Shown: piece by piece, positions 1-64,000 of the stretch
Layout of the letters: the number at the start of each line of letters is the position of its first letter
Position numbering within the stretch: the first letter of the stretch is position 1
DNA from: Dissulfurirhabdus thermomarina
GTDB taxonomy: Bacteria > Desulfobacterota > Dissulfuribacteria > Dissulfuribacterales > Dissulfurirhabdaceae
DNA length: 64,000 nt
Direction: 5' to 3'
Assembly: GCF_012979235.1 (NCBI RefSeq)
Contig: NZ_JAATWC010000005.1
Span: 62,001-126,000, forward strand
Program-made: the position numbers and the translations under genes
Notes under the pieces: model-generated
The model's input: only the letters and a program-made list of their open reading frames with translations
What the model was told of the DNA's origin: nothing
The model's database searches: none

Positions 1-634
1 CCACCAAGAAGGGCGTGATCTACCGCCACAAGAAGCAGACCGGCGGGGCCGGCCAGTTCGCCGAGGTGCACTTCGACATCTCGCCCCTGCCCCGGGGCCG
101 CGGTTTCGAGTTCGAGGAGGCGCTGGTGGGGATGAACGTTCCCCGGAACTTCGTCCCGGCGGTGGAGAAGGGGCTCCACGAGGCCATGGAGAGCGGCCCC
201 CTGGCGGGTTACCCCGTGGTGGACGTCAAGGTCCGCTTCTACGACGGCAAGTCCCACGAGGTGGACTCTTCCGAGATGGCCTTCAAGATCGCGGCCATCC
301 AGTGTTTCAAGAAGGGGGTCCTGGAGGCCAGGCCGAAGCTCCTCGAGCCCATCGTCAAGATGACCATCACCGTACCGGACGACGCCGTGGGCGACATCAT
401 CGGCGACCTGAACGGCCGCCGCGGCAAGGTCATGGGCATGAAGCCCGGCCACGGGTTCCAGGTGGTGGAGGCCCTGGTGCCCCTGGCCGAGGTCCAGAAG
501 TACGCCCTCGACCTCAATCGCTCACCGCCGGCCGGGGCACCTTCACCATGGAGCCCGCCCACTACGAGGCGGTGCCGCCCAACCTGGCCGAGAAGATCGT
601 CGCGGCGGCCAAGGCGGCCAAGGAAGAGGGCTGA
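1..634 (+). CDS. Elongation factor G-like protein (EF-G2 type), C-terminal part with apparent frameshift
   Basis: The reading frame is open from base 3 at the window edge and shows EF-G domains IV and [12 protein letters not shown], then VDSSEMAFK and [15 protein letters not shown]. GTPases of this family drive ribosomal translocation or related steps; the FAEVHF and DGKSHEVDS wording is closer to the EF-G2 branch than to canonical FusA. After YALDL (about base 515) the frame is lost: the conserved [12 protein letters not shown] continuation and the end of the protein lie in another frame, from about base 518 to the stop at 632-634. One missing base between about 515 and 520 explains this. 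It is either a genuine inactivating mutation or a sequencing error. The unshifted frame runs straight into mogA, which gives a spurious fused ORF. The N-terminus lies outside the window. Confidence 0.85.
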
Positions 635-635
635 C

Positions 636-1172
636 TTGTACCGGGCGGGGGTGCTCACGGTGAGCGACAGCGCCGCCGCAGGTACGGCGGACGACCGCGG
701 CGGCCCCCTGCTCTGCGGGCTGCTCCGGGAGGCCGGGCTGGAGGTGGCCGAGCACCGGGTCGTCCCCGACGAGGCGCCGGCCATATCTGCCCAGCTCGTG
801 GACTGGTGCGACCGGCTTCGCCTCGACCTCGTGGTGACCACGGGGGGGACGGGGCTTTCGCCCCGGGACGTCACCCCGGAGGCCACCCGGCCCCTCCTCG
901 AGCGGGAGATCCCCGGCATCGCCGAGGCCATGCGGGCGGCCGGCCTCCGGGCCACGCCCCGGTCCATGCTCTCCCGGGCGGTGGCCGGCGTCCGGGGCCG
1001 GACGCTGGTGGTGAACCTCCCCGGAAGCCCCGGGGCGATCCGGGACGGGATGGCCGTCCTCGCCCCCGTGCTCGAACACGCCATCGCCAAGATCCAGGGC
1101 GATCCCTCGCCCTGCACCCCCCGAGGGGTCTCCCCCGTGGGGCGGGGGCCGTCGGCCGAGGAAGCGCCGTGA
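636..1172 (+). CDS. mogA: Molybdopterin adenylyltransferase MogA/MoaB family
   Basis: About 178 residues. The MoCF-binding fold is marked by [12 protein letters not shown] near the N-terminus, [17 protein letters not shown] in the middle and NLPGSPGA near the C-terminus. The family adenylylates molybdopterin before molybdate insertion in cytoplasmic molybdenum cofactor synthesis, which fits the two molybdoenzyme operons later in the window. The chosen start is TTG at 636, just after the EF-G stop, with AGGAAGAGGG as a ribosome-binding site; no ATG lies before the conserved core. The stop overlaps the GTG of the next gene, so translational coupling is likely. MoaB-like proteins of similar sequence can replace MogA, so the exact name is uncertain. 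Confidence 0.85.
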
Positions 1173-1909
1173 TCCCCATCCAGGACAGCACCCCGCGGCA
1201 CTGTCCTCCCGTGGCCACCTGGACGCTCATCGGCGTCAACCTCACCATCTTCCTCTTCGAGACCTGGATCCCGGAGCCCCTCCTCCAGCGGCTCTTCTAC
1301 CTCTTCGGCGTGGTCCCGGCCCGGTTCGTGCACCCCGACTGGGCGGCCTGGAACGGGTTCCCGGCGGATTCCCTCTGGCCTTTCGTGACGGCGCTCTTCC
1401 TCCACGGGGGATGGATCCACGTCCTGGCCAACATGTGGACCCTCTGGATCTTCGGCGACAACGTGGAGGACGCCATGGGCCCCTGGCGCTTCCTCGCCTT
1501 CTACCTCGCCTGCGGCATCGCGGCGGACCTCGCCCAGATCGTCGCCAACCCGGAGGCCACCGTCCCCATGGTGGGGGCCTCGGGCGCCATCGCGGGGGTC
1601 ATGGGGGCCTACTACGTCCTCTATCCCAGGGCCCGGATCGTCCTCCTGGTGCCCGTCTTTTTCCTGCCCTTCTTCTTCGAGGTCTCCGCCTTCTTCTACC
1701 TGGCGTTCTGGTTCTTCGAGCAGGTCTTCAGCGGGAGTCTCTCCCTCGGGGCCCGGGCGGTGGGCGGCGTGGCCTGGTGGGCCCACATCGGTGGCTTCCT
1801 CTGCGGGGTCTTCCTGCACCGGCCCTTCCTGGCCGTGAGACGCCGGTGCGGCCCCGGCCGGGATCCCTACCGGCCCCTGGGGTTTTCCCGTTACTCGGAG
1901 CGGTATTGA
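1169..1909 (+). CDS. Rhomboid family intramembrane serine protease
   Basis: 246 residues with six or more hydrophobic segments. The rhomboid catalytic elements are present: an [12 protein letters not shown] segment in TM2 (His79/His84/Asn88), the nucleophile motif GASG with Ser138, and the catalytic His206 in WWAHIGG. Rhomboids cleave transmembrane helices within the lipid bilayer. The long hydrophobic stretch after GASG, rich in Phe and Pro, matches the family's variable TM4-5 region. The start is GTG overlapping the mogA stop (GTGA), so it is co-translated with mogA. Substrates cannot be inferred. A second serine protease follows directly. Confidence 0.88.
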
Positions 1910-1966
1910 TGCTTCGCGGTCTGCGGCCCGTGCCCGCCGGCCGGGCGGCCTGAAGGAGGAAGCGAC

Positions 1967-2806
1967 ATGAGCGGCATGGATGTCTTGTTCCTGTTTTTCG
2001 TCTTCTCCGCCCTCCAGCCGGTCCTGCGGCAGAAGATGCTCGAGGCCGCCCGCCAGCGGATGCTCCAGAAGATCGAGCGGGAGCGGGGCTCCCGGGTGAT
2101 CCTGCTGGTCCACCGACAGGAGACCATGAGCTTTCTCGGCTTCCCCATCATGCGCTACATCGACATCAACGACTCGGAGCAGGTCATCCGGGCCATCCAT
2201 CTCACCGACGACGACATGCCCATCGACCTCGTGATCCACTCCCCCGGGGGGCTGGCCCTGGCCGCCCTCCAGATCGCCCGGGCCGTGTGCCGCCACCGGG
2301 GGAAGGTGACGGCCTTCGTCCCCCATTACGCCATGAGCGGCGGGGCGCTCATCGCCCTCGCGGCGGACGAGATCGTCATGGACGAACACGCGGTCCTCGG
2401 CCCGGTGGATCCCCAGATGGGGGAATTCCCCGCGGCCTCCCTGGTCCGGGTGCTGGAGGAGAAGCCCGCAGAACGGATCGACGACCGGACCTTCATCCTG
2501 GCGGACGTGGCCCGCAAGGCCCTCAGCCAGATGCGGCAGAACGTCGAGGACCTTCTCCGGCACCGGTACGACCCGGACACGGCCGGCCGCATCGCCGAGG
2601 CCCTCTCCCAGGGGCGCTGGACCCACGACTATCCCATAACCGCCGGGGAGGCGCGGGAGATGGGACTGCCGGTGCGGACGGACATGCCCCAGGACATCTA
2701 CCGGCTCATGGAGCTCTTTCCCCAGCCGCTTCGCCGGGAGCCGTCGGTGTTCTTCTCCCCCGTGCCCTATCGGGGCCAGGACGGAATGCCGGGGAAGGCG
2801 GCGTGA
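1967..2806 (+). CDS. Membrane-anchored ClpP-class serine protease (SDH_sah family)
   Basis: 279 residues. An N-terminal hydrophobic helix (residues 5-20) is followed by a ClpP/crotonase-like fold: [10 protein letters not shown] (92-101), then [16 protein letters not shown] with the probable nucleophile Ser124, and [10 protein letters not shown]. This matches the SDH_sah group of SppA-like peptidases (serine dehydrogenase proteinases), which are usually tethered to the inner membrane and act in protein quality control. A good Shine-Dalgarno (AGGAGG, about 1953) fixes the ATG start. It sits 57 bases behind the rhomboid gene, so two membrane-associated proteases may be co-expressed. Confidence 0.82.
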
Positions 2807-2835
2807 GGAGGGGCGGAAGGCGCGGGCGGCGGGGG

Positions 2836-2864
2836 TTGCCACGGTTCGGCGTATCCAGTATATA
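2836..2864 (+). promoter_or_regulatory. Sigma-70-type promoter of tRNA-Arg
   Basis: TTGCCA (2836-2841), a 17-base spacer and TATATA (2859-2864) stand out in GC-rich DNA. The expected start near 2871 is about 7 bases before the mature tRNA 5' end. Confidence 0.7.
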
Positions 2865-2873
2865 GGAAGCGCC

Positions 2874-2954
<81 letters not shown>

Positions 2955-2963
2955 GAAACGTCG

Positions 2964-3002
2964 AAGGGGCTTTCTGCCGGCCGGCCGAAGGCCCCTTTTT
3001 TC
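2964..3002 (+). terminator. Intrinsic terminator after tRNA-Arg
   Basis: AAGGGGC (2964-2970) pairs with GCCCCTT (2991-2997), and the pair is followed by a run of six T. The 20-base loop contains a further GC palindrome. Confidence 0.8.
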
Positions 3003-3038
3003 TCAGGGCCCGGGCCGGATCCCGGGTCGGAGGATCAC

Positions 3039-3494
3039 ATGAAGGTCGACATCACGAAACAGGAATTCCGACTCTTGCTCGACATGCTCTCCGTGGCCGG
3101 GTGGATCATCGATTCCTACCGCGACCGGGACGACCCGGCGATCCAGCCCTACGACATGCTGATCCAGAAGTTCCTGTCCCTGGCCGAGGGTTTCGGGTTC
3201 GGCGACCTCGTCGAGTACGACCGGCGGGAAAAGAAGTACTATTTCTCATCCGTCTACGAGGACATCGGGACCGACACGGCCTTCGTGAACGACTTCGTCG
3301 ACATGTCCTTCTGGGAGGAGCTGGCCGTCCGCCTGGCCCGGCGGGACCTCCTCGAGGAGGTGGGGGGCGAGGCGGCCCTGGAGGAGATGGAGCCCGACGA
3401 GGCGGCCCGCCGGGAGGACGAGTTGGCGGACCGCTACTACGCCGAGTTCGAGCGCAGCGGGCTCGATCGCCTGCGCCTCGTCCGGACCCAGTAG
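3039..3494 (+). CDS. Conserved hypothetical protein, 151 residues
   Basis: I do not recognise a family. The protein is soluble, acidic, helical and has no signal peptide. It opens MKVDITKQEFRLLLDML and has aromatic-rich centre segments (EKKYYFSSVYEDIG, FVDMSFWEEL). The C-terminal third is strongly charged, with many Glu and Arg residues. A plausible ribosome-binding site (GGAGG, 3029-3033) precedes the ATG. Codon use matches neighbouring genes, so it is a real gene. It stands alone between the tRNA-Arg terminator and the convergent symporter gene. Confidence 0.75.
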   Translation: MKVDITKQEFRLLLDMLSVAGWIIDSYRDRDDPAIQPYDMLIQKFLSLAEGFGFGDLVEYDRREKKYYFSSVYEDIGTDTAFVNDFVDMSFWEELAVRLARRDLLEEVGGEAALEEMEPDEAARREDELADRYYAEFERSGLDRLRLVRTQ

Positions 3495-3520
3495 GCCGCC
3501 GCCGTCAGGGGGCGGCCTTT
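3493..3520 (+). terminator. Possible terminator between convergent genes
   Basis: AGGCCGCC (3493-3500) pairs perfectly with GGCGGCCT (3511-3518), with a short T run behind it. The hairpin overlaps both the stop of the 3039-3494 gene and the symporter stop. The T-tract is weak, so function is uncertain. Confidence 0.45.
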
Positions 3521-4929
3521 CGGAAGCGGGCCTCCGCCCGCGCCCTTCCCCCCGGGTCGAGGAGGCTTGCCGCCGCGATGGCCGCCGCGGAGAGGACGAA
3601 CCCGGGCACGATCTCGTAGAGGTCGAAGAGCCCTCCATGGAGGCGGCTCCAGACCACCACGGTGAGGCCCCCGGCGGCGATCCCGGCCAGGGCGCCGTTA
3701 CGGGTCATCCGCGACCAGAAGAGGGAGCCGAGGAGGGCCGGGCCGAAGGCCGCCCCGAAGCCCGCCCAGGCGTGGGCCACGAGGTCGAGGACCGATCGGC
3801 CGGGGCCCAGGGCGATCCAGGTAGCCGCCGCAGTGACGGCCGCCACGGCGGCCCGGCCGATCCAGACCAGTTCCCGCGCCCCGGCGCCGGGCCGGGCGAG
3901 GGCCTTGTAGAAATCCTCCGTGAGGGCCGAGGCGGCCACCAGGAGCTGGGAATCCGCGGTGCTCATGACGGCGGCCAGGATGGCGGCCAGGCAGATGCCC
4001 GCGGGCAGCGGGTGGAGCAGCCGGCCGACCAGGGCGATGAAGACCTGCTCGGCGTCGGCCAGGGCCACGGGGAAGACGATCCGCCCGGCCCACCCGGCGG
4101 CGAGGGCGCCCGCCAGGCAGAGGGCCGCCCAGGTGGTGGCGATCCGGCGGGCCCGGGGCGCCCCCCGGGGGGATTCGAGGGCCATGAACCGGGCGAGGAT
4201 GTGGGGCTGGCCGAAGTAGCCCAGGCCCCAGGCCGCCAGCGAGATCACCTCGATCAGCCGGGCGGGGTCGGCGGGCGCCGGGGGCCAGGGCAGGTGCCCC
4301 GCGGGCGCCCGGGCCAGCGCCACCGCGGGGACCACCGCCAGGGCCAGGAGCATCAGGAGGGCCTGGAACACGTCGGTCCACGAGACCGCCAGGAAACCCC
4401 CGAGGAAGGTGTAGACCAGGATGGCGGCGGCCCCGGCGGCCACGGCCCATCGGGCGGGGAGGTGGAAGACGGCCTCGAAGAGCTTGCCCCCCGCCAGGAG
4501 GCCCGAGGCGGTGTAAAACAAAAAAAAGAAGAGGATGAGCAGGGCCGAGGTCACCCGGAGGAGGCGGGAGCCGTCGTCGAAGCGTCGTTCCAGGTATTCC
4601 GGGATGGTGAGGGCCCCGGCGGCCACGGTGAAGGCCCTGAGGCGAGCGGCCACCAGGCGCCAGTTGAGCCAGGTGCCCGCCAGGAGCCCCAGGGCGATCC
4701 AGGCGGCCCGCGGCCCCGCCGTGTAGGCCAGGCCCGGCAGCCCCAGGAGCAGCCAGCCGCTCATGTCCGAGGCACCGGCGCTGAGCGCGGCCGCGAGACT
4801 GCCCAGGCGCCGTCCACCGAGGAGGTAGTCCTCCAGATTCCGGGTGCGGGCCATGGCGAAGAGGCCGATGGCGAGAACCGCCGCCAGGTAGGCGAAGAAG
4901 GTGAGCCAGATGGTCTCGTCCCGGGTCAT
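3505..4929 (-). CDS. Sodium:solute symporter (SSS family, PutP-like)
   Basis: 474 residues with about 13 predicted transmembrane helices, the normal size for the SSS family. Characteristic parts are LEDYLLGGRRLG after helix 1, SAGASDMSGWLLLGLPG in helix 2 (sodium-binding region), WLNWRLVAARLR and the later ADSQLLVAASALTEDFY. PutP and relatives couple sodium influx to uptake of proline or similar solutes across the inner membrane; proline is the best guess but the substrate is not proven. The ATG at 4929 has a strong GGAGGAGG site upstream. Longer upstream starts would run through a non-coding leader. It is monocistronic, converging with 3039-3494. Confidence 0.82.
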   Translation of the reverse strand: MTRDETIWLTFFAYLAAVLAIGLFAMARTRNLEDYLLGGRRLGSLAAALSAGASDMSGWLLLGLPGLAYTAGPRAAWIALGLLAGTWLNWRLVAARLRAFTVAAGALTIPEYLERRFDDGSRLLRVTSALLILFFFLFYTASGLLAGGKLFEAVFHLPARWAVAAGAAAILVYTFLGGFLAVSWTDVFQALLMLLALAVVPAVALARAPAGHLPWPPAPADPARLIEVISLAAWGLGYFGQPHILARFMALESPRGAPRARRIATTWAALCLAGALAAGWAGRIVFPVALADAEQVFIALVGRLLHPLPAGICLAAILAAVMSTADSQLLVAASALTEDFYKALARPGAGARELVWIGRAAVAAVTAAATWIALGPGRSVLDLVAHAWAGFGAAFGPALLGSLFWSRMTRNGALAGIAAGGLTVVVWSRLHGGLFDLYEIVPGFVLSAAAIAAASLLDPGGRARAEARFRKAAP

Positions 4930-5078
4930 CTTCCAATGCCTCCTCCGGTGCCAAGGGGCACTCCAGGATACCGTGCAGGGGGGCGGCGGGGCAACGCCCG
5001 GGCGGAACGGGCACGGACGCGGTGAAGGCGGGGCCGGCGGCCGTCCTCCGGGCGGGGCTTTTTCCCGCCCGGGGTGCC

Positions 5079-5087
5079 TGCTATAAT
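5079..5087 (+). promoter_or_regulatory. Extended -10 promoter for the flavin reductase-like gene
   Basis: TGCTATAAT carries a perfect -10 (5082-5087) preceded by the TG of an extended -10 element. No good -35 exists; that position falls in a palindrome, CCGGGCGGG with CCCGCCCGG around 5049-5073, which could be an operator or a shared terminator. Expected transcription start is about 5094, 61 bases before the gene. Confidence 0.6.
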
Positions 5088-5154
5088 CGCGCCCGGGGCC
5101 CGGCATCGTGCCCGGCCGACGGCCGCGTTCCATCTCACAGCAGGAGGTGCCGCC

Positions 5155-5622
5155 ATGCAGGCCAAGATCTCCGCCGCTCTCCCCACCGGGGTCTACGTGG
5201 TGACGGTCCGCCACGGAGACCGCATCAACGGCATGACCGCGGCCTGGGTGACCCAGGTCTCCTTCAAGCCGCCCATGGCCGGCGTCGCCGTGGCCCCGGC
5301 CCGCTACACCCACGACCTCATCCAGGAGGCGGGCCGGTTCTGCCTGAACGCCCTTCCCGAGGGGGCCGCAGACCTGGCCCGGCACTTCGGCTTCAAGAGC
5401 GGCCGGAAGGTGGACAAGTTCAAGGCAGTGGCCTACTCCAGCGCCCTCCGGGGGTCGCCCGTCCTCGAGGCGGCCTGCGCCTACGTGGAGTGCGAGGTGG
5501 ACGGCAGCTGCACCACGGGGGATCATACCTTCTTCTACGGCACCGTGATCGATGCCGGTGTCCTCAAGGAGGGGACCCGCCCCCTGGTCTTCCGGTGGGA
5601 GGATTTCTTCGGCGGCAAGTAG
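5155..5622 (+). CDS. Flavin reductase-like (FMN-binding split-barrel) protein
   Basis: 155 residues forming one flavin reductase-like split-barrel domain: the PTGVYVVTVRHGDRINGMTAAWVTQVSF opening is diagnostic of the family (here only its parts PTGVYVVT and GMTAAW are cited), followed by PPMAGVAVAP and FCLNALPEG. Members bind FMN and act as flavin reductases or small redox proteins of anaerobes. A CAGGAGGTG site supports the ATG start; the upstream in-frame ATG lies before the promoter. There is no fused rubredoxin or other electron-transfer domain. The partner is unknown. Confidence 0.82.
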   Translation: MQAKISAALPTGVYVVTVRHGDRINGMTAAWVTQVSFKPPMAGVAVAPARYTHDLIQEAGRFCLNALPEGAADLARHFGFKSGRKVDKFKAVAYSSALRGSPVLEAACAYVECEVDGSCTTGDHTFFYGTVIDAGVLKEGTRPLVFRWEDFFGGK

Positions 5623-5625
5623 GAC

Positions 5626-5658
5626 GGCGCCGCGACAATCACCAAGCGAGACGCTTGC
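5626..5658 (+). repeat. Partial copy of the interspersed palindromic repeat (left end)
   Basis: GGCGCCGCGACAATCACCAAG and the following GACGCTTG match the left ends of the larger copies at 12358 and 12820 with a few changes. Only one half is present, so it is a truncated remnant in the gap before the TPR gene. Confidence 0.55.
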
Positions 5659-5684
5659 ACGACGAAAGGACGAAAGGAGGCGGC

Positions 5685-6419
5685 ATGCAGGAGGAGACGA
5701 CGGCAGCGGGACCCCGGCGGGGCCGGCCGGAGGAAGAGGGCACAGGGCTCATGGACGAGATCCTCTCGGCCTTGCCGGACGGGGCGCGGGTCTACGCCGA
5801 GCGATACGGCCGCGAGGCCCTGGCCGCCCTGAGCCTCTGTCTCCTGGGGGTCATCCTGTGGGCCGGGTTCTCCACCTACCGCCAGCGCCAGGAGGACCGG
5901 GCCGCCGCCCTTGTGGGCCAGGCCCTGGTGGAGCGTGAGCCCGGTCGGCGGGCCGGGGTCCTGGAGCGGCTCGAAGCCCGGTGCCCGGGGACGGACGCGG
6001 GCCGCCAGGGCCTCCTCCTCTTGGCCGGCGCGCTGCGCGAGCAGGGCATGGACGAAAAGGCCCGGGAGGCCTTCGAGAAGGCGGCCCGGGTGTACGACGC
6101 CGACCACCCGCTCGGGGCGGCCGCGCGGATGGGACTTGCCGGTCTCGCCGAGGCGGGGGGGCGGCCGGCGGCCGCGCGGCGGCGCTACCGGGAAGTGGTC
6201 GAGGCCGAAGTCCCCGGCTTCGGCGAGGTGGCGCTCCTCGATCTCGCCCGGCTCGAGGCCGCGGCGGGCGACGTCGAGGCCGCCCGCCGGCACTACCAGG
6301 CCTTTCTCGAGAGCGGCGGGGATGGCACAGCGCTCCGGGACTTCGCCCGCTATCGTCTTGCCACCCTGCCGGGCGGCGGAGTGGAGGCCGGGGACCGCGG
6401 GGCCACCCCCGGTTCCTGA
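5685..6419 (+). CDS. TPR-repeat membrane protein (YfgM-like)
   Basis: 244 residues. A cytoplasmic N-terminus of about 44 residues is followed by one transmembrane helix (45-64) and a C-terminal region of tandem helical hairpins with TPR-like spacing (for example REQGMDEKAREAFEKAARVY and GDVEAARRHYQAFLESG). This layout resembles YfgM, a periplasm-facing TPR protein linked to the translocon, though sequence similarity is too low to name it. An AAAGGAGG site lies 6 bases before the ATG. It converges with pheA after 25 bases. Confidence 0.7.
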   Translation: MQEETTAAGPRRGRPEEEGTGLMDEILSALPDGARVYAERYGREALAALSLCLLGVILWAGFSTYRQRQEDRAAALVGQALVEREPGRRAGVLERLEARCPGTDAGRQGLLLLAGALREQGMDEKAREAFEKAARVYDADHPLGAAARMGLAGLAEAGGRPAAARRRYREVVEAEVPGFGEVALLDLARLEAAAGDVEAARRHYQAFLESGGDGTALRDFARYRLATLPGGGVEAGDRGATPGS

Positions 6420-6444
6420 CCCGCCGGGGCGGTGGTGCACCGGC

Positions 6445-7545
6445 TCAGGCGGCCAGGGGTTCCCCCGCCGGGTAGGATCCCAGCCACTTGAGGGAGGCGC
6501 AGCCCTCTTCCACCGCCGCCACGCCGTCCCGGATGTCCGGGTCCGAAAGGTGCCCCGCCAGGTCCACGAAGAAGAGATAGCGCCAGGGTTCGTTCTTCAC
6601 CGGCCGGGACTGGATCTTGGTGAGGTTGATGGAACGGTCCGCCAGGGGCTTTAGCGTCCGGTAGAGGGCGCCGGGGCGGTTTTCGAGGCTGAGGAGCAGG
6701 CTCGTCTTGTCGTTTCCCGTGGGGCCGGGGCAGTTTCGGCCGAGCACGAGGAACCGGGTGGTGTTCCCGGCGTAGTCCTCGATGCCCTCCGCCACGATAC
6801 GAAGGCCGAACCGTTCGGCGGCGGCGGGGGCTGCGATGGCCGCCGCCCCCGGGTCCTCTGCCGCCCGGGCGGCCGCCTGGGCGGTGCTCCCGACCGCCTC
6901 CACGGGGATGCCCGGGAGGTTCCGCCGCAGCCACATGCGGCACTGGGCCAGGGACTGGGCATGTGAGAGAACCCGCCGGATGTCCTCGAGCCGGCCGGAC
7001 CGGTTCATGAGGGCGTGGGAGACGGGGAGAAAGACCTCGCCGCAGACCTTGACGTCGAACTCCACGAGGCCGTCCAGGGTCTGGGCCACCGAGCCCTCCA
7101 CGGAGTTCTCTATGGGCACCACCCCGTGGTCCATCCGGCCCCTGGCCACCCCGTCGAAGACCTCCGTTATCTCCGGTACCGGGAGCAGCTCGGGGGCATG
7201 CCCGAAGAAGCGGGTCGCCGCCAGGTGGCTGAAGGTGCCCTCCGGGCCCAGGTAGCCGACACGCTCGGGGCGCTGGGCGTTTCGGCAGGCCGAGATGATC
7301 TCCGTGAAGACCGCCTTGAGGCTCTCGGCCGGGAAGGCCCCGCCGTTGCGGGAGAGGATGTTCCGGATGACCTCCTGCTCCCGGGCGGGGTCGAGGGGAT
7401 CCTGGCCGGCTTCCGCCTTGGCGCGGCCGATCTCCAGGGCCACGTCGAGCCGCTCCTTGAGGAGCCGGACGATCTCCCCGTCGACGGCGTCGATGCGGGC
7501 CCGCAGCTCCCGAAGGCGTTTCGAGAGGTCGGTTTCGGTCGTCAT
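6445..7545 (-). CDS. pheA: Bifunctional chorismate mutase/prephenate dehydratase (P-protein)
   Basis: 366 residues in three domains. Residues 1-92 are an AroQ-type chorismate mutase (RIDAVDGEIVRLLKER). Residues 96-272 are prephenate dehydratase with GYLGPEGTFSH and the catalytic NTTRF motif (261-265). Residues 281-360 are an ACT domain (ENRPGALYRTL) for phenylalanine feedback inhibition. It converts chorismate through prephenate to phenylpyruvate. The ATG is preceded by GGAAAGGA. It is the last gene on the long minus-strand run, just behind a MerR regulator gene and downstream of the phenylalanyl-tRNA synthetase genes. Confidence 0.95.
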   Translation of the reverse strand: MTTETDLSKRLRELRARIDAVDGEIVRLLKERLDVALEIGRAKAEAGQDPLDPAREQEVIRNILSRNGGAFPAESLKAVFTEIISACRNAQRPERVGYLGPEGTFSHLAATRFFGHAPELLPVPEITEVFDGVARGRMDHGVVPIENSVEGSVAQTLDGLVEFDVKVCGEVFLPVSHALMNRSGRLEDIRRVLSHAQSLAQCRMWLRRNLPGIPVEAVGSTAQAAARAAEDPGAAAIAAPAAAERFGLRIVAEGIEDYAGNTTRFLVLGRNCPGPTGNDKTSLLLSLENRPGALYRTLKPLADRSINLTKIQSRPVKNEPWRYLFFVDLAGHLSDPDIRDGVAAVEEGCASLKWLGSYPAGEPLAA

Positions 7546-7562
7546 GGAGAGGGTTTCCTTTC

Positions 7563-7961
7563 CTATTCCCGCGGCCATGAAGGCCCACGGGCCCCGGGCG
7601 TCTTTTCGTCCCCGGCCGCCAGCGAATCCCGAAGGTCTTGCAGGGCGGACCGGATCTCGCGGAGCGCCTCGATGAATCGCCCGGCGGGGGCCTGCTCGGG
7701 CGCGGCTTCGGCCGCCGCCTCCTCCCGGAGGCGTCTTCGGGCGCCGGAGATGGTGAGCCCCTCCTCGTAGAGGAGTTGCTTGATCCGGAAGACGAGGCGG
7801 ATGTCTTCGTTCCGGTAGAGCCGCCGCCGGGCGACCCGCCTCGGGCGGATCTGGTGGAACTCGCCTTCCCAGTACCGCAAGACGTGGGGAGCGACGCCGG
7901 TCATCCGGCTGACCTCCCCGATGCGGTAGTACTTCTTGGCGTTGTCCAGGGCCTGACTCAC
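7563..7961 (-). CDS. MerR-family transcriptional regulator
   Basis: A winged-helix MerR N-terminal domain with YYRIGEVSRMTGVAPHVLRYWE, cited here as IGEVSRMTGV and LRYWE, and the wing RRRLYRNEDI, then a helical tail without Cys ligands or an obvious effector domain. A short MerR gene just after ihfA is a common arrangement downstream of pheT in proteobacteria. I prefer the GTG at 7961 (VSQALDNAKKYYRIG; 132 residues), preceded by GAGGGG; an ATG at 8018 would add 19 low-complexity residues. The target is unknown. Confidence 0.8.
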   Translation of the reverse strand: MSQALDNAKKYYRIGEVSRMTGVAPHVLRYWEGEFHQIRPRRVARRRLYRNEDIRLVFRIKQLLYEEGLTISGARRRLREEAAAEAAPEQAPAGRFIEALREIRSALQDLRDSLAAGDEKTPGARGPSWPRE

Positions 7962-8044
7962 CCGTACCCGTCCCCTCGGCGGCGGAGGGCTGAAGGTGCC
8001 GCCGGCCGTCTCCGGCACGGCGGCCAGTCACCGTCGCCCGTGGG

Positions 8045-8383
8045 TTATGGTAGCGGATTTTCCCGCGGAGCGGAACGGTCCGTGCCGGAAAGGCCGCCTC
8101 GGCCGTTGACGGCGGCCTTGAGGTTCCGGCTGGGATGGAAGACCACCGTCCGCCGGGGCGCGATGAGGATGGGTTCCCCGGTGACGGGATTGATGCACCG
8201 GCGCGCGCCCTTTTCCTTCGCCGAGAAGGTGCCGAACCGGACGATCTTGACCTTCTCCTCCGACCGGAGCGCCGCCTTGATCTCCCCGCACAGGGCCTCG
8301 ACCAGTTTCAGGCTGCAACGGACGGAGAACCCGAGCCGCTCGCTGACGGCCTCCGCGATCTTGCGCTTGGTGAGCGTGGTCAT
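8045..8383 (-). CDS. ihfA: Integration host factor alpha subunit (HU/IHF family)
   Basis: 112 residues. A single HU/IHF DNA-binding domain starts MTTLTKRKIAEAVSERLG, has GTFSAKEKGAR before the beta-arm and then NPVTGEPILI and VVFHPSRNLK. The family bends DNA in the nucleoid and at promoters. The start ATG lies 2 bases after the pheT stop, the conserved pheT-ihfA arrangement, which is why the alpha subunit is assigned. A 15-20 residue polar tail extends beyond the usual end. Confidence 0.88.
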   Translation of the reverse strand: MTTLTKRKIAEAVSERLGFSVRCSLKLVEALCGEIKAALRSEEKVKIVRFGTFSAKEKGARRCINPVTGEPILIAPRRTVVFHPSRNLKAAVNGRGGLSGTDRSAPRENPLP

Positions 8384-8385
8384 CT

Positions 8386-10824
8386 TCAGGTCCTCAACCG
8401 GGCCTCGAAGTGTTCGAGCAGGCGCGCCACGAGGGGATCGTGGACGCGGGAGACCTCGTCTTCGGTGAGGGTCCGGTCCGGGGCCCGGTAGCGGAGCCGG
8501 AGCCCCACGCTCTTGGCCCCCCGGGGTATGGGCGGGCCCGTGTAGAAGTCGAAGACCTCCACCCGCTCCAGGGCCGGGACCTCGTGCCGGGTGACGAAAT
8601 CCACCAGCGCCCCGGCGGGGACGTCCGCCGGCACGATGACCGCCAGGTCCCGCTCCACGGCGGGGTGGCGCGGGATCGGGGCGTAGCGGCGCACCGTCCC
8701 GAAGCCGCCGCGGGCCACGGCCTCCGCCGAGACCTCGAACAGGAAGACGTCCTGGCGGATGTCCCATGCCGCCAGGACGTCGGGATGGACCTGGCCCACG
8801 TGGCCGTAGGGGTGCCGGCCGGAAGGATCGACAAAGGCCGCTGCGGTTCCCGGCGCGAGGTAGGGGACGTCGACCTCGAGGGAGAGCCGCCACGGGCAGC
8901 CGAGCCCGTCCAGGAGGGCCTCCACCACGCCCTTGACGTCGTGGAGGTCGACGGGATCCGGGGGGAAGGCCCATCCCGGGGGATGACGCCGCCCGGTCCA
9001 GAGGCCGGCGATCTGGAGGTGTTCCTCGGGCTGCCGGCCGTCTCCTACCGCCCAGAAGACCTTCCCGACCTCGAAGAGGCGCAGGTCCAGGCACCGGCGG
9101 GCGATGTTGCGGGAGGCGGCGCCGAGCAGCGAGGGCACCAGGGAGGTCCGGAGGATGGACTGGTCCTCGCTGAGGGGGTTGCGGAGCCGGACGGGACGGC
9201 TGCGGGGATCTCCGGGCGGCAGCCGGAGTCGGCCCGGAGAATCGGGGGCGTCGAAGCTGTAGGAGACGATCTCGTCGAGGCCGCAGGCGGTGAGGAGCCG
9301 GCGGGTCTCCGTCGCCAGGCGCTGGAGGTCGCCGGCGGGGCGGGTCTCCAGTGCCCCTGCCGGGGTCCGGGTCCGGATCCGCCCGTAGCCGTGGAGGCGG
9401 GCGATCTCCTCCACGAGATCCACCGCCTCCCGGACGTCGTGTCGGAAGGACGGAGGCCGCACCCGGAGGGTCTTTCCGCGGCCGGTGCCGGCCGCCTCCA
9501 CCTGCATGGAGGCCCGGCGGAGCAGGCGGGCCATGGTGGCGGCGGAGAGGTTGGTCCCGAGGAGGCGGTTTGCCCGCGAGGGCCGGAGCGCGATCTCCGG
9601 GGGCGCAAAGGGCGCGGGATAGAGATCCACCGGGGGGGCCGCCACGCGGGCGCCGGCCACCTCCGCCAGGAGGCGCACGGCCCGCCCCAGGGCCGCCGGG
9701 ACGCCTTCCGGGTCGGTCCCCCGCTCGAAGCGGTAGGAAGACTCGGTGGAGAGCCGGAGCGCCCGGGCGGTGCGGCGGACCTGGCGCGGCTCGAACCAGG
9801 CGCTCTCCAGGAGGATCCGCGTCGTGGCCCCGGTGACCTCGCTTTCGGCGCCGCCCATGACCCCGGCGACGGCCACCGGCCTCCGGCGGTCGGCGATGAC
9901 CAGCATGCCGGCCTGGAGGGCGCGGACCTTCCCGTCGAGGGTGGCGATGTGCTCCGCCTCGGCGGCGGGCCGGACGACGATGGCGGGTCCGTCCAGGCGG
10001 TCGAGGTCGAAGGCGTGGAGGGGCTGGCCCGTCTCGAGAAGGACGTAGTTGGTGACGTCCACCACGTTGTTGATGGGGCGGATGCCGCCGGCCCGGAGGC
10101 GGCGCTGCATCCACGCCGGGGAGGGGCCGACGCGGATTCCCTCGAGGACGGCGGCGGCGTACCGTCCGCAGGCCTCGGGGGCGTCGATGCGCACCGGGAT
10201 CACCGGGCCGCCGGCGCCCGCCGCGGGAGCCGGCGGCGGGGAGAGGTCGGGACCGCCCGGTTCCAGGCCGTAGACGGCGGCGACCTCCCGGGCCACGCCG
10301 AGCACGCTCAGGCAGTCGGCACGGTTGGGGGTCACCCCGATCTCGAGGATCCAGTCCTCGAGGCCCAGGAGGTCGGCCAGCGGGCGGCCGGCCAGCGGGC
10401 GGCGCCCGGCGGCGGCCAGATCCACGATGCGGTCGGCGACCTCCCCGATGCCCAGCTCCGCCTCCGAGCAGAGCATTCCCTCGGAACGCGCCCCGGCGAC
10501 GGTGGCCGCCGCCACCCGCCGCTCGTCCGGGAGCACGGCGCCGGGGAGGGCCAGGGCCGTCCAGAGGCCCGGGGCGGCGTTGGGCGCCCCGCAGACCACC
10601 TGGAGCCGGCGGTTCCCGGCGTCCACCCGGCAGAGTTTGAGGCGGCCGTCTTCGGCCAGGGGCCCGGCCTCGATCACCCGGACGGCCACCACTCGGGCGA
10701 GCCCGTGCCAGGCGTCCTCGACGCCTTCCACCTCGAGGCCCGCCATGGTGAGGTCCGTCGCCAGGCGCTCCACGCCGACGCGGAACGGGACGAACTCTTT
10801 GAGCCAGGAGGTGAGGACGCGCAT
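8386..10824 (-). CDS. pheT: Phenylalanine--tRNA ligase beta subunit
   Basis: 812 residues, normal for the bacterial subunit. It starts MRVLTSWLKEFVPF, has the tRNA-binding OB domain (about 40-150), B3/B4 editing domain, B5 domain with NRLLGTNLS, the catalytic-like core (SYSFDAPDS) and the C-terminal ferredoxin-fold anticodon domain (HPAVERDLAVIV). With PheS it forms the alpha2-beta2 enzyme charging tRNA-Phe and proofreading mis-attached tyrosine. It follows pheS by 13 bases and abuts ihfA. Confidence 0.97.
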   Translation of the reverse strand: MRVLTSWLKEFVPFRVGVERLATDLTMAGLEVEGVEDAWHGLARVVAVRVIEAGPLAEDGRLKLCRVDAGNRRLQVVCGAPNAAPGLWTALALPGAVLPDERRVAAATVAGARSEGMLCSEAELGIGEVADRIVDLAAAGRRPLAGRPLADLLGLEDWILEIGVTPNRADCLSVLGVAREVAAVYGLEPGGPDLSPPPAPAAGAGGPVIPVRIDAPEACGRYAAAVLEGIRVGPSPAWMQRRLRAGGIRPINNVVDVTNYVLLETGQPLHAFDLDRLDGPAIVVRPAAEAEHIATLDGKVRALQAGMLVIADRRRPVAVAGVMGGAESEVTGATTRILLESAWFEPRQVRRTARALRLSTESSYRFERGTDPEGVPAALGRAVRLLAEVAGARVAAPPVDLYPAPFAPPEIALRPSRANRLLGTNLSAATMARLLRRASMQVEAAGTGRGKTLRVRPPSFRHDVREAVDLVEEIARLHGYGRIRTRTPAGALETRPAGDLQRLATETRRLLTACGLDEIVSYSFDAPDSPGRLRLPPGDPRSRPVRLRNPLSEDQSILRTSLVPSLLGAASRNIARRCLDLRLFEVGKVFWAVGDGRQPEEHLQIAGLWTGRRHPPGWAFPPDPVDLHDVKGVVEALLDGLGCPWRLSLEVDVPYLAPGTAAAFVDPSGRHPYGHVGQVHPDVLAAWDIRQDVFLFEVSAEAVARGGFGTVRRYAPIPRHPAVERDLAVIVPADVPAGALVDFVTRHEVPALERVEVFDFYTGPPIPRGAKSVGLRLRYRAPDRTLTEDEVSRVHDPLVARLLEHFEARLRT

Positions 10825-10837
10825 GACCGGGTCTTTC

Positions 10838-12200
<1,363 letters not shown>

Positions 12201-12357
12201 GACGTGTGGACTCCTTGATCGATGGCCTTTCGGGAGGCCGCCGGCGGCGGGGTCCTTCGGGGCACCGCCTCATCCCTCGAAGTCTCCGCGCCGTGGGGCC
12301 TGCGCCTCGCGTGCGGCCATCTCTAATCTTGTCTGGTTCAGCGTCCTCTCGGTTGAC

Positions 12358-12516
12358 GGCGTCGCAAAAATCGCCAAGCGGGACGCTTGACGGCGGTGCC
12401 TCCCATCGCATCGTCACTGCGGCGTACCCTTGCGTACGCCTCGGTCCTCGCGAGGGTTGCGCCTTGCGTTTGGCGATTCTCGCTTAGCCCTCCACTCAGA
12501 GACCTTTTGCGACGCC
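12358..12516 (+). repeat. Interspersed palindromic repeat, copy A (between rpmI and rplT)
   Basis: Terminal inverted repeats are perfect over 12 bases: GGCGTCGCAAAA (12358-12369) and TTTTGCGACGCC (12505-12516). Inside, ATCGCCAAGCG pairs approximately with GTTTGGCGATT. The 159-base unit has no ORF of its own and is bounded by rpmI and the remaining rplT leader (12201-12357), where I see nothing else recognisable. It resembles a MITE- or REP-type element; related copies lie at 12820, 19729 and 19877. Confidence 0.75.
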
Positions 12517-12518
12517 TA

Positions 12519-12716
12519 TCAGAGATAGGGCACCATGCGCTGCACGGAGCGGACCCGGGTCTCGTCCACCAGCTGGTCCTGGCGGAGACGGCGCTTCCGC
12601 TTCCGGCTCTTGTGGGTCAAGAGGTGGCTCTTGCCCGACTTGAAGTGGGCGTACTTGCCCGACCCGGTCTTGTGAAAGCGCTTGGCGGCGGCCCGCTTTG
12701 TCTTGATCTTCGGCAT
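12519..12716 (-). CDS. rpmI: 50S ribosomal protein L35
   Basis: 65 residues, full length: MPKIKTKRAAAKRFHKTGSG, then HLLTHKSRKRKRRLR and an ending of RMVPYL. It is a small basic protein of the large subunit, encoded between infC and rplT as in most bacteria. The ATG at 12716 is the only sensible start; the longer upstream frame reads through the neighbouring repeat. The stop lies only 2 bases from repeat copy A. Confidence 0.96.
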   Translation of the reverse strand: MPKIKTKRAAAKRFHKTGSGKYAHFKSGKSHLLTHKSRKRKRRLRQDQLVDETRVRSVQRMVPYL

Positions 12717-12819
12717 CTTCAGTTCTCCCCGTGGCGGTGCGTGTTCGCCGGACGTCCTCCCTGCCGGGGACGGTGGGCTGGCGCAAGATGTACCCTGTCC
12801 GGGCGCTTTTTTCAATCCT

Positions 12820-12956
12820 GATGGCGTCGCGACAATCGCCAAGCGGGATCCGAGCCCCTCGAGCCCCCGGGTACGCCTCGTTCCTCGCGAGGGGCTCGCC
12901 TTGCGTTTGGCGATTTTTGCCGAGCCATCCACTCAGAGGACTTTTGCGAGGCCATC
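12820..12956 (+). repeat. Interspersed palindromic repeat, copy B (between infC and rpmI)
   Basis: GATGGCGTCGC at the left end pairs with GCGAGGCCATC at the right end with one mismatch; inner arms AATCGCCAAGCG and CGTTTGGCGATT pair, with CGAGCCCCTCG and CGAGGGGCTCG further in. The transcript could fold into one long hairpin. The rest of the 356-base gap between rpmI and infC (12717-12819 and 12957-13072) shows no gene or clear signal. Confidence 0.75.
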
Positions 12957-13072
12957 TTCAACTTCCGCCGGCAAAGCACTCTGAAGCCCCGGCACTTCGC
13001 ACCCGGCGCCCGGCATCCCTTCCGGGAGCGGTGGGCGTGTTCCGATCCGGCCGCGCCCCGCCCGGCCGGGTG

Positions 13073-13594
13073 CTAGTTTTCCTTGAGGGGCGCCAGGATC
13101 ATGTGCATGATGCGCCCCTCCATGTTGGGCATATGCTCGACGCGGGCGACGTCGGCGAATTCCTCGGCCACCCGTTCCAGTATCTCCCGGCCGATGTTGC
13201 TGTGGACGATCTCGCGACCGCGGAAGGTCATGGTCACCTTCACCTTGTTGCCTTCTTCCAGGAAGCGCCGGATCCGGCCCTTCTTGACGTTCATGTCGTG
13301 GACGTCCGTCCGGGGCCGCATCTTGACCTCCTTGAGCTGGATGAAGGTCTGCTTCTTCCGGGCCTGCTGGGCCTTCTTGCTCTGCTCGTACTTGAACTTC
13401 CCGTAGTCCATGATCCGGCAGACCGGCGGTTCGGCGTTGGGTGCCACCTCCACCAGGTCCAGGCCGGCATCCTCGGCCGTGGCCAAGGCCTGTTCCAGGG
13501 GCACGACCCCCAGCTGCTGGCCGTCGGCGGCGATGAGCCGAACCTCCAGGGCCCGGATGGCCCGATTGACCCTGACACGTTTTTCCTGAGCGAT
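13073..13594 (-). CDS. infC: Translation initiation factor IF-3, starting at a rare AUC codon
   Basis: 173 residues. The N-terminal domain reads IAQEKRVRVNRAIRALEVRLI and the C-terminal domain has RPRTDVHDMNVKKGRIRRFL and the ending PNMEGRIMHMILAPLK. IF-3 binds 30S subunits and proofreads start codons. No ATG, GTG or TTG lies in frame upstream of the conserved N-terminus; a strong GGGAGGTG site lies 6 bases before ATC at 13594, exactly where family N-termini begin (IA-E-RVN). A GTG at 13504 would delete the first 30 conserved residues. Escherichia coli infC uses AUU for autoregulation, so an AUC start here is plausible. Confidence 0.93.
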   Translation of the reverse strand: MAQEKRVRVNRAIRALEVRLIAADGQQLGVVPLEQALATAEDAGLDLVEVAPNAEPPVCRIMDYGKFKYEQSKKAQQARKKQTFIQLKEVKMRPRTDVHDMNVKKGRIRRFLEEGNKVKVTMTFRGREIVHSNIGREILERVAEEFADVARVEHMPNMEGRIMHMILAPLKEN

Positions 13595-13679
13595 ATCACA
13601 CCTCCCGCTTGGCGTCCGCGGCCCGGCGGGGGCTGTCGGCCACCCCGGCGCCGCTGTGATGCATGGTTCCTCTCGACCC

Positions 13680-13709
13680 CTTATAAACCGTTTCCGATCT
13701 GCGTGTCCA
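13680..13709 (-). promoter_or_regulatory. Candidate internal promoter for infC-rpmI-rplT-pheST
   Basis: On the minus strand TGGACA (13709-13704), 18 bases and TATAAG (13685-13680), about 80 bases before the infC start, in an otherwise very GC-rich gap between thrS and infC. A separate promoter for infC inside the thrS operon is known in other bacteria. Confidence 0.5.
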
Positions 13710-13799
13710 TGGCGACGCGGCGGAGAAGACCCCCGGCCGGCCGCTGCTCACCCCTCCGGGCCCCTTGCCGCCGCCGGCCCCGTTGCCTCCACGAGTCGC

Positions 13800-15758
13800 T
13801 CACGCGGCGGCCGCCTCCGTGAAGGGCCGCCGGCATTCCGTCTCGAGGAGGGAGACGAACTCGTCCAGGGAGAGGGCTTCGAGGGTCTCGCCCTTGTGCC
13901 GGCGGGGGCTCACCGTCCGATCGGCGGTCTCCCGGTCGCCGACGACGAGCATGTAGGGCACCTTCTCCACCTGGGCGTCGCGGATCTTGCGGCCGAGTTT
14001 CTCGTTTCGCAGGTCCGTCTCGGCGCGGAAACCCGCCGCCGTGAGCCGCTCGGCCACCTCCGCGGCCCAGGCGTCGTGGCGGTCGGTCACGGTGAGGACC
14101 CGGCACTGGACCGGGGCGAGCCACAGGGGAAAGGCCCCGGCGTAGTGCTCGATGAGCACCCCGATGAAGCGCTCGAGGGAGCCGAGCAGCGCCCGGTGGA
14201 TCATGATGGGGGCGTGGGGTCGGCTGTCTTCCCCCGCGTAGCGGACCTCGAAACGTTCCGGCAGGTTGAAGTCCACCTGGATGGTGGAGCATTGCCAGGA
14301 GCGGTCCAGGCAGTCGCGGATCTTGATGTCGATCTTGGGCCCGTAGAAGACACCCTCGCCCGGGTCCACCTCGAAGGCGAGCCCGCGCCGCTCCAGGGCG
14401 CTTCGGAGGGCGCCCGTGGCCCGTTCCCAGTTGTCCTCGGTGCCGACGTATTTCTCCGGACGGGTGGAGAGGTAGATGTCGTAGCGGTCGAAGCCGAAGA
14501 CCCGGAGCATGTAGAGGGTCATGTCCAGGATGGCGTCGATCTCCCCCTCCAGCTGGTCGGGGCGGCAGAAGACGTGGGCGTCGTCCTGGGTGAAGCCGCG
14601 TACCCGCATGAGGCCGTGGAGGGTCCCGGTCCGCTCGTAACGGTAGACGGTGCCCAGCTCGCACCAGCGGAGCGGCAGCTCCCGGTAGCTCCGGCGCCGG
14701 GAGTTGTAGACCGCGATGTGGAAGGGGCAGTTCATGGGCTTGATCTGGTAGCGGACCTCGTCGATCTCCATGGGCGCGTACATGCTCTCCGCGTAGAAGT
14801 CGAGGTGGCCGCTGGTCTTCCAGAGGTCGCGGCGGGCGATGTGCGGGGTAAAAAGCATGCCGTAGCCCCGGCGCCGGTGCTCTTCGCGCCAGAAGTCCTC
14901 GATGGCCCGCCGGAGCGCCGCGCCCCGGGGATGCCAGAGGATGAGGCCGGGGCCGACCTCGTCCTGGATGGAGAAGAGGTCGAGCTCCTTGCCGAGGCGG
15001 CGGTGGTCCCGCTTCCGGGCCTCCTCCAGGTGCTTCAGGTGGCGCTTGAGGGCCTTGGCGTCGAAGAAGGCCGTGCCGTAGATCCGCTGGAGCATGGGGC
15101 GCTTCTCGTCCCCGCGCCAGTAGGCCCCGGCGGTGTGGAGGAGCCGCACCGCGGCCACGTGGCCGGTGTGGGGCAGGTGCGGCCCCCGGCACAGGTCCGC
15201 GAAGCCGCCCTGTTCGTAGACCGAGACGGATTCGTGCCCCTCGCGGGCGAGATCGTCCAGGAGCTCCAGCTTGTAGGCCTCGCCCCGACCGGCGAAGAAA
15301 CGCCGGGCCTCGTCCATGGAGAGGTCGCGCCGGGTGACGGGCTCCCCGGCCCGTATGATCTCCGCCATGCGCTCTTCGATGCGCTCGAGGTCTTCGGGCG
15401 TGAACGGGGTCTCGCGGTCGAAGTCGTAGTAGAAGCCGTTCTCGATGGCGGGGCCGATGCCGAGCTTCGTCCCGGGAAAGAGCTCCTGGACCGCCTGGGC
15501 GAGGACATGGGCGGCGGTGTGGCGCAGGGTTTCCAGGGCCGCCTCGTCGCCGGCGAAGACCCCCTCCACCGCGGCGCCGTCGTGGAGGGGGGCGGCGAGA
15601 TCGCGCAGCTCGCCGTCGACCCGGGCCAGGACCAAGCGCTTGGCCCGCTTCGGCCCGAGGGCTTCCTCGAGGAGGCGGCCCGCCGGGGTGCCGGCCGGGA
15701 TCTCGCGGCGGGCACCGTCGGGAAGGGTCACGGTGATGGTCTCTGCTGCGGATGTCAC
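13800..15758 (-). CDS. thrS: Threonine--tRNA ligase
   Basis: 652 residues. Domains in order: TGS (about 5-68), editing domain with the metal-binding pattern RHTAAH (residues 79-84) and later RGPHLPHTG, class II catalytic core with GPGLILWHPRGA, MNCPFHI, and RVRGFTQDDAHVFC, and an anticodon-binding domain (APVQCRVLTV to the end). It charges tRNA-Thr and edits seryl-tRNA. The start chosen is GTG at 15758 (VTSAAETITVTLPDG), because upstream in-frame codons run back through the tRNA-Val gene. A hairpin with a T-rich tail lies in the leader. Confidence 0.96.
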   Translation of the reverse strand: MTSAAETITVTLPDGARREIPAGTPAGRLLEEALGPKRAKRLVLARVDGELRDLAAPLHDGAAVEGVFAGDEAALETLRHTAAHVLAQAVQELFPGTKLGIGPAIENGFYYDFDRETPFTPEDLERIEERMAEIIRAGEPVTRRDLSMDEARRFFAGRGEAYKLELLDDLAREGHESVSVYEQGGFADLCRGPHLPHTGHVAAVRLLHTAGAYWRGDEKRPMLQRIYGTAFFDAKALKRHLKHLEEARKRDHRRLGKELDLFSIQDEVGPGLILWHPRGAALRRAIEDFWREEHRRRGYGMLFTPHIARRDLWKTSGHLDFYAESMYAPMEIDEVRYQIKPMNCPFHIAVYNSRRRSYRELPLRWCELGTVYRYERTGTLHGLMRVRGFTQDDAHVFCRPDQLEGEIDAILDMTLYMLRVFGFDRYDIYLSTRPEKYVGTEDNWERATGALRSALERRGLAFEVDPGEGVFYGPKIDIKIRDCLDRSWQCSTIQVDFNLPERFEVRYAGEDSRPHAPIMIHRALLGSLERFIGVLIEHYAGAFPLWLAPVQCRVLTVTDRHDAWAAEVAERLTAAGFRAETDLRNEKLGRKIRDAQVEKVPYMLVVGDRETADRTVSPRRHKGETLEALSLDEFVSLLETECRRPFTEAAAA

Positions 15759-15800
15759 GTCCTGGCCCTGCCTCTCGCGCCCGATCGCCGTGCCGGCTCC

Positions 15801-15853
15801 AAAAAGGAAAGAAAGGCACCTTCCACCCGGGAGAGGCGGAATGGATGCCTTTC
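15801..15853 (-). terminator. Terminator or attenuator between tRNA-Val and thrS
   Basis: On the minus strand GAAAGGCA (15853-15846) pairs perfectly with TGCCTTTC (15818-15811) and is followed by TTTCCTTTTT. The loop contains further complementary bases. It could end the tRNA-Val transcript or control read-through into thrS; no T-box specifier or antiterminator was recognised. Confidence 0.55.
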
Positions 15854-15895
15854 GGACCCCGGAGGGCCGGATGGAGGAAGATCGATAATTAAAAA

Positions 15896-15970
15896 TGGTA
15901 GGCGCGGGCGGGATCGAACCGCCGACTTCTACCGCGTCAAGGTAGCGCTCTCCCCCTGAGCTACGCGCCT
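15896..15970 (-). tRNA. tRNA-Val (anticodon GAC)
   Basis: On the minus strand: acceptor AGGCGCG pairs with CGCGCCT, D-arm GCTCAGGGGGAGAGC, anticodon stem CTACC/GGTAG with loop TTGACGC (anticodon GAC), T-loop TTCGATC. Discriminator A and encoded CCA (15898-15896) follow. It reads GUC and GUU. It is the first gene of the thrS transcription run. Confidence 0.95.
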
Positions 15971-16011
15971 TTGCTTTCGGCCCTTTCAAGTGTAAACCTG
16001 AAGCGATGCTG

Positions 16012-16040
16012 TTGATAACAGGATTCCCTGGGGCTGTCAA
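16012..16040 (-). promoter_or_regulatory. Sigma-70-type promoter for tRNA-Val and the thrS operon
   Basis: On the minus strand a perfect TTGACA (16040-16035), 17 bases and TATCAA (16017-16012) preceded by TGT (extended -10 type). The expected start is about 35 bases before the mature tRNA. This is the best candidate for the head promoter of the translation operon. Confidence 0.7.
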
Positions 16041-16124
16041 GGCGGCCGCCCCCCGGAAACGACCTTGATTCCGGGGCGTTCCGGCGGATCGGGCGGCGAG
16101 GGCGCGGGGGTGCGGCACGTGGGC

Positions 16125-16964
16125 ATGGAGCGGTTTCGGGCGGCCACCTTCAACGTCAACTCAGTGCGGGCGCGCCTGCCGGTGGTCCTCGGCTGGCTGG
16201 AGCGGCACGGGCCGGACGTCCTGTGCCTCCAGGAGACCAAGGTCTCCGACGCGGACTTCCCCGCCGGGGCCTTCCGGCGCCTGGGTTACGAGGTCGTCTT
16301 CCGGGGCATGAAGGGCTACAACGGGGTGGCGGTGGCCGCCCGCGGGCCCGTGGAGGCGGTCCGGACCGGGTTCGGAGATCCGGAGGACACCCCCGAGGAC
16401 CATGCCCGGCTCATCCGCCTTCGGGTCCGGGGGGTGGACGTGGTGAACACCTACGTCCCCCAGGGCCGGGCCGCCGATCATCCCCTCTTCCGGTACAAGC
16501 TCCGGTGGTTCGACCGCCTCCTGGACCTCTTCCGGCGGGAATACCGGCCGGAGCGCCCGCTCCTCTGGTGCGGTGACCTCAACGTGGCCCCGGAGCCTGC
16601 CGACGTCTACGCCCCGGAACGGCTCGCCGGCCACGTCTGCTTTCACCCCGAGGCCCGGGCGCGCCTGGCCCGGGTCACGGCCTGGGGGCTCGTGGACGTC
16701 TTCCGGAGGCACGTTCCCGGGCCCGGGCACTACACCTTCTTCGACTACCGGGTCCGCGGCGCCCTCGAGCGGAACCTCGGCTGGCGGATCGACCACGTGC
16801 TGGCCACGCCGCCCCTGGCGGCGGCCTCCGTGGCCGCCTTCATCGACCTGGAACCGCGGCGCGGGCCCCGGCCCTCGGACCACGCCGTTTTGGCCGCGGA
16901 CTTCGAGGGGGTGCCGGCCGGGGATCAGGCGGGCACCAGCCCCACGAGGTCGCGGGCCGCGTAG
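16125..16964 (+). CDS. xthA: Exodeoxyribonuclease III (AP endonuclease)
   Basis: 279 residues of the exonuclease-endonuclease-phosphatase fold: ATFNVNSVRAR, catalytic LQETK, GYNGVAV, WCGDLNVAP, RIDHVL and the final SDHAVL. XthA removes abasic sites and 3' blocks during base excision repair. The ATG at 16125 (MERFRAATFNVNS) fits family N-termini; an in-frame upstream ATG would add 20 low-complexity residues. The last 40 bases overlap the convergent HDOD gene, and the C-terminal 12 residues after VPAGDQ lie beyond the family core. Confidence 0.93.
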   Translation: MERFRAATFNVNSVRARLPVVLGWLERHGPDVLCLQETKVSDADFPAGAFRRLGYEVVFRGMKGYNGVAVAARGPVEAVRTGFGDPEDTPEDHARLIRLRVRGVDVVNTYVPQGRAADHPLFRYKLRWFDRLLDLFRREYRPERPLLWCGDLNVAPEPADVYAPERLAGHVCFHPEARARLARVTAWGLVDVFRRHVPGPGHYTFFDYRVRGALERNLGWRIDHVLATPPLAAASVAAFIDLEPRRGPRPSDHAVLAADFEGVPAGDQAGTSPTRSRAA

Positions 16965-17806
16965 AAGGCATCCAGGGATCGGGCGATGCACCGGTCGAGG
17001 CTCTCCCCGGAGAGGCCGAGCCGCTCGGCCAGGTCCGGGGCGATCCGGTAGCGGAAGGAATCGCCGTGGACGCCCATGCCGAGGGAGACGGCGAGGATGT
17101 TGCTGAGCGCCATGATCGCCGACAGATCGTCCTGGACGTAGAGGTCCGGGTCGTGGTGGTTGCGGACCGCCCGGCAGATCCCCGGGGGGAAGTTCCACTG
17201 GTGGAGGAGCTCGTAGCCGATGACGGCGTGGTCCGCGCCGAGGACCCGCCACTCCGCCTCGTCGAAGGGCAGGCGCTCCCGTTCCACCAAGAGCCGGATC
17301 TCCTCGAGGCGGATCCCGAGGTGGAGGTCGAGGACGATCTTGCCGAGGTCGTGGAGGAGGGCCGCCGTGAAGGGGAGCGAGGGCTCCCCGTGGCCCAGTT
17401 CCCCGGCCAGGATCTCGGCGGTCACGGCGCAGCCGATGGCGTGGGCCCACAGCTCCCGGGCCGTGAGGCCGTAGCCGTTCAGCGGGCGCGAGAGGTAGGG
17501 AAGGCTGGCGCTCACCATGAGGATCTGGCGGATTTGGTCCGTTCCGAGGAGGGCCAGCGCCGTCTGGAGGTTCGAAACCTGCTGGGGCAGGCCGAAGTGG
17601 GCCGAGTTGGTCACCCGGAGGATGTTGGCGGTGATGGCCTGGTCGTAGCGCAGGAGTTCCTCCACGTCGGCCATGGTGGCCATGGGATCGTCGAGGAGGG
17701 CCAGGGCCTTCTGCACCACCTCCGGGAAGGTGGGGACCTCGGTCAAGGTGTCGAAGACCCGCTCGAGGGTCATGTCGATCTGGAACACGCCGCCGGTGTC
17801 GTTCAC
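16925..17806 (-). CDS. HDOD-domain protein
   Basis: 293 residues, mostly one HDOD domain: PTFPEVVQKALALLDD near residue 25, then VTNSAHFGLPQQVSNLQTALALLG, shown here by NSAHFGLP, and AALLHDLGKIVLD. HDOD proteins are HD-related signalling proteins with roles in cell-cycle, chemotaxis or stress output; most are thought not to be active phosphodiesterases. It overlaps the CheD-like gene upstream by 4 bases (ATGA type), so the two are co-translated and may act together. Confidence 0.85.
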   Translation of the reverse strand: MNDTGGVFQIDMTLERVFDTLTEVPTFPEVVQKALALLDDPMATMADVEELLRYDQAITANILRVTNSAHFGLPQQVSNLQTALALLGTDQIRQILMVSASLPYLSRPLNGYGLTARELWAHAIGCAVTAEILAGELGHGEPSLPFTAALLHDLGKIVLDLHLGIRLEEIRLLVERERLPFDEAEWRVLGADHAVIGYELLHQWNFPPGICRAVRNHHDPDLYVQDDLSAIMALSNILAVSLGMGVHGDSFRYRIAPDLAERLGLSGESLDRCIARSLDAFYAARDLVGLVPA

Positions 17807-18285
17807 AGCCGCACCTCCCGGCCCTTGTCCACCGTCACCGTGACCCCGCCGGTCCTCGTGTCCAGCCGGATGTCACGGTTGGCGGCACCCCCCACGTGCT
17901 CGGCCGCCACGGCGACCCCGTTCTGCTCGAGGACCTTGCGGACCGCCCGGCGCAGCCTGGCCCCGAGGTTCAGGGCGTCCGGCGCCGAGAGGAATTCCGC
18001 CGTCCCGGCCAGGTAGACCTTGAGCCTTGCGGGCTGGGCCGCCTGGTCCACGAGCTCGGCGAAGAAGGCCTTGAGCCCGCGCTCCGTGGATTCCAGGGGT
18101 TCCGGGCCGGCCGGGGCGAAATCCCCGGGGGTCTTCAGGAAGGCGCACACGAGGAGACCGCCGACGCCGGCGGCCTCGTCCCAGGCCGCCACCGCCAGGG
18201 TGGCGCCGAGGGAACGCGCCTCGAGGATCGTGTCGCGGCCGGCGGCGACGGCGTGGGTGCCGGGATGGACCTCTAGGGTCTCCAT
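17803..18285 (-). CDS. CheD-like protein without the catalytic Cys and His
   Basis: 160 residues. The CheD fold is suggested by VHPGTHAVA at the N-terminus, SLGATLAVAAWD where active CheD has LGSCV...YD, GGLLVCAFL where CheD has GGM-H-LLP, and a late VGGAANRDIRLDTRTG segment like the G-RRV.FDT region. CheD deamidates glutamines of chemoreceptors using a Cys-His pair; here the Cys position is Thr and the His position is Val, so deamidase activity is not expected. A binding or regulatory role with the co-translated HDOD protein is my inference. Overall similarity is modest. Confidence 0.65.
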   Translation of the reverse strand: METLEVHPGTHAVAAGRDTILEARSLGATLAVAAWDEAAGVGGLLVCAFLKTPGDFAPAGPEPLESTERGLKAFFAELVDQAAQPARLKVYLAGTAEFLSAPDALNLGARLRRAVRKVLEQNGVAVAAEHVGGAANRDIRLDTRTGGVTVTVDKGREVRL

Positions 18286-18405
18286 GTGGCGGGTGTGGCC
18301 TCCTCGTCCTTCCTCACTCTCTTGCGCCTCGGTCCCTTATTCCCTGTTCGGGATTGCGGGGAATTTCTTGAATGGATCGGCACCGGCGGCCCCGCCCGGG
18401 GGGTG

Positions 18406-18433
18406 CTGACATCCGGCACGAAAAGCTTATCAT
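18406..18433 (+). promoter_or_regulatory. Candidate promoter of the AmrS-like gene
   Basis: CTGACA (18406-18411), 16 bases and TATCAT (18428-18433), located 63 bases before the ATG in the divergent gap between the CheD-like gene and the radical SAM gene. Confidence 0.5.
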
Positions 18434-18495
18434 GGAAGCAGGCGGCGGTGTCAAAACCGGCGTGACGGCGCGGGATGCGAGACGAGGGGGCGGCC

Positions 18496-19530
18496 ATGAA
18501 GGAAGCCATGTTCTACGAAAGGCTCGACGGGGCGGAGGTCCGTTGCCGCCTCTGCCATCACCACTGCCGGATCCGTCCGGGGCGGCGCGGCCTCTGCGGG
18601 GTGCGGGAGAACCGGGAGGGCCGGCTCGTGAGCCTGGTCTACGGCCGGCTCGTCTCCGAGAACGTGGACCCCATCGAGAAGAAGCCCCTCTTCCACTTCC
18701 TGCCCGGCACCACGTCTTATTCCATCGCCACCGTGGGCTGCAACTTCTCCTGCGCCCATTGCCAGAACTACGAGATCTCGCAGTATCCCCGCGTCCACCC
18801 GGACATCATCGGCCGGGAGCGTACCCCGGAGGCGGTGGTGGAGGCGGCGGAGCGCTCGGGCTGCGCGAGCCTCAGCTACACCTACGTGGAGCCCACCGTC
18901 TTCTACGAGTTCGCCTGGGACTGCGCCGGGCTCGCCCGCCGGCGCGGCCTCCGGAACGTCTTCGTCAGCAACGGCTACATGGAGGCGGAGGTCGCGCGCC
19001 ACCTCGCCGGGGTCCTGGACGGGATCAACATCGACGTCAAGGCCTTCACCGAGGACTTCTACCGGAAGGTCTGCAAGGCCCGCCTGGCCCCGGTGCTGGA
19101 CAACGTCCGCCGTTTCCGCGAACTGGGGGTCTGGGTGGAGGTGACCACCCTGGTCATCCCGGGATGGAACGACTCCACGGAGGAACTGCGGGGGATCGCC
19201 CGCTTCATCCGGGAGGTGGACCCCGCCATCCCGTGGCACGTGACCGCCTTCTTCCCCACGTACCAGATGCTCGACCGCCCCCCGACCCCGGCCGACACCC
19301 TGCGGCGGGCCCGGGAGATCGGCCTGGAGGAAGGCCTCCGCTTCGTCTACGAGGGGAACATCCCGGGCGGGGGCGGGGAAAACACCTATTGCCCGGGCTG
19401 CGGCCGGGTGCTCATCCGCCGCCACGGCTTCCGCATCCTGGAGAACCGGCTGGAAGACGGCCGGTGCCGCGATTGCGGCGAGGTCGTCGAGGGCGTCTGG
19501 GGGGCCGGGTCCGCCGCGCCGCCGGCCTGA
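18496..19530 (+). CDS. amrS: Radical SAM protein of the AmmeMemoRadiSam type (AmrS)
   Basis: 344 residues. An N-terminal Cys pattern (RCRLCHHHC, GLCGVREN) precedes the radical SAM motif CNFSCAHC (Cys82, 86, 89), then NYEISQYP, SYTYVEPTVFYE and a C-terminal zinc-ribbon-like CPGCGRVL...CRDCGE. This order fits the AmrS family, related to pyruvate-formate-lyase activases, which is usually found near AMMECR1 and Memo genes; neither partner is in this window. The substrate is not established. The ATG at 18496 is closer to family N-termini than the one at 18475. Confidence 0.88.
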   Translation: MKEAMFYERLDGAEVRCRLCHHHCRIRPGRRGLCGVRENREGRLVSLVYGRLVSENVDPIEKKPLFHFLPGTTSYSIATVGCNFSCAHCQNYEISQYPRVHPDIIGRERTPEAVVEAAERSGCASLSYTYVEPTVFYEFAWDCAGLARRRGLRNVFVSNGYMEAEVARHLAGVLDGINIDVKAFTEDFYRKVCKARLAPVLDNVRRFRELGVWVEVTTLVIPGWNDSTEELRGIARFIREVDPAIPWHVTAFFPTYQMLDRPPTPADTLRRAREIGLEEGLRFVYEGNIPGGGGENTYCPGCGRVLIRRHGFRILENRLEDGRCRDCGEVVEGVWGAGSAAPPA

Positions 19531-19728
19531 GCGTTCCGCGCCGCCCGTTTCCTCCCCGGCGTCCCGCCGCCGGTCCCCTCCCCCTTGACAACGATTCCAT
19601 GTTGCTTCACGCTGAAAATCCCGGGGGATGCAGAAATATGGTGTTTGGGTCGATTCTCTCGGATTGACATTTCATCATCTTCTATTTTCCCTGGAAAGTG
19701 TTTCTGAAAAGGGAATCAGGTCATCTTT
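19531..19728. other. AT-richer non-coding gap before the repeats
   Basis: No gene recognised. The stretch is clearly less GC-rich than its surroundings and contains two TTGACA boxes (about 19585 and 19664) without a convincing -10 at the right distance. It continues into two repeat copies that fill the gap up to the metallopeptidase gene. Confidence 0.5.
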
Positions 19729-19874
19729 GATGGCCTCGTCAAAAGGCCTCCGAGCGGATGGCTCAGCAGGAATCGCTAAGGACAAGGCGCGACCATCTCG
19801 GGGAACGAGGCGTACCCGGGGGGTCGAGGGGCCGAGGGGCTTGAACCCCGCTTGGTGATTTTCGCGGCGCCATC
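19729..19874 (-). repeat. Interspersed palindromic repeat, copy C (reverse orientation)
   Basis: Reads GATGGCCTCGTCAAAAGGCC at one end and GCGGCGCCATC at the other; the reverse complement aligns with copy B along most of its length, including GGGAACGAGGCGTACCCGGG and the inner GGATGGCTC box. It lies in opposite orientation to copies A and B. Confidence 0.7.
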
Positions 19875-19876
19875 GA

Positions 19877-19958
19877 GGAATGAGGCGTACTTGGGTACGC
19901 CGCAATGACGATAACATCCGAAGCAACGCCGCAGCCCGCGCATTTTTGCAACACCATC
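19877..19958 (-). repeat. Partial palindromic repeat, copy D
   Basis: GAGGCGTACTTGGGTACGCCGCAATGACGAT matches the reverse complement of the centre of copy A (short part cited: GGTACGCCGCAATGACGAT), and the end GCATTTTTGCAACACCATC resembles the family's terminal sequence. It directly follows copy C, making a composite block. Confidence 0.55.
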
Positions 19959-19987
19959 ATCTTCCGGGCGCCGGCCGGAGGAGGGAG

Positions 19988-20863
19988 ATGGTCCTCGAAT
20001 GGAGCCAGGGCGGGAAGGGGGTCGCCGGTCACGGCGACCCGGAGCCCGGCTCGTTTCCCCCGGGGCGGCGGCTGCCGGCATCGGCCCGGGCCCGGCAGCA
20101 GGGCCTGGCCAGGCGCCTCCGGTACGAGTTCGAGCGGCGGGGCCTCGGCGCCCAGGAGGCCTCCGAGGCCTCCGGGGTTCCGGCGGGCACCGTGGAGGCC
20201 TTTCTCTCCGGCCGCGGCGGTCGCTTCCGGGACCTTCGGGTCTTGTGCCGTTCCCTCGGCCTGAATCCCTTCCGCCTGGTGGCCGGCTCCTACGAGCCCT
20301 TCCGGCTGCGGCTGCATCACCTGCGTCCGCGGGATTGGCTCCTCCAGGGGGCCCTCGAGGAGGTCTTCCGCCTGGTGGAGCCGGGTCTCCCCCGGCCGGC
20401 GCACCCCGGCGCCGCCGGGGCGGTGGATGCGATGCCCCCGGAGGCCCTGGCCGCCGCCTGCCGGCTGACCGTCTTCCCCTTCCGGTGCCGGTCCGAGCTC
20501 GCCGCCGGGTTCCTGGCCCTGGGGCCGCGGGCGGCCGTCTTCCTGAACACCCTCGGTCCGCCGGAGCGGGTGCGCCTCGCCCTGGCCCACGAGCTGGGCC
20601 ACTTTCTCTGCGGCCACGGCAGGGATGTGGCGGCGGACACCCCCGCCACCCTGGCCGACGAGGCGGACCCGGCGGAGGCCGCCGCCACCCGCCTGGCGCG
20701 AAGGCTCCTGGAGGTGCCCGTCCGCGACCCGGAGGCCGCCCTGGAGCGGCTCTTGGCCGAGGGGCGCGCCACCATCCTCGAGGCCGTGGGCGCCGTGGCG
20801 CCGAGGCTTCCCGCCGCCGCGTTCGTCGCCGTCCACTCCCTGCTCTACCGGGAACTCCGCTAG
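19988..20863 (+). CDS. HTH plus ImmA/IrrE-like zinc metallopeptidase
   Basis: 291 residues. Residues 35-100 look like an XRE-type helix-turn-helix (QEASEASGVPAGTVEAFLSG). The C-terminal half has a metalloprotease motif HELGHFLCGH (201-210) with downstream acidic residues, as in ImmA/IrrE. Such proteins cleave repressors in stress responses or mobile-element control. GGAGGGAG just before the ATG supports the start at 19988; an upstream in-frame start would read through repeat copy D. No partner repressor gene is adjacent. The gene sits right next to the repeat block, in a setting often linked to rearrangement. Confidence 0.75.
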   Translation: MVLEWSQGGKGVAGHGDPEPGSFPPGRRLPASARARQQGLARRLRYEFERRGLGAQEASEASGVPAGTVEAFLSGRGGRFRDLRVLCRSLGLNPFRLVAGSYEPFRLRLHHLRPRDWLLQGALEEVFRLVEPGLPRPAHPGAAGAVDAMPPEALAAACRLTVFPFRCRSELAAGFLALGPRAAVFLNTLGPPERVRLALAHELGHFLCGHGRDVAADTPATLADEADPAEAAATRLARRLLEVPVRDPEAALERLLAEGRATILEAVGAVAPRLPAAAFVAVHSLLYRELR

Positions 20864-20983
20864 CGCCGCGCCCCGGTTCCGCCCCCTCCGGCCGCCGGCG
20901 GGGTTAAAGGTGGCCCCGGAAGCGGCCGAAAAATGTAGGGGTGAGACAGGGGGGACGGCCGGCGCCGAAGCCAAGGGGAGGCC

Positions 20984-21346
20984 ATGGCCTGTATCAGCGT
21001 GGACGAGCTCAAGCCCGGGATGGTGCTCGCCCGGAGCGCGGTGGACCGGAACAACCGCGTCCTCCTCGCGGCCGGGACCACCCTCACGGAAGACCACATC
21101 AAGATCTTCCGGGCCTGGGGGGTCACCGAGGTGAGCGTGGAAGGCCGGGTTCCCGGCCCGCCCGAGACCGAGGCGGCGGCCGCGGCGGACCCCGAGCGGA
21201 TCCGGGAGGTCCGGGAGCGGCTCGAGGAGCGGTTCCGGCACGTGGACCTGGAGGACCCCGTGGCCCGGGAGGTCTTCCGCCTGCTGGCCGTCCGGGAGCT
21301 GGGCAGGGAAGGCCGCGAGGAGCGAGAAGATGGCCCGCCATCCTGA
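20984..21346 (+). CDS. Small DUF3391-like protein
   Basis: 120 residues. The N-terminal 55 residues (VDELKPGMVLARSAVDRNNR, then LLAAGTTLTEDHIKIFRAWGV) resemble the domain found ahead of HD-GYP and HDOD domains. A charged helical tail follows. The stop overlaps the HDOD gene start by 17 bases, as if a fused protein had been split in two. It is the first gene of a signalling operon with the HDOD protein and the hybrid kinase. Confidence 0.7.
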   Translation: MACISVDELKPGMVLARSAVDRNNRVLLAAGTTLTEDHIKIFRAWGVTEVSVEGRVPGPPETEAAAAADPERIREVRERLEERFRHVDLEDPVAREVFRLLAVRELGREGREEREDGPPS

Positions 21347-22184
21347 AGACCTGGTCCTCGGGGCCGACGTCTCCTCCCTGCCCGACATCTACCAGCGCAT
21401 CAGCCGGGCGGTGGACGATCCCCTCAGCACCAGCGCGGACATCGGCCGCATCATCAGCGAGGACACGGGGCTCTCCGCCCGGCTCCTCCGCATCGTCAAC
21501 AGCCCCTTCTACGGATTTCCGTCCAAGATCGAGACCATCTCCCGGGCGGTCACCATCATCGGGACCCGCCAGCTCCGGGACCTGGCCCTGGCCACCTCCA
21601 TCGTCAAGATGTTCGAGGGGGTCTCCAGCGACCTCGTGGACATGGAGAAGTTCTGGCGCCACAGCGTGGCCTGCGGCGTGGCCGCCCGGATCCTCGGGAC
21701 CTACCAGCGCTATCCCAACGTGGAGCGGCTCTTCGTGGCGAGCCTCCTCCACGACATCGGCCGCCTCATCCTCTACCTCCAGGTGCCCCAGGAGGCCCGC
21801 CGGGCGCTGACGGCCGCCCGGGAAGAGGGCCGCCTGGTCCGGGATGTGGAGGAGGAGGTCCTCGGCTTCGATCACGCCGACGTGGGCCGCGCCCTCCTCA
21901 AGTTCTGGAAGCTGCCGCCCAGCCTGGTGGAGGCGGTGACCTACCACCACCGCCCCCGGCGGGCCATGCTCTTCCCCGTGGAGGCCGCCACCGCCCATCT
22001 CGCGGATTTCATCGTCAACGCCCGGCAGCTCGGCACCAGCGGCGAGCGCTTCGTCCCGCCCCTCGACGCCGACGCCTGGCGCACCCTGGGGCTCTCGGTG
22101 AACGTCCTGTCGCCGGTCCTGGCCCAGCTGGAGCGGCAGTACAAGGACGTGGTGGCCATGATCATCCCGGTCTACTGTTCATGA
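21330..22184 (+). CDS. HDOD-domain signalling protein
   Basis: 284 residues with one HDOD domain: [37 protein letters not shown] (family hallmark), [17 protein letters not shown] and [13 protein letters not shown]. Its start overlaps the DUF3391-like gene and its stop overlaps the kinase start by 4 bases, so all three are probably translated as a unit. A role in transmitting or tuning the kinase signal is an inference from this arrangement. Confidence 0.87.
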
Positions 22185-24364
22185 AGCGGGAAACGCCCGA
22201 CCCGGAGAAGGAACTGGCGGCCCTCAGGGCCCGGCTCGAACGCCTGGAGGGGCAGTACCAGTGGGCCATGGACTCCCTGGCCCTGGTGGCCTCCATGGGC
22301 GACTTCCCCACCGGGGTCAAGACCGGGGGGGACGCCGCGACGCTCTTCGCCGAGACCCGGCTGCGGCTCCGGAAGCTCCTCGACTTCGAGCTCACCGCCT
22401 TCGCCACGGTGGACGAGGCGGACTCGAGCTTCCGCCTCGCCGACTGCGATCCCGCCGCCCGGACCCGCTTCATCCAGGCCGAGATGGACCGGTGCATCGA
22501 GGAGGGGACCTTCGCCTGGGCCCTCTTCCGGAACCGGGCGGTGATGGTACCTCTCCAGGACGGCACGCGGACGCTGCTCCTCCATGCCCTGGCCACGCCC
22601 TCTCGGGTTCGGGGCATGTTCCTCGGGATCTTCAAGGGCACCTCGGCGGAGGTCAAGGAGGCCACCCTGAACCTCCTCTCCATCGTGCTCCGCCACTGCG
22701 CCAATTCCCTGGAGAGTCTCGAGCTCTACCGGTGGATCCGGGAGCAGAACCAGAACCTCGAGGAGACGGTGCGGCGCCGGACCGCCGAGCTCGAACGGGC
22801 CCGGCGGCAGGCGGAGGAGGCCAGCCGCGCCAAGAGCCGTTTCCTCGCCAACATGAGCCACGAGATCCGGACCCCCATGAACGGGGTCATGGGGATGCTC
22901 GAGCTCCTCAAGGCCACCCCCCTCACCGAGGAGCAGCGCGGCTACGTGGAGACCGCCTACGCCTCGGCCGAGATGCAGCTCGCCATCATCAACGATCTCC
23001 TGGACCTGTCCCGGATCGAGGCCGGCAAGCTCAGCCTCGAGTCCGTGGAGTTCGACGTGGCCGAGGCCGTGGAAGACGTGGTGGCGCTGTTGTCCGAGGG
23101 CGCCCACCGCAAGGGCATCGAGACCGCCTGTTACATCGGGCCCGCGGTGCCCCGGCTCGTGGAAGGGGACCCGGTCCGGTTCCGGCAGGTCCTGGCCAAC
23201 CTCGTGGGCAACGCCGTGAAGTTCACCGAGTCGGGGAGCGTGGTGGTCCGCGCGGGGCGGGAGGTCGGCGACGGCGGCTCCGGCTGGCTCCGCGTCGAGG
23301 TCCGGGACACGGGGATCGGCATCGCCCCGGAACTCCAGCCCCAGCTCTTCCGCCCTTTCACCCAGGGGGACGAGAGCACCACCCGCAAGTACGGGGGGAC
23401 GGGGCTGGGGCTGGCCATCTCCCGGGAACTGGTGGAGATGATGGGCGGCACCATCGGGTTCGAGAGCCGGCCGAGCCGGGGCTCCACCTTCTGGTTCCGC
23501 CTGCCGCTCCGGAGGCCCTCCGCCCCGGAGGAGCGGCGGCCGGCCCTCGAGGGGGAGCGGGTCCTCCTGGTGGCCCCGCCCGGGCCCGCCCGGTCCGTGA
23601 CGGAGGACTACCTCGACGACTGGGGGATGGACTGGGCGGGGGCGGAGACCGCGGACCAGGGGCTCCTGTGGCTCCAGGCCGCTGCGGCCCAGGGACGGCC
23701 CTATCGCCTCCTCCTCCTGGACGCCCGGGTGCCCGGGGTCTCGGATCTCTCCCTGCCCCACGTGGTCAAGGATGACCCGGCCCTGGAGGGGGTGCGGATG
23801 GTCCTCCTCGACGTCCAGGGATCCCGGGTCCTCTCGGGCGAGGGCGCCCGGCTCTTCCATGGCCTCGTCGTCAAGCCCCTCCGAAGGTCCACCTTGCGTG
23901 GCGGCCTGCTCATGGCCCTGGGCCACCCCGAGCAGGAGGAGTCGGCGGCGGACGTCCCGGCCGTGAGGGACCGGTTCTCGGGCCGGGTGCTCCTTGCCGA
24001 GGACAACGAGGTCAACCGGGTGCTCGGCATGGCCATCCTCGGCCGGTTCGGCCTGGATGTGGAGACGGCGGCCAACGGCCGGGAGGCCGTGGAGGCCGTC
24101 CGCCGGGGCCGCTTCGACCTGGTGTTCATGGACTGCCAGATGCCGGAGATGGACGGCTACGAGGCCACCCGACGCATCCGCGACGAGGAGGAGGCCGCCG
24201 GCGACGGTCGCCGGATTCCCATCATCGCCATGACCGGCAACGTCATGGCCGGGGACCGGGAGCGGTGCCTCGAGGCCGGCATGGACGGCCACCTCGGTAA
24301 ACCCTTCACCATCCGCCAGGTGCGGGACATCCTCGCCCGGTATCTCTCTCCGCCCCGGGGGTGA
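22181..24364 (+). CDS. Hybrid sensor histidine kinase with two receiver domains
   Basis: 727 residues, no transmembrane segment. Residues 1-185 hold a coiled coil and a GAF-like sensory region. HisKA follows with [14 protein letters not shown] (phospho-acceptor His227) and HATPase_c with [20 protein letters not shown] and [10 protein letters not shown]. Receiver 1 (about 460-580) keeps the Asp in [10 protein letters not shown] but lacks the N-terminal acidic pair (LLVAPPGP), so it is degenerate. Receiver 2 (about 598-720) is canonical: [28 protein letters not shown]. It is a cytoplasmic sensor, co-translated with the HDOD protein. Confidence 0.92.
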
Positions 24365-24393
24365 CGGCGCCGCACAGACCGCCGGCCGCTGCG

Positions 24394-24421
24394 GTGGACA
24401 TCTCCCCCTCCCGGATATACA
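24394..24421 (+). promoter_or_regulatory. Weak candidate promoter before the LPP20-like lipoprotein gene
   Basis: GTGGAC (24394-24399), 16 bases and TATACA (24416-24421), about 75 bases before the ATG. The -35 is only partly consensus. Confidence 0.4.
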
Positions 24422-24498
24422 TTCGGATATCGTCCCGCGCGTGCGGGGCCCGGCCGCCGTCCGTGTGGCGCCGGTCAGCCCAGACAGGAGGTCTCCCG

Positions 24499-25080
24499 AT
24501 GAACGTCGTCCGCCTCGTCATGGTGTCCGCCGTCGCGGTGCTCGTGCTCGCCGCCTGCGCCAAGAAGGCCCCCGAGGTTCCCAGCGCCTACGCCCCGGGT
24601 GCTCCCGAGTGGGTGGTGAAGGGGAGCGGCGCCTTCGAGTCCGATCACGGAAAGGTCTTCTACGGGGTGGGATCGGCCTCCGGCATCCGGAACGCCTCGC
24701 TGCTCCGGATGACCGCCCAGAACCGGGCCCGGAACGAGCTGGCCAAGATCCTCCAGGTCTACACCGCTTCCCTCATGAAGGACTACATGGCCTCCACCAC
24801 CGCCGGCGAGCCGGGGATCTCCTCCGAGGAACAGCACGTGGAGGCGGCCATCAAGACCGTGACGAGCCAGACGCTGTCGGGGGTGGAGATCGTGGATACC
24901 TGGATGGACCCCCGGACAGGGGAACTCTTCACCCTGGCCCGGCTCGACCTCGACGCCTTCACCGATGCCATCGAGAAGTCGCGGGATCTCGACGCCAAGG
25001 TGAAGGACTACATCCGGCGGAACGCGGAACGGCTTCACGGCGAGCTCGATCGCGAGCTCGAGCGGATGGGGGGGCGGTAG
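24499..25080 (+). CDS. LPP20-family lipoprotein (FlgP-like)
   Basis: 193 residues. Signal peptide with lipobox LAAC (Cys20), so it is a lipoprotein. The mature part starts APEWVVKGSGAF and contains YGVGSASGIRNASLLRMTAQNRARNELAKIL, of which VGSASGI and NRARNELAKI are typical of LPP20-type proteins including FlgP. FlgP forms an outer-membrane-associated ring around the flagellar motor in some bacteria; other relatives have envelope roles. No flagellar genes are nearby. AGGAGG precedes the ATG by 7 bases. Confidence 0.75.
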   Translation: MNVVRLVMVSAVAVLVLAACAKKAPEVPSAYAPGAPEWVVKGSGAFESDHGKVFYGVGSASGIRNASLLRMTAQNRARNELAKILQVYTASLMKDYMASTTAGEPGISSEEQHVEAAIKTVTSQTLSGVEIVDTWMDPRTGELFTLARLDLDAFTDAIEKSRDLDAKVKDYIRRNAERLHGELDRELERMGGR

Positions 25081-25114
25081 GACCGCCGACCCGGCGCCGT
25101 GCCGGGGGATTCGG

Positions 25115-26140
25115 ATGAGGAGACGTCGCTGCCTTTTCGCCGCCGTGGCCTGGATGCTGGCGGCCCCGGCCCTGGCTGCGGCCTTCCCGGCCGAGGCCGT
25201 CTACGAGCGCTGCGCCCCGAAGGTGGTGGCCGTCTGGTGCACCTCCGGGTCGGCCAAGGGGGTCATCGGGGCCGGCTCCATCGTGGCCCCCGGGCGGGTC
25301 CTCACCAACGCCCACGTGGTCTTCGTGGCGGGGACGGGCCGGCCCTACCCGAGGATCCGCGTCTACCTCAAGCCGGACCGCCTCACGGGCGACGTGCGGC
25401 GCGACCTTCGCCGGCCCCTGGCGGCGCGGGTGGCGGCGGCGGACCCGGCCCTGGACATCGCCCTGCTCGAGGTGGAGGGTCTCCCCGCCGGCCGGGGGAC
25501 CATCCCCCTCGCCCCTCCCGGCGAGATCCATGTGGGCGAGGAGGTGGTGGCCATCGGACACCCGGAACAGGGCGGCTTCTGGTCCCTCACCTACGGGCGC
25601 CTGAGCGGGGCCTTCATGGATTTTCGGGGGGTGGCGGGAAAGCACATGTACCAGACCGACACCAGCGTGAACCGGGGCAACTCCGGCGGCCCGCTCCTGG
25701 ACGCCGAGGGCCGTATGGTGGGGATGAACACCAGCATCGCCCGGAAGGGCGCGGGGGGTGTGGCCATCACCGGGGTCAACTTCGCCTTGCAGTCCCGCGT
25801 GGTGCACGACTGGCTGGCCGGCCGCGGCCTGCGCCTGGCCTACGCAGCCGGCGGGGAGGGGGCCGCCCGGCCGCCCCGTATCGCCGGCGGGGCGAAGCCC
25901 ACCCGGGAGGCCCCGGGCGCACCTGCCTCGCCCCGGAGCGGGAGCGGGGTTAGGACGGCACGAAGGCCTCCGGTCCGGAGCGGGCCGCCCCCCGTGACCG
26001 GGGAGGCGGCGGCCAATGCCACGGCCCCGGCCCGGCCCTTCCTCACCCCGGCCCGGCCCTACGACTACGACGATCTCACCCGCGTGGAGGCGGAACTCGA
26101 GGAGATGATGCACGAGATGCGGGGGCGGATCCGGCACTGA
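25115..26140 (+). CDS. Secreted trypsin-like serine protease
   Basis: 341 residues. A signal peptide (about 1-23) is followed by a DegP/trypsin-like domain with a complete triad: His67 in LTNAHVV, Asp114 in DIALLEVEG and Ser190 in NRGNSGGPLLD. There is no PDZ domain; the C-terminal 90 residues are Pro/Arg/Ala-rich and end in a short acidic helix. It should act in the periplasm, perhaps in protein quality control. The ATG at 25115 gives a normal signal peptide. Confidence 0.85.
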   Translation: MRRRRCLFAAVAWMLAAPALAAAFPAEAVYERCAPKVVAVWCTSGSAKGVIGAGSIVAPGRVLTNAHVVFVAGTGRPYPRIRVYLKPDRLTGDVRRDLRRPLAARVAAADPALDIALLEVEGLPAGRGTIPLAPPGEIHVGEEVVAIGHPEQGGFWSLTYGRLSGAFMDFRGVAGKHMYQTDTSVNRGNSGGPLLDAEGRMVGMNTSIARKGAGGVAITGVNFALQSRVVHDWLAGRGLRLAYAAGGEGAARPPRIAGGAKPTREAPGAPASPRSGSGVRTARRPPVRSGPPPVTGEAAANATAPARPFLTPARPYDYDDLTRVEAELEEMMHEMRGRIRH

Positions 26141-26188
26141 AACGATGCCGCCGCACCCGCCGGGCCGCCGCGCACGTCCCTGGCACCG

Positions 26189-26908
26189 ATGCAGCCCACC
26201 ATCCTCTTCGACATGGACGGGGTCATCCTCGACAGCATGCCCTGGCACGTCCGGGCCTGGCAGGCGGCCCTGGCGGAATTCGGTTTCTCCGTCCCCGAGG
26301 CCGTGCTCTACCTCCACGAGGGGGCCATCGAGCCGGAGACCGCCGTGGCCATCTTCGACGGCGAAGGCTGCCGCATGGACCCGGCGGACTTCCACCGCGT
26401 CCTCGAGCGCCAGAAGGCCGTCTTCGCCCGGGAGTACCGGCACCGGGTTCGGCCCTACCCGGAGGTGCCCGGGCTCCTCGACCGCCTCGAGGCCGAGGGT
26501 TGGCGCATGGGGCTCGTGACCAGTTCCCACGCCGAGATCCTGGACCAGGTGCTGCCCGGGGAGATCCGGCGCCGGATGCGCTGCATCGTCACCGGGGAGC
26601 GGGTCGCGCGGCGAAAGCCCTTCCCCGATCCCTATCTCGCGGCCATGGAGGCCCTGGGCATCGGCCCCGGCGGCTGCTGCGTGGTGGAGAACGCGCCGGC
26701 CGGCATCCGGGCGGCCAAGGCGGCGGGCCTGGCCTGCGCGGCCATCACCACCACGCTCGCGGCCGAGCACCTGGTCGAGGCCGACGTGGTGGTGACGTCC
26801 CACCGGGCACTCCCGGACCGGCTGGCCGGGCTCCTCGCCCTCCCGGGCGAGGCGGCGGGATGCGGCGTGCCGGCCGGGGCCGCCGGCGGGAAGGCGGCGG
26901 CCGGCTGA
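26189..26908 (+). CDS. HAD-superfamily phosphatase (beta-phosphoglucomutase-like)
   Basis: 239 residues. Motif I is FDMDGVILDS (Asp8, Asp10), with a helical cap domain (about 18-85), motif II LVTSSHAE, motif III Lys in RRKPFPDPY and motif IV VVENAPAGIRAAKAAG. The DGVILDS signature and cap type point to subfamily IA enzymes such as beta-phosphoglucomutase or phosphoglycolate-type phosphatases; the substrate is uncertain. It ends just before the promoter of the lipid-like cluster. Confidence 0.85.
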   Translation: MQPTILFDMDGVILDSMPWHVRAWQAALAEFGFSVPEAVLYLHEGAIEPETAVAIFDGEGCRMDPADFHRVLERQKAVFAREYRHRVRPYPEVPGLLDRLEAEGWRMGLVTSSHAEILDQVLPGEIRRRMRCIVTGERVARRKPFPDPYLAAMEALGIGPGGCCVVENAPAGIRAAKAAGLACAAITTTLAAEHLVEADVVVTSHRALPDRLAGLLALPGEAAGCGVPAGAAGGKAAAG

Positions 26909-26923
26909 TACGGCGCCACGTTG

Positions 26924-26952
26924 TTGACACTCCGCGGGGGCTCCACTATCCT
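26924..26952 (+). promoter_or_regulatory. Strong promoter-like sequence before the biosynthetic cluster
   Basis: A perfect TTGACA (26924-26929), 17 bases and TATCCT (26947-26952), with the expected start about 90 bases before the lipoprotein gene. No terminator is evident between here and 43584, so this could drive the whole cluster. Confidence 0.65.
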
Positions 26953-27048
26953 CGTTAGACCCGGGGCCATAGGGGCGGCCGGCCACGGATCTCAGGGGGC
27001 CGGGGCGGGGGCCGTCTCCCGCCGCAGGTGACAAAAAGGAGGCATGGC

Positions 27049-27684
27049 ATGAAGGGACACCGGTTTTCCATCTTCGTCTTGATCCTGGCGGGGCTCATGT
27101 TCGCGGCGGGGTGCCGCGGCGGGGGCACGGCCGGCGCCGCGGCCGGGCCGCCGGGGCCGAGCATCAAGTCCTACGCCGATCACACCTTCGACGTCCGCGG
27201 CTACGTCCGCGGCATGGTCAAGGGCGGCCACAACCTCCTTATCTGGCAGGACCCGGCCGTGGATCTTTCCCGGTACCACGAGGTCCAGGTCGTGGGCGAG
27301 AAGAAGGGACGGTGGCTGCCGGTGCAGAACCGGTTTGCCTACGGGCCCTTCATCAACACCTTCGAGTCCGCCTTCAAGAACGCCCTCACCGTGAAGCGGG
27401 GCAGCGGTGCCGGCGCCCTCCGGGTGGAGTGGGCCGTGGTGGCGTGTAACCCCGGCAACCGGGCGGCCCGGTACCTCGTGGGCATGGGGGCCGGCAGGGC
27501 CACCGGCGCGGTGGTCTGCGAGGTCTTCGCCCCCGGAAAGACCGATCCCGTCATCCGCGTCTTCGCCAAGGACACCGCCTCGGCCGGCGGCTTCGGGGGT
27601 GATTCCGCGGCCATGCTCACCTACATCTTCCAGCAGCTGGGCTTCCGGGTGGGCACGGTCCTCAACGCCCGCATCGGCGGCTAG
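27049..27684 (+). CDS. Putative lipoprotein at the head of the cluster
   Basis: 211 residues. Signal peptide with lipobox AAGC (Cys22), then SIKSYADHTFDVRGYVRGMV and a DUF4410-like middle (WQDPAVDLSRYHEVQVV, FESAFKNALTV). The second half has a Gly-rich amphipathic region (YLVGMGAGRATGAVVCEVF) similar to proteins that bind or insert in membranes. A strong AAAAAGGAGG site precedes the ATG. Eleven bases separate it from the acyl carrier protein gene, so it belongs to the operon. The exact function is unknown. Confidence 0.65.
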   Translation: MKGHRFSIFVLILAGLMFAAGCRGGGTAGAAAGPPGPSIKSYADHTFDVRGYVRGMVKGGHNLLIWQDPAVDLSRYHEVQVVGEKKGRWLPVQNRFAYGPFINTFESAFKNALTVKRGSGAGALRVEWAVVACNPGNRAARYLVGMGAGRATGAVVCEVFAPGKTDPVIRVFAKDTASAGGFGGDSAAMLTYIFQQLGFRVGTVLNARIGG

Positions 27685-27695
27685 GGGGAGGGGCG

Positions 27696-27971
27696 ATGCC
27701 GGAGCCGGCGCACGACGCACTCAAGGCGGAGCTCAAGCGGCTCATCGTGGACACGCTCCGCATGGAGGACGTCCGCCCGGAGGAGATCGTCGACGACGCC
27801 CCCCTCTTCGGAGAGGGCCTGGGGCTCGACTCGGTGGACGCCCTGGAGCTCGTGGTGGCCCTCGAGAAGACCTACGGCATCGAGATCGAAGACGAAGAGG
27901 TGGGGCGGACGGCCTTCGCGTCCATTGAGGCGCTGGCCGACTTCGTCCGGCAGAAGCGCCCCCGGCCCTGA
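27696..27971 (+). CDS. Acyl carrier protein
   Basis: 91 residues with the phosphopantetheine site GLGLDSVDALEL (Ser46) in the usual four-helix fold. It differs from a housekeeping AcpP by its longer, more basic ends and by its setting among ketosynthases and a thioesterase. It is the likely carrier for the cluster's product. No phosphopantetheinyl transferase gene is in the window. Confidence 0.93.
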   Translation: MPEPAHDALKAELKRLIVDTLRMEDVRPEEIVDDAPLFGEGLGLDSVDALELVVALEKTYGIEIEDEEVGRTAFASIEALADFVRQKRPRP

Positions 27972-27976
27972 AGGCC

Positions 27977-28411
27977 ATGCGCTGGTTCGAGACCACCTTG
28001 CGGGTCCGCTTCAACGAGGTGGACCCGTGGGGTGTCGTGTGGTACGCGAACTACTTCGCCTACGTGGAAGCGGCCCGGGCCGAGCTCCTGGACCGCTTCC
28101 GGCTTCTCCCGGGGGAGCTTCGGCGGCTGGGGTTCACCGCCCCCGTCATCCGCGTCCGGGCGGACTACAAGGCCCCGGCCCGTTTCCACGACCGGCTCCG
28201 GGTCCGGCTCGGCCTCCGGCCCTCCGAGGCGGCCAAGCTGGTCTTCCGGTTCCGGATCGACCGGGAGGCGGACGCGGCCCGGATCATGGAGGGCGAGACG
28301 GAGCAGGTCCTCCTGCGGGACGGTTCGATCCTGGTGTACAAGCTGAAGGGCCCGCTCAAGGAGCGCATCGAGGCCATGTCCCGCTGGTTCGAAGGGGATG
28401 TGACGGCGTGA
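27977..28411 (+). CDS. Hot-dog fold acyl-CoA/ACP thioesterase (YbgC/4HBT type)
   Basis: 144 residues. The catalytic region RFNEVDPWGVVWYANYFAYVE (short form: EVDPWGVVWYANY, Asp16) is diagnostic of the 4-hydroxybenzoyl-CoA thioesterase family. It probably releases or edits acyl chains on the adjacent carrier protein. It starts 5 bases after the carrier protein stop; its TGA overlaps the GTG of the next frame. Confidence 0.88.
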   Translation: MRWFETTLRVRFNEVDPWGVVWYANYFAYVEAARAELLDRFRLLPGELRRLGFTAPVIRVRADYKAPARFHDRLRVRLGLRPSEAAKLVFRFRIDREADAARIMEGETEQVLLRDGSILVYKLKGPLKERIEAMSRWFEGDVTA

Positions 28412-28419
28412 GGGGCGAC

Positions 28420-29211
28420 ATGCGGCGGCCCTGCGTGGTGGTTCCGGCCTACAACGCGGAGGCGACCCTCGGGCCGCTCCTCGAGCGGCTCCTCCCCCTC
28501 GCCGGGCGGGTGGCCGTGGTGGACGACGGCTCCGCCGACGGGACCGCCCGGGTGGCCGCCGCCTTCGCCCCCCGGGGCGTGGAGCTCCTCTGCCACCCGA
28601 GGAACCGGGGAAAGGGGGCCGCGCTCCGGACGGGGTTCCGCTGGGCCATGGCGCAGGGGTGCCGGGCGGTGGTGACCCTGGACAGCGACCTCCAGCACGC
28701 CCCGGAGGATCTGCCGGCCCTGCTGGCGGCCTTCGACGAGACCGGGGCCGACGTCCTGGTGGGCTCCCGGGTCCACGAGCGGGACCGGATGCCGGGGGCC
28801 CGCCGGTTCGGCAACTGGATCAGCAGCTGGTTCGCCGGCCGTTTCTGCCACCGGCCCGTTCCGGATTCCCAGTGCGGCTTCCGCATCTACCGCCTGCCCG
28901 AGTGCGCGGGGCTCCTGGCCGATCTCCGGGCCGACCGCTTCGACGCCGAGACCGAGGTGCTCCTCAAGGCCGCCGTCCGGGGGCTTCGGATCGCCTTCGC
29001 CCCCATCACGGTCATCTACCCGGAGGGAGGGCGTCACCGGAGCCACTACCGCGCCTGGGTGGACACCCTGCGCATCATCCGGCTCTATTTCCTGGAACTC
29101 TGCCGGCGGACCTTCACCCCCCGGGGGCGGAGGGACGTGAGGGAGCTCAGGCGCCATGGACCGGGCGGCTGTCACGGGTCTGGGTATCGTCTGCTGCCTC
29201 GGGAGTGGTAA
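28420..29211 (+). CDS. Family 2 glycosyltransferase (dolichyl-phosphate mannose synthase-like)
   Basis: 263 residues of GT-A fold: VVPAYNAEATLGPLL, VVDDGSADGTA (35-43), NRGKGAALRTGF and the metal-binding DSDLQH (Asp88, Asp90). There is no large membrane domain. Relatives transfer a sugar to polyprenyl phosphate or to lipids, so a role in glycosylating the cluster product is plausible. The ATG at 28420 has GAGGGG upstream; a GTG at 28408 is possible. The last 56 bases overlap the ketosynthase gene in a different frame. Confidence 0.85.
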   Translation: MRRPCVVVPAYNAEATLGPLLERLLPLAGRVAVVDDGSADGTARVAAAFAPRGVELLCHPRNRGKGAALRTGFRWAMAQGCRAVVTLDSDLQHAPEDLPALLAAFDETGADVLVGSRVHERDRMPGARRFGNWISSWFAGRFCHRPVPDSQCGFRIYRLPECAGLLADLRADRFDAETEVLLKAAVRGLRIAFAPITVIYPEGGRHRSHYRAWVDTLRIIRLYFLELCRRTFTPRGRRDVRELRRHGPGGCHGSGYRLLPREW

Positions 29212-30376
29212 GGAGGCCGTCTGGCGCCGGCTGCTCGCCGGGGCCGACGGCTTCGGGCCCCTCCGGCGCGCCGGGTTCGAGGACTTCGGCGGCGCCGTGG
29301 CCGGCGAGGTCCCGGACGAGGCCCTGGCGGCCTTCTCGGCGGCCGCGGACCCCCGCTGGTCCCGCTTCGAGGCCCTCGGGATGCTGGCCGCCGGCGAGGC
29401 CCTGGCCGACGCCGGCTGGTCCGGGTCCGGGCCCTACCCGCCGGACCGCGTGATGCCCGCGGCCGGGGTGGGGGCGGCCGGGATGCTCGAGGCCGAGGCA
29501 TGGCGCGAGGCGGTCCTCCGGGGCGATGCCCGGGTGCCCGCCCGGCAGCTTCACGGCTACCCGGTCTCGTCCCTTGCCGACCTCCTCGCCATGACCCACG
29601 GCTGGTCCGGCCCCCGGTTCTCCATCGCCACCGCCTGTTCCTCCAGCTCGGTGGCCTTGGGGCTCGCGGCCGCCGCCGTGGCCTCGGGGCGGGTCGACGC
29701 CGCGGTGGTGGTGGGGAGCGAGGCCCTCAGCCGGCTGACATTCGCAGGTTTCCACAGCCTCCGCTCCATGGACCCGGAGACCTGCCGGCCCTTCGACCGG
29801 CGCCGCCGGGGGCTCGTCCTCGGGGAGGGGGCGGCGGCCCTGGTCCTCGAACGGGCGCCCGAGGCGCTTCGCCGCGGGGCCCGGGTCTATGCCGAGGTGC
29901 TCGGCTGGGGGTTCGCCGCCGACGCCTACCACATGACGGCGCCCCCGCCCAACGGGGAAGGGGCGGCCCGGGCGGCCCGGGCGGCCCTGGACCGGGCCGG
30001 CCTCGCCCCCGGGGACATCGGTTACGTGAATCTCCACGGCACCGGGACCCGGGCCAACGACCCGGCCGAGACCCGGGCCATGGAGGCGGTCTTCGGCGCG
30101 GCGGCCCCGGACGTCCCCATGTCCTCCACCAAGTCCGTGACGGGCCACTGCCTCGGCGCCGCCGGGGCCGTGGAGTCGGTGATCACGGTACTCGCCCTCC
30201 ACCACGAAACGGCCCCGCCCACGGCCCACCTCGAGGAACCCGACCCGGAGTGCGGGCTCGACTACGTCCCGGGCGCCCCCCGGCCCATCCCCGGGGTCCG
30301 GGCGGCCTTGAACAACGTCCTGGCCTTCGGCGGCAACAACGCGGCCCTGGTCTTCGGACGCCCCGGGGCGGCCTAG
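29156..30376 (+). CDS. Beta-ketoacyl-ACP synthase (FabF-like), complete active site
   Basis: 406 residues. The catalytic triad of KAS II-type enzymes is complete: Cys161 in ATACSSSS, His294 in NLHGTGT and His331 in SVTGHCLG; the final NNVLAFGGNNAALVF is typical. It condenses malonyl-ACP with an acyl chain. Unlike a housekeeping fabF it is not next to fabG, fabD or acpP, but belongs to this secondary cluster. Its partner is likely the inactive ketosynthase-like protein encoded one base downstream. Confidence 0.92.
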   Translation: MDRAAVTGLGIVCCLGSGKEAVWRRLLAGADGFGPLRRAGFEDFGGAVAGEVPDEALAAFSAAADPRWSRFEALGMLAAGEALADAGWSGSGPYPPDRVMPAAGVGAAGMLEAEAWREAVLRGDARVPARQLHGYPVSSLADLLAMTHGWSGPRFSIATACSSSSVALGLAAAAVASGRVDAAVVVGSEALSRLTFAGFHSLRSMDPETCRPFDRRRRGLVLGEGAAALVLERAPEALRRGARVYAEVLGWGFAADAYHMTAPPPNGEGAARAARAALDRAGLAPGDIGYVNLHGTGTRANDPAETRAMEAVFGAAAPDVPMSSTKSVTGHCLGAAGAVESVITVLALHHETAPPTAHLEEPDPECGLDYVPGAPRPIPGVRAALNNVLAFGGNNAALVFGRPGAA

Positions 30377-30377
30377 C

Positions 30378-31586
30378 ATGGAGCGCGGCGTCGTGCACGT
30401 GACCGGCCTGGGGTGCGTCTCGCCCCTGGGCGCCGGCGTCCCGGCCCTCGTCGCGGCCCTCGCGGCCGGGGAGGGCCGGATCCGGCCCTTGCCGCTCCCG
30501 CCGGGGGCCGGCCGGGGGGCCTGCCTCGCCGGGGCTGCGGCGGACTTCGGCGAGATGGCCCGGAGGTACCTCCCGCCGGGCCTCAGGCGGAAGATGGCGC
30601 GTTTTTCCCTCCTGGCCGCGGCGGCGGCCGGGGAGGCCCTGGAATCGGCGGGCCTCGAGCCGGGGGCCGGGGCCCGGACCGGGGTGGCCTTGGCCACCGC
30701 CTTCGGGAGCACGGGGCGGAGCGACGAGTTCTTCCAGGACTTCCTCCGGGAGGGCCCGCGGCACGTGAACCCCGGCCTCTTCCCCGAGACGGTCCCCAAC
30801 GCCCCCGCCGGCCAGTGCGCCCTGGCCTTCGGGCTCCTCGGCCCGAACCTCGCCCTGTGCCGGCTCTCGCTCTCCTCCGAGCTCGCCCTGGCCGCGGCCC
30901 TGGACCTCCTGGCCGCGGGGGCGGCCGACCGGGTCCTGGTGCTCGGGGTGGAGGAACTGGCCCCGGCGCTTCTGGCCGGGCTCGCCGCCGCCGGCGTCCT
31001 CAAGCGGCCGGAAGAGGCGGCGGGGGACGGGGTGCGGCTCTCCGGCCGGACCCTCCCCGGGGAGGCCGCGGCGGCCCTGGTGCTCGAGCGAGGGGAGGCC
31101 CTCCGCGGCCGGGGCGGGCGGAGCCTCGCGGTGATCGAGCAGGTCGAGGCCCTCGGCGGCGGCCTGCGCGCCCCCCGGTTCCACCGGGTGGAGGCGGCGG
31201 CCGGGGCCGTTCTGGACCGGCTGCTCGCCGGGTCCCCGCCGCCCGCAGTGGTGGCGGCCGGGACCTTCGTGGCCGCCGCCGACCGGGGCCTGGCCTCGGC
31301 GCTGGCCCGGCGCCTTCCGGGGCAGACTCCCGTGGCGGTCCCGGAGTACGCCACGGGTCACCTCTTCGGCGCGGGGCTCCTCCGGGTGCTCGTCGCCGTC
31401 CTGGCCCTCGGCGGGGCCGAGGTGCCCGCCCGGGTGCTGGAGGCGCTTCCGCCCGACCCGGCCCCTCCCGGCGGGGACCGGATCCTGGCCGCCGGCGGGC
31501 CGGGAGGGGGCGTGCTGGTGCTGGCGGCCTCGGCGGGGGGCGGGGCCGCCGGGGTCCGGCTGGGGCCGGGGGAGGGGGGGGCGTGA
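30378..31586 (+). CDS. Ketosynthase-like protein lacking the active-site Cys (chain-length-factor-like)
   Basis: 402 residues of thiolase fold (VTGLGCVSPLGAGVPALV at the N-terminus, FGLLGPNLAL before the active-site helix). At the catalytic Cys position it has Ser164 (CRLSLSSELAL), and the HGTGT motif is replaced (AAGTFVAAADR); only GHLFGAG keeps the second His. It therefore cannot condense acyl chains normally. Such partners act as chain-length factors or decarboxylases beside an active ketosynthase. The stop overlaps the GTG of the radical SAM gene. Confidence 0.85.
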   Translation: MERGVVHVTGLGCVSPLGAGVPALVAALAAGEGRIRPLPLPPGAGRGACLAGAAADFGEMARRYLPPGLRRKMARFSLLAAAAAGEALESAGLEPGAGARTGVALATAFGSTGRSDEFFQDFLREGPRHVNPGLFPETVPNAPAGQCALAFGLLGPNLALCRLSLSSELALAAALDLLAAGAADRVLVLGVEELAPALLAGLAAAGVLKRPEEAAGDGVRLSGRTLPGEAAAALVLERGEALRGRGGRSLAVIEQVEALGGGLRAPRFHRVEAAAGAVLDRLLAGSPPPAVVAAGTFVAAADRGLASALARRLPGQTPVAVPEYATGHLFGAGLLRVLVAVLALGGAEVPARVLEALPPDPAPPGGDRILAAGGPGGGVLVLAASAGGGAAGVRLGPGEGGA

Positions 31587-32944
31587 GGATCCTCCTCGTC
31601 TCTCCCAACGAGGAACTCCTGCCGGACCCCGTCTTCCCCCTGGGGCTGGCCTGCCTTGCCGGCGCCCTCCGCGCCCGCGGCCACGAGTGCCGGGTCTTCG
31701 ACCTCTGCGTGGAACCCGAGGCGGAACTCGATGCCCTGGCAGCGGCCTTCGCCCCGGAGCTCGCCGCGGTCTCCATCCGCAACGTGGACAACGTCGCCTG
31801 GCCCCGGACCGTCCGGTACCTGCCCCGGTACCGGGAGCTGTGCGCCCGGCTCCGGGCCGCCGCCCGCTGCCCCCTGGTCCTCGGCGGGGCGGGGTTCTCG
31901 CTCTTTCCCCGGCAGCTCATGGCGGCCCTCGGGGCCGACTTCGGCGTGGTGGGGAGCGGGGAGGTCCCCCTCGCGGCCCTCGCCGAGTCCCTCGAGGCCG
32001 GGGGGCGCGGGCTGGAGGCGGTGCCGAACCTCCTCTACCGGGCCGGCGGCCGCATCCGCGCCACCGGGCGGCGGACCCTGCCGCTGCCGGAGACGGCCCC
32101 GGACCGGGCCGGCTTCCGCCTGGACCGGTACCTGGCCGCCGGCGGCATGGCCAACGTCCAGACGCGCCGGGGGTGTCCCTTCCGGTGCGTCTACTGCGGC
32201 TACCCCCTCATCGAGGGGCGGCGCCAGCGGCGGCGGCCGGTTCCGGAGGTGGTGGCGGAGCTGGCGGGTCTCGCCGAGCAGGGCATCGACGAGGTCTTCT
32301 TCGTGGACAGCGTCTTCAACCACCCGGTGGACTATGCCAAGGCGATCTGCCGGGGTATCCTGGCCGCCGGCCTGCGCCTTCGCTGGACGTGCTACGGGGC
32401 GCCGCGGGATCTGGACGCCGAGGCGGTGGACCTCTTCCTCCGCTCCGGCTGCATGGGCATCGAGTTCGGGACGGACACCCTCTCGCCCCGCATGCTGGGC
32501 GCCATGGGCAAGGCCTTCACGGCGGCGGAGGCGGCCCGGGTCTCGGCGCTCTGCCGGCGGGCGGGGCTCCCCTTCTGCCACGCCATCCTCGCCGGCGGTC
32601 CCGGGGAAGACCGCGAGAGCCTCGAGGAGACCGTGGACCGCCTCGAGGCCCTGGAACCCGACGCCGTGGTCTTCATGACCGGGATCCGGATCATCCCCGG
32701 GACCCGCCTCCACGAGATCGCCCGGGCGGAGGGACTCCTGGAGCCCGGGGCCGACATGCTGGAGGCGCGTTTCTACCTCCCGCCGGGCCTGGCGGAGACC
32801 CTGGACGAGCTGGTCCCCCGGCTCGCCCGGCGGCACAAGAACTGGATCTTTCCCGGCCATGCCGTCCGCTGCTCGCCGGAGCTGGCGGCGCGGCTGCGCC
32901 GGCAGGGTGTGAGGGGGCCCCTGTGGCTGAACCTCGGGAGATGA
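31583..32944 (+). CDS. B12-binding-type radical SAM protein (1)
   Basis: 453 residues. The N-terminal Rossmann-like cobalamin-binding-type domain (ILLVSPNEELLPDPVFPLGLACLAGALR; short form LLVSPNE and FPLGLACLAG) is followed by the radical SAM motif CPFRCVYC (Cys198, 202, 205). Enzymes of this class methylate or rearrange unactivated carbons. It starts at GTG overlapping the previous stop. Its gene shares an ATGA overlap with a methyltransferase gene, so it is tightly coupled to the cluster. Confidence 0.85.
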   Translation: MRILLVSPNEELLPDPVFPLGLACLAGALRARGHECRVFDLCVEPEAELDALAAAFAPELAAVSIRNVDNVAWPRTVRYLPRYRELCARLRAAARCPLVLGGAGFSLFPRQLMAALGADFGVVGSGEVPLAALAESLEAGGRGLEAVPNLLYRAGGRIRATGRRTLPLPETAPDRAGFRLDRYLAAGGMANVQTRRGCPFRCVYCGYPLIEGRRQRRRPVPEVVAELAGLAEQGIDEVFFVDSVFNHPVDYAKAICRGILAAGLRLRWTCYGAPRDLDAEAVDLFLRSGCMGIEFGTDTLSPRMLGAMGKAFTAAEAARVSALCRRAGLPFCHAILAGGPGEDRESLEETVDRLEALEPDAVVFMTGIRIIPGTRLHEIARAEGLLEPGADMLEARFYLPPGLAETLDELVPRLARRHKNWIFPGHAVRCSPELAARLRRQGVRGPLWLNLGR

Positions 32945-33816
32945 CCGGTGCGCGGTGCCCGCTCTGCGGGTCGCCGGAGATTCCCTTCTTCTACGAGGAG
33001 GGCGGCTTCCGGTACCGGCGGTGCCGGCGGTGCCGGCTCGTCTTCTTGCGGCCGCTGCCGGGGCGGGACTTCCTCGAGGCCCACTACCAGGGCTACCTCG
33101 AGACCACCGAGGCCGGGGAGCGGGCCTGGGGCCGGGAGATGGAACCGGTGGTGCGGGCGGCCGCCGACGCCCTTTCCGGGATGTTCCCGGCCCCCGGGCG
33201 GCTCCTGGACGTGGGGTGCGGTTACGGGTTCTTCCTCGCAGAGATGCAGCGGCGGGGCTGGGAGGTGGAGGGGCTGGAGCTGTCCAAGGGGGCGGCGGAG
33301 CTGGCCCGGCGCCGGACCGGGGCGCCCGTCCGATCCCTGTCCGTGGAAGCGGCCGAGTTTCCCGCGGCCTTCGACGTGGTCACCCTCTTCTACGTCATCG
33401 AGCACCTCCCCGATCCCATCTCCGTGCTCCGGAAGATCCGGGGGGTCCTCCGGCCCGGCGGCGTCCTGCTCCTCCGTTACCCCAACACGGCACCCCTCAT
33501 CCGGCTCGTCGGCCCTCGCCTGGCCCGGCGGCTCCGGCTCATGCAGGCCCCCTCCCACCTCTACGACTTCTCGGCGGCGGCCATGGACCGGATGCTCCGG
33601 ATGGCGGGGTTCGCCGAGACCCGGACCACCCTCCTCGGCAACACCCGGCCCCGCCGCCTTGTGAGCCGCCTCGTCTCCTGCTATATAGGAGGGCTGGCGG
33701 AACGGGCGGCCCGCTGGACCGGGGGCCGCCTGCTCCTCCCCGGCGTCAGCCGGGTCACCTTCGCCTCCGGCGCGCCGGGCCGCCTCCCGCGGCCCCGCAG
33801 CCGGCGGCGCCTCTGA
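32941..33816 (+). CDS. Class I SAM methyltransferase with N-terminal zinc ribbon
   Basis: 291 residues. An N-terminal zinc-finger-like pattern (Cys6, Cys9, Cys28, Cys31) precedes a SAM-binding domain with LLDVGCGYGFFLAEM (89-103) and a VIEHLPDPISVLRKI region. This layout resembles methyltransferases of polysaccharide, sugar or lipid clusters. It could methylate the cluster product. A weakly hydrophobic stretch follows near residues 240-260. The ATG overlaps the upstream stop (ATGA). Confidence 0.85.
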   Translation: MTGARCPLCGSPEIPFFYEEGGFRYRRCRRCRLVFLRPLPGRDFLEAHYQGYLETTEAGERAWGREMEPVVRAAADALSGMFPAPGRLLDVGCGYGFFLAEMQRRGWEVEGLELSKGAAELARRRTGAPVRSLSVEAAEFPAAFDVVTLFYVIEHLPDPISVLRKIRGVLRPGGVLLLRYPNTAPLIRLVGPRLARRLRLMQAPSHLYDFSAAAMDRMLRMAGFAETRTTLLGNTRPRRLVSRLVSCYIGGLAERAARWTGGRLLLPGVSRVTFASGAPGRLPRPRSRRRL

Positions 33817-33829
33817 GGACGGACGAGCC

Positions 33830-35107
33830 ATGGCCGACTTCGAGATCCCCGCCGCCGTCTCCAACCAGATCCTGGGGATGGCGGGCAAGCTGTCCAACCA
33901 GAACCTGCTGCGCATCGTGGGGCTCCTCGAGCGTTTCGCCTCCATCGACTGGCACCACCGCGGCATCGCCGCCATCAAGCGCATGATCGAGGAAGACCAC
34001 CAGGGCATCGAGGCGGTCCGGCGCATCGTCCAGCGGGCCAATCCCCAGGCCCGATCGGCGCTGGTGAACGCCTTCTTCCTGGGGGCCATCCTCCTCGGCT
34101 ACAAGCGGCGCTACGCCTTCTGGCAGCGGCACCAGGTGGCCCCCCCGGGGACCCTCATGATCAGCCCCACCGTCCGGTGCAACCTCCGCTGCTACGGCTG
34201 CTACGCCGCCCACCACGAGCCCCGCCAGGAGCTGACCCGCCAGGAGGTGGAGGGGGTGGTCCGCGAGGCCACGGCGGCCGGCACCAACTTCATCATGTTC
34301 ATGGGGGGGGAGCCCTTCGTGGTGCCGTGGCTCCTGGACGTCATCGCGGCCTTTCCGAAGACCGCCTTCCTGATCTACACCAACGGGCTCCTCATCGACG
34401 ACGCCAAGGTCCGGCGCCTGGCCGAGCTCGGCAACGCCGCCGTGGCCATCGGCATCGACGGGCTCGAGGCCGAGACCGACCGCCGGAAGGGCCCCGGGGC
34501 CTTCCGGGGGGCCGTGGCCGTCATGAAGCGGCTCTCCGACGCCGGGGTCATCACCGGCTTCTCCACCATGGTGAGCCGCCGCAACTACGACGAGATCTAC
34601 TCCGACGCCTTCATCGACACCATGATCGAGCACGGGGCGGGGTTCGGCTGGATGGCCGTGGCGCTCCCCCAGGGCAGGGCCTGCGAGGAGCCCGACCTCA
34701 TCCCCACCCCAGAGCAGAAGGCGGGCATCAAGGCGCGCATCCAGCGCCTCCGGCAGCGCAAGCCCATCCTCCTGGTGGACTTCTACAACGACGCCGAGAT
34801 CACCGAGGGCTGCGGGGCGGCCAGCCTCACCATGCACGTCAACGTGAACGGTGACGTGGAGCCCTGTGTCCTCATGCCCTTCGCCGTGGACAACATCCGG
34901 GAGAAGCCCTTCACCGAGATCCTCTGCTCCGACTTCTTCAAGGGTCTCCGCCGGATCCGCGAAAGCCATCCCCCGGGCGAGCAGACCTGCATGTGGGTGT
35001 ACTGCCCCCGCGAGGTCCGGGACGTGGTGCACCGCTCGGGCGCCCGGCCCACCTCCCGCGGGGTCATGGAAAAGCTGGATGAGCTGGCGGACGCCCAGGA
35101 CGGCTAG
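33830..35107 (+). CDS. Radical SAM protein with C-terminal SPASM-like region
   Basis: 425 residues. After about 110 residues of helical N-terminus comes CNLRCYGCY (Cys117, 121, 124) and a TIM-barrel core with FMGGEPFVVP and FLIYTNGLLI. The C-terminal part has extra Cys residues in GCGAASLTMHVNVNGDVEPCVL and CMWVYCPRE, typical of auxiliary clusters in SPASM/Twitch enzymes. No precursor peptide is evident, so a lipid or small-molecule substrate is as likely as a peptide. Its 3' end overlaps the next gene by 29 bases. Confidence 0.87.
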   Translation: MADFEIPAAVSNQILGMAGKLSNQNLLRIVGLLERFASIDWHHRGIAAIKRMIEEDHQGIEAVRRIVQRANPQARSALVNAFFLGAILLGYKRRYAFWQRHQVAPPGTLMISPTVRCNLRCYGCYAAHHEPRQELTRQEVEGVVREATAAGTNFIMFMGGEPFVVPWLLDVIAAFPKTAFLIYTNGLLIDDAKVRRLAELGNAAVAIGIDGLEAETDRRKGPGAFRGAVAVMKRLSDAGVITGFSTMVSRRNYDEIYSDAFIDTMIEHGAGFGWMAVALPQGRACEEPDLIPTPEQKAGIKARIQRLRQRKPILLVDFYNDAEITEGCGAASLTMHVNVNGDVEPCVLMPFAVDNIREKPFTEILCSDFFKGLRRIRESHPPGEQTCMWVYCPREVRDVVHRSGARPTSRGVMEKLDELADAQDG

Positions 35108-36452
35108 GCGGCGGGCGCTCTTCATATTTCCCCGGACGCCGGGGGCGGTCACCGCCAACGACGCGGTCTTTCCCTTTCCCCTGGTGGGGTTGTCCCAGCT
35201 GGCCGCCTACTTCGAGCCCGACTTCGAGGTCCGCATCCACGACGAGACCCGGGCCCCCCTTCGGCGCCTTCCGGCGGCGGACCTCGTCCTGGTGACCACC
35301 CTCACCTCCACCGCGGCGCGGGCCTACGAGATCGCCGACGCCTACCGGGCCGCCGGGGTGCCGGTGGTGCTGGGCGGGGTCCACGCCACCATGCTCCCCG
35401 AAGAGGCCGCCCCCCACGCCGACGCGGTGGTGGTGGGAGAGGCCGAGCCCGTCATGGAGCGCCTCGTGGCCGACGCCGCCGCCGGGCGCCTGCGGCCGGT
35501 CTACCGGGCCGAGACGCGGCCGGACCTGGACGACCTTCCCGTGCCGGCCGTGCACCTCCTCAGCCGGCGTCACCGTTTCTTCATGGGCGGCATCCAGACC
35601 AGCCGGGGCTGCCCCCAGCGCTGCAACTTCTGCTCGGTGCCCGCCACCTTCGGCCGACGGCTCCGGGTGAAATCCCTCGGGGCCCTCGACCGGGAGCTGG
35701 CGGCCCTGGCCCGGGTCACCCGCCGCCGGCTCTTCGTGGTGGACGACAACTTCACCCTGGCCCGGGAGCGGGCCCTGGCCATCCTGGAGCTCTTCCGGCG
35801 CCACGGCTTCCGCTGGATGGGTTTTTCGAACCTGGCCGTGAGCGAGGACGAGGACTTCCTCCGGGCCCTGCGCCGGAGCGGCTGCCTGTCGCTCTTCATC
35901 GGCTTCGAGTCGCTGCACGCCCACGCCCTCTTTCACAAGAACGACCGCTATCACGACCCGGCGGAGATGCGCCGGGCCGTGGCGCGGATCCACGCCCACG
36001 GGATCGGCATCCAGGGCTCCTTCATCTTCGGCTTCGACGGCGAGGGGCCGGAGGTCTTCGAGGAGACCGCGGCCTTCATCCAGGAGACGGGGATCGAGCT
36101 GCCCGCCGTGAACATCCTGACCCCCTTCCCGGGCACGGCCCTCTTCGACGAGATGGAGCGGGCCGGGCGGCTCCTCCACCGCGACTGGTCCCGCTACGAC
36201 ATGAGCCACGTGGTCTTCGAGCCCCGGGGGATGACGCCGGCGGAGCTCCAGCAGGGCTACGCCTGGACCCTCAAGTACCTCGCCTCTCCCACCTCCATCC
36301 TCCGGCGTCTGGGTCGGCGGACGGTGGACACCCCCTACTTCCTGGTGGCGAACTTCGCCCTCCGCAACGCCCAGACCCGGCTCGCCCGCCGCCTCTGGAA
36401 CCCGCCGGTGCAGGCGGATCTCGAATCCAGGGGGTTGCTGTGCCGCTCGTGA
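35079..36452 (+). CDS. B12-binding-type radical SAM protein (2)
   Basis: 457 residues. The N-terminal domain has VLGGVHATMLPEEAAPHADAVVVGEAE, whose GGVHAT and VGEAE parts are typical of cobalamin-binding radical SAM proteins, followed by CPQRCNFC (Cys178, 182, 185). It resembles the protein encoded at 43990 along its length (EIADAYR/EIADAFR, FGFDGEGPEVFEE, PFPGTALFDEME), so the two are probably paralogues. I chose the ATG at 35079 because the core begins shortly after; it gives a 29-base overlap with the preceding gene. Confidence 0.85.
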   Translation: MSWRTPRTARRRALFIFPRTPGAVTANDAVFPFPLVGLSQLAAYFEPDFEVRIHDETRAPLRRLPAADLVLVTTLTSTAARAYEIADAYRAAGVPVVLGGVHATMLPEEAAPHADAVVVGEAEPVMERLVADAAAGRLRPVYRAETRPDLDDLPVPAVHLLSRRHRFFMGGIQTSRGCPQRCNFCSVPATFGRRLRVKSLGALDRELAALARVTRRRLFVVDDNFTLARERALAILELFRRHGFRWMGFSNLAVSEDEDFLRALRRSGCLSLFIGFESLHAHALFHKNDRYHDPAEMRRAVARIHAHGIGIQGSFIFGFDGEGPEVFEETAAFIQETGIELPAVNILTPFPGTALFDEMERAGRLLHRDWSRYDMSHVVFEPRGMTPAELQQGYAWTLKYLASPTSILRRLGRRTVDTPYFLVANFALRNAQTRLARRLWNPPVQADLESRGLLCRS

Positions 36453-36922
36453 CCAAGGTGGGGATCGTGGTGGCGGCCTACCTCGCCACCGGGCGGACGG
36501 GGGGCATCTTCGCCTGCCTGGCCCTGGGGGCCTCGCCCCTGGCGGCGCTCCTCATGGCCCTCTTCATGGACTTCGTCCAGATCCCCCTTTACGGGGTGGT
36601 GCTCGAGGCCTCGCGCCGCCACGTGCGCGCCTTCGACCGGGCGGGCCGGTGGGTCCGGGCGCGGCACGAGCGCTGGCAGGCCCGGCTCGCCGAGGAGCGG
36701 GGCGTCTGGGCCCGGCTCGCCCGCCACCATCCCCTGGCCGTGGTGGCGGTCTCCATGGTGCCCTTCCGGGGCTGCGGGGTCTTCTCCGCCGCGGTGCTCG
36801 CCTTTCTCCTGGGGATCGGCCGTCTCCGGGGAACGGCCCTCATCATGGCGGGGTCGCTGTTGGGCTCGGTGCTGACCCTCCTCGTCTTCTTCTACCCGGT
36901 CCGGTGGCTCCATGGCGGCTAG
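36440..36922 (+). CDS. Small integral membrane protein
   Basis: 160 residues with about four hydrophobic segments (residues 5-22, 28-50, 100-125 and 130-155) and a very basic central loop (about 55-95, rich in Arg and Glu). It has similarity in layout to small multidrug-export-like proteins but I cannot assign a family firmly. It starts at GTG overlapping the upstream stop and overlaps the next gene, so it is part of the operon; a role in moving the product across the inner membrane is only a guess. Confidence 0.65.
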   Translation: MPLVTKVGIVVAAYLATGRTGGIFACLALGASPLAALLMALFMDFVQIPLYGVVLEASRRHVRAFDRAGRWVRARHERWQARLAEERGVWARLARHHPLAVVAVSMVPFRGCGVFSAAVLAFLLGIGRLRGTALIMAGSLLGSVLTLLVFFYPVRWLHGG

Positions 36923-37586
36923 GGTACGGGTCCCGGAGGGGCGGGAGGTGGACGCCGGGGCCTTGGACCTCTTCGCCCGGGCCGCCGCCCTCGGCGCCCC
37001 CATGGCCGCCTTCCGCGTCCGGCGGATCCTCGGCGGGGCGCTCCGGCCCGGGGCCCGCCTCCTCGACGTGGGGACTGGGCCCGGGACCATCCCGCTGCGC
37101 CTGGCCCGGGCCTGCCCGGGGCTGGCCGCCGTCGGGCTCGACGTGAGCCTCGGGATGCTCGGGCGGGCCAGGCGGTTCCGGCGCCGGGCGGGGGCGGCCC
37201 TGGACCTCGTGGCGGCCGACGCCGCCCGGCTGCCCTTCCGGGATGGCACCCTGGACGTGGTGATCTCCCTCTTCGCGTTGCATCACCTCGACCGGGTGGA
37301 TACCCTTCTGGCCGAGGCGGACCGGGTGCTCCGGCCCGGGGGCGTCTTTCTCCTCATCGACTTCCGCCGGGACATGCCGGGGGTGTGCTTCCGCCTCGCC
37401 GATGCCGCCTGGCGGGCCGCCTTCTGGTGGGGCCCCGGCCGGAGCGGGTTCGCCGATTCCGTTCGGTCGGCCTGGACGCCGGGGGAGGCCGCGGAGGCCA
37501 TCGCCGCGGCGGAGCTCGAGGGGTACGAGGTGCACGCCAATTCCATGGAACTCTGGATCCACCGGAACCTCGGGGGGGCGCGGTGA
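36912..37586 (+). CDS. Class I SAM-dependent methyltransferase
   Basis: 224 residues: LLDVGTGPGTIPLRLA (50-65) is motif I, GLDVSLGML motif II, and ISLFALHHLDRVDTLLAEADRVLRPGG motif III (short form FALHHLDRV, VLRPGG). This is the UbiE/Methyltransf_11 type, common in quinone, lipid and polyketide pathways. It probably methylates the cluster product. ATG within the previous gene; its stop overlaps the GTG of the LolA-like gene. Confidence 0.87.
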   Translation: MAARVRVPEGREVDAGALDLFARAAALGAPMAAFRVRRILGGALRPGARLLDVGTGPGTIPLRLARACPGLAAVGLDVSLGMLGRARRFRRRAGAALDLVAADAARLPFRDGTLDVVISLFALHHLDRVDTLLAEADRVLRPGGVFLLIDFRRDMPGVCFRLADAAWRAAFWWGPGRSGFADSVRSAWTPGEAAEAIAAAELEGYEVHANSMELWIHRNLGGAR

Positions 37587-38254
37587 GGGGCCGTCTCCTT
37601 TCGGCCTGCCTGGTCTGCCTGGTCTTCCTCGGCCCGTGGGGCGCCGCGATCCGCGCCGCGGACCCGTCGGGGTGGCGCCGGCTCCAGGGGGCGGAGCGGG
37701 CGGCGGTGCTTCGCCGCCTCGCCGAGGCCCGGCGGCGGGTGCGGACCTTCCAGGCCGACTTCGTGGAGGTCCGCCGCGTGCCGCCGCTCGCCCGCGAGCT
37801 CCGTTACTCGGGGCGCCTCTACTACCGGGCGGAGGGCTTCCTCCTTCTCCGGTACCGGGAGCCCCTGGACCACGTCATCCGGGTACGGGGGGGCGAGGTC
37901 CTCTTCTACGTCCCCGGAAGCGGCACCGCCGACGTCGTGGCCCTTTCCGAGGCCCGGGGGATGGCGGGCCGGCCGGACCTCTTCGGGGGCGGCCCCGCCG
38001 CCTTCACGGGGGAGGTCTGGGCCGGTTCCGGGGCCTACCGGCTGGTGGAGGGTGATCCACAGTCGGGGCGGCGTGTGGAGATCGACCTGGACGGCGGGTC
38101 TCTCTTGGCCCGGCGGATTCGGATCGAGGCCGACGGCGGCGCCGTGACGGAGATCCGCCTCGCCCGGTCCCTGGAGAACGCGCCGCTTCCGCCGGAGGTG
38201 GCGGATTTCGCGCCGCCGCCGGGCACCGAGATCCACCGGGTGGGGGGGCCGTGA
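37583..38254 (+). CDS. LolA-like outer-membrane lipoprotein carrier protein
   Basis: 223 residues. A signal peptide (about 1-25, ending IRAADPSG) places it in the periplasm. The mature part has the LolA/LolB-like half-barrel features: LAEARRRVRTFQADFVEVR, SGRLYYRAEGFLLLRYREP and a late FAPPPGTEIHRV. LolA binds acyl chains of lipoproteins; LolA paralogues inside aryl-polyene-type clusters are thought to carry the lipid product to the outer membrane. It lies between a methyltransferase and a ketosynthase, with 4-base overlaps at both ends. Confidence 0.85.
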   Translation: MRGRLLSACLVCLVFLGPWGAAIRAADPSGWRRLQGAERAAVLRRLAEARRRVRTFQADFVEVRRVPPLARELRYSGRLYYRAEGFLLLRYREPLDHVIRVRGGEVLFYVPGSGTADVVALSEARGMAGRPDLFGGGPAAFTGEVWAGSGAYRLVEGDPQSGRRVEIDLDGGSLLARRIRIEADGGAVTEIRLARSLENAPLPPEVADFAPPPGTEIHRVGGP

Positions 38255-40599
38255 GCACCCGGGGCCCGGCAGGCGGAGCCGGAGCGGCCACCGTGGTGGC
38301 GGGGCTCGGGGCGGTCTCGCCCCTGGGGGCCGGCCGGGCGGCCCTCTGGGCCGGGGCGGCCGCCGGCCGGGCCGCCTTCGGCCCCATCCGCCTCTTCGAC
38401 ACCACCGGGCACCGGACCGGCGCGGCCTCGGAGGTGACGGCGCCGCCCGAGCCGCCCCGCCGGCGCCTGCCGGCGGCGGAACTCTCCCGGGCCGACCGCT
38501 TCGCCCTCGCCGCCGCCGCCGAGGCCCTCTCGGACGCGGGGCTCCTCGACCCGGAGACGGGTCTTGCCGCCGACCCGGACATGGGGATCGTGGTGGGGAC
38601 CGCGGCCGGGGGGATCCTCGGCCTCGAGGCCTTCTTCCGGGCCCGGTTCGAGGGCCGGGTGCCCGAACACCCCCGCCGGATGCTGGCCTCCTTCGCCCTC
38701 TCGGCCGTCGCCGCCAACCTCGCCCGGGAGTTCGGCATCCGGGGCCCGAGGCTCACCACGGCCACGGTCTGTTCCTCCAGCGGCCTCGCCCTCGCCGCCG
38801 CCCACGAGCTCCTCCGGTGGGGAGCGGCGGCCCGGGTGCTGGTGGTGGGGGCGGAGGGCCTCTCCGAGGTCACCCATGCCGGCTTCAACAGCCTGCGCGC
38901 CGTGGCCCCCGACCGGTGCCGTCCCTTCGACCGGGACCGGCGGGGCCTGGTCCTGGGCGAAGGCGCCGGGGCCGTCGTCCTGGAGCGCCGCCCCGCCCGG
39001 CCGGGGGAGGTGGTGCTGCGCGGCTACGGCCTCACCACGGACCTCCATCACTTCACCGCCCCGGAGCCCAAGGGAGAGGCGGTGGCGGCGACCCTCCGCG
39101 CGGCCCTCGACTCGGCGGGTCTCGGCCCGGCCGACGTGGACTACGTGAACGCCCACGGGACCGGGACCCCCTTGAACGACGCCGCCGAGGCCCGGGGGAT
39201 CGCGGCCGTCCTGGGGAAGGTCCCCGTCTCGTCCTCGAAGTCCGTCTTCGGCCATGCCCTCGGGGCGGCCAGCGCCCTGGAGGCGCTGGTCACGGCCCGG
39301 GCCCTCCGGGAGGAGACGGTGCCCCCGACGGCGGGGCTCGAGGCGCCGGACCCGGCCTGCGCGGGGCTGGACCTCGTGCGCGGGGAGGCCCGCCGGGCGC
39401 CGCTCCGCCACGCCCTCTCCAACTCCTTTGCCTTCGGGGGGAGCAACGTCGCCCTGGCCTTCTCCCGGGAGGCGGGGGCCGAGGCCGCCCCCGCCTCGGC
39501 CGGCCGCCCGGTGATCACCGGCATGGGGGCGGTCTCGCCCTTCGGGCCCGGGGTCGGCCCGCTGGCCGAGGCCTTGCGGGAGGGGCGGACGGGGCTCCGG
39601 GACCTGGCCGCCTTCGGGGCGGAATGGGGCGGTTTCCTCGGCGGGGCCGTGGACCTCGAGGCCGTGAAGGGCCGGGTGCCCCCGGCCCGGCGGCGGCACC
39701 TCAACCGGATGGGCCTCTTCCTGGAGGCGGCGGTGGACGAGGCCCTGGCGTCGGCGGGGATCGAGCCCCGGGGGCTCGGCCCGGTGCCCCTGGTCTACGG
39801 CTCGGCCTTCGGGTGCGCCGGCAACGTCCACGGGTTCTTCACCACGCTGCTCGCCGAGGGGCCGAGGGCGGCATCGCCCCAGGATTTCAAGCTCTCCGTC
39901 ACCAACGCCCCGGCGGCGCTGGCGGCCCAGCGGCTCGGGATCCACGGCCCGGTCTGGGTCTTTTCCGCGGACGAGGCCTCCTGGGAGGCCGCCCTCCACT
40001 GGGGGTGCGACCTCGTCCGCCGGGGCGGGGCGCGGCGCGTGGTGGTGGCCGCGGCGGAGGAACTGGGGGATGCCATCCTGGCCATCCACCGGGCCCTGGG
40101 CTTCGTGGCGCCCGGCCCGGGCCCCGGCTATCGGCTGGGGGAGGGGGCGGTGGCCGCCGTGGTGGAGGCGGAGGCGGCCGCCCGGGAGCGCGGGGCGAGG
40201 GTCCTGGGGCGGGTGGCCGGCTGGGCCGCAGCCCGGGACGCCGCGTGCGGACCCCAGGAGTTCCCGGCGGATCCGGCGGTGGTGGAGACCCTCTGTCGGG
40301 GTCTCTTCGGTGCCGAAGCGACGGGGCTTTCCGGGCGGGGGGTCCTCCTCGTTCCGGGGGGCGGACACCCCGCGGCGGAGGGGATCCTCGACCGGGCCGC
40401 GGCCCGGCTGGCCGCCGAGCTCCCCGGCTGGGAGGTCCTCCGGCCCCGGGCCCCCTTCGGCGAGTCGGGGGCGGCCGGCGGCCTGGGCCTTACGGCCTTG
40501 CTGGCCGGGGAGCGTCCCGGGGGAGCCCTGGTCCTCACGGCGGCCCGGGGAGGCACCCTTGCCGCCACCCTGGTGGCGCCTGGGAGGGGGCATGCCTGA
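38251..40599 (+). CDS. Fused ketosynthase - inactive ketosynthase protein
   Basis: 782 residues in two thiolase-fold halves. Half 1 (about 12-405) is complete: Cys174 in ATVCSSSGLA, His302 in NAHGTGTP and His335 in SVFGHALG. Half 2 (from about 419, VITGMGAVSPFGPGV) has WVFSADEASWEAA at the active-site helix, with Glu in place of Cys, and no HGTGT, so it is a chain-length-factor or decarboxylase-like partner. KS and CLF are usually separate proteins; a fusion in one chain is unusual. It starts at GTG overlapping the LolA-like gene and ends inside the FAD oxidoreductase start. Confidence 0.88.
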   Translation: MSTRGPAGGAGAATVVAGLGAVSPLGAGRAALWAGAAAGRAAFGPIRLFDTTGHRTGAASEVTAPPEPPRRRLPAAELSRADRFALAAAAEALSDAGLLDPETGLAADPDMGIVVGTAAGGILGLEAFFRARFEGRVPEHPRRMLASFALSAVAANLAREFGIRGPRLTTATVCSSSGLALAAAHELLRWGAAARVLVVGAEGLSEVTHAGFNSLRAVAPDRCRPFDRDRRGLVLGEGAGAVVLERRPARPGEVVLRGYGLTTDLHHFTAPEPKGEAVAATLRAALDSAGLGPADVDYVNAHGTGTPLNDAAEARGIAAVLGKVPVSSSKSVFGHALGAASALEALVTARALREETVPPTAGLEAPDPACAGLDLVRGEARRAPLRHALSNSFAFGGSNVALAFSREAGAEAAPASAGRPVITGMGAVSPFGPGVGPLAEALREGRTGLRDLAAFGAEWGGFLGGAVDLEAVKGRVPPARRRHLNRMGLFLEAAVDEALASAGIEPRGLGPVPLVYGSAFGCAGNVHGFFTTLLAEGPRAASPQDFKLSVTNAPAALAAQRLGIHGPVWVFSADEASWEAALHWGCDLVRRGGARRVVVAAAEELGDAILAIHRALGFVAPGPGPGYRLGEGAVAAVVEAEAAARERGARVLGRVAGWAAARDAACGPQEFPADPAVVETLCRGLFGAEATGLSGRGVLLVPGGGHPAAEGILDRAAARLAAELPGWEVLRPRAPFGESGAAGGLGLTALLAGERPGGALVLTAARGGTLAATLVAPGRGHA

Positions 40600-42034
40600 G
40601 CGGGCCGACGTGGTGGTGGCGGGCGCGGGGCTCGGGGGGCTGAGCTGTGCGGCGCTCCTGGCCCGGGCGGGCCGGCGCGTGGTGGTCCTCGAGAAGAACC
40701 GGCGGCCCGGGGGTTATGCCGCCACCTTCGAGTCGCGGGGCCACCGGTTCGACATCGCCACGCAGGCCCTGGGAGGGTGCGAACCCGAGGGCCCGGTCCG
40801 GCGTCTCCTCCGGGACGTCGGGGCGGAGGCGGCGGTCCGGTTCCTCCCCTGCGAACCGGCCCGGGTCTACTTCTTCGAGGACGGGCAGGCGCCCTACGTC
40901 CAGCACGGGAGCTGGACCGCCCAGATGAGGGCCCTCGCCGCGCGCTTCCCGGAACACCGGGCGCTGCTCGAGGCCTGCTATGGGGTCTTCTCGGGCCTCC
41001 TCGACGAGCTCACCCGGGTCGGCCTCGAGGGACGGCGCGACGTCCCCTTCGGTTTCTCGCGCCGCTACCCCCTCCTGGCCCGCTACGGCAAGGCCAGCGT
41101 CCGGGACTTCCTGGAAGAGCGGGAGGTCCCGGCGGCTCTCGGCCGCCTCCTCACCGCCCGGGCGGGGTACTGCCTCCTTCCCCCGGAACGCCTCTCCCTG
41201 GTGGGGTTCGCCTGCACGGAGATGACCTACGGCCACGGGGCCTGGATGGTGGCGGGCGGGGTGGCCCGGCTCGTCTCGGCCCTGGCCGACGCCCTCCGGC
41301 GCCACGGGGGGCGGCTCCTCGCCGGCCGGGCAGCCGCCGCCATCCTCACCCGGGACGGGCGCACCCGCGGGGTGCGGACCCGGGACGGCGCCGTGGTGGA
41401 GGCCCCGGCCGTGGTGGCGGCCGCCGCCGCGGGCCCTGCGCTCACCCGGTGGCTGGACGACCCGGGGCTCCTCCCGGCGGGCTACCGGCGCAAGCTGGCC
41501 CGCCTGCGGCCCAGCGGTTCCTACTTCGTGGCCTACTACTCAGTGCCCGAGGAGGCCGTGGCGGATCTCTGGCCCAACATGGAGATCCACGGCCGGGGGC
41601 CGGCCGAGCCCTCGGTCTTCTACGTCCTGGTCCCGTCCCTGGTGGACCGGGAGGCGGCGCCCGAGGGCCGGCACTGCCTCTGCCTCAGCGTGCCGCTGGA
41701 GGGGGGCGCACGGCCCTCCGCCGGGGAGCGCCGCGCCCTCCGCGCCCGGGTGGAGGGGGCCCTCGTGGCCCGCTTCCCCAGCCTGGCGGGCCGGCTGGAG
41801 CCCCTCTTCGAGCTTGGGCCCGACCACCTCGCCCTCATGACGGCAAACCCCGGGGGGGCGGCCTACGGGTGGGACCAGATTCCCGAACAGGCGGGGATCT
41901 ACCGATTGAATCTCAAGACGCCGGTCCCGGGCCTGTACCTGGCCGGGCACTGGACCATGCCCGGCGGGGGCATCGCCGGGGTGATGACATCCGGGCGGCT
42001 CGCCGCCCGCGCGATCCTGGAGGAGATGGCATGA
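40592..42034 (+). CDS. CrtI/CrtISO-like FAD-dependent oxidoreductase
   Basis: 480 residues. N-terminal FAD motif GAGLGGLSCAALLARAG (11-27) and LEKNRRPGGYAATFES; C-terminal PGLYLAGHWTMPGGGIAGVMTSGRLAA, where GGGIAGVM is typical of phytoene desaturase-type enzymes. Relatives desaturate or isomerise long conjugated chains. In this cluster it could introduce conjugated double bonds, or prepare a chain for radical cyclisation. A carotenoid role is less likely since no phytoene synthase gene is near. Confidence 0.87.
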   Translation: MPERADVVVAGAGLGGLSCAALLARAGRRVVVLEKNRRPGGYAATFESRGHRFDIATQALGGCEPEGPVRRLLRDVGAEAAVRFLPCEPARVYFFEDGQAPYVQHGSWTAQMRALAARFPEHRALLEACYGVFSGLLDELTRVGLEGRRDVPFGFSRRYPLLARYGKASVRDFLEEREVPAALGRLLTARAGYCLLPPERLSLVGFACTEMTYGHGAWMVAGGVARLVSALADALRRHGGRLLAGRAAAAILTRDGRTRGVRTRDGAVVEAPAVVAAAAAGPALTRWLDDPGLLPAGYRRKLARLRPSGSYFVAYYSVPEEAVADLWPNMEIHGRGPAEPSVFYVLVPSLVDREAAPEGRHCLCLSVPLEGGARPSAGERRALRARVEGALVARFPSLAGRLEPLFELGPDHLALMTANPGGAAYGWDQIPEQAGIYRLNLKTPVPGLYLAGHWTMPGGGIAGVMTSGRLAARAILEEMA

Positions 42035-43584
42035 GCCGAGCCACAGCGAACCCGAAACCCGTCAAGTTCCTGCTGGTGGACCCCCCGCACCGGATCTGGG
42101 ACATCCTGAAGGCCTGGGTCCCGAGCCCGGGATGCCTCCAGCTGGCCGCCTTCCTCGAGGACGAGTTCAACCTCGACTTCATGGACTGCACCCTGAACCG
42201 GCGGCCCTGGCACGACCTCGAGGCCAAGCTCCGGGCCGACCGGCCCGACGTGGTGGGCATCAGCATCGGCTGCACCTACTTCACCTACGACGGCTACAAC
42301 GCCGCGGCCCTGGTGAAGGACGTCCTCCCGGATGCCGTGGTCGTCGTGGGCGGCGCCCATCCCACGCTGAACGCCGAGGAGTGCCTGGCCGAGTGCCCCG
42401 AGATCGACTTCATCTGCATGGGGGAGGGGGAGCTCACCATGCGGGAATTCCTCCGCACCGTGGCGGACGGGAACCCCGACTTCTCCCGCGTGAAGGGGCT
42501 CTGCTACCGGGGGCCCGACGGGCGTCCCGTCTTCACTGGAAAGCGGGAGCTCATCGAGGACCTCGACACCCTCCCCATGCCCGCCTACCACCTGGTGGAC
42601 ATGGAGCATCCCTACATCGGGCTCCCCTCGGAGGGGGACCGGGCCTTCCTGGTGAACTTCGCCCGGGGCTGCGGCTTCCGGTGCAAGTTCTGCTCGGAGT
42701 CCGTCTTCTGGGAGCGGCGGTGGCGGGGCCGGAGCCCGGAACTCATCGGCGAGGAGCTCGAACTCCTCAAGAAGAAGTACAACCGGGACACCTTCTACGT
42801 GGGGGACAACATCTTCAACTTCACCCGGGAGCGGGGCATCGGCTTCATCGAGGAGATGAAGCGGCGCCGGCTCGGGCAGCACTTCTGGCTCCAGAGCCGC
42901 GCCGACCTCGTGGTGCGCGACGAGGACCTCATGCCGGGGTTCAAGGAGGCCGGGGTCTACCAGTTCATGATCGGCGTGGAGTACACGAAGCAGGAGACCC
43001 TGGACGAGCTCAACAAGCAGGTCTCCATGGAGACGGTGGAACGGGCCATGCAGATCCTCAAGCGCCACGGCTTCATGATCATGGCCACCCTCATGATCGG
43101 CCACTGGGACGAGACCAAGGAGGACCGGGAGCGGCTCTTCGACTTCTGCACCCGGTACGTGAACCACTTCGGGCTCAACGTGGTGACGCCGCTGCCGGGA
43201 ACGGAATTCTACAAGGAGATGAAGGCCCTCGGCCGCATCAAGGACTTCGACTACCGGAAGTTCGACTACATCCAGGCCGTGATGCCCACCCGGGAGATCG
43301 ACGACCTGGACAAGATCACCGAGCTCCACCTGGGCATGATCCGGCGCTTCTACTGGCGGCCCATCGAGCTGTGGCGGATGTTCTTCTCGCCGAACCCCAT
43401 CCTGCGCCACCACCACAAGTATTTCATGAAGTACGGCTTCGAGGTGATGATGCACGAGGTCTTCGGCCGTCCCCTCTGGACCCAGGACAACTACCAGACC
43501 TTCGAGAGCTTCCTCCGGGAGCGGGGGAGGCCCATCCGGGGCGGGTTCCGGGGCTACGAGCCCGACGAGACCGTGGAGCTCTAG
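42031..43584 (+). CDS. B12-binding-type radical SAM protein (3)
   Basis: 517 residues. The N-terminal cobalamin-binding-type domain has LLVDPPHRIWDI, VGISIGCTYFTYD and VVVVGGAHPTLNAEE; the radical SAM motif is CGFRCKFC (Cys214, 218, 221). The core contains YVGDNIFNF and FMIGVEYTKQETLDELNKQV. The sequence is more Lys- and Tyr-rich than the other radical SAM proteins here, and belongs to the BchE/hopanoid methylase-like group by layout. It is translationally coupled (ATGA) to the oxidoreductase gene and is the last plus-strand gene before the inserted minus-strand one. Confidence 0.87.
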   Translation: MSRATANPKPVKFLLVDPPHRIWDILKAWVPSPGCLQLAAFLEDEFNLDFMDCTLNRRPWHDLEAKLRADRPDVVGISIGCTYFTYDGYNAAALVKDVLPDAVVVVGGAHPTLNAEECLAECPEIDFICMGEGELTMREFLRTVADGNPDFSRVKGLCYRGPDGRPVFTGKRELIEDLDTLPMPAYHLVDMEHPYIGLPSEGDRAFLVNFARGCGFRCKFCSESVFWERRWRGRSPELIGEELELLKKKYNRDTFYVGDNIFNFTRERGIGFIEEMKRRRLGQHFWLQSRADLVVRDEDLMPGFKEAGVYQFMIGVEYTKQETLDELNKQVSMETVERAMQILKRHGFMIMATLMIGHWDETKEDRERLFDFCTRYVNHFGLNVVTPLPGTEFYKEMKALGRIKDFDYRKFDYIQAVMPTREIDDLDKITELHLGMIRRFYWRPIELWRMFFSPNPILRHHHKYFMKYGFEVMMHEVFGRPLWTQDNYQTFESFLRERGRPIRGGFRGYEPDETVEL

Positions 43585-43602
43585 TCGGAGAGGCCGTTTC
43601 GT

Positions 43603-43989
43603 TCAGGCCGCGCCGGCAAGGCGCCGCCAGGCCGCCTTCCAGGCCCGGGCCGTGGCCAGGGCGCGGCCGCGGCGGAGGAAGACCCGGATCTCGAAGGCCA
43701 CGGTCCGGGGCGTGCCGTCGGGCTCCCTCCAGGCCACTTCCACCACGTAGAACGTGGAGCTGTAGGTCTTCTTCTGGTAGGCTCGGACGTTGTCGATCCG
43801 GTCGAGGGGGACGGCGATCTCCGTGGCCGGGATGCCTTCTTCGGGCTTGGGCGACAGGCGCAGGCGGAAGCCCCGGGGCGACAGCTCCGCCTGCCCGAGC
43901 TGTTGGCGCTCGGGAAGGCCGAGGGAACTGGCGTGAAAGATGACCCGGGTCTTGAGGCGCGGGGCCCCGGAACGTTTCAGCAGGCACAT
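43603..43989 (-). CDS. Hypothetical protein, 128 residues, divergent from a radical SAM gene
   Basis: No family recognised. The middle resembles a compact beta-rich domain: IAVPLDRIDNVRAYQKK, then TFYVVEVAWREPDGTPRTVAFEIRVF, suggesting a PH- or GRAM-like fold. The C-terminus is Arg/Ala-rich and helical. Its ATG directly abuts the ATG of the divergent gene (CATATG at 43987-43992). It is the only minus-strand gene inside the cluster. Confidence 0.65.
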   Translation of the reverse strand: MCLLKRSGAPRLKTRVIFHASSLGLPERQQLGQAELSPRGFRLRLSPKPEEGIPATEIAVPLDRIDNVRAYQKKTYSSTFYVVEVAWREPDGTPRTVAFEIRVFLRRGRALATARAWKAAWRRLAGAA

Positions 43990-45378
43990 ATGACCGACTC
44001 CACCCAGCGGATCCTCTTCATCTCCCCCGCCCGGCGGCGGCTGCCGGGGGAGGACTTCGTCTTCGACCTCGGCTTCCTGAACCTCCCGTATCTCGCCGCC
44101 GTGACGCCGCCGGGGTACCAGCTCGAGATAATAGATGAAGAACACCGCCCCATCAACTTCGAGGCCCCGGCCCGGCTCGTGGCGCTCACCGCCCAGACCC
44201 CGGTGGCGCCCAGAGCCTACGAGATCGCCGACGCCTTCCGCGCCCGGGGCGTGCCGGTGGTCATGGGCGGGGTGCACGCCTCGACGCTGCCCGAGGAGGC
44301 CCTGGCCCACGTGGACGCGGTGGTGGTGGGGGAAGGGGAGTTCGTCTGGCCGGAACTCCTGGCCGACCTCGAGCGGGGCGGTCTCCGGCGGATCTACCGG
44401 GGCGGCACCGACCGCGACCTGGCGGGGCTGCCGCCGCCGCGCCGGGACCTCCTCGACGCCCGGCACTACCTCCCCCTCACCTTGGTGGAGACCACCCGGG
44501 GATGTCCTCACCGGTGCGATTTTTGCGGGGTCTCGCGTTTCTTCGGCCACCGGTACCGGAAGCGGCCGGCGGCGGAGGTCGAGGCGGAGCTCCGGGGGCT
44601 CTTCGGAGCCGGGTTCCGGCACCGGGCCTCGCGGTGGCTGGCGCGGCTCGGGCTCGATCTCCCCTACTTCCTCGAGCGGCGGCTGGTCTACTTCATCGAC
44701 AGCAACTTCTGCGCCGACCGGGGCTACTGTCTCCGGATCATGGAGACCCTGGAGGCGATGGACGTCCTCTGGTGGTGCCACGCCACGGTGGACATCGCCC
44801 GGGACGAGGAGCTCCTCGGGCGCATGGCCCGGAGCGGGTGCATCGCGGTGAACATCGGCTTCGAGTCGCTCTCGCCCGAGAACCTCGCGGCCATGCGCAA
44901 GTCCTTCGCCGGTCGGTTCGACTACGCCGAGGCGGTCCGGCGCCTCCACGCCCACGGGATCGGTGTCATGGGGACCTTCGTGGTGGGGTTCGACGGCGAG
45001 GACGCCGGGATCTTCCGGCGGGTGGAGGCCTTCGTCCGGGAGAACCGGCTGGACTGGGCCCTGGCCTTCATCCGGACCCCGTACCCGGGCACACGGCTCT
45101 TCGAGGAGATGGAGGCCGCGGGCCGCATCCGCCACCGCGACTGGGAGCGATACGACACCCTGAACTGCGTCTTCACCCCGCAGGGTATGACGGTGGAGGA
45201 GCTGGAGCAGGGGCTGCGCGCCCTCTGGCGCCGGATCTTCTCCCTCGCCTCCATCCGCGACCGGATCCTTCGCGGCCCCCGGGTCCACCCCCTCTTCTAC
45301 CTCGGGATGAACCTCCAGTTCCACGCCATGACCCGCCGCTGGCGGCCGGCCTTCGACCCCTTCGGCGGCGGCGCCTGA
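43990..45378 (+). CDS. B12-binding-type radical SAM protein (4)
   Basis: 462 residues. N-terminal domain with ILFISPARRRLPG, VVMGGVHASTLPEE and VVVGEGEFVW; radical SAM motif CPHRCDFC (Cys172, 176, 179). Later FIDSNFCADR, NIGFESLSPENLAAMRKS, FVVGFDGEDAGIF and RTPYPGTRLFEEME match the protein encoded at 35079, so the pair likely arose by duplication. The ATG abuts the divergent gene's start codon, so its control region must lie within that gene's 5' end. Confidence 0.85.
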   Translation: MTDSTQRILFISPARRRLPGEDFVFDLGFLNLPYLAAVTPPGYQLEIIDEEHRPINFEAPARLVALTAQTPVAPRAYEIADAFRARGVPVVMGGVHASTLPEEALAHVDAVVVGEGEFVWPELLADLERGGLRRIYRGGTDRDLAGLPPPRRDLLDARHYLPLTLVETTRGCPHRCDFCGVSRFFGHRYRKRPAAEVEAELRGLFGAGFRHRASRWLARLGLDLPYFLERRLVYFIDSNFCADRGYCLRIMETLEAMDVLWWCHATVDIARDEELLGRMARSGCIAVNIGFESLSPENLAAMRKSFAGRFDYAEAVRRLHAHGIGVMGTFVVGFDGEDAGIFRRVEAFVRENRLDWALAFIRTPYPGTRLFEEMEAAGRIRHRDWERYDTLNCVFTPQGMTVEELEQGLRALWRRIFSLASIRDRILRGPRVHPLFYLGMNLQFHAMTRRWRPAFDPFGGGA

Positions 45379-45394
45379 GGCCGTCCCGCGCCGG

Positions 45395-46039
45395 TCAGGG
45401 CGATCGGCGCTCGGACCGGGCCATGACGTCCGCCATGGCCTCGGCCACGGCGGAGAACCCCTGGAAGACACCCGGTGCCGGCCGGTGGGGGACCTCCGCC
45501 ACGACGAGGTCCATGCCGAGCCGGGGCCGGAGGTCCGCCTCCCCGTCCAGGATCCAGAGCGTCGTCCCCGTCCGGGTGCTGGTCACCCGGAGGCGCAGGG
45601 CGACAAGGCCCGCCGTGACGTCCGAGGGGAAGAGGAGGGACGGGATCCCGCCCCGGATCACCAGGTCGTAGCCCTCCGCGGCCGCCCGTTCCAGGAGTTC
45701 GGGCCCGCCCTCCGCCGGGGCGTCGGTCTCCCGGAGTTCCACCACGGCGCAGAGGCGGCGGCGGAGGAGGACGTCGCGGAGCTCGCGGGAGAAGGCGAGC
45801 CGCCACCGCCGGTCGGTGACCCCCGGCCCCTCGAGGGGGAGGAGGAGGGCCCGCTTCCCGGCAAGGCCCGCCGGGGCCGTGGGCGCCACCGCCACCCGGA
45901 CCCGGGGTTCGGGCGGCGGCGCCGCCGAGCGGGAGGCGGGCACCGAGGGGAGGCAGCCCGGGAGGCAGAGGGCCAGGGCCGCCAGGAGGGCCGCCGCCCG
46001 GCCGGTGCCGTGTCCTGGAGGCGGGGCCGCCCGCATCAC
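45395..46039 (-). CDS. Hypothetical lipoprotein
   Basis: 214 residues. Signal peptide with lipobox LPGC (Cys29), followed by a Pro-rich linker and an alpha/beta domain with LLPLEGPGVTDRRW, LRDVLLRRRL and GYDLVIRGGIPSLLFPSD, which recalls proteins that sense or bind at the outer membrane (GNA1162/CsgG-like fold). It is the third gene of a lipoprotein trio and overlaps the upstream gene by 4 bases. Confidence 0.65.
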   Translation of the reverse strand: MMRAAPPPGHGTGRAAALLAALALCLPGCLPSVPASRSAAPPPEPRVRVAVAPTAPAGLAGKRALLLPLEGPGVTDRRWRLAFSRELRDVLLRRRLCAVVELRETDAPAEGGPELLERAAAEGYDLVIRGGIPSLLFPSDVTAGLVALRLRVTSTRTGTTLWILDGEADLRPRLGMDLVVAEVPHRPAPGVFQGFSAVAEAMADVMARSERRSP

Positions 46040-46716
46040 TTGGCGGCCGCCCCGCCCCGCGGCAGCCGGTCGTAGGCCGTGGGGGGCGGCTCCTCCGTGC
46101 CCAGGAAGAGGGCGTCGAGGTCCGGGGTGCGCGGGACCTCCACCCGGGCCGCCGAGACCACCCGCCGGTCGGTGAGATCCACGAGGCGGACGGTGACGCC
46201 CACGGTCCGGGGGCCGGCGGTGTAGGTCCCCACCACGGCCCGGGGGACCCGGACGGCGGGGGGCAGCTCCGCCGCCTGCCGGGTGAGGAGGAATTCCCCC
46301 CCGCGGGGCCGCAGCCGGAAGGCCGTCCCGGGGCGGATGTCCACCACCCGGCCGCCCCGGCGGAAGATCTCGACGCCGAGGGCCTCCGCCACCGCGCGGC
46401 CGAAGGGGGAGGTCCGGTCCAGGTCGTCGAGGTCGGCGAGGCAGGTGACCACGCAGGGCCGATCGTGCCAGGTCTCCTCCTGCATGCCGGCCTCGAGCTG
46501 GGCCGCGAGCCGCCGGGCCAGCTCGCCCACGGAGGTGGCGGCCGGCCGGGGGGGCGCGGCGGCGGGGGAGGGGCCAGGGGCCGGCCGGGGGACGGCCGTG
46601 GGCCCGCCGGCGCAGCCGGCGGCCGTCCAGGCCAGGGCGAGCAGCGGGACGAGGGCCCGGGCGAGGCGCCGCCCGGCGGCCCGGCCGCCCTCAGGGACCG
46701 GTGAGGATGCGCACAC
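46036..46716 (-). CDS. FlgO-like lipoprotein (2)
   Basis: 226 residues. Signal peptide with lipobox AAGC (Cys35), a Pro/Ala-rich linker and a FlgO-type domain: LADLDDLDRTSPFGRAVAEALGVEIFRRGGRVVDIR, cited as DDLDRTSPFGR and GRVVDIR. The same motif order appears in the upstream protein. FlgO supports the flagellar outer-membrane ring in Vibrio; no flagellar genes are near, so this may be a related envelope protein. It overlaps its upstream neighbour by 26 bases. Confidence 0.75.
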   Translation of the reverse strand: MCASSPVPEGGRAAGRRLARALVPLLALAWTAAGCAGGPTAVPRPAPGPSPAAAPPRPAATSVGELARRLAAQLEAGMQEETWHDRPCVVTCLADLDDLDRTSPFGRAVAEALGVEIFRRGGRVVDIRPGTAFRLRPRGGEFLLTRQAAELPPAVRVPRAVVGTYTAGPRTVGVTVRLVDLTDRRVVSAARVEVPRTPDLDALFLGTEEPPPTAYDRLPRGGAAAK

Positions 46717-47395
46717 TGGGGCTCTCCCCGTAGCCCTTCACGGGCATGCTGACCGGCGGCTGCTCCTTGGGGTCCGAGGCGGGCCAGAGCATCCGGTCGA
46801 GGAAGGTGTCGCGCTGGAGGGCGGCGGCCGCAGAGGAGACCACCACGCTGTCGTCGTTGGAGACGAGCCGGGCGTTGAGGAGGATGTGGCCGCCCCGGGC
46901 CACGTAGGTGCCCACCAGAACATGGCGGGCCGAGGCCTTTCGGGCGATCTCCCGGACGTCCCGCGAGAGACCGTACTCGCCGTGGTCCTCGGAGACGATG
47001 ATGGAGGCGGTCTTTCGGACCTCGAGCACCCGGAACCCGGCCCGCTGGAGCTCGCCCATGAGCTGCTCGGCCACGTAGCGCCCGAAGGGGGTGGTGCGGT
47101 AGAGGCGGTTGAGGTCCACGAAGGTGGCCACCACGATGGGGTTTTCGGGGTTGGCGCCGTGGTCCAGGTTCTGGAGGAGTTCCGCCGCCAGCTCGTGGAT
47201 GCGGCGGTTGAAGTCGCGGGCGGGGTCGGGCGGCGGGGCGGGCGCCGCCCGGACCCCGGGCGCCGGGGCGGCGGCCGGCGGGGCGGGTTGGGCCGCCACA
47301 GTGTCGGCGGGATGACGGGCGCTGCAGGCGGCGGGGGCGCCGCAGAGGGCGGCCGCCGCGAGGAGGGCCGGTATCGCTCGCAGGTTCCGGTTCAT
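46691..47395 (-). CDS. FlgO-like lipoprotein (1)
   Basis: 234 residues. Signal peptide with lipobox PAAC (Cys24), a Pro/Ala linker and a FlgO-type domain with TFVDLNRLYRTTPFGRYVAEQL, short form DLNRLYRTTPFGR, then LVGTYVARGGHILLNARLVS. A C-terminal YGESPSVRILTG resembles the end of FlgO. First gene of the trio, so its promoter should lie in 47396-47622, where I see no clear motif. Confidence 0.8.
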   Translation of the reverse strand: MNRNLRAIPALLAAAALCGAPAACSARHPADTVAAQPAPPAAAPAPGVRAAPAPPPDPARDFNRRIHELAAELLQNLDHGANPENPIVVATFVDLNRLYRTTPFGRYVAEQLMGELQRAGFRVLEVRKTASIIVSEDHGEYGLSRDVREIARKASARHVLVGTYVARGGHILLNARLVSNDDSVVVSSAAAALQRDTFLDRMLWPASDPKEQPPVSMPVKGYGESPSVRILTGP

Positions 47396-47622
47396 CGGGG
47401 CGCTCCTTTGTCCTCGGGGCCTTTCGGCATGGCGTCTCGGCCAGGTTTAAGCAGATATCGTGCCAGGCCTCGGGGCCGGGCGGACCGGCCGCGGATCCCG
47501 GGCCGGCGGGGCGTTCCGGGCGCCGGGTCGTCGCGGCGGGGGTCAAAAGGTGCCGGGGCTGGGCAAGGTCTGCCGCCGGTCCCCGGCGATCGGCGCCCTG
47601 AGGGAGGAGGGGGGCGGTGTCG

Positions 47623-48951
47623 TCACGACCTCGCCAGGAAGGCCGCCCAGTCCCGGATGGCCCGCTCGGCGTAGGCCGCGCCCCGCTGCCGCTTCGGGAG
47701 GCGCCGGCCGAGGGGCGCGAAGAGGCCGAAGTTGACGTTCATGGGCTGGAAGTGGTCCGGGTCCGCCTCGGTGAGGTGGCGGATCAGGGCGCCGTGGGCG
47801 GTGGTGGGCGGGGGGACGAGGCCGGGGAGGCCGCGGGCGAGACGGGCCGCGTTCCGCCCGGCCAGCAGCCCCATGGCGGTGGACTCCACGTAGCCCTCCA
47901 CGCCGCTCAGCTGGCCCGCGAGGAAGATCCGGGGGTCCGCCCGGAGCCGGAGCGCGGGGGTGAGGACCCGGGGCGCGCAGACGAAGGTGTTGCGGTGGAT
48001 GCTGCCCAGGCGGACGAACTCGGCCCGCTCCAGGCCGGGGATCATCCGGAAGACCCGTTCCTGCTCGTGCCACTTGAGCTTGGTCTGAAAGCCCACCATG
48101 TTCCAGAGGGTGCCCTCGAGGTCTTCCCGCCGGAGCTGCACCACGGCGTGGGGCGTCCGGCCGGTCCGGGGGTCCACGAGGCCCACGGGCTTCATGGGGC
48201 CGAAGCGCAGGGTCTCGGGGCCCCGTTCCGCCATGACCTCGATGGGGAGGCAGCCCTCGAAGTAGGCCGCGCGCTCGAAGTCGCGCAGGGGGACCTTCTC
48301 CGCCGCCAGCAGGGCCTCCACGAAGCGCCGGTAGGCGGCCTCGTCCATGGGGCAGTTGAGGTAGTCGCCTCCCCCCTCCTGGTAGCGGGAGGCGGCGAAG
48401 ACCACGGTGCGGTCCAGGGACTCGCCCAGCACGATGGGGGCGATGGCGTCGTAGAAATGGAGGTACCCGGTGCCGATGCGGGCCCGGAGCTCGGCTGCCA
48501 GGGCGTCCGAGGTGAGGGGGCCGGTGGCCACGATGACCCAGCCCGTGTCCGGCAGGGCGGTGGCCTCGTCCCGGACGATCTCCACCCGGGGGTGGGCCTC
48601 CAGGGCGGCGGTGATCTCGGCGGCGAAGCGGTTTCTATCCACGGCCAGGGCCTTCCCGGCGGGGACCCGGGTCCGGTCGGCGGCGGCCATGACCAGGGAC
48701 CCCGCCCGCCGGAGTTCCTCCTTGAGGAGGCCCACGGCCGAGTCCGGGGCGTCGGACCGGAGCGAGTTGCTGCAGACGAGTTCGCCGAGGAACGGCGACT
48801 TGTGCGCGGGGGAGAACCGGCGGGGCTTCATCTCCACGAGGCGGACCCGGCAGCCGGCCTCGGCGGCCTGCCAGGCGGCCTCGGAACCGGCCAGGCCCCC
48901 GCCGATCACGGTGAGGTCGAAGGTGTCGGGCGATTCGGCGGCTCGGTCCAT
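47623..48951 (-). CDS. trmFO: Methylenetetrahydrofolate--tRNA-(uracil-5-)-methyltransferase
   Basis: 442 residues. FAD motif [13 protein letters not shown] (15-27), [26 protein letters not shown] and the conserved [16 protein letters not shown] and MNVNFGLF near the end. TrmFO makes ribothymidine at position 54 of tRNA with methylene-THF and FADH2, typical of Gram-positives and many other anaerobes. The start at 48951 is divergent from the next gene with only 60 bases between. Confidence 0.95.
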
Positions 48952-49011
48952 GGGCACGGGGCGGCGGGGCCGGGGCTCCACCCGCCGCGGAATAAGGGTA
49001 TAGTAATCGGC

Positions 49012-49791
49012 ATGGAACCGCGCCGCATCCAGGACGGGACCGGGGGGCCGGTGGCGCTTCCGCCCCTCGAGGACTGGGAGGCGGCCGGCGCCCGCCTCCG
49101 GCACTTCACCCGGTGGGGCGGGGTGAGCCGGCCGCCCTTCGAGGGCCTCAACCTCGGCGCCGGCGTGGGGGACGACCCGGCCGCCGTGGCCGAGAACCGC
49201 CGCCGGGTGGCGGCGGCCGTGGGCGCCCGGCGCCTGGTCTCCGCCCGGCAGGTCCACGGCGTGGAGCTGGCCGTGGTGGGGGACGATACGGCGGCAGAGG
49301 TGGACGGCGTGGACGGGCTCCTCACCGACGCCGCCGGGGTGGCCCTCATGATCCGGCACGCGGACTGCCAGGCCCTGGTCCTCTTCGACCCGGTGCGGCG
49401 GGCCGTGGCCAACGTCCACTGCGGCTGGCGGGGGAGCGCCGCTGGGCTCCCCGGCCGGGCGGTGGCCGCCATGAACGCGGCCTTCGGCAGCCGGCCGGGG
49501 GATCTCCTCGCCGCCGTGGGTCCCGCCCTGGGGCCCTGCTGCGCGGAGTTCCGGGACTGGGAACGGCTCCTGCCCCCCGGGCTGCACCGGTTCCGGGTGG
49601 GGGCGCGGCACGTGGACTTCCGGGCCGCCACCCGGTGGCAGCTCGAGGCGGCGGGCGTCCGCCCCGAGCGGATCACCGTCTGCGAGACCTGCACGGCCTG
49701 CTCGCGGGACTTCTTCTCCTACCGCCGGGAGGGGCGGACGGGCCGGGCCGCCACGGTGGTGATGCTGGCGGGGGCGGTCCATGGGCGCTGA
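49012..49791 (+). CDS. pgeF: Purine nucleoside phosphorylase / laccase-domain protein (YfiH, PgeF type)
   Basis: 259 residues. The conserved zinc ligands are present in [20 protein letters not shown] and NVHCGWRG; a late [17 protein letters not shown] is the family's terminal signature. Proteins of this family have been called polyphenol oxidase or laccase-like but act on purine nucleosides or help cell-wall editing. TATAGT (48999-49004) just upstream may be a -10. Its stop overlaps the following gene start by 11 bases. Confidence 0.9.
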
Positions 49792-50545
49792 GCCGGCCCG
49801 TCTTCCCTGCCAGCTCTGCCCGGAGCCTTGCTGCCCGGCGGTGAAGCGGCTCCCCTACGCGGGCGAGACGCACCCGGTCCTCTTCGGCCGGCTGCTGCTC
49901 GGCGCCTTCCCGGACGTGGAGGCCCCGGGGCCCTGGCCGGTCCCGAGGCGGCCCTTCGTGGTGGAGTGGGTGGTCCCCGGCGAGGCCGGGGCCTGTCCCG
50001 CCTTCACCTCCGAGGGCCTCTGCGGGGTCCATCCCGTCCGTCCCGCCGCCTGCCGCCGCTTTCCCCGGACCCGCTTCGGCCTCTTCCACCCGAGGTGTCC
50101 CCTGGGAGCCGCCGTGCGGGGCGAGGCCGTCGCCGAGCCGCGCTTCCTCCACCGGCAGGCGGCCCTCGACGCCCATCTGCTGAATCTCTCGGCCCGGGAA
50201 GGGGCCGGGGCCATGGCGGCCTTCCTGGGCGAGGCGGCCCCGGACCGGATGCCGCTCCTCTACAACGGGTACTGGCTGGCCGCTGTGCTCCTGGCCGGCG
50301 TGGACCTCCAGGCCGCCCTGGCGGGCCAGGAGGCGGTGCTCGAGGCCTACCGGGAGGCCGGTTTCGCGGAGCTCACCTTCCTCGTGCCCGACACCGACTT
50401 CGAGGCGGGCGGGCCGGTGGACGGCTGCCTCGCCAACCTCCGGTGGCTGCGCCTCCGGGTGGAGGAGGGGCTGGCGGCGGCCCTCCGGGAGCGGCTCCGC
50501 GCCATCGGCGCGGCCCCGGGGGGCGCGGCGGAGGCGGCGACATGA
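49781..50545 (+). CDS. Cysteine-cluster protein (YkgJ-like)
   Basis: 254 residues. Cys residues are grouped as CQLCPEPCC near the N-terminus, then [25 protein letters not shown], shown here by [16 protein letters not shown], as in the YkgJ/UPF0153 family, thought to bind zinc or an Fe-S cluster. The C-terminal half is longer than in standard YkgJ and Ala/Leu-rich. It is probably co-expressed with the upstream gene. Confidence 0.78.
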
Positions 50546-52023
50546 GGGGGGCGGGGGGGCTCCGCCTCGCCGCCGCCCTCCTGTGGGCCCTGGCGGCCGC
50601 CGGGTGCGCGGCGTCCCGCCCGGCGGCCCTCCGCCCCGGGGCGGCGGACTGCCGGTCCCTGCTCGAGGGGCTCGACCGGGCCGCCCGCGCCGCCGGCTGC
50701 GTGGACGCCGCCGCCGCGCGGGTGCCGGGGCTGCCCTTCCTTCGCGTGACCCGCTTCTGGACCGCCTTTTCGCCGGGGGAGATGGACGGCGCCTCCCTGC
50801 GGTTCTATGCCGGGGAGTTGGCCCGGCTCGACCGGGAGGGGCGGGAGCGGGAACTGGCGTGCCTCGGGAAACCGGAGCTGGCCCCCCGGGCGGCCGCTTG
50901 CGGGGAACGGCTGCTCGGGGCCGCCCTCGAGGCCCCGGAGGCCTTCCGGCGGCGGCTGGCGGGGCTCCGGGTCCCCGACGACTACCGGCTTTCCATGCGG
51001 GTCCTCGGGCTCTATCCCCTGGTGCGCTGGCCCTTCGCCCTGGCGGTGGCCCATGCCTACGCCGAGCGGCGGGAGTGGTTCCGGGAGGACCTCGGGGCCC
51101 TGGTCCGGGACGGCGGTTGGACGCCCGCCCGGCCCGCGGCGGCGGGGCCCCCGCTTCCTGCCGGGGAGGTGGCCGCCATCCTCCGGCGGGCCTCCCGCAA
51201 CCCCCTCGGGGTGCCGCTCCCCTCGCCCGGGGAGGCCCGCCGCCTCGCGGCGGCCTTCGCCCCGGTCTTCGTCCAGGAAACCGTCCATCCAGCCGACCGG
51301 TGGGGCGCCGTGGTGCCCGGCAGCGGCGGGTTCCGCGTGGACGGGGACCGGCCGGTGGTCTACTTCTACCTCGACCACCTCCTGGCCGGGGGCCGGCCCC
51401 TCCTCCGCCTGAACTACGTGATCTGGTACCCGGAACGAAACGGCGGCCTCACGCCCTGGTTCGAGCAAGGGGCCTTCGACGGCCTGACCTTCGCCCTCGT
51501 CCTGGGCCCCGATGGCCGGCCGATCCTGGGGGAGGCCATGAACAACTGCGGCTGCTACCACATGGAGTTCCCGGCACCGGCCGTGGCGGTCCGGGCCCGC
51601 CCGATCCCTTTCGGCCCGGACCCCCTGGTGCCCCAGGCGCTGCCCGTTCCGGGCCCGGGGGAGCGCCTGGCCGTCTTTCTCATGTCCGGCTGGCACCAGG
51701 TGCTCCGGGTGACCGCCGAGGCATCCGCGGGGCCCGGGCGGCGCTACGAGCTCCGGCCCTACGCCGAACTCGAGACCCCGGCCGGGCCGGGCCGCCGCTT
51801 CTTCGACGGGCGGGGGGTGGTGCCGGGATCGGAGCGGGTGGAGCGCTTCTTCTTCTTTTCCATGGGGATTCCCGCCGTGGGCAGCATGCGGCAGCGGGGC
51901 CACCAGCCCATCACCCTCCTCGGGCGGGAGCACTACGACGATCCCCGCCGCCTCGAGCGGCACTTCGAGCTCCGGTTGCCCGCGGGGGAGGCGGGCGACG
52001 GGGCCGGCCCCTCCGGCGAGTGA
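50542..52023 (+). CDS. Orphan lipoprotein of 493 residues
   Basis: Signal peptide with lipobox AAGC (Cys22). The mature protein has a helical first half and a second half with VVYFYLDHLLAGGRPLLRLNYVIWYPERNG, short form YVIWYPERN, EAMNNCGCYHMEFP and RVERFFFFSMGIPAVGSMRQRG, which I do not recognise. The aromatic-rich pattern suggests an envelope or substrate-binding role. It overlaps both neighbours by a few bases, so it is in an operon with the Cys-cluster protein and a methyltransferase. Confidence 0.65.
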   Translation: MRGAGGLRLAAALLWALAAAGCAASRPAALRPGAADCRSLLEGLDRAARAAGCVDAAAARVPGLPFLRVTRFWTAFSPGEMDGASLRFYAGELARLDREGRERELACLGKPELAPRAAACGERLLGAALEAPEAFRRRLAGLRVPDDYRLSMRVLGLYPLVRWPFALAVAHAYAERREWFREDLGALVRDGGWTPARPAAAGPPLPAGEVAAILRRASRNPLGVPLPSPGEARRLAAAFAPVFVQETVHPADRWGAVVPGSGGFRVDGDRPVVYFYLDHLLAGGRPLLRLNYVIWYPERNGGLTPWFEQGAFDGLTFALVLGPDGRPILGEAMNNCGCYHMEFPAPAVAVRARPIPFGPDPLVPQALPVPGPGERLAVFLMSGWHQVLRVTAEASAGPGRRYELRPYAELETPAGPGRRFFDGRGVVPGSERVERFFFFSMGIPAVGSMRQRGHQPITLLGREHYDDPRRLERHFELRLPAGEAGDGAGPSGE

Positions 52024-52697
52024 TGGAACGTGTCCCGGAGCCCGAGCTCATGGCCGGCGAGGACCAGGCCCGTGCCTACGCCGAGGCCGACTTCGAGGAG
52101 CCGCACCGCCGGGTGCTCGAGGTCTTCCACGGCTGCTTTCCGGGCCTTTCCGTCCGGGGGCCCGTGCTGGACCTCGGCTGCGGGCCCGGGGACATCACCC
52201 GGCGGTTCGCCGAGGCGTTCCCCGGCTGCGAGGTGCACGGGGTGGACGGCTCGCCGGCCATGCTGCGCCAGGCCCGGCGCCTGCTGGCGGTATCGCCCGC
52301 CCGGCACCGCGTCCGCCTGGTCCTGGGCGTCCTCCCGGACGCGCCGCTGGCCCGATCGGCCTACGATCTCGTGGTCTCGAACAGTCTCCTCCACCACCTG
52401 GCGGACCCGGGGGTCCTCTGGCGGGCCGCCCGGGCCTTCGGGCGCCCGGGGGCCGCGGTCTTCGTCATGGATCTGCGGCGGCCGGACAGCCCGGCCGAGG
52501 CGGCGGCCCTGGTGGACCGCTACGCCGGCGGGGAGCCGGAGATCCTCCGCCGGGACTTCTTCCGGTCGCTCTTGGCGGCCTACCGGCCCGGCGAGGTCCG
52601 CCGTCAGCTCGAGGCCGCGGGGCTCCATCACTTCGAGGTGCAGGCCGTGGGCGACCGGCACCTGGCGGCCTGGGGACGGCTCCTGCCGGGCGGGTGA
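52023..52697 (+). CDS. Class I SAM-dependent methyltransferase
   Basis: 224 residues. Motif I is VLDLGCGPGDITRRFAE (48-64), motif II HGVDGSPAMLRQAR, motif III NSLLHHLADPGVLWRAA and a following RPGAAVFVMDLRRP. A Methyltransf_25-type enzyme; the substrate is unknown. Its ATG overlaps the previous stop (TGATG). A terminator-like hairpin follows directly. Confidence 0.88.
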   Translation: MERVPEPELMAGEDQARAYAEADFEEPHRRVLEVFHGCFPGLSVRGPVLDLGCGPGDITRRFAEAFPGCEVHGVDGSPAMLRQARRLLAVSPARHRVRLVLGVLPDAPLARSAYDLVVSNSLLHHLADPGVLWRAARAFGRPGAAVFVMDLRRPDSPAEAAALVDRYAGGEPEILRRDFFRSLLAAYRPGEVRRQLEAAGLHHFEVQAVGDRHLAAWGRLLPGG

Positions 52698-52700
52698 ATT

Positions 52701-52729
52701 GCCCCTTGCGCCCGGGGCGTTTTTGTTTT
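52701..52729 (+). terminator. Intrinsic terminator after the methyltransferase gene
   Basis: GCCCC (52701-52705) pairs with GGGGC (52714-52718), followed by GTTTTTGTTTT. It separates this operon from the molybdoenzyme operon. Confidence 0.7.
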
Positions 52730-52753
52730 ATGAAGTGCCCCCAAGCCCCGTTC

Positions 52754-52775
52754 ATTCGCCCGGGTTCTGGCGAAT
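52754..52775. promoter_or_regulatory. Inverted repeat upstream of the torD-like gene
   Basis: ATTCGCC (52754-52760) and GGCGAAT (52769-52775) form a perfect 7-base palindrome with an 8-base spacer. It lies in the promoter region of the molybdoenzyme operon and could be an operator; no -10/-35 pair was certain. Confidence 0.4.
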
Positions 52776-52830
52776 CTCGCTCCGGCCGGAAAAGGTTCCT
52801 AAAAGATAGATATCAAACCATCGTGACTTG

Positions 52831-53391
52831 ATGAGTTCATCCGATCGAGATCTCTTCTTGTTCCTGGGGCGGGCCTTCCAGTATCCCGACGCGCAGGTCG
52901 CCCTGCACGGTGCCTGGACCCTCAAGAAGCTCGCCCGCGACCTCGGGCTCGATCTCCCCGACGTCCCCGAGATCTCCCTCGAAGAACTCCAGACCGAGTA
53001 CACCCGCCTGTTCATCAACTCGCCCGAGGGGGCCGCGGCGCCGCCCTACGCCTCCATCTACCGCCACCGGGCGGGTTTTCTCTACCAGGAAGGGCACGAC
53101 GAGGCCCTTTCTTATTACCGGGAAATGGGGTTCGAGCCCGTGGAGGGGCCCGAGCCCGGGGATCACATCGGCTTTGAACTGGCCTTCGTGGGGCTCTTGC
53201 TGGAAGAGGGCCGGCTGGATCTCTTGGAGCGTTTCCTGGGCGGCCACCTGCTCAAGTGGTATCCGGAGCTGGCCGCCCGGCTCCTCGCGGCCCGGCCGCA
53301 TCCCTTCTACGCGGCCCTGGCGCAGGTCACCGACGCCTGTCTGAACAGACTGTTGGAGGAGGTTGTGCATGAAGAGAAGAGAGTTCCTTAA
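52831..53391 (+). CDS. TorD-family molybdoenzyme chaperone
   Basis: 186 residues, all-helical. It contains LEELQTEYTRLFINSPEGAAAPPYASIYR, short form EYTRLFINSPEG and PPYASIY, the conserved TorD/DmsD-family turn, and YREMGFEPVEG with the later DHIGFELAFVGLLLEE. Such chaperones bind the Tat signal and insert cofactor into the catalytic subunit encoded next. The ATG at 52831 is preferred to the TTG at 52828. The 3' end overlaps the catalytic subunit gene. Confidence 0.88.
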   Translation: MSSSDRDLFLFLGRAFQYPDAQVALHGAWTLKKLARDLGLDLPDVPEISLEELQTEYTRLFINSPEGAAAPPYASIYRHRAGFLYQEGHDEALSYYREMGFEPVEGPEPGDHIGFELAFVGLLLEEGRLDLLERFLGGHLLKWYPELAARLLAARPHPFYAALAQVTDACLNRLLEEVVHEEKRVP

Positions 53392-55651
53392 GTTTTCGAC
53401 GGCGAGCTGCATGGCGCTGGCCGCCATGGAGCTGGGCGGAGGAAAGGCTTTCTTCAGGCCCGCCAAGGCCATGGCCTCCGGGGAGCTGCCCGGCAGCCTC
53501 GGAGCCAAGGAGGTCTACTCCGTCTGCGAGATGTGTTTCTGGCGGTGCCCCATCGTGGCCAAGGTGAAGGGCGGCAAGCTGGTCAAGATCGAGGGCAACC
53601 CCAAGAGCCCGGCCAACGGCAAGCGGGTCTGCGCCCGGGGCAACTCCGGCGTCCAGCTCCTCTACGACCCGGATCGGGTGAAGTACCCCATGAAGCGGAC
53701 GGGCGCCCGGGGCGAGGGCAAGTGGGCCCGGATCTCCTGGGACGAGGCCCTGGACGAGGTGGCCTACAACATGAAGAAGGTGCGGAAGAAGTACGGCCCG
53801 CACGCCCTGGCCTACTTCGACCACGGGGCTTCCGCCGAGTTCATGCGCGGCCTCTTCATGCACATGGGCACCGAGAACTACTCCAACGAGCCCGCCTTCT
53901 TCCAGTGCGTCGGGCCCGTGGCCGAGGCCTTCATCTCCTCCATGGGGTACCTGGTCTCCGGCACCCGGCAGTACACGGACATGGGGCACGCCAAGGCCAT
54001 CCTCCTGGTGGGGAGCCACATCGGCGAGAACGTCCACGTCTCCCACGTGCGGGAGTACATCCAGGGGCTGGCCAACGGCGCCAAGCTCGTGGTGGTGGAC
54101 CCGCGCTTTTCGGCCCCGGCCAACAAGGCCGACGTCTGGCTGCCCATCCGGCCCGGCACGGACACCGCGCTGCTGCTTGCCTGGATCAACTACGTCATCC
54201 AGCACAAGCTCTACGACAAGGACTTCGTGGCCAACCACTGCGAGGGCTTCGAGGCGGTGAAGGAGGGTGTCAAGGACTACACCCTCGAATGGGCCGCCCG
54301 TATCTGCGACCTCAAGGTGGCCGACATGGAGGCCGCCATCCGGATGCTCGCCAAGGCGGCGCCCAACGTCACCATCCACCCGGGCCGGCACTCCACCTGG
54401 TACGGGCGGGGTGACGTCCAGCGCCACCGGGCCCTGGCCATCTTGAACGGGCTCCTCGGGGCCGTGGCCGTGCCGGGCGGGCTGTATCTGCCCACCCCGG
54501 TGAAGACCGGAAAGAGCGAGTGCCCCGAGTGCGAGGCCGAGGTGGAGGAGCCGGACACCTCGCTCAAGGACGACTTCCCCTACGCCGGGAACTTCCCCGG
54601 CAACCCCACGGCCAAGATCATCGAGGCCACCCTCACCGGTGAGCCCTATCCCATCAAGCTCTGGGGCGTCAACGGGGTGAACATCCTCCAGACCATCCCG
54701 AACCCCTACGACACCATGGAGGCCATCAAGAAACTGGACTTCATCTTCACCGAGTCCATGATGGCCGACGAGGCGGCCATGTGGGCCGACATCGTGCTGC
54801 CCGGGGCGACCTACCTCGAGCGCTACGACAGCCTCCATACCTACGACGGCATCACCCCGTACCTCGCCGTCCGCCAGCCCGCGGTGGAGCCGCTCTTCGA
54901 GTCGAAGTCCAGCTACTGGATCGCCCGCGAGCTCGCCAAGCGGCTCGGCGTCGACTGCTACCCCTGCGAGCACGAGGTGGAGTACATCGAGGAGGAGCTC
55001 AAGGGGGCGGGGCTCACCCTGGAGAAGCTCAACCGGATGGGCGGCATCGTGAGCTACAAGGCCAATCCCTACCGGAGCCGCAAGGAGCTCAAGCTCCCCA
55101 CCGAGAGCGGCAAGGTGAACCTCGCGGTCGCGCACTACGAAGACGACGACTTCGACCCGGTGCCGAAGTTCGAGCCGACCCCGGCGCCCCCCAAGGGCTA
55201 CGCCCGGCTCATCTACGGCCGCGTCCCGGTCCACACCTTCAGCCGGACCATGAACAACCTCTGGCTCCACAACGAGTGGCCCGAGAACCACGCCTGGGTG
55301 AACGACGAGGTGGCGGCCAAGCTCGGCATCGCCGACGGCGACACCATCGTGCTCGAAAACCAGGACGGGAAGCGCTCCCTGGAGGTCAAGGCCAAGGTGA
55401 CCCCGGGCATCCGGCCCGACGCCATCTACCTGCCGCACGGGTTCGGCAGCCGCTCCAAGCGCCTCACCCGGGCCTACGGCAAGGGCGCCAGCGACCAGTT
55501 CCTCATCACCCACTACGAGAACTGCCCGTTCACCGGGGCCTCGAGCCACCGGACGAGCTTCGTGCGGATCGTCAAGGGGGGCAAGGCGCTCGACATCCCC
55601 GAGCTCCGGCCGCTGCCCCGGGAGATCCCCCGCTTCAAGAAGAGCGCGTAA
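53369..55651 (+). CDS. Molybdopterin oxidoreductase catalytic subunit (PhsA/PsrA-like)
   Basis: 760 residues. N-terminal Tat signal KRREFLKFSTASCMA; 4Fe-4S motif CEMCFWRC plus Cys88 (Cys53, 56, 60, 88); molybdopterin-binding domains through to a C-terminal GRVPVHTFSRTMNN and SDQFLITHYENCP. A Cys at 180 (FFQCVGP) is a candidate Mo ligand. The group includes thiosulfate, polysulfide and other sulfur-compound reductases, so a sulfur role is likely but the substrate is not proven. It is exported folded to the periplasm with its Fe-S partner. GGAGGAGG precedes the ATG. Confidence 0.88.
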   Translation: MKRREFLKFSTASCMALAAMELGGGKAFFRPAKAMASGELPGSLGAKEVYSVCEMCFWRCPIVAKVKGGKLVKIEGNPKSPANGKRVCARGNSGVQLLYDPDRVKYPMKRTGARGEGKWARISWDEALDEVAYNMKKVRKKYGPHALAYFDHGASAEFMRGLFMHMGTENYSNEPAFFQCVGPVAEAFISSMGYLVSGTRQYTDMGHAKAILLVGSHIGENVHVSHVREYIQGLANGAKLVVVDPRFSAPANKADVWLPIRPGTDTALLLAWINYVIQHKLYDKDFVANHCEGFEAVKEGVKDYTLEWAARICDLKVADMEAAIRMLAKAAPNVTIHPGRHSTWYGRGDVQRHRALAILNGLLGAVAVPGGLYLPTPVKTGKSECPECEAEVEEPDTSLKDDFPYAGNFPGNPTAKIIEATLTGEPYPIKLWGVNGVNILQTIPNPYDTMEAIKKLDFIFTESMMADEAAMWADIVLPGATYLERYDSLHTYDGITPYLAVRQPAVEPLFESKSSYWIARELAKRLGVDCYPCEHEVEYIEEELKGAGLTLEKLNRMGGIVSYKANPYRSRKELKLPTESGKVNLAVAHYEDDDFDPVPKFEPTPAPPKGYARLIYGRVPVHTFSRTMNNLWLHNEWPENHAWVNDEVAAKLGIADGDTIVLENQDGKRSLEVKAKVTPGIRPDAIYLPHGFGSRSKRLTRAYGKGASDQFLITHYENCPFTGASSHRTSFVRIVKGGKALDIPELRPLPREIPRFKKSA

Positions 55652-55667
55652 TAAGGAGGGTTAAGGA

Positions 55668-56414
55668 ATGAGCCAATATGCCATGGTGATAGATCTGGAC
55701 CGGTGCGTGGGCTGCCACGCCTGCGCCATCGCGTGCCGGGCGGAGTGGAAGGTCCCCACCGAGGAGGGCTACCGCCGGAACTGGGTGAAGCGGATCGGGC
55801 CGGAAAAGACCCCCTACGGGATCTCCTATACCTTCTTCCCCGGCCTCTGCAACCACTGCGACCACCCCGTGTGCGTGGACGTCTGCCCGGTGGACCCCGA
55901 GGAGCGGACCTTCACGGACTTCCGCACCGGGAAGAAGACCCGGATGGAGATCAAGGCGACGTACAAGGATCCCTTCACGGGGGCGGTGCTCATCGCCAAG
56001 GAGCGGTGCATCGGCTGCGGCGCCTGCGTGGAGGCCTGTCCCTACCACGCCCGCTACCTCGACGAGACCCTCGACGAGCCCAAGGCCGACAAGTGCACCT
56101 TCTGCTACGAGCGGCTCGCCCACGGCGAGGAGCCGGCCTGCGTCAAGACCTGCATCGCCGACGCCCGGATCTTCGGGGACCTCTCCGATCGCAACTCCCG
56201 CGTCTACAAGCTGGTCCACAAGGAGGGCGCCAAGCGCCTCGAGTCCGACGTGGTGAAGATCGGGCCCAACGTCTACTGGAAGGGCAAGAAGAAGGACCTT
56301 CATGCCCTCTTCAAGAACTACGCGCCGCGCGAGCGGACCTGGGAAGAGGTGGACAACATGAGCCGCCGCGGCTTCCTGGCGGGGCTCGCCCGGAAGACGT
56401 CCCTCAAGGGCTGA
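55668..56414 (+). CDS. 4Fe-4S electron-transfer subunit (PhsB/DmsB type)
   Basis: 248 residues. Four 4Fe-4S clusters are expected: CVGCHACAIAC, CNHCDHPVCVDVCP, CIGCGACVEACP and CTFCYERLAHGEEPACVKTC. This is the electron-entry subunit for the preceding molybdoenzyme. The C-terminus ends SRRGFLAGLARKTSLKG, which looks like a Tat signal motif at the wrong end of the protein. No NrfD-type membrane anchor gene follows; a terminator does. Confidence 0.9.
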   Translation: MSQYAMVIDLDRCVGCHACAIACRAEWKVPTEEGYRRNWVKRIGPEKTPYGISYTFFPGLCNHCDHPVCVDVCPVDPEERTFTDFRTGKKTRMEIKATYKDPFTGAVLIAKERCIGCGACVEACPYHARYLDETLDEPKADKCTFCYERLAHGEEPACVKTCIADARIFGDLSDRNSRVYKLVHKEGAKRLESDVVKIGPNVYWKGKKKDLHALFKNYAPRERTWEEVDNMSRRGFLAGLARKTSLKG

Positions 56415-56438
56415 TCCGGCCCTTCGCGGACATCCAAG

Positions 56439-56475
56439 CGCGGGGCGGGCCGGACGGCCCGCCCCGCGTCTTTTT
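56439..56475 (+). terminator. Strong intrinsic terminator after the molybdoenzyme operon
   Basis: A 13-base perfect stem, CGCGGGGCGGGCC (56439-56451) with GGCCCGCCCCGCG (56456-56468), a GGAC loop and then TCTTTTT. Confidence 0.9.
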
Positions 56476-56490
56476 GTCGGAGGAACGAAC

Positions 56491-56961
56491 ATGATGGACA
56501 ACACAAGTGGCGGGGGCCGCGTGGTCTCCATCGCCTGGAGCGAGCGGAAGGGGGAACGCAAGACGCGGGTCGAGCGGGCCGTCCTGGTGGCCGGTCACGG
56601 CCTCGAGGGCGACGCCCACGCCGGGCCCTGGCACCGGCAGGTGAGCTTGCTTGCCGCCGAGGGGATCTCGCGCGCCCGGGAAAGGGGGCTCGACGTCCAC
56701 TTCGGGGACTTCGCGGAGAACGTCGCCACCGAGGGGATCGACTGGCCCGCCGTTGCCGTGGGGACCCGGGTCCGCATCGGCGCCGAGGTCGAGATCGAGA
56801 TCACCCAGATCGGGAAGCGCTGCCATACCCGCTGCGCCATCTACCACATGGCCGGCGACTGCATCATGCCCCGGGAAGGGGTCTTCGGCCGGGTGCTCCG
56901 GGGCGGCGAGATCCGGGTCGGCGACGCGGTCCGGCTGCTTTCCGGGGAGGCGGGCGAATGA
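56491..56961 (+). CDS. MOSC-domain protein
   Basis: 156 residues forming a single MOSC domain: VVSIAWSERKGERK, GHGLEGDAHAGPWHRQVSLLA, FAENVATEGIDW and CHTRCAIYHMAGDCIMP, with the conserved Cys in the last part. MOSC proteins carry molybdenum cofactor or sulfur. It sits downstream of a molybdoenzyme operon but after a terminator, so it may be expressed on its own. GGAGG precedes the ATG. Confidence 0.88.
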   Translation: MMDNTSGGGRVVSIAWSERKGERKTRVERAVLVAGHGLEGDAHAGPWHRQVSLLAAEGISRARERGLDVHFGDFAENVATEGIDWPAVAVGTRVRIGAEVEIEITQIGKRCHTRCAIYHMAGDCIMPREGVFGRVLRGGEIRVGDAVRLLSGEAGE

Positions 56962-57015
56962 ACCCCGGGGCGGCCGTCCCGGCCCGCCGGGGTCGCGCGG
57001 GGTAGGGCGGCCCGG

Positions 57016-58221
57016 GTGGCGCGGATGGTGTCCTCCGCCGGGCCGGATCCCGGGGCCGGGCGCCGCCGGGCCCTGCGCTTCATCCTCTGCCTGGGCCTCG
57101 TCAGCCTCTTCGGCGACATGGCCTACGAGGGGGCCCGGGGGGTCACCGGGCCGTACCTGGCGCTCCTCGGGGCCGGGGGGGCGGCGGTGGGCCTCGTGGC
57201 GGGGCTCGGCGAGTTCGCCGGGCACGTCCTCCGGCTCGCCTCCGGGGTGGCCGCCGACCGGACCCGCGCCTACTGGCCCCTCACCTTCCTGGGCTACGGG
57301 CTCATGCTCGCCGTCCCGGCCCTGGCCCTGGTGACCTCGTGGCCGGCGGCGGCCGCCTGCCTCGTGCTGGAGCGGGCGGGGAAGGCCCTCCGATCCCCGG
57401 CCCGCGACGCCATCCTCGCCGGAGCCGCCCGGGAGGTGGGGCGGGGCACCGGCTTCGGCCTCCACGAGGCCCTGGACCAGGTGGGCGCCGTGGCCGGCCC
57501 GCTGCTCCTGGCCGGGGTCTTCGCCCTGGGGCTCGGCTACCGGGCCGGCTTCGCGGTGCTCGTCGTCCCCGTGGGGCTCGCCCTCCTCGCGCTCTGGCGC
57601 GCCCGGGCGGCGGCGCCGCCGGAGCCGCCCCGGGCCGGGGCCGGCCGGCCGGGGGCGGCGGTCCCCACGCGGCTCGGCCGCCGGTTCCGGGCCTACGTCC
57701 TCTTCACCTTCTTCGCCGTCCTGGGGCTCGCCAACTTCCCCCTCGTCGCCTACCACCTCGGGGTCACCGGGGCCGTCTCCCGCACCACGATCCCCCTCCT
57801 CTACGCCCTCGCCATGGGGGTGGACGCCCTGGCCGCCCTGGCGGCCGGGCGCCTCTACGACCGCCTCGGCCTCGCCGTGATCGGCGGGGTGCCGGTCCTC
57901 ACGGCGGGTGCCACGGCGCTCGCCTTCGCGCCGGGGCCGGGGGCGGCGGTGACGGGCGTCGTCCTCTGGGGCGCCGTCATGGGCCTCCACGAGGCCGTCA
58001 TGCGGGCCGCGGTGGCGGACCTCGCCCCCCGGTGGCGGCGGGGCACCGCCTACGGGATCTTCCACGCGGTCTACGGGGCGGCATGGCTCGCGGGGGGCTG
58101 GACCATGGGGGCGCTCCACGACGCGGCCCCCGGGGCGCTTGCCGCCTTCGCCGCCGGGGCGGAGCTCTTGGCGCTTGCCGCCTTCGCCGCCGGGCTTCGG
58201 CCGGGGCAAGGGGACGGGTGA
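57016..58221 (+). CDS. Major facilitator superfamily transporter
   Basis: 401 residues with 12 predicted helices. LVSLFGDMAYEGARGVTGPYLALLGA near the N-terminus, cited as SLFGDMAYEGARG, and a loop-5 motif EVGRGTGFGLHEALDQVGAVAGPLLLA are typical of the MFS branch of putative efflux or sugar-like transporters. Substrate unknown. The start is a GTG at 57016, with an ATG 9 bases later as an alternative. Confidence 0.82.
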   Translation: MARMVSSAGPDPGAGRRRALRFILCLGLVSLFGDMAYEGARGVTGPYLALLGAGGAAVGLVAGLGEFAGHVLRLASGVAADRTRAYWPLTFLGYGLMLAVPALALVTSWPAAAACLVLERAGKALRSPARDAILAGAAREVGRGTGFGLHEALDQVGAVAGPLLLAGVFALGLGYRAGFAVLVVPVGLALLALWRARAAAPPEPPRAGAGRPGAAVPTRLGRRFRAYVLFTFFAVLGLANFPLVAYHLGVTGAVSRTTIPLLYALAMGVDALAALAAGRLYDRLGLAVIGGVPVLTAGATALAFAPGPGAAVTGVVLWGAVMGLHEAVMRAAVADLAPRWRRGTAYGIFHAVYGAAWLAGGWTMGALHDAAPGALAAFAAGAELLALAAFAAGLRPGQGDG

Positions 58222-58252
58222 GGGGGCGGAGGCCCCGCTGCGGCCGGGGATT

Positions 58253-58280
58253 TTGGCGGCTCCTCGTTGTTTGGTAGAAT
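58253..58280 (+). promoter_or_regulatory. Candidate promoter of the PhnD-like/kinase/regulator operon
   Basis: TTGGCG (58253-58258), 16 bases and TAGAAT (58275-58280), 58 bases before the ATG of the PhnD-like gene. Confidence 0.5.
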
Positions 58281-58338
58281 GGAGAGCGGAGGAGAGGCGG
58301 GAGCCCGGGACCAGGCGCCCTCCGGCGCGGGAGGCATC

Positions 58339-59304
58339 ATGACGTTTTCGATCCCCAGATATGCTCCCGGAACTCGGACCGCTTGGCTGGCGTTCCTGTG
58401 CCTCCTCCCGCTCCTTGCCGCATGTGATCGGGGCCCGGACGATGGCGGCGCCGGGCGGCACGAGGTGGTGCGGCTGGACCGCCTGCAGCCCCTTCCCGGC
58501 CGTATGCGGGGGAACAATGCACGGCCCTTCCGCATGGCGGTCGCCGCCATGTTGTCCCCGGAGGGGAATCTCCAGGCCTACCGGGACCTGCTCCAGTACC
58601 TCGGGCAGCGGATGGGCCGCCCGGTGGAACTGGTCCAGCGGCGGACCTACCTCGAGGTGAACAAGCTCGTCACCGACGGGCGCGTCGACCTGGCCTTCGT
58701 CTGTACCGGGGCCTATTGCCAGGCGGCGGGGGAACACCGCATGGAACTGCTCGTGGTGCCCCAGGTGGGGAGCAAGGTGACCTACCGGGCCCTCATCATC
58801 GTTCCCGCCGCCTCCGGGGCCAAGGCCTTCCGGGACCTCGAGGGCCGGGTCTTCGCGTTCACGGATCCGCTCTCCAACACGGGCTACCGATATCCCCGGC
58901 GGGTCCTGGCCGAGATGGGGCGGCGGCCCGGGCCGTTTTTCGGCAGGACCCTCTTCACCTACAGCCACGACCGCTCCATCCGGGCGGTGGCGGAGGGCTT
59001 GGCCGACGGCGCCGCCGTGGACGAGATCGTCTTCGAGCGGCTGGCCAAGGCGGAGCCGGCCCTGGCGGAGCGTGTCCGCGTCATTCTCCGGTCCGAGGAG
59101 TTCGGCATCCCGCCGGTGGTGGTGCCGGCCTCCCTTCCGGATGTGGAAAAGTCGCGGCTTCGCCGGCTCCTGCTCGCTCTCCAAGACGACCCGGAGGGAC
59201 GGAAGGCCCTTAAGGCCCTCGGCGTGGACCGGTTCGTGGAAGTGGATCCCGCGCTCTACCGCGTGCCGTGCCAGGAGCCCCGGGAGGAGCGGTGCGAGCG
59301 CTGA
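58339..59304 (+). CDS. PhnD-like periplasmic binding lipoprotein (sensor component)
   Basis: 321 residues. Signal peptide with lipobox LAAC (Cys29). The mature part matches the PhnD/substrate-binding type II fold: RDLLQYLGQRMGRPVELVQR, DGRVDLAFVCTGAY, LEGRVFAFTDPLSNTGYRYPRR and ADGAAVDEIVFERL. In TtrS of tetrathionate sensors such a domain is fused to the kinase; here it is a separate lipoprotein whose gene overlaps the kinase gene. It probably binds the ligand in the periplasm and passes the signal to the kinase. No ABC transporter genes accompany it. Confidence 0.85.
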   Translation: MTFSIPRYAPGTRTAWLAFLCLLPLLAACDRGPDDGGAGRHEVVRLDRLQPLPGRMRGNNARPFRMAVAAMLSPEGNLQAYRDLLQYLGQRMGRPVELVQRRTYLEVNKLVTDGRVDLAFVCTGAYCQAAGEHRMELLVVPQVGSKVTYRALIIVPAASGAKAFRDLEGRVFAFTDPLSNTGYRYPRRVLAEMGRRPGPFFGRTLFTYSHDRSIRAVAEGLADGAAVDEIVFERLAKAEPALAERVRVILRSEEFGIPPVVVPASLPDVEKSRLRRLLLALQDDPEGRKALKALGVDRFVEVDPALYRVPCQEPREERCER

Positions 59305-60767
59305 AGGGCCGAGGTCCTTGGGGCGGCCGCCCGAGGACCCTCCTGGTGGGGGCCCTGGGCCGGGCGGGGGCCGCCTTTTGGGCCGTGGCCGATTCGGTTC
59401 CCATCCGCGTCAAGATCATCGGGATGGTGCTGGGAACCGCTTGCCTGGTGGGGTCCTTCGCTACGGTGCACGTCTACCGGGTCATGTCCCGGCAGGTCTC
59501 GGAGCACCTGCGGGAGATGAGCCGTGCCGTGGCCGGGGAACTGTCGGCCCACGCGGGAGATTTCATCCTGGTCAACGACATCTATGGTCTCGACCGGTTG
59601 CTCCGGGAGGCCCGGGCCAACCGGCCCGATCTCCGCTATGCCTTCGTCCTGGACCCGGGCGGCCAGGTCCTCGTTCATACATTCGAGGGCGGATTTCCGC
59701 ATGACCTCCTTCGCGTCCGGCACCGGGCGAAGGACGCGGGCACGATCCGTTTCCTCACCAACGAGGGCAGCGTGTGGGATACCGCCGTGCCGATTTCCGG
59801 CGGGGCGGCCGGGATCCTCCGGGTGGGCATATCGGAACGTCGATCCCGGGCGGTCATCCACTTTCTCGTTCGGGACCTCCTGCTGACCACGCTCCTGGTC
59901 ATGGCAGGCGGGGTCCTGCTCTCGGGGCTCCTGACCTGGGTCCTCACGCGGCCCCTGAAGTCCTTGGCGGAGGCCGCCCGCCGTATCCAGGTGGGGGACT
60001 ACTCCGCCCGGGTCAGGGAGTTTTCCCGGGACGAGGCCGGGCGGCTCATCTCGGCCTTCAACGAGATGGCCGAGCGGCTCGAGGCCGCCGAGGCCGAGAG
60101 GGCCGGCCGGGAGGCACTCCGCCGGGAGCTCATGGGGCGCGTCCTCGTGGCCCAGGAGGAGGAACGGGCCAGGATCGCCCGGGAACTGCATGACCAGGTG
60201 GGGCAGTCGATCGCCTCGCTCATGGTGGAACTCAAGGTGCTCCAGGGCGTGGCCGGGTGCGAGGCGGCCCGGGCGGGGGTGGAGCGGCTCCGCCATACCC
60301 TTACCCGGGAACTCGAGGGGATCCATCGCCTTTCCGTGGAGCTGCGGCCGCCCGTCCTGGACGACCTGGGTCTGGCCGCGGCCCTGGATCTGTACGTGAC
60401 CGAATTCATGGAGCAGCACGGGATAGAGGTGGATTTCACTCCCATCGGCGTGGAAGAGGGGCGCCTGCCCGCCCCGGTGGAGATCGGGGTCTACCGGATC
60501 ATCCAGGAGGCCCTCACCAACGTGGTGCGGCATGCGGAGGCCCGCCGGGTCACGGTCATCCTGGAACGCCGGGCCGGGCGGATCCGCGGCGTGGTGGAGG
60601 ACGACGGAACCGGCTTCGTGCCCGGGAAGGTCCGCGGCGGCCGGGTCGGCCTCTACGGGATGGAGGAGCGGGCCCAGCTCCTGGGCGGGCGGTTGCACGT
60701 GGACAGCGAGCCGGGCAGGGGGACCATGGTGGTGCTGGATGTTCCCTTGCCGGGAGGGGCGGGATGA
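59292..60767 (+). CDS. Membrane sensor histidine kinase (HisKA_3, NarX/TtrS-like)
   Basis: 491 residues. Two transmembrane helices (about 42-62 and 194-216) flank a periplasmic region of about 130 residues; a HAMP domain (217-270) follows. The dimerisation domain has [16 protein letters not shown] with phospho-acceptor His300, and the ATPase has [18 protein letters not shown] and GLYGMEER. The GTG at 59292 overlaps the end of the PhnD-like gene; an upstream GTG at 59268 is possible. It should phosphorylate the response regulator encoded next. Confidence 0.9.
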
Positions 60768-61444
60768 CGGAGCGGCTCACCGTGGCCATAGTGGACGACC
60801 ATGCCATCCTCCGGGCCGGGCTCCGCCTGCTCCTGGAGGCCGCGCCGGACATGGAGGTGGTAGGGGAGGCCGGGGAGGCCGGCGAGGCGCTGTCCATGAT
60901 CCGGGACGCGCGACCGGACGTGGTGCTCCTGGACATCTCCCTCCCCGGGACGAGCGGCCTGGAACTCGTCTCGAGGATCCGTTCCCTCTCTCCCGATTCC
61001 CGGATCTTGATCCTCACCATGCACGAGGACACCCGCTATCTCGAGCGGGCCCTGGAGGAGGGCGCGGCCGGGTTCCTCCTCAAGAAGGCCATGGACGTCG
61101 AGCTGCTCCTGGGGATCCGGACCGTGGCGCGGGGGGAGCCCTTCATCCACTCCAGCATGGTCGCCGGGCTGCTCGGCGCGGTCCAGCGGCGGCCCCGGGC
61201 GGAGGCCACCGAGGACGGGCGGGATCGGGCCCTCTGGGGCACCCTGAGCCCCAGGGAGCAGGAGGTCATGACGGCCGTGGCCCACGGCCATACCAGCCGG
61301 GAGATCGCGGACCGGCACCACCTGAGCGAGAAGACGGTGGCCACCTACCGGTCCCGGGCCATGGCCAAGCTGGGGATCTCCAGCAGGGCCGAGCTCGTGG
61401 ACTTGGTGCTCCGCCTGGGGCTCATGGACCGCCCGTCGGCCTGA
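60764..61444 (+). CDS. LuxR-type response regulator (NarL/TtrR-like)
   Basis: 226 residues. Receiver domain with [13 protein letters not shown], the phosphorylation Asp57 in [10 protein letters not shown] and Lys in FLLKKAMD; C-terminal LuxR HTH (about 160-210, [22 protein letters not shown]). It starts on an ATGA overlap with the kinase. It likely activates the neighbouring ttr-like operon, as TtrR does elsewhere. Confidence 0.93.
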
Positions 61445-61476
61445 CACATCGCCTTCCCCGCCGGTCGCGGCCGGTG

Positions 61477-61553
61477 TCGGGGATCTTCCTACACGTCCGG
61501 GCGGCCTGTCCGGTCAACTCCGACAAAACTATCCAAGATTCCCCGATTTTTTT
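61477..61553 (+). terminator. Probable terminator after the response regulator gene
   Basis: TCGGGGATCTT (61477-61487) pairs with AAGATTCCCCGA (61535-61546) with one bulge, followed by seven T. The large loop holds another GC-rich hairpin. The rest of the 233-base gap to 61678 should contain the ttr-like operon's promoter, but no clear motif is visible. Confidence 0.6.
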
Positions 61554-61677
61554 CGTGCGCCGGTGGATCTACCCTGGTTGTGGTCGGCAGGGTGAGCCGG
61601 GCGGCGGCGTCACCCGCCAGCGGCCGGGCCGGGCGCCTTCGCAGTGCTTGCGGATAGGGATCTCAGGAGGTTTCACC

Positions 61678-62403
61678 ATGGCATTCATGGACATCGAACC
61701 CCAGGAAATTCGGCGGCGGATGACGGAGGACCTCAGGCGGGCCCTCGCCAAGCCCATGAACGAGCGGCACTGGGTCATGGTCCTGGACCTGGCCAAGTGC
61801 GTGGGCTGCACGGCCTGCACCACGGCCTGCGTGGCCGAGAACCACCTCCCGCCGGGTGTGGTCTACCGGCCCGTCATTGAGCGGGAGATCGGCCGGTATC
61901 CCAACGTTCGAAAGACCTTCATGCCCCGCCCGTGCATGCAGTGTGACAATCCGCCGTGCGTCAAGGTCTGCCCGGCCCACGCCACCTGGAAGCGGCCCGA
62001 CGGCATCGTGGAGATCGACTACGACAAGTGCATCGGGTGCCGCTACTGCATCAATGCCTGCCCCTACTCCGCCAGGACCTTCGACAAGGGCTTCTACTAC
62101 AGCGATGGCACCCCGTACATCCCGGACTACGAAAAGAAACCCGCCTTCGAGTACGGCAGGACGTGGCCCAGGCGAAACCGCCACGATTCCCCGGCGGGCA
62201 ACGCCCGAAAGTGCACCTTCTGCCTTCACCGGATCGACAAGGGGCTCTTGCCCGCCTGCGTCACCACCTGTCTCGGGGACGCCACCTACTTCGGCGATTC
62301 CAACGACCCGGACAGCCTCGTCTCCCGCCTGATCGCCTCGCCCCGGGTGATGCGGCTCAAGGCGGAGTTCGGGACCCGTCCGAGCACCTATTACCTGGTA
62401 TAG
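61678..62403 (+). CDS. ttrB: 4Fe-4S electron-transfer subunit of a tetrathionate reductase-like complex
   Basis: 241 residues with four 4Fe-4S cluster motifs: [37 protein letters not shown] and [20 protein letters not shown]. It has no Tat signal of its own, unlike Salmonella TtrB, so it may be co-exported with the catalytic subunit. Gene order B-C-A behind a sensor/regulator pair matches the ttr locus. Related subunits also serve sulfite-, arsenate- and selenate-type reductases, so the gene symbol is tentative. CAGGAGG precedes the ATG. Confidence 0.8.
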
Positions 62404-62412
62404 GGGGAGAAG

Positions 62413-63678
62413 ATGAAAAAGCGGTTGAACGGCTTGGCCTGGCTGCTGGCCTCGGTTGGTTTCGTGATCGGCCTCTACGGCCTCTACCAGCGCTTCACCC
62501 TCGGTCACCGCATGGCCGATTACGGCTCCTACATCCCGTGGGGCCTCTGGGTGGCGGCCTACATCTACTTCATCGGTCTCTCCGCCGGGTCTTTCCTCCT
62601 GTCCACGCTGGTCTACGTGGCCCGGATCGAGCGCCTGGAGAAGATCGGCAAGCTGTCCCTCTTCACCGCCTTCGCCTGCCTGGTGGGTGCCCTGATCTCC
62701 ATCTGGCTGGACCTGGGCCACGAGTTCCGCGTGTACCGGGTGGTCCTCCACCCGAACTTCCGGTCCATGATGTCGTGGATGGGCATCCTGTATTCGAGCT
62801 ATTTCCTGATCATCCTGGTGGAACTCTGGTTTGCCATGCGGGTGGACCTCATCGCCGCCGGAAGGGGGCAGGGGGCCTCGGCGGCCCTGGCCAGGGTGGT
62901 GGCCCTCGGTTCCACGGACACCTCGGACTCGGCCGTGGAGAGGGACCGGCGGATCCTGAAGGTCCTGGGCTCCATCGGGGTCCCCCTGGCCATCGCCTTC
63001 CACGGCGGCGTCGGCGCCCTCTTCGGGGTGGTCGGCGCCCGGACATACTGGCACAGCGGCCTGACCCCCATCGCCTTCCTGGTGGGGGCACTGGCGTCGG
63101 GCGGCGCCCTCCTGGCCGCCATCGTCTACGTGTGGGGACCCGACCGGGACGGCCCGGCCTTCGAGGACATGATGCGGTTCTTGGGCAAGGTGGTCCTGGC
63201 CATCGTCCTGCTGGACCTGCTCCTCGAGGTCTCGGAGTTCTTCGTCGGCCTCTACTCGGAGATCCCCGACGAGGCCATTCCGATCCGGGCGGTGCTCTTC
63301 GGGTCCCGGTGGTACGTCTTCTGGGTGGTGCACATCTTCTTCGGGGTCCTGGTGCCGGTGTGGCTGCTCTTCCGAAACGCCGTGCTCCGCCGTACCGGGG
63401 AAGGGGGGCGTGCCGCGGGCGCCGTGGCCCTGGCCGGGTTCTTGGTGGCCGTCACCTTCATGGCGGTACGGCTGAACATCGTCATCCCGGCCCAGATCAA
63501 CCCCGAGATCGCCGGCCTCGAGTATGCCTTCACGGGGCCGGGCCTCAAGTACACCTACCTGCCCACCCTCGGCGAATGGTTGGTGACCGTATGGGTCTCG
63601 TCCTTCTCCGTGTTGCTCTTCCTCGTCGGGTACAAGCTGCTGCCAATCGTGGGCCGCGATGATCGGGAGGTTGCCTGA
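62413..63678 (+). CDS. ttrC: NrfD/PsrC-type membrane quinol-oxidising subunit
   Basis: 421 residues with about nine or ten transmembrane helices. Typical NrfD-family segments are IPWGLWVAAYIYFIGLSAGSFLLS, short form PWGLWVAAYIYFIGLSAG, and AFHGGVGALFGVVGARTYWHSG. This subunit anchors the complex and transfers electrons from menaquinol to the Fe-S subunit. Ten bases separate it from ttrB, and its stop overlaps the next gene start (TGATG). Confidence 0.85.
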   Translation: MKKRLNGLAWLLASVGFVIGLYGLYQRFTLGHRMADYGSYIPWGLWVAAYIYFIGLSAGSFLLSTLVYVARIERLEKIGKLSLFTAFACLVGALISIWLDLGHEFRVYRVVLHPNFRSMMSWMGILYSSYFLIILVELWFAMRVDLIAAGRGQGASAALARVVALGSTDTSDSAVERDRRILKVLGSIGVPLAIAFHGGVGALFGVVGARTYWHSGLTPIAFLVGALASGGALLAAIVYVWGPDRDGPAFEDMMRFLGKVVLAIVLLDLLLEVSEFFVGLYSEIPDEAIPIRAVLFGSRWYVFWVVHIFFGVLVPVWLLFRNAVLRRTGEGGRAAGAVALAGFLVAVTFMAVRLNIVIPAQINPEIAGLEYAFTGPGLKYTYLPTLGEWLVTVWVSSFSVLLFLVGYKLLPIVGRDDREVA

Positions 63679-64000
63679 TGTCCGCCAAAGATCGCAATGG
63701 AAAAGTCGACCGCTACGACACCATGGAGGTGGACGGGCGGAGGATCCGCCTGAGCCGCCGGGGTTTCCTGAAGAGCACCGCCTTCCTGGGCGGGCTCGCC
63801 GCCGCCTCCGGGCTGCCCGGGTTCGATGCCTGGGGCGGCAAGCGCGGGGGACGGCGGCATCTCGCTGCCAACGCCTATCCCTTCGACCGGCCGGAAGGCG
63901 TGATCTATACCTGCTGCCTCCAGTGCCACACGGCTTGTACCATCAAGGCCAAGGTCCTGGACGGGGTCATGGTGAAGGTGGACGGGAATCCCTACAGCCC
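63678..64000 (+). CDS. ttrA: Molybdopterin oxidoreductase catalytic subunit (TtrA-like), N-terminal part
   Basis: Only the first 107 codons lie in the window. A Tat signal LSRRGFLKSTAFLGG begins near residue 26; a 4Fe-4S motif CLQCHTAC (CxxCxxxC) follows near residue 83-90, then KAKVLDGVMVKVDGNPYSP. This is the start of a DMSO-reductase-family catalytic subunit exported by Tat. Position directly after an NrfD subunit gene and behind a TtrSR-like system suggests tetrathionate, but other sulfur or metalloid substrates are possible. The gene starts on an overlapping ATG and runs off the edge. Confidence 0.85.
   Translation, partial: MSAKDRNGKVDRYDTMEVDGRRIRLSRRGFLKSTAFLGGLAAASGLPGFDAWGGKRGGRRHLAANAYPFDRPEGVIYTCCLQCHTACTIKAKVLDGVMVKVDGNPYS

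Follow-up and report, generated by a model that had tools for sequence, protein, structure and literature searches.

The genome of Dissulfurirhabdus thermomarina encodes a protein with the fold of CheD, a chemotaxis enzyme that normally modifies sensory receptors, from which the catalytic residues are missing. The best reading of its sequence is a conserved CheD pseudoenzyme for which deamidation or demethylation of receptor glutamines would no longer be possible. We consider it probable (roughly 0.6) that this protein, here called P0001, is kept as a binding partner or regulator of an HDOD-domain effector (P0002), with which it would form one unit. The features discussed below lie within a 64,000-nucleotide stretch of DNA, hereafter the window (Table 1).

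Table 1. Features of the CheD-HDOD locus in window coordinates
Feature	Position	Strand	Basis or remark
P0001, CheD-fold protein without catalytic residues	17803..18285	-	ATG start, 160 aa
Ala23 codon, equivalent to T. maritima CheD Thr21	18217..18219	-	MAFFT alignment
Thr29 codon, equivalent to catalytic Cys27	18199..18201	-	alignment
Val46 codon, equivalent to catalytic His44	18148..18150	-	alignment
Phe98 codon, equivalent to T. maritima Met92 (B. subtilis Met101, CheC interface)	17992..17994	-	alignment
GTGA, CheD stop/HDOD start overlap, 4 nt	17803..17806	-	sequence
P0002, HDOD-domain partner	16925..17806	-	GTG start, 293 aa, Pfam HDOD E 9.8e-55
AmmeMemoRadiSam-type radical SAM gene, divergent neighbour	18475..19530	+	TIGR04337, 366 bits

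P0001 passes the cut-off of the Pfam CheD family (PF03975; E 1.1e-13, 51.7 bits versus a gathering score of 25) but does not reach that of the NCBIfam CheD deamidase equivalogs (best score 53.2 bits versus 240). Its sole sequence match in the PDB is the CheD from Thermotoga maritima (2f9z_C, E 1e-8). The AF2 model of P0001, calculated from an 11-row alignment with a mean pLDDT of 83.9, aligns with the same chain with a Z score of 21.3 and an r.m.s.d. of 2.1 Å for 144 residues, and Foldseek assigns it to CheD with an E value of 1.5e-12. The next structural matches share the same broad fold, namely NTAN1 (Z about 13.5) and YfiH/YlmD (Z up to about 10). In T. maritima CheD, the established catalytic residues are Thr21, Cys27, and His44. 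The MAFFT alignment places the T. maritima LGSC motif at L26-G27-A28-T29 of P0001 and GAMAH at G42-G43-L44-L45-V46. The original prediction, which had described a CheD homologue with LGSC changed to LGAT and the His of the GGM-H motif changed to Val, was thus confirmed by both fold and alignment, and it can be extended because the counterpart of Thr21 is also replaced, so that the loss covers three residues rather than Cys and His only. P0001 still shares the whole-chain fold, the length, and a GG-N-R motif in the C-terminal region with the CheD deamidases of T. maritima (2f9z chain C) and Bacillus subtilis, from which it differs by the lack of Thr21, Cys27, and His44 and by its location outside a chemotaxis operon.

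The HDOD gene lies downstream of P0001, and its GTG start overlaps the P0001 stop codon. The proposed co-translation of the two genes agrees with this four-nucleotide overlap. The predicted model of P0002 (pLDDT 80.9) shares its fold with the Geobacter HDOD structure 3hc1 (Z 25.4, r.m.s.d. 3.5, 274 aligned residues) and with SadB (9qzk, Z 24.1), in which a YbaK-like domain takes the place of the CheD partner; 3m1t is matched with a Z score of 25.0. The HD-GYP phosphodiesterase 4mcw is matched with a Z score of 11.9 and an r.m.s.d. of 2.9 for 160 residues. By equivalence to HD-GYP structures, we presume H122, H152, D153, H193, H217, and H218 of the HDOD protein to be metal ligands. All six are retained in 38 of 38 members of the paralogue clade described below, whereas H122 or H152 is missing from the HDOD proteins of some intact pairs. 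As sequence features, the putative ligands kept in P0002 do not establish metal binding or catalysis. HDOD is a widespread domain. It is described as having no established mechanism and as being without phosphodiesterase activity, and SadB is reported to bind c-di-GMP (PMC6543031). At its other end, the P0002 gene overlaps tail to tail with an exodeoxyribonuclease III gene on the plus strand by 40 nucleotides (16925-16964).

Searched with the single sequence of P0001, the genome contigs yielded 589 pattern matches, none of them a relative. With a four-row alignment, the contig search gave 12 loci, and the named relatives were Deltaproteobacteria or Thermodesulfobacteriota MAGs. Looking for the same CheD-HDOD pair in other genomes had been suggested together with the original prediction, and a family profile run against 46 order genomes detected the diverged pair in 32 of them. 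Thirty-one of these copies are full-length; the remaining one (G008) is split across two contig ends and was counted as a carrier but left out of the residue counts. The diverged CheD was found neither in the 11 genomes of family f2 nor in three further genomes (G027, G042, and G045). Every full-length copy is directly followed by HDOD (31/31), and none retains Cys and His together (0/31). The recurrence of both the loss and the gene pair in all 31 full-length order orthologues exceeds chance and rules out an event unique to one genome. At a threshold of E <= 1e-6, 21 of the 32 carriers show no other CheD than the diverged protein, or 22 if the G008 fragments represent one gene.

Across the phylum, 395 genomes were sampled, of which 219 contained a match to the family profile. 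The 75 matched loci that we examined contain 79 CheD ORFs, 73 with intact Cys and His and 52 with an adjacent HDOD gene. When all sampled loci including the order set are considered, HDOD follows 100 of 140 CheD ORFs on the same strand, with the four-nucleotide overlap in 72 of the 100 pairs, and six more CheDs are naturally fused to HDOD (L064, L068, L069, L070, L206, and L209). Duplicate loci were removed before counting (L153, L190, and L193, which duplicate L201, L200, and L216, respectively). These counts indicate that the CheD-HDOD pair is common in the phylum with a mostly intact CheD, although the share of paired CheDs is possibly too high because the phylum loci were picked by how well they scored against a profile built on CheDs paired with HDOD. 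Since pairs with an intact dyad occur across the phylum, the pairing predates the loss of the dyad. The fusions comprise about 450 residues and match the window pair in domain content and order, but they differ in forming one chain, in their intact Cys and His (6/6), and in their separate tree branch. In G416 (L209:2001-3909), a fused intact CheD-HDOD gene lies directly beside a separate pair with a CheD lacking Cys and His. A different kind of degenerate CheD, without Cys but with His, was observed as a second CheD at five loci (L062:5220-5741, L132:2855-3364, L134:2829-3341, L138:156-671, and L180:181-684), with no adjacent HDOD and with an intact CheD nearby.

We calculated trees for HDOD (106 rows), for CheD without the catalytic columns (140 rows), and for concatenated CheD and HDOD (55 rows, leaving out L043, L057, and L066 as near copies). 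The three trees agree on one diverged paralogue clade that includes the order copies, with a support of 100/100 in the concatenated tree. The clade also holds f39 pairs with intact Thr, Cys, and His, f72 pairs in which Cys is kept and His is replaced by Val or Ile, and one G305 copy with Gly in place of Cys. Because the f39 members L194 and L196 keep all three residues, activity was not lost throughout the clade. The f39, f72, and G305 pairs also reside outside che clusters, in the orders recG-hom-cheD-hdod (f39 and f72) and serS-cheD-hdod (G305), where the neighbours were named by Pfam for f72 and G305 and by sequence likeness for f39. At two f39 loci (L217:7441-9991 and L218:8955-11508), a mechanosensitive-channel-domain gene directly follows and overlaps the CheD-HDOD genes on the same strand (Pfam match for L218). 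Outside the clade, the dyad was lost in G416 (L209), with Cys changed to Gly and His to Tyr. The fewest changes on the HDOD tree are six for Cys, six for His, and three for the intact dyad; the last number implies at least three losses, one of them outside the clade, provided that a lost dyad was never regained. The sequence trees show the window pair to be a descendant of an intact CheD-HDOD pair.

The relative conservation of the two proteins is reversed in the clade. Among 61 intact pairs, identity is higher for CheD than for HDOD in 1813 of 1830 comparisons (median identities of 50.0% versus 35.9%), but among the 31 order pairs in only one of 465 (33.8% for CheD and 51.9% for HDOD), and in none of 15 comparisons among six f39/f72 pairs. 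As the sequences are related and the comparisons not independent, we give this reversal as counts without a probability. Its presence in f39 despite the intact dyad seems to place a change of role before, or independent of, the loss of the residues. Fourteen HDOD positions separate the clade (38 members) from the 61 intact pairs, several of them beside the HH motif (R212, D219, L222, Y223, and Q225); W186 is a further clade-specific HDOD residue. From these alignments, we read the pattern as a possible shift of constraint away from the active site of CheD and towards the site of HDOD. In CheD, two positions separate the same sets, Phe98 and Pro102: the former is Phe or Tyr in 38/38 of the clade and in 0/61 intact pairs, and the latter is Pro in 37/38 of the clade. 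Phe98 falls on T. maritima Met92, for which we take Met101 to be the B. subtilis counterpart. The B. subtilis contact pair M101 and F102 corresponds to Phe98-Leu99 in P0001, so that Met-Phe is not kept. Met101 lies at the CheC interface of B. subtilis CheD, and its mutants are reported to have deamidated McpA little (PMC3513319).

Because the active site is lost while the protein is kept in dozens of relatives beside the same partner gene, P0001 probably acts by binding rather than by chemistry. According to the mechanism we propose, CheD would be made together with the HDOD protein. Its fold would keep the loop that meets CheC and the receptor in ordinary CheD, now with the clade-specific Phe/Tyr and Pro, and through this loop face CheD could dock to the HDOD partner, to a helical signalling protein (for instance a chemoreceptor), or to both. 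Docked CheD would then switch or position the HDOD protein, the effector. We infer that CheD and HDOD are in physical contact, that CheD docks to a receptor or another helical protein, and that HDOD provides a metal- or nucleotide-binding output. There is a precedent in B. subtilis, where contact of CheD with CheC is more important to chemotaxis than the deamidation reaction (PMC3513319). Compared with CheC-CheD systems, P0001 has Phe in place of Met at the CheC contact, and the HDOD partner replaces CheC.

The genomic neighbourhood bears on whether that helical partner is a chemoreceptor. As originally predicted, chemotaxis genes are absent around the pair: tblastn of the 64-kb window with CheA, MCP, CheW, CheR, and CheB of the same genome found no such gene, and the matches were limited to P0001, two HDOD genes, a kinase ATPase domain, and a receiver domain. 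In the order loci, scanned for che genes with masking off, L071 and L067 serving as positive controls, an MCP gene lies near the pair in four of 30 others (L039, L040, L046, and L052). Absence of chemotaxis genes nearby is thus usual, but not constant, in the order. The same genome carries a second CheD with an intact active site (LGSC, HYMLP) and an HDOD of its own downstream. These two genes stand between those for CheR and CheB in the cluster L071, which encodes CheA, MCP, CheW, MCP, CheR, CheD, HDOD, and CheB. The window pair and this chemotaxis pair are therefore paralogues. The two pairs share the gene order, the four-nucleotide overlap, and both domains, and they differ in the intactness of CheD, in the full chemotaxis cluster around L071, and in their HDOD proteins, which are about 41% identical.

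P0001 could accordingly be a chemotaxis regulator that binds MCPs like B. subtilis CheD without deamidating them, with HDOD in the role of CheC. This alternative, which overlaps the binding pseudoenzyme and names one partner for it, has a considerable chance of being right, though one that falls short of even. The intact pair between CheR and CheB is in line with it, as is the lack of a plain CheC match in the genome, where the single match to the CheC profile (L085, G000:C2:182994-183101) is CheX-like as read by eye from the sequence. Each of the 32 carriers encodes one or more MCPs and one or more CheW proteins, which leaves a link to chemotaxis as a possibility of much the same modest weight. 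The three MCP-less genomes of the order (G024, G026, and G036) are also without the diverged CheD, but they all belong to f2, a family without the pair throughout, so that the MCP correlation is confounded by descent. The missing che genes in the window, the rarity of MCP genes at the other order loci, and the altered CheC/receptor contact residue also argue against it.

The remaining neighbours are listed here as context. At 22 of the 31 order loci, the divergent AmmeMemoRadiSam-type gene is found upstream of the pair, and we claim no part in the mechanism for it; beyond it, hydrolase, purH-like, DsbC, and CoA-disulfide-reductase-like genes occur in 13-17 order loci. Some 3 kb away, the window contains a second HDOD gene (21330-22184, plus strand). 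Upstream it overlaps a short ORF that matches DUF3391 below threshold, and downstream it overlaps a gene for a hybrid histidine kinase (22181-24364); the three may form an HDOD-kinase cassette (20984-24364, plus strand).

A lone decayed pseudogene was ruled out by the recurrence in the order genomes, the intact frames, and the dN/dS values. CheD could still be a relic carried along by the overlap with the needed HDOD start through translational coupling, its product doing little. The faster evolution of CheD than HDOD in the paralogue clade and the repeated loss of catalytic residues would suit such a relic, and the fast divergence could reflect a weakening need as an alternative to a new role. 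We obtained dN/dS for 11 of 12 chosen pairs; two order pairs with saturated CheD dS were left out, and CheD gave 0.06-0.25 in the seven close order pairs with usable dS, indicating that CheD is still under purifying selection. These values, the intact frames of 153-198 residues in 31 of 31 full-length copies, the two nearly fixed clade-specific positions, and the confidently predicted fold make a relic unlikely. A hidden enzyme, in which another nucleophile (e.g., Thr29) or residues contributed by HDOD would restore the site, is highly improbable: Thr is the commonest residue at the Cys27 position of the 31 order copies (16/31) and His130 is retained in 26/31, but the same position also holds Cys (4), Ala (4), Gly (4), Ser (2), and Asn (1), the His44 position varies among Val (16), His (6), Ile (4), Gln (3), Leu (1), and Tyr (1), and no Cys column is conserved. 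A Cys-His pair elsewhere in CheD, which would have spoken against the original prediction, was not found in the 31 order orthologues: Cys occurs in at most 15 sequences at any one column, and one sequence contains no Cys at all. Both readings fit less well than a binding pseudoenzyme.

In the literature searched, we found no description of the CheD-HDOD pair and no paper covering both CheD and HDOD. The nearest case there is an HD-domain gene in the group-alpha che clusters of Geobacter (PMC2577667). By analogy, HDOD might be the dedicated partner of CheD, as CheC is in Bacillus, and chemoreceptor, CheD, and HDOD might constitute an unrecognised branch of chemosensory output. The window paralogue would then be a spin-off in which CheD switches an active or ligand-binding HDOD protein outside chemotaxis, a scheme that we put forward as rather speculative. 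As the chemistry was removed repeatedly while the protein was kept, the diverged pairs make a non-enzymatic role of CheD directly testable, and the constant pairing provides a concrete candidate partner for HDOD.
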